Assembly (NCBI GenBank): GCA_015493405.1
Contig: WGDF01000035.1
Location: forward strand, 1 to 11,462
Direction of reading: 5' to 3'
Length of the DNA stretch: 11,462 bases
Source of the DNA: Flavobacteriaceae bacterium
Lineage (GTDB): Bacteria; Bacteroidota; Bacteroidia; Flavobacteriales; Flavobacteriaceae
The first letter of the stretch is position 1. The number at the start of each line of letters is the position of its first letter. Below the pieces are notes generated by a model. The model was given only the letters and a program-made list of their open reading frames with translations, did no database searches and was not told the origin of the DNA. Made by a program: the position numbers and the translations under genes. Shown here one piece after another: positions 1-11,462 of this stretch.

Positions 1-686
1 CTTATATTAAAATTCCGGTCTTTAAAAACTATAAATTTAATCACAAGCCGACACATGCTCTTTCGACCAACGATATTAATCTGGCCTCAGCCGAAGATTT
101 ACAAACGATTGTGGGAATAGGGCCGGTTTTATCCAAGCGCATAGTCAAATATAGAAAGGCTATCGGTGGTTTTAAAGACCGGTCGCAGCTTCTTAAAGTT
201 TATGGCTTAGAGCCGGATGTAATCAAACGTGTATGGCAGCATTTTAAATTGAAAAATATCAAGTCCAATTCTGCTAAAAACAGCATAAAGAAACCTATAA
301 ATACGGCTACCGTAGCAGATTTAAAACAAATTTATGGCATTGGTGAGAAGTTGGCCCATCGCCTGATCAAATACCGTCAATCTATAGGCGGTTTTACTAT
401 TAAAGAACAACTCAATGCGGTGTATGGGCTGTCACCGGCAGTGATTACACGTATTTGGGAGAATTATCAAATAAAAATACCTACCAAAATACCTTTCAAA
501 ATTGAATTAAATGAGGCTAATATCAAGGAATTAGCGAAGAACCCGTATATTTCATACCAATTGGCAAAAAAAATCATTTCATATAGAACTTTGCACGGGG
601 CTTTTCATAAATTTGACGAATTATTAAAAGTTCCGGAATATCCGGTAGAAAAACACAAACTAATCATACTCTATTTAAAACTATAA
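1..686 (+). CDS. Helix-hairpin-helix (ComEA-like) repeat protein, 5' end cut off by window
   Basis: The reading frame is open from the window's left edge (first full codon at 3), so the true start lies upstream; the GTG at 111 sits inside a repeat and is not the start. About 227 residues are visible. Three helix-hairpin-helix units of about 45 residues lie at roughly 72-209, 297-431 and 504-632. The first two share the hairpin GIGxxLxxRxxKYRxxIGGF followed by a VYGL motif. The third is degenerate, with [12 protein letters not shown] in place of the GIG hairpin. This domain binds DNA backbone non-specifically in ComEA, the DNA-uptake receptor. In Bacteroidota such proteins usually have an N-terminal membrane anchor, which would lie outside the window. 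A DNA-binding or uptake role is inferred; the family call is firm, the function is not. The stop lies 4 bp before the next gene. Confidence 0.85.
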
Positions 687-690
687 AATA

Positions 691-1833
691 ATGATGAATT
701 TTGAATTGACAGAAGAGCAAAAACACATTGCACAAGCAGTTAGAGATTTTAACAAACAACATATCACTCCATACTATATGGAATGGGACGAAAAACAGAT
801 TTTTCCTGTTGAATTATTTCATAAATTAGGTGAATTGGGATTTATGGGTATCGTCATTCCCGAAAAATATGGTGGTTCGGGTTTATCTTATCAAGATTAT
901 GTCACTATTATTGACGAATTGTCCCAACAAGACCCTTCAATAGGACTTTCTGTTGCAGCGCATAACTCGTTGTGTACCAACCATATTTACGAATTTGGTA
1001 ATGAAGAACAACGCATGCGTTGGTTACCCAAACTGGCATCGGGCGAATGGATTGGCGCTTGGGGATTGACCGAACACAATACCGGTTCGGATGCCGGCAG
1101 TATGAGTACAACGGCTGTCGAAGACGGCAATTATTATGTGTTAAACGGTGCTAAAAATTTTATCACACATGGTATCAGTGGTAACGTAGCGGTAGTTTTG
1201 GCACGAACGGGCGAAAAAAGTGCGCGCAGAAATGCTACGGCATTTGTTGTAGAACGTGGCACCACCGGATTTTCAGCCGGTAAAAAAGAAAACAAACTGG
1301 GCATGCGTGCCAGCGAAACAGCCGAAATGATTTTTGACAATTGCCGTGTACCGAAAGAAAATATTTTGGGGGAAATCGGCGATGGCTTCGTGCAAGCACT
1401 TAAAATATTAGATGGTGGCCGGATTTCCATAGGCTCTAATGCTTTGGGAACAGCTAAAGGTGCTTACCATGCCGCTCTAAAATATGCCAAAGAACGCGAA
1501 CAGTTCGGACGCCCGATTAGCCAGTTTCAAGCCATTGCGTTCAAATTGGCGGATATGGCTACCGAAATAGAGGCATCTGAATTGTTAATCCGTAAAGCGG
1601 CTTATTTAAAAGATACCAAACAGAATCTGACCAAACTCGGTGCTATGGCTAAAATGTATGCTTCTGAAGTGAGTGTCAAAGTATCGACCGAAGCCGTACA
1701 AATACACGGCGGTTATGGTTATACTAAAGACTTTCCGGTTGAAAAATTTTATCGCGACAGTAAATTGACCACCATAGGTGAAGGCACTACCGAAATACAA
1801 AAACTGGTTATTTCCAGACAAATATTAAAATAG
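691..1833 (+). CDS. Acyl-CoA dehydrogenase (short/medium-chain type)
   Basis: An FAD enzyme that introduces the 2,3-trans double bond into an acyl-CoA, passing electrons to electron-transfer flavoprotein; a cytoplasmic step of fatty-acid or branched-chain amino-acid breakdown. At 380 residues it is full length for the family. The first family signature is at residues 122-134 ([13 protein letters not shown]), which contacts FAD and substrate. The C-terminal part has [12 protein letters not shown] at 269-280, which helps bind [16 protein letters not shown] at 337-349, and the catalytic-base region IGEGTTEIQ, placing the base at Glu364 as in short- and medium-chain enzymes. Two ATGs are adjacent (691 and 694); either could be used, and no SD is present, as expected for this group. 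It lies 4 bp after the helix-hairpin-helix gene and its TAG stop touches the next ATG, so co-translation is likely. Chain-length preference cannot be read reliably. Confidence 0.95.
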
Positions 1834-2274
1834 ATGATAAACTACCGTATAAGACCGGCAACCGAACAAGATTTTGAACCCATATTAGGTTTGATAAAAG
1901 AACTGGCGCTGTTTGAAAAAGCTCCTGAAAAAGTTACCAATACAGCAGCGCAAATGAAAGCCGAACAAGAATTGTTTCAAGCTATAGTTGCTGAAAAACC
2001 GGATGGCGAAATCATTGGTTTTGCTTTGTTTTATTTTGTGTATTACACTTGGGTCGGAAAATCGCTATATCTCGATGATTTGTATGTCAAAGAAGTGTAT
2101 CGCGGACATAAAATCGGGTCTAAATTACTCGATAAAGTGATCGAAACAGGGCGACAAAACAACTGTAAACGCATCCGTTGGCAAGTTCTGAATTGGAACA
2201 AACCGGCTATCGATTTTTATCAAAAACTTGGTGCCAATTTAGACGACGAATGGATTAACTGTGACTTGGAATAA
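1834..2274 (+). CDS. GNAT acetyltransferase, spermidine/spermine N1-acetyltransferase-like
   Basis: A 146-residue GNAT-fold enzyme that would transfer acetyl from acetyl-CoA to an amine. The N-terminus (IRPATEQDFEPILGLIKELA, residues 6-25), the GFALFYF strand (62-68), LYLDDLYV (78-85) and FYQKLGA (128-134) match what I remember of eukaryotic SSAT and SSAT2 more closely than generic Rim-type enzymes. The acetyl-CoA pyrophosphate loop is RGHKIG at 90-95. Tyr129 lies where GNAT enzymes place the general-acid tyrosine. Substrate could be a polyamine, thialysine or another small amine; SSAT-like sequences in bacteria are often mis-assigned, so substrate is inference. The start codon directly follows the stop of the acyl-CoA dehydrogenase (TAGATG), suggesting translational coupling, though no shared pathway is evident. 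Confidence 0.9.
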   Translation: MINYRIRPATEQDFEPILGLIKELALFEKAPEKVTNTAAQMKAEQELFQAIVAEKPDGEIIGFALFYFVYYTWVGKSLYLDDLYVKEVYRGHKIGSKLLDKVIETGRQNNCKRIRWQVLNWNKPAIDFYQKLGANLDDEWINCDLE

Positions 2275-2313
2275 ATTTTGTATCAAAAACTATTAACTTA
2301 AAAACAATATCAA

Positions 2314-3369
2314 ATGAAATTCAAATTTTTACTATTAATTTTAATTATTTGGCAGACAGGAACCAGCCAAATTGGGGTAGGAACCGGTTTTGTAGGTAAA
2401 CAAAAAAGATTAGGAAAAAAACGCCAAGCTAATGTAAAACATAAATTAGAAGATTTTAAAAAAACGAAAACCATTTTTATCCTATCCAATGTTTATGATA
2501 AGCCGACTTATGATAGTATGTTAAAAGCCAGTTGGCATGTTACACCTTTTGAGGTTGTAAAACAAAAAGATTTCAGTTTTAATGATTATGCCGGCAACCA
2601 ATATTCTTATGCCTTTTTAGATTGGGAACAAGTAGAATTCATGAAAAATAATGAACCTACCGGTAATGCAATAGTGCGTGCATATATAGAAATATTTATG
2701 TATGATTTTGATAATATCAAAAAACAGTTATCAAAATTATCAAAGAAAAGGAGAGCCAAAAAATTAGTAGATATTTTTGAGCAAAATAAAAAGCTCGTTG
2801 CCCGTTTTTTCTTATATCCAACCGGAGATTTCGCTAGTTTTATGGTAAAAAATGATCCAAGTAAAAATAATGATGTAAATAAAAAACTATACAATGAAGA
2901 CCTACTTTATAATTATAAATCCGGTTTTTTAAAAAATTATTTTCAAAAAGTCAATAACTTAATTCAAAAAGACCAAGTTTATTGGATGTATGTAAAAAAT
3001 CCGGAATATTTACCGGAACTCAAAAATTTAAAGAAAAAAACTTTATATGTTCCTGATTTTGTTGCAAGAAAATTTAATGGGCTGGAAAGAGAAAAAAAAC
3101 CGAGCAAAGCCTTTTTGGATAAAATATTTAAAAACTATGATTATAAATATCAAATGATTAGTTCCGATGAATTGAATAAAAAAATTATGAACAATGAGCC
3201 CATTTATTACTTAATGTATATAAGGGCAAGTTCAGAGCGTTTTGTTTCGGTTGTTAATGCGCGAACCGGAGAAATTATTTATAGAGCATATCATAAGTTT
3301 GGACATGAATTAAAATCAAAACATATCAGTAAATTGAATAAAGCCATTCAAAAAGCGGCAAAAAATTAA
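2314..3369 (+). CDS. Secreted lysine-rich protein of unknown function
   Basis: I do not recognise a characterised family. The 351-residue product begins with a clear signal peptide: MKFK, then a hydrophobic stretch LLLILIIW, with probable cleavage near GTSQ (residues 16-19). There is no lipobox cysteine, so a periplasmic or surface location is expected. The mature part is rich in Lys, Asn, Phe and Tyr and has no other obvious membrane segment. Segments that look structured include TIFILSNVYDKPTYDSML (about 54-71), a KKRRAKK basic patch, KKKTLYVPDFVARKFNG, and a C-terminal stretch with PIYYLMYIRAS and FVSVVNARTGEIIYRAYH, which reads as paired beta strands. It lies 39 bp after the acetyltransferase and ends before the rpsU promoter. 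The codons are more A-rich than in the metabolic genes beside it. No catalytic motif is evident. Confidence 0.85.
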   Translation: MKFKFLLLILIIWQTGTSQIGVGTGFVGKQKRLGKKRQANVKHKLEDFKKTKTIFILSNVYDKPTYDSMLKASWHVTPFEVVKQKDFSFNDYAGNQYSYAFLDWEQVEFMKNNEPTGNAIVRAYIEIFMYDFDNIKKQLSKLSKKRRAKKLVDIFEQNKKLVARFFLYPTGDFASFMVKNDPSKNNDVNKKLYNEDLLYNYKSGFLKNYFQKVNNLIQKDQVYWMYVKNPEYLPELKNLKKKTLYVPDFVARKFNGLEREKKPSKAFLDKIFKNYDYKYQMISSDELNKKIMNNEPIYYLMYIRASSERFVSVVNARTGEIIYRAYHKFGHELKSKHISKLNKAIQKAAKN

Positions 3370-3379
3370 CCGGCAAAAC

Positions 3380-3407
3380 ATGTTTTTCAAAAAAATGTGT
3401 ATCTTTG
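3380..3407 (+). promoter_or_regulatory. Probable Bacteroidota-type promoter of rpsU
   Basis: TATCTTTG at 3400-3407 is a perfect match to the Bacteroidota -7 element TAnnTTTG. Upstream, ATGTTTTTC at 3380-3388 is an imperfect -33 region (ATG where TTG is expected). The predicted start of transcription is near 3414, giving a leader of about 38 nt before the rpsU ATG. The -33 region overlaps a small palindrome, AAAACATGTTTT, at 3375-3386. Confidence 0.65.
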
Positions 3408-3438
3408 CCACTCATAATTAAGTATTAATCAATTAAAA

Positions 3439-3444
3439 GAGGTG
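3439..3444 (+). promoter_or_regulatory. Strong Shine-Dalgarno sequence of rpsU, probable autoregulatory site
   Basis: GAGGTG, preceded by AAAA, lies 7 nt before the rpsU ATG, an optimal SD spacing. The six bases pair perfectly with the CACCUC core of a canonical 16S rRNA 3' end. None of the other start sites in the window has a comparable sequence. Work on Flavobacterium johnsoniae ribosomes reported that bS21, bS18 and bS6 sequester the anti-SD, and that the bS21 gene is the exceptional one with a strong SD. Ribosomes lacking bS21 would then preferentially translate rpsU. The site here fits that model; the regulation itself is inferred. Confidence 0.85.
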
Positions 3445-3451
3445 TAAAACT

Positions 3452-3649
3452 ATGTTGATCATACCCGTAAAAGAAGGAGAGTCTATTGACAGAGCGTTGA
3501 AACGTTTCAAAAGAAAATTTGACCAAACTAAAATGATGCGTCAAATTAGAGATCGTAAACAATTTACCAAGCCATCTGTCAAACGCAGACAACAAGTCCT
3601 TAAAGCGCAGTACATCCAACATCTTCACGATTTGGAAGATCAATACTAA
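3452..3649 (+). CDS. rpsU: 30S ribosomal protein bS21
   Basis: A 65-residue basic protein of the small-subunit platform near the 3' end of 16S rRNA. The N-terminal VKEGESIDRALKRFKRKF and the following arginine-rich helices are typical of bS21. The ATG at 3452 is chosen because it gives the family N-terminus and follows a strong SD. The C-terminal region has a tyrosine at residue 54 (AQY). As I recall, Tyr54 of the F. johnsoniae protein helps hold the anti-SD of 16S rRNA in a blocked state, so the residue is consistent with that function here. The gene has its own promoter and terminator and is thus probably monocistronic, with some readthrough possible into the recombinase gene. Confidence 0.97.
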   Translation: MLIIPVKEGESIDRALKRFKRKFDQTKMMRQIRDRKQFTKPSVKRRQQVLKAQYIQHLHDLEDQY

Positions 3650-3674
3650 ATGAAAATTTAGTGCTTAAAAAATT

Positions 3675-3702
3675 AAGACTGTCCTTAAAGGCAGTCTTTT
3701 TT
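3675..3702 (+). terminator. Rho-independent terminator after rpsU
   Basis: AAGACTG (3675-3681) pairs perfectly with CAGTCTT (3692-3698). The ten-base interior can add a short CCT/AGG stem after one bulged T. The right arm runs into six T residues ending at 3702. The hairpin lies 25 bp after the rpsU stop and should separate it from the recombinase gene. Confidence 0.85.
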
Positions 3703-3744
3703 AATTTATAAACCGGTTCTTTGTTATTTCTCTTGAGAATGTTT

Positions 3745-3760
3745 AACTTCGTAAGAAGTT
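3745..3760 (+). promoter_or_regulatory. GUAA-tetraloop hairpin just before the recombinase start codon
   Basis: AACTTC (3745-3750) and GAAGTT (3755-3760) form a perfect 6-bp stem closed by GTAA, a GNRA-type tetraloop. It ends 8 nt before the ATG at 3769, within the likely ribosome footprint. It could influence initiation of the recombinase gene. A chance inverted repeat in AT-rich DNA cannot be excluded. Confidence 0.4.
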
Positions 3761-3768
3761 TCAGGCTT

Positions 3769-4659
3769 ATGTATATCAATCAATTTTTACAATATCTTCA
3801 AAAAGAAAAAAACTATTCGGCTTATACTATTAAAGCTTACCATAAAGATTTGGAAGTGTTTAAGCAGTTTTTAAAAGATAATCACATTGATTTGGTATCA
3901 GCCACTAGCAAGGATGTGCGTTTGTGGATAGCTCATCTGTCAGAGCGAAATTTATCTGAAAAAACCATCAATCGAAAAATAGCAACTTTAAAGAGTTTTT
4001 ATAAATTTTTACTCAAGACGGACACCATACAAGCCAGTCCAATGGTGCAATTAAAAAGTATGAAAGTCAGGCGACAGGTGCCGGTACCTTTCTCACAAAA
4101 TGAGATGCGTAATTTATTAGATAAAAATTTGTTTTCCAATGATTTTGAAGGACGTAGAGACTATGCCATTATTGCACTTTTATACAGCACCGGTATACGA
4201 CAAGGGGAATTAATCGCCATAAAACTTTCGGCTATTGACTTTCATAAAAAAGAGTTAAAAGTACTCGGTAAACGTAATAAAGAACGTCTGATTCCGTTAT
4301 TAGATCATACGATAGAAGCGGTGCAATCTTATATCGAAATCAAAAATAAATATTTCGCCGGTTCATCGGATATTGATGATTATTTATGGCTGACTAAAAA
4401 AGGAAAAAAAATATATGAAGTACTTGTATACCGCGTTATAAATTCGTATCTTAGTAAAGTCAGTGTGAAACACAAAAAAAGTCCGCATATGTTACGACAT
4501 ACTTTTGCCACACATTTGCTCAATAATGGCGCAGACCTTAATTCTATTAAGGAGTTGTTAGGTCATAGTAGTTTGGCGGCGACTCAAGTTTATACCCATA
4601 GCAGTATACAAGAACTAAAAAATATTTATAAAAAAGCTCATCCTAGGAGCCGAAAATGA
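3769..4659 (+). CDS. xerC: Tyrosine recombinase, XerC/XerD type
   Basis: A site-specific recombinase expected to resolve chromosome dimers at dif. From the ATG at 3769 it has 296 residues, the usual Xer size; earlier in-frame starts (TTG 3721, ATG 3739) would add 16 or 10 residues not typical of the family and run through the hairpin. The N-terminal SAM-like DNA-binding domain spans about 1-90 (FLQYLQKEKNYSAYTIKAYH). The catalytic domain has all six active residues: Arg144 (TGIRQGEL), Lys168 (LGKRNKE), His240 and Arg243 (HMLRHTFATH), His266 (LLGHSS) and nucleophile Tyr275 (VYTH). These keep the spacing of E. coli XerD (148, 172, 244, 247, 270, 279). Whether it is functionally XerC or XerD cannot be decided from this alone. 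It is followed 26 bp later by hpf and is probably co-transcribed with it. There are no flanking repeats or cargo suggesting an integrase of a mobile element. Confidence 0.93.
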   Translation: MYINQFLQYLQKEKNYSAYTIKAYHKDLEVFKQFLKDNHIDLVSATSKDVRLWIAHLSERNLSEKTINRKIATLKSFYKFLLKTDTIQASPMVQLKSMKVRRQVPVPFSQNEMRNLLDKNLFSNDFEGRRDYAIIALLYSTGIRQGELIAIKLSAIDFHKKELKVLGKRNKERLIPLLDHTIEAVQSYIEIKNKYFAGSSDIDDYLWLTKKGKKIYEVLVYRVINSYLSKVSVKHKKSPHMLRHTFATHLLNNGADLNSIKELLGHSSLAATQVYTHSSIQELKNIYKKAHPRSRK

Positions 4660-4685
4660 AGTATTAATTTAAAAAACGAAGATCT

Positions 4686-4979
4686 ATGAAAGCAATTTAC
4701 CAAGCAACCAATTTTGATGCCGATCAAAAACTAATTGACTTTATCCAAAAAAAATTAGACAGATTAGACAATTTTTTCGATCGCATCATAGAAGCTGAAG
4801 TTTTCTTGAAATTGAATAACACAGGCGGAAAAAATAAAACGGTAGAAATTAAAATCAAAGTCCCCGGTAATGACATTTACGTTTCTAGAGATGCGGAAAG
4901 TTTTGAAAAGGCAATGGATTTGTCTTATGATGTGCTGAAAAGACAATTAAAAAAACAAAAAGAGAAACTAAAAAATTAA
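4686..4979 (+). CDS. hpf: Short ribosome hibernation promoting factor (HPF/RaiA family)
   Basis: A 97-residue protein of the short HPF/YfiA class, which binds the decoding region of the 30S subunit and blocks tRNA and mRNA sites in resting cells. The beta-alpha-beta-beta-beta-alpha order is visible. An N-terminal strand MKAIYQATNF is followed by helix LIDFIQKKLDRLDNFFDR (16-33). Strands then lie near 36-45, 53-60 (VEIKIKVP) and 63-67 (DIYVS), and a long C-terminal lysine-rich helix spans 70-97 (AMDLSYDVLKRQLKKQ). It lacks the C-terminal dimerisation domain of long HPF, so it is not by itself the dimer-forming type. It sits 26 bp after the Xer-type gene and is followed by a terminator. No SD is present. 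Confidence 0.93.
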   Translation: MKAIYQATNFDADQKLIDFIQKKLDRLDNFFDRIIEAEVFLKLNNTGGKNKTVEIKIKVPGNDIYVSRDAESFEKAMDLSYDVLKRQLKKQKEKLKN

Positions 4980-5006
4980 AAATTATCATAATATATATTA
5001 ATGTGG

Positions 5007-5031
5007 GGGAGCTTTAAATAAGTTCCCTTTT
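5007..5031 (+). terminator. Rho-independent terminator after hpf
   Basis: GGGAGCTT (5007-5014) pairs with AAGTTCCC (5020-5027 in register, with one G-T wobble) around the five-base loop TAAAT, then TTTT. It lies 27 bp after the hpf stop and separates that transcript from the tRNA-tuf cluster. Confidence 0.8.
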
Positions 5032-5080
5032 GCTTTAGAAAAAAATAAAAAAATTAATTTTATTATTAGCAATAAATGTT

Positions 5081-5088
5081 TACTTTTG
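5081..5088 (+). promoter_or_regulatory. Possible upstream (P1) promoter -7 element for the tRNA-tuf cluster
   Basis: TACTTTTG matches TAnnTTTG perfectly. The expected -33 position near 5058-5062 holds TTTTA rather than TTTG, so the match is only partial. The predicted start near 5095 would give a leader of about 100 nt containing GGGGACGG. It lies between the hpf terminator and the stronger promoter at 5140-5170, suggesting tandem promoters. Confidence 0.45.
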
Positions 5089-5139
5089 CTATGCCGAAAA
5101 AGGGGACGGAAAAATATTTAAAAAAACTTATTTTTTTTC

Positions 5140-5170
5140 TTTGCAGTTTAAAATTAAGTTTATAAATTTG
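5140..5170 (+). promoter_or_regulatory. Bacteroidota-type promoter of the tRNA-tuf cluster
   Basis: TTTG at 5140-5143 and TAAATTTG at 5163-5170 are separated by 19 bp, a near-ideal flavobacterial -33/-7 pair. The predicted transcription start is near 5177, 17 nt before the first tRNA. This is the best promoter match in the window, as expected for a stable RNA and elongation-factor operon. Confidence 0.8.
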
Positions 5171-5193
5171 CAAACCGTTATAAGAGCTAAAAA

Positions 5194-5267
5194 GCCGATG
5201 TAGCTCAGCTGGCTAGAGCAGCTGATTTGTAATCAGCAGGTCGTGGGTTCGAGTCCCTCCATCGGCT
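5194..5267 (+). tRNA. trnT-TGT: tRNA-Thr (anticodon TGT)
   Basis: A full cloverleaf: acceptor GCCGATG (5194-5200) pairs perfectly with CATCGGC (5260-5266), discriminator T. The anticodon stem GCTGA/TCAGC encloses loop TTTGTAA, giving anticodon TGT, which reads ACA codons. The T arm has GTGGG-TTCGAGT-CCCTC. The CCA end is not encoded. It is the first gene of the cluster, matching the place of thrU in E. coli. Confidence 0.97.
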
Positions 5268-5302
5268 CATTAACTTGGACTAAATTGAAATAATGGAAAT
5301 AT

Positions 5303-5383
<81 letters not shown>

Positions 5384-5385
5384 CT

Positions 5386-5405
5386 TTGGGAGTAAGTTCT
5401 CCCAA
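5386..5405 (+). other. Stem-loop directly after tRNA-Tyr
   Basis: TTGGGAG and CTCCCAA form a 7-bp stem with a 6-base loop, beginning 3 nt after the tRNA 3' end. It is followed by TTATTT rather than a T run, so it may be a processing signal or a weak terminator within the tRNA cluster. Confidence 0.55.
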
Positions 5406-5408
5406 TTA

Positions 5409-5432
5409 TTTCAAGTGATTAATCATTTGAAA
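5409..5432 (+). repeat. 24-bp near-perfect palindrome between tRNA-Tyr and tRNA-Gly
   Basis: TTTCAAGTGATTAATCATTTGAAA (arms 5409-5420 and 5421-5432) is self-complementary, with a G·T wobble as its only non-Watson-Crick pair. As RNA it would form a weak AT-rich hairpin adjacent to the stem-loop at 5386-5405; as DNA it resembles a dyad operator. Function unknown. Confidence 0.45.
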
Positions 5433-5450
5433 TATAAAACAAAGCTTGAT

Positions 5451-5526
5451 GCGGGAGTAGCTCAGTTGGTAGAGCATCAGCCTTCCAAGCTGACTGTCGC
5501 GGGTTCGACCCCCGTCTCCCGCTCCA
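5451..5526 (+). tRNA. trnG-TCC: tRNA-Gly (anticodon TCC), with CCA apparently encoded
   Basis: Acceptor GCGGGAG (5451-5457) pairs perfectly with CTCCCGC (5516-5522), discriminator T at 5523. Stem TCAGC/GCTGA holds loop CTTCCAA, anticodon TCC, reading GGA and GGG. The bases after the discriminator are CCA (5524-5526), unlike the other four tRNAs in the window. This may be a relic of an encoded CCA end or coincidence. Confidence 0.97.
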
Positions 5527-5532
5527 CTCAAG

Positions 5533-5604
5533 GCCGATGTAGCTCAGGGGTAGAGCGCTTCCTTGGTAAGGAAGAGGTCACGGGTTCAATTCCCGTCATT
5601 GGCT
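5533..5604 (+). tRNA. trnT-GGT: tRNA-Thr (anticodon GGT)
   Basis: Acceptor GCCGATG (5533-5539) pairs with CATTGGC (5597-5603) with one G-T wobble, discriminator T. Stem CTTCC/GGAAG holds loop TTGGTAA, anticodon GGT, reading ACC and ACT. Its 5' end is identical to tRNA-Thr(TGT) through the first 15 bases, but the D loop is shorter. It lies 49 bp before tuf, as thrT does before tufB in E. coli. Confidence 0.97.
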
Positions 5605-5653
5605 CTAAGGAGAGCTCAAAAAAATAGAAATATAAAGATTAAAAATTAGTATT

Positions 5654-6841
5654 ATGGCTAAAGAAAAATTCGAAAGAACCAAACCGCACGTTAATATAGG
5701 TACCATTGGTCACGTTGACCACGGTAAAACTACATTGACCGCTGCAATAACCAAAGTTTTATCAGAAAAAGGTCTTGCCGAAATCAAAGACTTTGATGCT
5801 ATTGACAATGCTCCCGAAGAAAAAGAAAGAGGGATTACGATTAATACGGCTCACGTAGAGTATCAAACTGATAAAAGACACTACGCACACGTTGACTGTC
5901 CCGGTCACGCCGATTATGTTAAAAACATGGTTACAGGTGCTGCTCAAATGGATGGCGCTATCCTAGTTGTTGCTGCAACAGATGGCCCGATGCCTCAAAC
6001 ACGTGAACACATTCTTTTAGCACGTCAAGTAGGAGTGCCTAGAATTGTTGTATTTATGAATAAAGTCGACATGGTTGACGATGAAGAATTATTAGAATTA
6101 GTCGACATGGAAATTCGTGACTTATTGAGTTTCTACGAATATGACGGTGATGAAACTCCTGTTATTCAAGGCTCTGCTTTAGGTGGTTTGAATGGCGATG
6201 AAAAATGGGTTAAAACCATTGAAGAATTAATGGATGCTGTTGATGAATGGATTCCCGAACCTAAAAGAGATACTGATAAGCCTTTCTTAATGCCTGTTGA
6301 AGATGTCTTCTCTATTACCGGACGTGGAACAGTAGCTACCGGACGTATTGAAACCGGTGTTGTTAATACCGGAGATCCTGTTGAAATTTTAGGAATTAGT
6401 GATGAAAAATTGACTTCAGTTGTAACCGGAGTTGAAATGTTCCGTAAAATTTTAGATCGTGGTGAAGCCGGTGATAACGTAGGTTTGTTGTTACGTGGTA
6501 TTGATAAAAACCAAATCCGTCGTGGTATGGTAATTGCCGCTCCCGGAACGATTACACCTCATAAAAAATTCAAAGCTGAAGTTTATATCTTGAAAAAAGA
6601 AGAAGGTGGTCGTCATACGCCGTTTCATAACAACTACCGTCCTCAGTTCTATTTAAGAACAACAGACGCTACAGGTGAAATTCATTTGCCCGAAGGTGTT
6701 GAAATGGTATTGCCCGGTGATAACTTAACAATCGAAGTTGAATTGATCTACCCTGTAGCAATCAACAAAGGTTTACGTTTTGCTATCCGTGAAGGTGGTA
6801 GAACCGTAGGTGCCGGTCAGGTAACTGAAATTTTAGACTAA
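5654..6841 (+). CDS. tuf: Elongation factor Tu
   Basis: The GTPase that delivers aminoacyl-tRNA to the ribosomal A site. At 395 residues it is full length, with GTPase domain (about 1-200) and two beta-barrel domains that hold tRNA. The GTP-binding motifs are all intact: P-loop GHVDHGKT (19-26), switch I RGITIN (59-64), DCPGH (81-85), NKVD (136-139) and SAL (174-176). The domain 2 motif [13 protein letters not shown] is present. The ATG gives the usual [14 protein letters not shown] start, and the leader is A-rich without an SD. It follows four tRNA genes and is likely co-transcribed with them from the promoter(s) at 5081-5170. Codon use is biased as expected for a very highly expressed gene. 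Confidence 0.99.
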
Positions 6842-6865
6842 CTAACAGTCAAAAATATATTTAGA

Positions 6866-6895
6866 AATTTGAAGCCCAATATTGGGCTTCAAATT
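6866..6895 (+). terminator. Perfect 30-nt palindrome after tuf, probable terminator or 3'-end stabiliser
   Basis: The arms at 6866-6880 and 6881-6895 are exactly complementary over 15 bp, with core GAAGCCCAATATTGGGCTTC. It starts 25 bp after the tuf stop. There is no uninterrupted T run (AAATTCTCTG follows), so termination may be partial. Being palindromic, it would act equally on either strand. A weak TATCTTTC (-7-like) at 6924-6931 is too close to tRNA-Trp to be trusted as its promoter, so readthrough may be needed downstream. Confidence 0.7.
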
Positions 6896-6935
6896 CTCTG
6901 TAAATTAGGATACTGATTTTTGGTATCTTTCATTA

Positions 6936-7008
6936 ACGGGCGTAGCTCAGTTGGTAGAGCACTGGTCTCCAAAACCAGGTGTCGGGAGTTCGAGTCTCTC
7001 TGCCCGTG
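6936..7008 (+). tRNA. trnW-CCA: tRNA-Trp (anticodon CCA)
   Basis: Acceptor ACGGGCG (6936-6942) pairs with TGCCCGT (7001-7007) with one G-T wobble, discriminator G, the A1-U72/G73 combination usual for bacterial tryptophan tRNA. Stem CTGGT/ACCAG holds loop CTCCAAA, anticodon CCA. CCA is not encoded at the 3' end. It lies 30 bp before secE; tRNA-Trp next to secE is common in bacteria. Confidence 0.97.
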
Positions 7009-7038
7009 CAAAAATATTTTAATTTTAAAATTGAAACA

Positions 7039-7239
7039 ATGTTTAAAGGTTTTGTTGAATATATAAAAGGCGCATACGAAGAGTTAACCAAACACGTCGT
7101 CTGGCCCAAATGGGATGAAGTTTATAGAATGACAATCGTTGTAGCTGTCTTTTCTGCAATTTTCTCTATTTTTATTGCCTTGGTCGATTATGTATTCAGA
7201 ACTTTCCTACAAGCTTACTACAAGCTTATTAAAAGCTAA
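7039..7239 (+). CDS. secE: Preprotein translocase subunit SecE
   Basis: The small essential membrane subunit that clamps SecY in the protein-export channel. The product has 66 residues in the minimal single-span form. An amphipathic N-terminal helix carries the conserved ELTKHVVWPKWDEV (residues 15-28), and one transmembrane helix spans about 31-50 (MTIVVAVFSAIFSIFIALVD). The ATG at 7039 is chosen; an in-frame upstream start at 6979 would lie inside tRNA-Trp and add 20 unrelated residues. It is 5 bp before nusG, the classic secE-nusG pair. The usual rpmG gene near this place in many bacteria is absent here. Confidence 0.96.
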   Translation: MFKGFVEYIKGAYEELTKHVVWPKWDEVYRMTIVVAVFSAIFSIFIALVDYVFRTFLQAYYKLIKS

Positions 7240-7244
7240 TATTC

Positions 7245-7793
7245 ATGAGTGAACAAGTTAAAAAATGGTATGTCATTAAAGTCGTTAGTGGCAAGGAAGC
7301 CAAAATACAAAAGCTCATGGAGAACGAAATCCAACGTAATGGCTTACAAGATTATGTTGGGGAGATTTTGGTGCCTACCGAAAAAGTAGTGCAAATTAGA
7401 AACGGAAAACGTATTCAAAAAGATAAAACACTTTTTCCCGGTTATATTTATATGGAAGCAAACCTTTCTGGTGAACTGCCTCATGTGATTAAATCCATAC
7501 CGGGTGTAATGGGATACCTCAGTGGGGTTAAAGGAGGTGATCCGATGCCATTGAGCAAAAAAGAAGTCAATAGAATCTTAGGAAAAATTGATGAAATGGC
7601 AATGAATGCCGATCAAATTATCATTCCTTATAATGTAGGGGATGCCGTTACGGTAACGGATGGACCTTTTAAAGGTTTTGAAGGTGTGATTGAAGAAGTC
7701 AACAAAGATCGTAAAAAAGTAATTGTTATGGTTAAATTCTTTGGAAGAAAAACACCATTGGAATTGGGTTATTTTGAAGTAAAAAAAATATAA
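7245..7793 (+). CDS. nusG: Transcription termination/antitermination protein NusG
   Basis: Binds the RNA polymerase clamp, tunes pausing and links transcription to Rho or the ribosome. The 182-residue protein has an N-terminal NGN domain (about 6-112: KKWYVIKVVSGKEAKIQKLM, LFPGYIYM at 63-70, IPGVMGYLS at 85-93) and a C-terminal KOW domain (about 129-165: YNVGDAVTVTDGPFKGFEG). The length is standard, without the extra inserted domain of some Bacteroidota and Thermotoga homologues, so this is the housekeeping copy rather than a specialised UpxY-type factor. It starts 5 bp after secE. Confidence 0.97.
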   Translation: MSEQVKKWYVIKVVSGKEAKIQKLMENEIQRNGLQDYVGEILVPTEKVVQIRNGKRIQKDKTLFPGYIYMEANLSGELPHVIKSIPGVMGYLSGVKGGDPMPLSKKEVNRILGKIDEMAMNADQIIIPYNVGDAVTVTDGPFKGFEGVIEEVNKDRKKVIVMVKFFGRKTPLELGYFEVKKI

Positions 7794-7808
7794 ACTGTTA
7801 CGCATATT

Positions 7809-7840
7809 AAACTATTAAGCTTCCAAAATAATAGTTTTTT
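7809..7840 (+). terminator. Possible weak terminator or attenuator between nusG and rplK
   Basis: AAACTATT (7809-7816) pairs perfectly with AATAGTTT (7830-7837) around a 13-base loop, and the right arm runs into TTTTTT ending at 7840. The stem is AT-rich and so weak; partial attenuation or an RNA-protein site in the L11-operon leader are both possible. I see no recognisable copy of the L1-binding rRNA motif. Confidence 0.4.
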
Positions 7841-7859
7841 GTAAAAAACAAAAAGTAAA

Positions 7860-8300
7860 ATGGCAAAAGAAGTAAGTAAAGTAATTAAATTACAAATTCG
7901 GGGAGGTCAAGCGAATCCTTCGCCACCGGTTGGACCCGCATTAGGTGCCGCAGGTGTTAACATCATGGAGTTCTGCAAACAATTCAATGCCAGAACACAA
8001 GATAAACCGGGTAAAGTATTACCCGTGGCAATTAATGTTTATAAAGACAAATCTTTTGATTTTGTCGTTAAAACGCCACCCGCTGCCGTCCAGTTATTGG
8101 AAGCGGCTAAAATCAAAAAAGGATCCGGCGAACCAAACCGAAACAAAGTAGGCAGTGTGACTTGGGAACAAGTGAAACAAATTGCAGAAGACAAAATGCC
8201 CGATTTAAATGCTTTTAGTGTTGAATCGGCTATGCGTATGGTCGCAGGTACCGCAAGATCAATGGGATTAACTGTTGATGGTGAAAATCCTTTTAATTAA
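7860..8300 (+). CDS. rplK: 50S ribosomal protein uL11
   Basis: Part of the GTPase-associated centre with the L10-L12 stalk; binds 23S rRNA and is needed for the stringent response through RelA. At 146 residues it is full length. The N-terminal domain has [18 protein letters not shown] (residues 12-29), with the conserved prolines that are the target region of thiostrepton and related drugs, and the rRNA-binding C-terminal domain ends in the signature [12 protein letters not shown] (126-137). It starts the rplKAJL group 66 bp after nusG and lies 16 bp before rplA. The leader is A-rich with no SD. Confidence 0.98.
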
Positions 8301-8316
8301 AAAACGATTTTAGAAA

Positions 8317-9006
8317 ATGGCAAGATTAAGCAAAAAAAGAAGAGAAGCATTATCAAAAATAGATAAAAATAAAGTTTATACTTTAGAAGAAGCAACAAAA
8401 TTAGTAAAGGAAATTCCCGGCGCTAAGTTTGACGAATCTGTTGATATTGCTGTAAGATTAGGGGTTGACCCCAGAAAAGCCAACCAAATGGTTAGAGGCG
8501 TTGTAACACTCCCTCACGGAACCGGTAAAGACAAAATAGTCTTGGCTTTGGTTACTCCCGATAAAGAAGAAGAAGCAAAAGCAGCCGGTGCTGATTATGT
8601 CGGTTTAGATGACTATCTTGAAAAAATCAAAGGTGGTTGGACAGACGTTGACGTAATTATTACCATGCCTAGTGTTATGAGAAAATTAGGACCTTTAGGA
8701 CGAGTTTTAGGCCCCCGTGGCTTGATGCCCAATCCTAAAACCGGAACAGTAACGATGGAAGTCGGCAAAGCGGTTAAAGAAGTAAAAGCCGGTAAAATTG
8801 ATTTTAAAGTCGATAAAACCGGAATAGTTCACGCTGCTATCGGAAAGAAATCATTTTCTGCCGATAAATTGAAAGATAACGCCGCAGAGTTGTTGACTAC
8901 TTTAAATAAGTTAAAGCCCTCAGCAGCCAAAGGAACCTATATGAAAAGTGTGAACCTGTCTTCTACGATGAGCCCCGGTATAAAAGTAGATCCTAAAAGT
9001 GTCTAA
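8317..9006 (+). CDS. rplA: 50S ribosomal protein uL1
   Basis: Forms the mobile L1 stalk that helps release deacylated tRNA. The 229-residue length is usual. The L1 signature lies at about residues 116-143 ([20 protein letters not shown], then [11 protein letters not shown]), in the rRNA-binding face. In E. coli, L1 represses the rplK-rplA mRNA by binding its leader; whether this occurs here cannot be seen from the sequence. It lies between rplK (16 bp) and rplJ (22 bp). Confidence 0.98.
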
Positions 9007-9028
9007 TTAAGACCCAAAAAATCAAACA

Positions 9029-9553
9029 ATGAGAACAAGAGAACAAAAAGCTCAATTAATAGAAGAATTAACCCAAAAACTCTCCGAGTATAAAGTAATT
9101 TATATCGTAGATATTTTAGGTCTGAATGCCCAAATTACATCCGATTTAAGACGTGCTTGCTATGGTAGTGATATCAAATTGCAAGTGGTTAAAAATACGA
9201 TGTTGCAACAAGCTATGGACCAATCTGATAAACCATTTGGGGAATTAAAAGAAGTGTTAACAGGCAATTCGGCTCTAATGTTATCTAATGTCGGAAATCA
9301 ACCGGCTAAAATTATCAAAAAATTTAGAAAAGGTTCGGAAAAACCTGTTTTAAAAGGGGCTTGGATTGAAGAATCAGTCTATGTCGGTGATGATCAAATA
9401 GATACATTAATCAATATCAAGTCTAAAGAAGAATTATTAGGCGAATTGATTGGCTTATTGCAATCACCTGCTAAAAATGTTATTTCAGCCCTTAAATCAG
9501 GTGGCGGAAAATTGGCAGGTATCCTCAAAACACTATCAGAGAAGTCTGAATAA
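9029..9553 (+). CDS. rplJ: 50S ribosomal protein uL10
   Basis: The base of the L12 stalk, binding 23S rRNA through its N-terminal domain and L12 dimers through its C-terminal helix. The 174-residue product starts MRTREQKAQLIEELTQKLSE; conserved VVKNTMLQQA is at 53-62. The C-terminal part (about 133-174) is the helix that holds L12 dimers, with SPAKNVISALKSGGGKLAGI at 146-165. E. coli regulates this gene through a long L10-binding leader; here only 22 bp separate it from rplA, so any such element would have to lie within rplA. Confidence 0.97.
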   Translation: MRTREQKAQLIEELTQKLSEYKVIYIVDILGLNAQITSDLRRACYGSDIKLQVVKNTMLQQAMDQSDKPFGELKEVLTGNSALMLSNVGNQPAKIIKKFRKGSEKPVLKGAWIEESVYVGDDQIDTLINIKSKEELLGELIGLLQSPAKNVISALKSGGGKLAGILKTLSEKSE

Positions 9554-9598
9554 AACAAATTATATAATAAATAAATTAAACAATAAAAACGATAGAAA

Positions 9599-9976
9599 AT
9601 GGCAGATTTAAAAGCATTAGCAGAACAATTGGTTAACTTAACCGTTAAAGAAGTTAACGAATTAGCCGATATTATGAAAGAAGAATACGGCATAGAACCA
9701 GCAGCCGCTGCAGTAGCAGTAGCAGGACCAGCAGCAGGTGGTGCTGACGAAGCCGCTGAAGAACAAACAGAATTCGACGTTATTCTTAAAGCCCCCGGTT
9801 CATCTAAATTAGCAGTAGTTAAATTAGTAAAAGAATTGACCGGTTTAGGTTTGAAAGAAGCTAAAGGCGTTGTTGACAGCGCACCCGCTCCTGTAAAAGA
9901 AGGCGTTTCTAAAGACGAAGCCGAAGGCATCAAAAAATCTTTAGAAGAAGCCGGAGCTGAAGTAGAGCTGAAGTAG
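9599..9976 (+). CDS. rplL: 50S ribosomal protein bL12 (L7/L12)
   Basis: The multicopy stalk protein that recruits and activates translational GTPases. The 125-residue product has the N-terminal dimerisation domain (about 1-32: [20 protein letters not shown]), an Ala/Gly/Pro-rich flexible hinge (about 34-57) and the C-terminal factor-binding domain (about 58-125) with [20 protein letters not shown] (59-78) and the [13 protein letters not shown] motif (81-93). The 45-bp gap after rplJ is very AT-rich and shows no clear promoter or hairpin. Downstream, stem-loops separate it from rpoB. Confidence 0.98.
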
Positions 9977-9996
9977 TTCTAACATAGATTATTTTT

Positions 9997-10043
9997 TGGT
10001 TTAGGTCTTCCCAATAGACATCGGGACAGACCTAAACCATTTT
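9997..10043 (+). terminator. Large stem-loop between rplL and rpoB, probable attenuator or processing site
   Basis: TGGTTTAGGTCT (9997-10008) pairs perfectly with AGACCTAAACCA (10028-10039) for 12 bp. After one bulged C the helix continues with TCCC/GGGA, leaving a 10-base loop. TTTT follows at 10040-10043, and the left arm is preceded by a T run, so the structure could act on both strands. In E. coli the same spacer holds a partial terminator and an RNase III site that lower rpoBC output relative to L12; a similar role here is inferred. Confidence 0.7.
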
Positions 10044-10061
10044 GCATATAAATTATGCAAA
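10041..10061 (+). other. Second stem-loop in the rplL-rpoB spacer
   Basis: TTTGCATA (10041-10048) pairs perfectly with TATGCAAA (10054-10061) around TAAAT. It overlaps the T tract that would end the first hairpin, so the two could be alternatives in time during transcription. No T run follows. Confidence 0.5.
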
Positions 10062-10072
10062 GCACTTGACGC

Positions 10073-10090
10073 GCTGATTTTCAGCTGTTT
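10073..10090 (+). other. Third small stem-loop in the rplL-rpoB spacer
   Basis: GCTGA (10073-10077) pairs with TCAGC (10081-10085) around TTT, followed by TGTTTT. The stem is short; it may be a weak terminator or part of the folded rpoB leader, 36 bp before the ATG. Confidence 0.4.
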
Positions 10091-10126
10091 TAATTATTTG
10101 ATAACCTTTAATTTTGTCCTACTAAT

Positions 10127-11462
10127 ATGACAAATAATACAAAAGACCTCCCCACGACAGATATCAATACCAGAATTAATTTCTCTTCTGTTAAGAATAT
10201 TCCGGAATATCCGGATCTGTTAGCCATTCAGTTGAAATCTTTTCAAGATTTTTTTCAATTGGAAACGAAACCCGAAAATCGTAATCACGAAGGCTTATAC
10301 AAAACATTTCAAGACAATTTCCCTGTTAGCGACACACGCAATCAGTTCGAATTGTCTTTTTTAGATTATTTTGTCGATCCGCCCCGCTATTCTATTCATG
10401 AATGTATTGAACGTGGTTTAACTTATAGTGTCCCACTCAAAGCCCGTTTAAAACTCGAATGTAACGATCCTGAACATGAAGAGTTTGAAACTGTTGTGCA
10501 AGATGTATATTTGGGCAATATTCCTTACATGACGCCTCGAGGCACATTTGTTATCAATGGCGCCGAACGGGTGATTGTATCCCAATTACACCGTTCTCCG
10601 GGTGTGTTTTTCGGACAATCAATGCATACCAACGGCACCAAATTATATTCCGCCCGAATTATTCCTTTTAAAGGATCTTGGATTGAGTTTGCAACTGACA
10701 TTAACAATGTGATGTATGCCTACATCGATCGTAAAAAGAAATTACCCATAACAACGCTCTTGAGAGCCATCGGTTATGAACGCGACAAGGATATCCTTGA
10801 AATTTTTGACTTAGCGGATGAAGTCAAGGTAAGCAAAACCGGCCTTAAAAAAATTGTAGGTCGAAAATTGGCTGCTCGTTTACTTAAAACTTGGCATGAA
10901 GATTTTGTCGATGAAGATACCGGTGAAGTAGTATCCATTGAACGAAATGAAATTATTTTAGACCGTGATACCGTTATTGAGAAAGACCATATTCAAGATA
11001 TTTTAGATTCCGGTTCAAAAACGGTTTTATTGCACAAAGAAGATATTTCACAATCTGACTTTGCTATTATTTATCACACCTTACAAAAAGATTCAACCAA
11101 CTCGGAAAACGAGGCTGTTGATTATATATATAGATTATTGCGTAATGCTGAACCACCGGATAATGAAACCGCCCGTGGAATTATCGATAAATTATTTTTC
11201 TCCGATCAACGTTACAGTTTAGGGGAAGTCGGTCGTTACCGAATTAACAAAAAATTGGGCTTGGATATTCCTTTGGATATGCAAGTTCTGACCCGTGAAG
11301 ATATCATCACTATTACCAAACAATTAATCGAATTAATCAATTCGAAAACCGAAGTAGATGATATTGATCACCTGTCTAATCGTCGGGTAAAAACAGTTGG
11401 AGAGCAACTCTCTCAACAATTTGGCGTGGGCTTGGCCCGTATGGTGCGTACCATTAGAGAGC
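10127..11462 (+). CDS. rpoB: RNA polymerase beta subunit, N-terminal part (gene continues past window)
   Basis: The first 445 codons of the beta subunit of RNA polymerase. The ATG at 10127 gives [20 protein letters not shown]; the frame stays open to the window's end. Conserved pieces run in order: [38 protein letters not shown] (136-155), followed by [34 protein letters not shown]; and [20 protein letters not shown] (413-432). The window stops about where the rifampicin-resistance region should begin, so resistance status cannot be judged. The gene is not broken; the truncation is the window edge. It follows rplL by 150 bp of structured spacer and is probably transcribed by readthrough, with rpoC expected downstream. 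Confidence 0.98.

Follow-up and report, generated by a model that had tools for sequence, protein, structure and literature searches.

An AGAGG-type Shine-Dalgarno sequence before rpsU in a Flavobacteriaceae genus and its probable match to a CCUCU 16S rRNA tail

The stretch of DNA analyzed here (11,462 nt; hereafter the window) is an entire contig (WGDF01000035.1) of the Flavobacteriaceae assembly GCA_015493405.1, which has 2,065,389 bases in 395 contigs and is 91% complete. The rpsU gene (3452..3649, + strand) encodes the ribosomal protein bS21 (65 aa; PF01165 and TIGR00030 matches) and is the single match across the whole assembly. Residues 1-60 of its product align to the Flavobacterium johnsoniae bS21 of PDB 7jil. 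Residue 54 is a tyrosine, as an earlier note on this DNA had stated, and Tyr54 is shared by all 11 genus members (the window included) in which rpsU was located, out of 13 genomes of the genus. Located 3' of rpsU are an XerC-like gene and an HPF/YfiA gene, both identified by profile matches (the XerC model scores below its cut-off), followed by tRNAs and then by genes that we take to be tuf, secE, nusG, rplK, rplA, rplJ, rplL, and rpoB. The cluster of rpsU, xerC, and the gene for the ribosome hibernation factor HPF/YfiA (window 3452-4979) was also found in six of the eight stretches from the sister group described below (the G171 stretch ends at a contig edge and that of G175 holds rpsU only) and on 12 of the 14 family loci used for a three-protein tree. 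Upstream of rpsU, a 351-aa ORF (2314-3366) has an N-terminus that resembles a signal peptide by eye, and matched nothing in Pfam or NCBIfam at E 0.001.

The -7 promoter element of Bacteroidota has the form TAnnTTTG. In the window, TATCTTTG (3400..3407, + strand) is presumably a match to this element, and TAT(A/C)TTTG occurs at a comparable position in the rpsU leaders of many relatives. With this candidate element, rpsU would be transcribed from a promoter of its own and have a leader about 40 nt long. A sigma-70 scan, the model of which does not include the Bacteroidota -7 type, gave no promoter at 3400..3407. Downstream, one terminator-like hairpin of 9 pairs followed by a T-run was found (3675..3698, + strand; shuffles mean 0.2, sd 0.6), and given this hairpin, rpsU may be monocistronic. 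A leader hairpin acting as regulator was rejected, as the predicted fold of the 79 nt in question does not surpass that of shuffled sequences (z 0.95).

The Shine-Dalgarno (SD) sequence of rpsU, AAAAGAGGTGT (3435..3445, + strand), contains GAGGTG at 3439-3444 with a gap of 7 nt to the ATG at 3452, in agreement with the position given in the earlier note. GAGGTG occurs at 3439 and 7534 on the + strand and once on the other strand. When an ATG is required 4-10 nt after it, two occurrences remain in the window, compared with a shuffle mean of 0.23 (6/200 shuffles reach 2), and the second of these, at 7534, falls within nusG. The motif AGAGGTGT alone is not rare (present in 22/200 shuffles), so the case for an SD rests on position and conservation. 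In a gapless alignment from the ATG, AAAAGAGGTGT is invariant in all 11 genus leaders, which read AAAAGAGGTGTAAAA(C/T)T and then ATG; a chance SD was rejected on the strength of this invariance. The genome G152 has in addition a partial second copy of rpsU with an identical leader.

With the 16S tail of the family, the rpsU leader pairs at -11.4 kcal/mol (RNAduplex), compared with +1.8 to -3.0 at 13 other starts in the window (the first ORF, which starts outside the window, was left unscored), and rpsU is thus the lone strong SD here, as had been claimed. Our SD survey covered the window and 20 further contigs (21 contigs; 141,550 of 2,065,389 bases, or 6.9% of the assembly) and comprised 102 mechanical ORFs of at least 100 aa, to which rpsU was admitted by exception; 100 of these were scorable. 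Within this 6.9% sample, rpsU was the only ORF to reach -8 kcal/mol or better, and allowing starts at later in-frame ATGs did not change this. This bears out, for the sample, the expectation that rpsU is an SD outlier, and the same count (1/100 sampled ORFs) rejects the idea that SDs are common in the organism. The mean pairing of the 100 ORFs was weaker in the SD region (-0.58) than in a mock region further upstream (-1.47, with one ORF down to -10.9), so SDs in the sampled genes are, if anything, avoided, which matches the SD avoidance in Flavobacteriales described in the available text of PMC9976891.

The available text of that study, which concerns F. johnsoniae (McNutt et al., 2023; PMC9976891), reports that bS21, bS18, and bS6 hide the anti-SD, that Tyr54 stacks on A1534, and that bS21 synthesis is autoregulated via an extended SD of rpsU. 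When bS21 was lost, rpsU and a reporter with a strong SD were translated more; a response was seen with an AGGAGGU reporter and not with a weak AGGA. The hallmark given there is an rpsU pairing below -13 kcal/mol with a helix of 9-13 bp, the energies being computed with free_scan rather than RNAduplex. The earlier note had named the hiding of the anti-SD, the Tyr54 contact, and the SD as a feedback element at the bS21 gene, all of which are found in this source, and its basic reading restates published biology. By analogy with F. johnsoniae, bS21 (with bS18 and bS6) would keep the 16S 3' tail from mRNA in complete ribosomes, and with the tail withheld, ordinary genes would start without an SD; in ribosomes lacking bS21, the free tail would pair with the extended rpsU SD and more bS21 would be made. 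The fit of the window to this scheme, which the earlier note had proposed, is good for the gene, Tyr54, the spacing, and the uniqueness of the SD in the sample. It falls short in the pairing itself, which with the canonical CCUCC tail comprises 7 bp at -11.4 kcal/mol, short of the published -13 and of 9-13 bp.

This shortfall is unusual for the family. A sample of 149 family genomes gave an rpsU match in 144 (142 after removal of two of the window's genus), and 134 of these 142 leaders were scored (128 and 6 more). In 127/134, the leader has GG(A/G)GG and pairs at -16.3 to -21.2 kcal/mol; in the other seven, the SD is weak or absent. The rpsU SD in the window is therefore strong only in a relative sense, since 127 of the 134 family leaders pair better. 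Among the remaining eight, GGAGG is present in G003, which is truncated at a contig end, the SD is absent in G035, and six encode a divergent type of bS21 and show no evident SD. For 16S rRNA, 66/149 family genomes had a match and 46 tails were read (30 loci, G035, G055, and 14 more), 45 of which are ACACCTCCTTTCT (CCTCC). GG(A/G)GG stands before rpsU in each of the 45 family genomes for which both a canonical tail and the leader were read. The tail of the SD-less G035 is AATATATCTTTTCT, in which the anti-SD is unrecognizable.

Several side observations concern departures from this family pattern. Among the 128 family leaders, Tyr54 is missing in 3 of the 7 that have a weak or lost SD, compared with 1 of the 121 strong-SD cases (Fisher p 4e-4, uncorrected for kinship), which suggests that the SD and this pocket residue may decay jointly. 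The leaders involved are L108, L116, and L175 (G095, G081, and G065), together with L013, L174, L186, L194, and L193, and their genomes are small (1.3-1.9 Mb). The leaders L013 (G052; GAAAGAAGGTT) and L186 (G136; AAAGAAAGAGGGTT) would pair better with a C1538U tail, and these two genomes are possible further anti-SD variants; a search for their 16S 3' ends found none. Nine viral-classed bS21 genes from IMG/VR (L270-L278), with starts set at the nearest in-frame ATG, have leaders that scarcely pair with the canonical tail (0.3 to -5.2). Phage bS21 may thereby escape the SD-based feedback of the host.

The base that faces C1539 in the canonical pairing is the A preceding GAGG in the rpsU SD, and a single change of the tail, C1539U (CCUCC to CCUCU), would extend the helix of AAAAGAGGTGT to 11 bp at -15.2 kcal/mol. 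In terms of the 16S 3' end, the canonical tail is ACACCTCCTTTCT and the altered tail considered for the window's genus is ACACCTCTTT. The earlier note did not mention this misspelling of the SD relative to the canonical tail. The published hallmark would be reached if the tail is now CCUCU, which the following comparisons favor.

We scored every leader against the 13-nt canonical tail and against each of the 39 variants that differ from it at one base. The unrestricted scan was rejected as a test, as a wrong change beat the true canonical tail in 30/30 known genomes with gains of 0.8-4.0. When the scan was restricted to the five anti-SD core bases with a gain threshold of 0.5, none of these 30 known canonical-tail genomes reached it. 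Among 12 further scanned genomes with tails read later, the only false gain was in G023 (GGGGG; gain 3.0, tail canonical), giving no gain in 41/42 known canonical-tail genomes. In the core-limited scan, C1539U was the best change for all 11 genus leaders (gain 3.8-4.0 kcal/mol) and for both AGAGG-bearing leaders of the sister group (G171 and G174), and it was picked in the three genomes of Membranihabitans, where it is true.

The kinship of the window's genus was examined with a tree of RplK, RplA, RplJ, RplL, and RpoB from 21 genomes (G101 without the first two proteins), in which G170 is sister to the genus (UFBoot 100) and lies outside 15 other family members (support 96). The first eight listed relatives of G170 (G171-G178) were searched for rpsU, which matched in seven of them, the exception being G173. 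In a tree of bS21, XerC, and HPF, these seven group with G170 (100) and are sister to six genus members (100), with G175 placed by bS21 alone; G162 and Membranihabitans, whose loci hold rpsU only, were omitted, and the rooting on a family member makes this tree uninformative for deeper placement. The 16S tail of G170 is AATACCTCTTTTTT (CCUCU), and its rpsU has no matching SD. The rpsU leaders of G171 and G174 carry AAAAAGAGGTG (AGAGG), that of G174 pairing at -13.0 already with the canonical tail. The other six of the eight sister-group leaders lack the AGAGG SD, and their pairing with the tails used for scoring ranges from 0 to -8.4. In the sister group, the CCUCU tail and the AGAGG SD were thus seen in separate genomes and never in one. 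Within its group, G170 is the first to branch off (support 78 for the remaining members), and AGAGG thus occurs on both sides of the CCUCU-bearing genome.

We scanned a genome collection (84,980 species, one genome each) for CCTCT tails and obtained 20 stretches, of which 14 were judged by reading to be 16S ends and six to be other matches. Eleven of the records were searched for rpsU and nine matched, including G160 without a 16S tail, which left eight usable genomes; the search found no rpsU in G163 and G166. Three of these eight CCUCU genomes have a matching rpsU SD, all of them Membranihabitans, and five do not (G162, G165, G167, G168, and G170; the rpsU start codons of G167 and G168 are uncertain). 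In the distantly related Membranihabitans, the CCTCT tail is accompanied by AAAGAGGT before rpsU in 3/3 genomes, with a pairing to the own tail of just -11.4 to -11.5; these tails came from a pattern that demands CCTCT, to which CCTCC 16S copies would be invisible. It is the only genus in which the tail and the SD of the CCUCU/AGAGG pair were found in the same genome.

The most serious alternative, which we consider unlikely, is that the tail of the window's genus remains CCUCC and that drift has reduced the pairing of the rpsU SD to 7 bp, a helix sufficient for a looser bS21 feedback. No 16S match was found in the window's own assembly with Rfam RF00177, and no 16S 3' end was found in 13 genus assemblies with two DNA patterns, which leaves room for such a drift. 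Likewise, -11.4 is still the strongest pairing among the 100 ORFs, and the AGGAGGU motif of the reporter that responded to bS21 loss (PMC9976891, available text) scores -13.6 in our pairing program in an A-rich context. However, the mismatching A and the AAA preceding it are invariant in 11/11 species, which is hardly expected of drift; GG(A/G)GG is kept in 45/45 canonical-tail family genomes with a read leader; and the sole tail seen in the sister group is CCUCU. The altered-tail pattern gave no match in IMG/VR, and among 198 genomes related to G170, taken whether or not they hold a 16S end, it matched G170 alone.

A second alternative, in which the SD before rpsU is merely vestigial or simply enhances translation and plays no part in feedback, is rather improbable. 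The six sister-group leaders without AGAGG fit this view, as their bS21 retains Tyr54 where the sequence was read, and for the window's organism feedback is a prediction from sequence. The invariance of the SD and of Tyr54 (11/11) in the genus speaks against it, as does the autoregulation published for F. johnsoniae (PMC9976891, available text). Metagenome-assembled genomes often misplace rRNA contigs. A binning error in the 16S of G170, which shares just 81.4-84.5% identity with the family 16S sequences used for comparison, with AGAGG conserved for another cause, for instance as a signal in transcription or for RNA binding, is very improbable given that its 105-kb contig resembles five other G170 contigs in composition (correlation 0.699, compared with 0.683 among those five) and that the G170 16S falls just outside the family's 16S, in agreement with the protein tree (the 16S tree has no printed support values and left out the Membranihabitans and Amoebophilaceae pieces, which were too short).

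Taken together, we favor, with a probability of about three in four, a bS21 feedback on rpsU in which the tail changed from CCUCC to CCUCU and the SD from GGAGG to AGAGG. The feedback element itself appears to be present and ordinary in kind, and it is the spelling that is unusual. The C1539U change is most likely present in the window's own genus, and ancestrally at least in the sister genus; the rpsU SD would have changed alongside the tail and kept a helix of about 11 bp. With a shade more caution, we consider it likely that the ancestor of the window's genus and the sister group had a CCUCU tail compensated by AGAGG at rpsU alone, a covariation separate from those of Chryseobacterium (UCUCA) and Membranihabitans (CCUCU with AAAGAGG). 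The separate origin relative to Membranihabitans is inferred from their distance. The weakest points are that G170, which provides the only tail of the clade, is itself SD-less, that 5/8 CCUCU genomes (G170 among them) lack a matching SD, and that the pair occurs in the same genome only in Membranihabitans.

Compared with the F. johnsoniae system as described in the available text, the window shares bS21 with Tyr54 and an SD that, among the sampled genes, precedes rpsU alone, the others starting without one. Its rpsU may likewise be monocistronic, and regulation of rpsU by bS21 is inferred by this analogy. The two differ in the SD core, which is AGAGG in the window and GGAGG in F. johnsoniae, and in the 7-bp helix with a canonical tail, which would be either weak or rescued by a changed tail. 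Chryseobacterium and its relatives have a UCUCA anti-SD with a matching rpsU SD (Jha et al., 2021, as cited in the parts of PMC9976891 and PMC8710568 available), and the window's genus would probably represent a new compensated pair of this kind. The core change is a different one, C1539U alone, and so are the lineages, namely, the window's genus together with the sister group (as the comparison suggests) and Membranihabitans (as seen). The accessible part of PMC6107228 names Chryseobacterium among those that lack CCUCCU and reports no variant anti-SD that is fully matched by a variant genome-wide SD. For CCUCU, an archaeal case is given in PMC10783764, and the term occurs once in PMC9844084, in the portions available. 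The literature searched, in the parts accessible, contained no CCUCU/rpsU pair in Bacteroidota; an earlier report in Jha et al. (2021) or in supplementary tables is possible. The autoregulation by bS21 is itself established knowledge.

In most bacteria, the great number of mRNAs that use the anti-SD keeps it nearly fixed. If our reading is true, an SD system reduced to one gene would free this near-universal element to drift as long as that gene follows, and a failure to follow would end in the loss of either the rpsU SD or the anti-SD itself. Repeated changes of the tail that are matched at rpsU would be natural evidence for the use of the rpsU SD and for selection on it, and such evidence would reach uncultured lineages where experiments are hard. 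Furthermore, CCUCU and AGAGG would offer ready-made specificity pairs for tests in F. johnsoniae.
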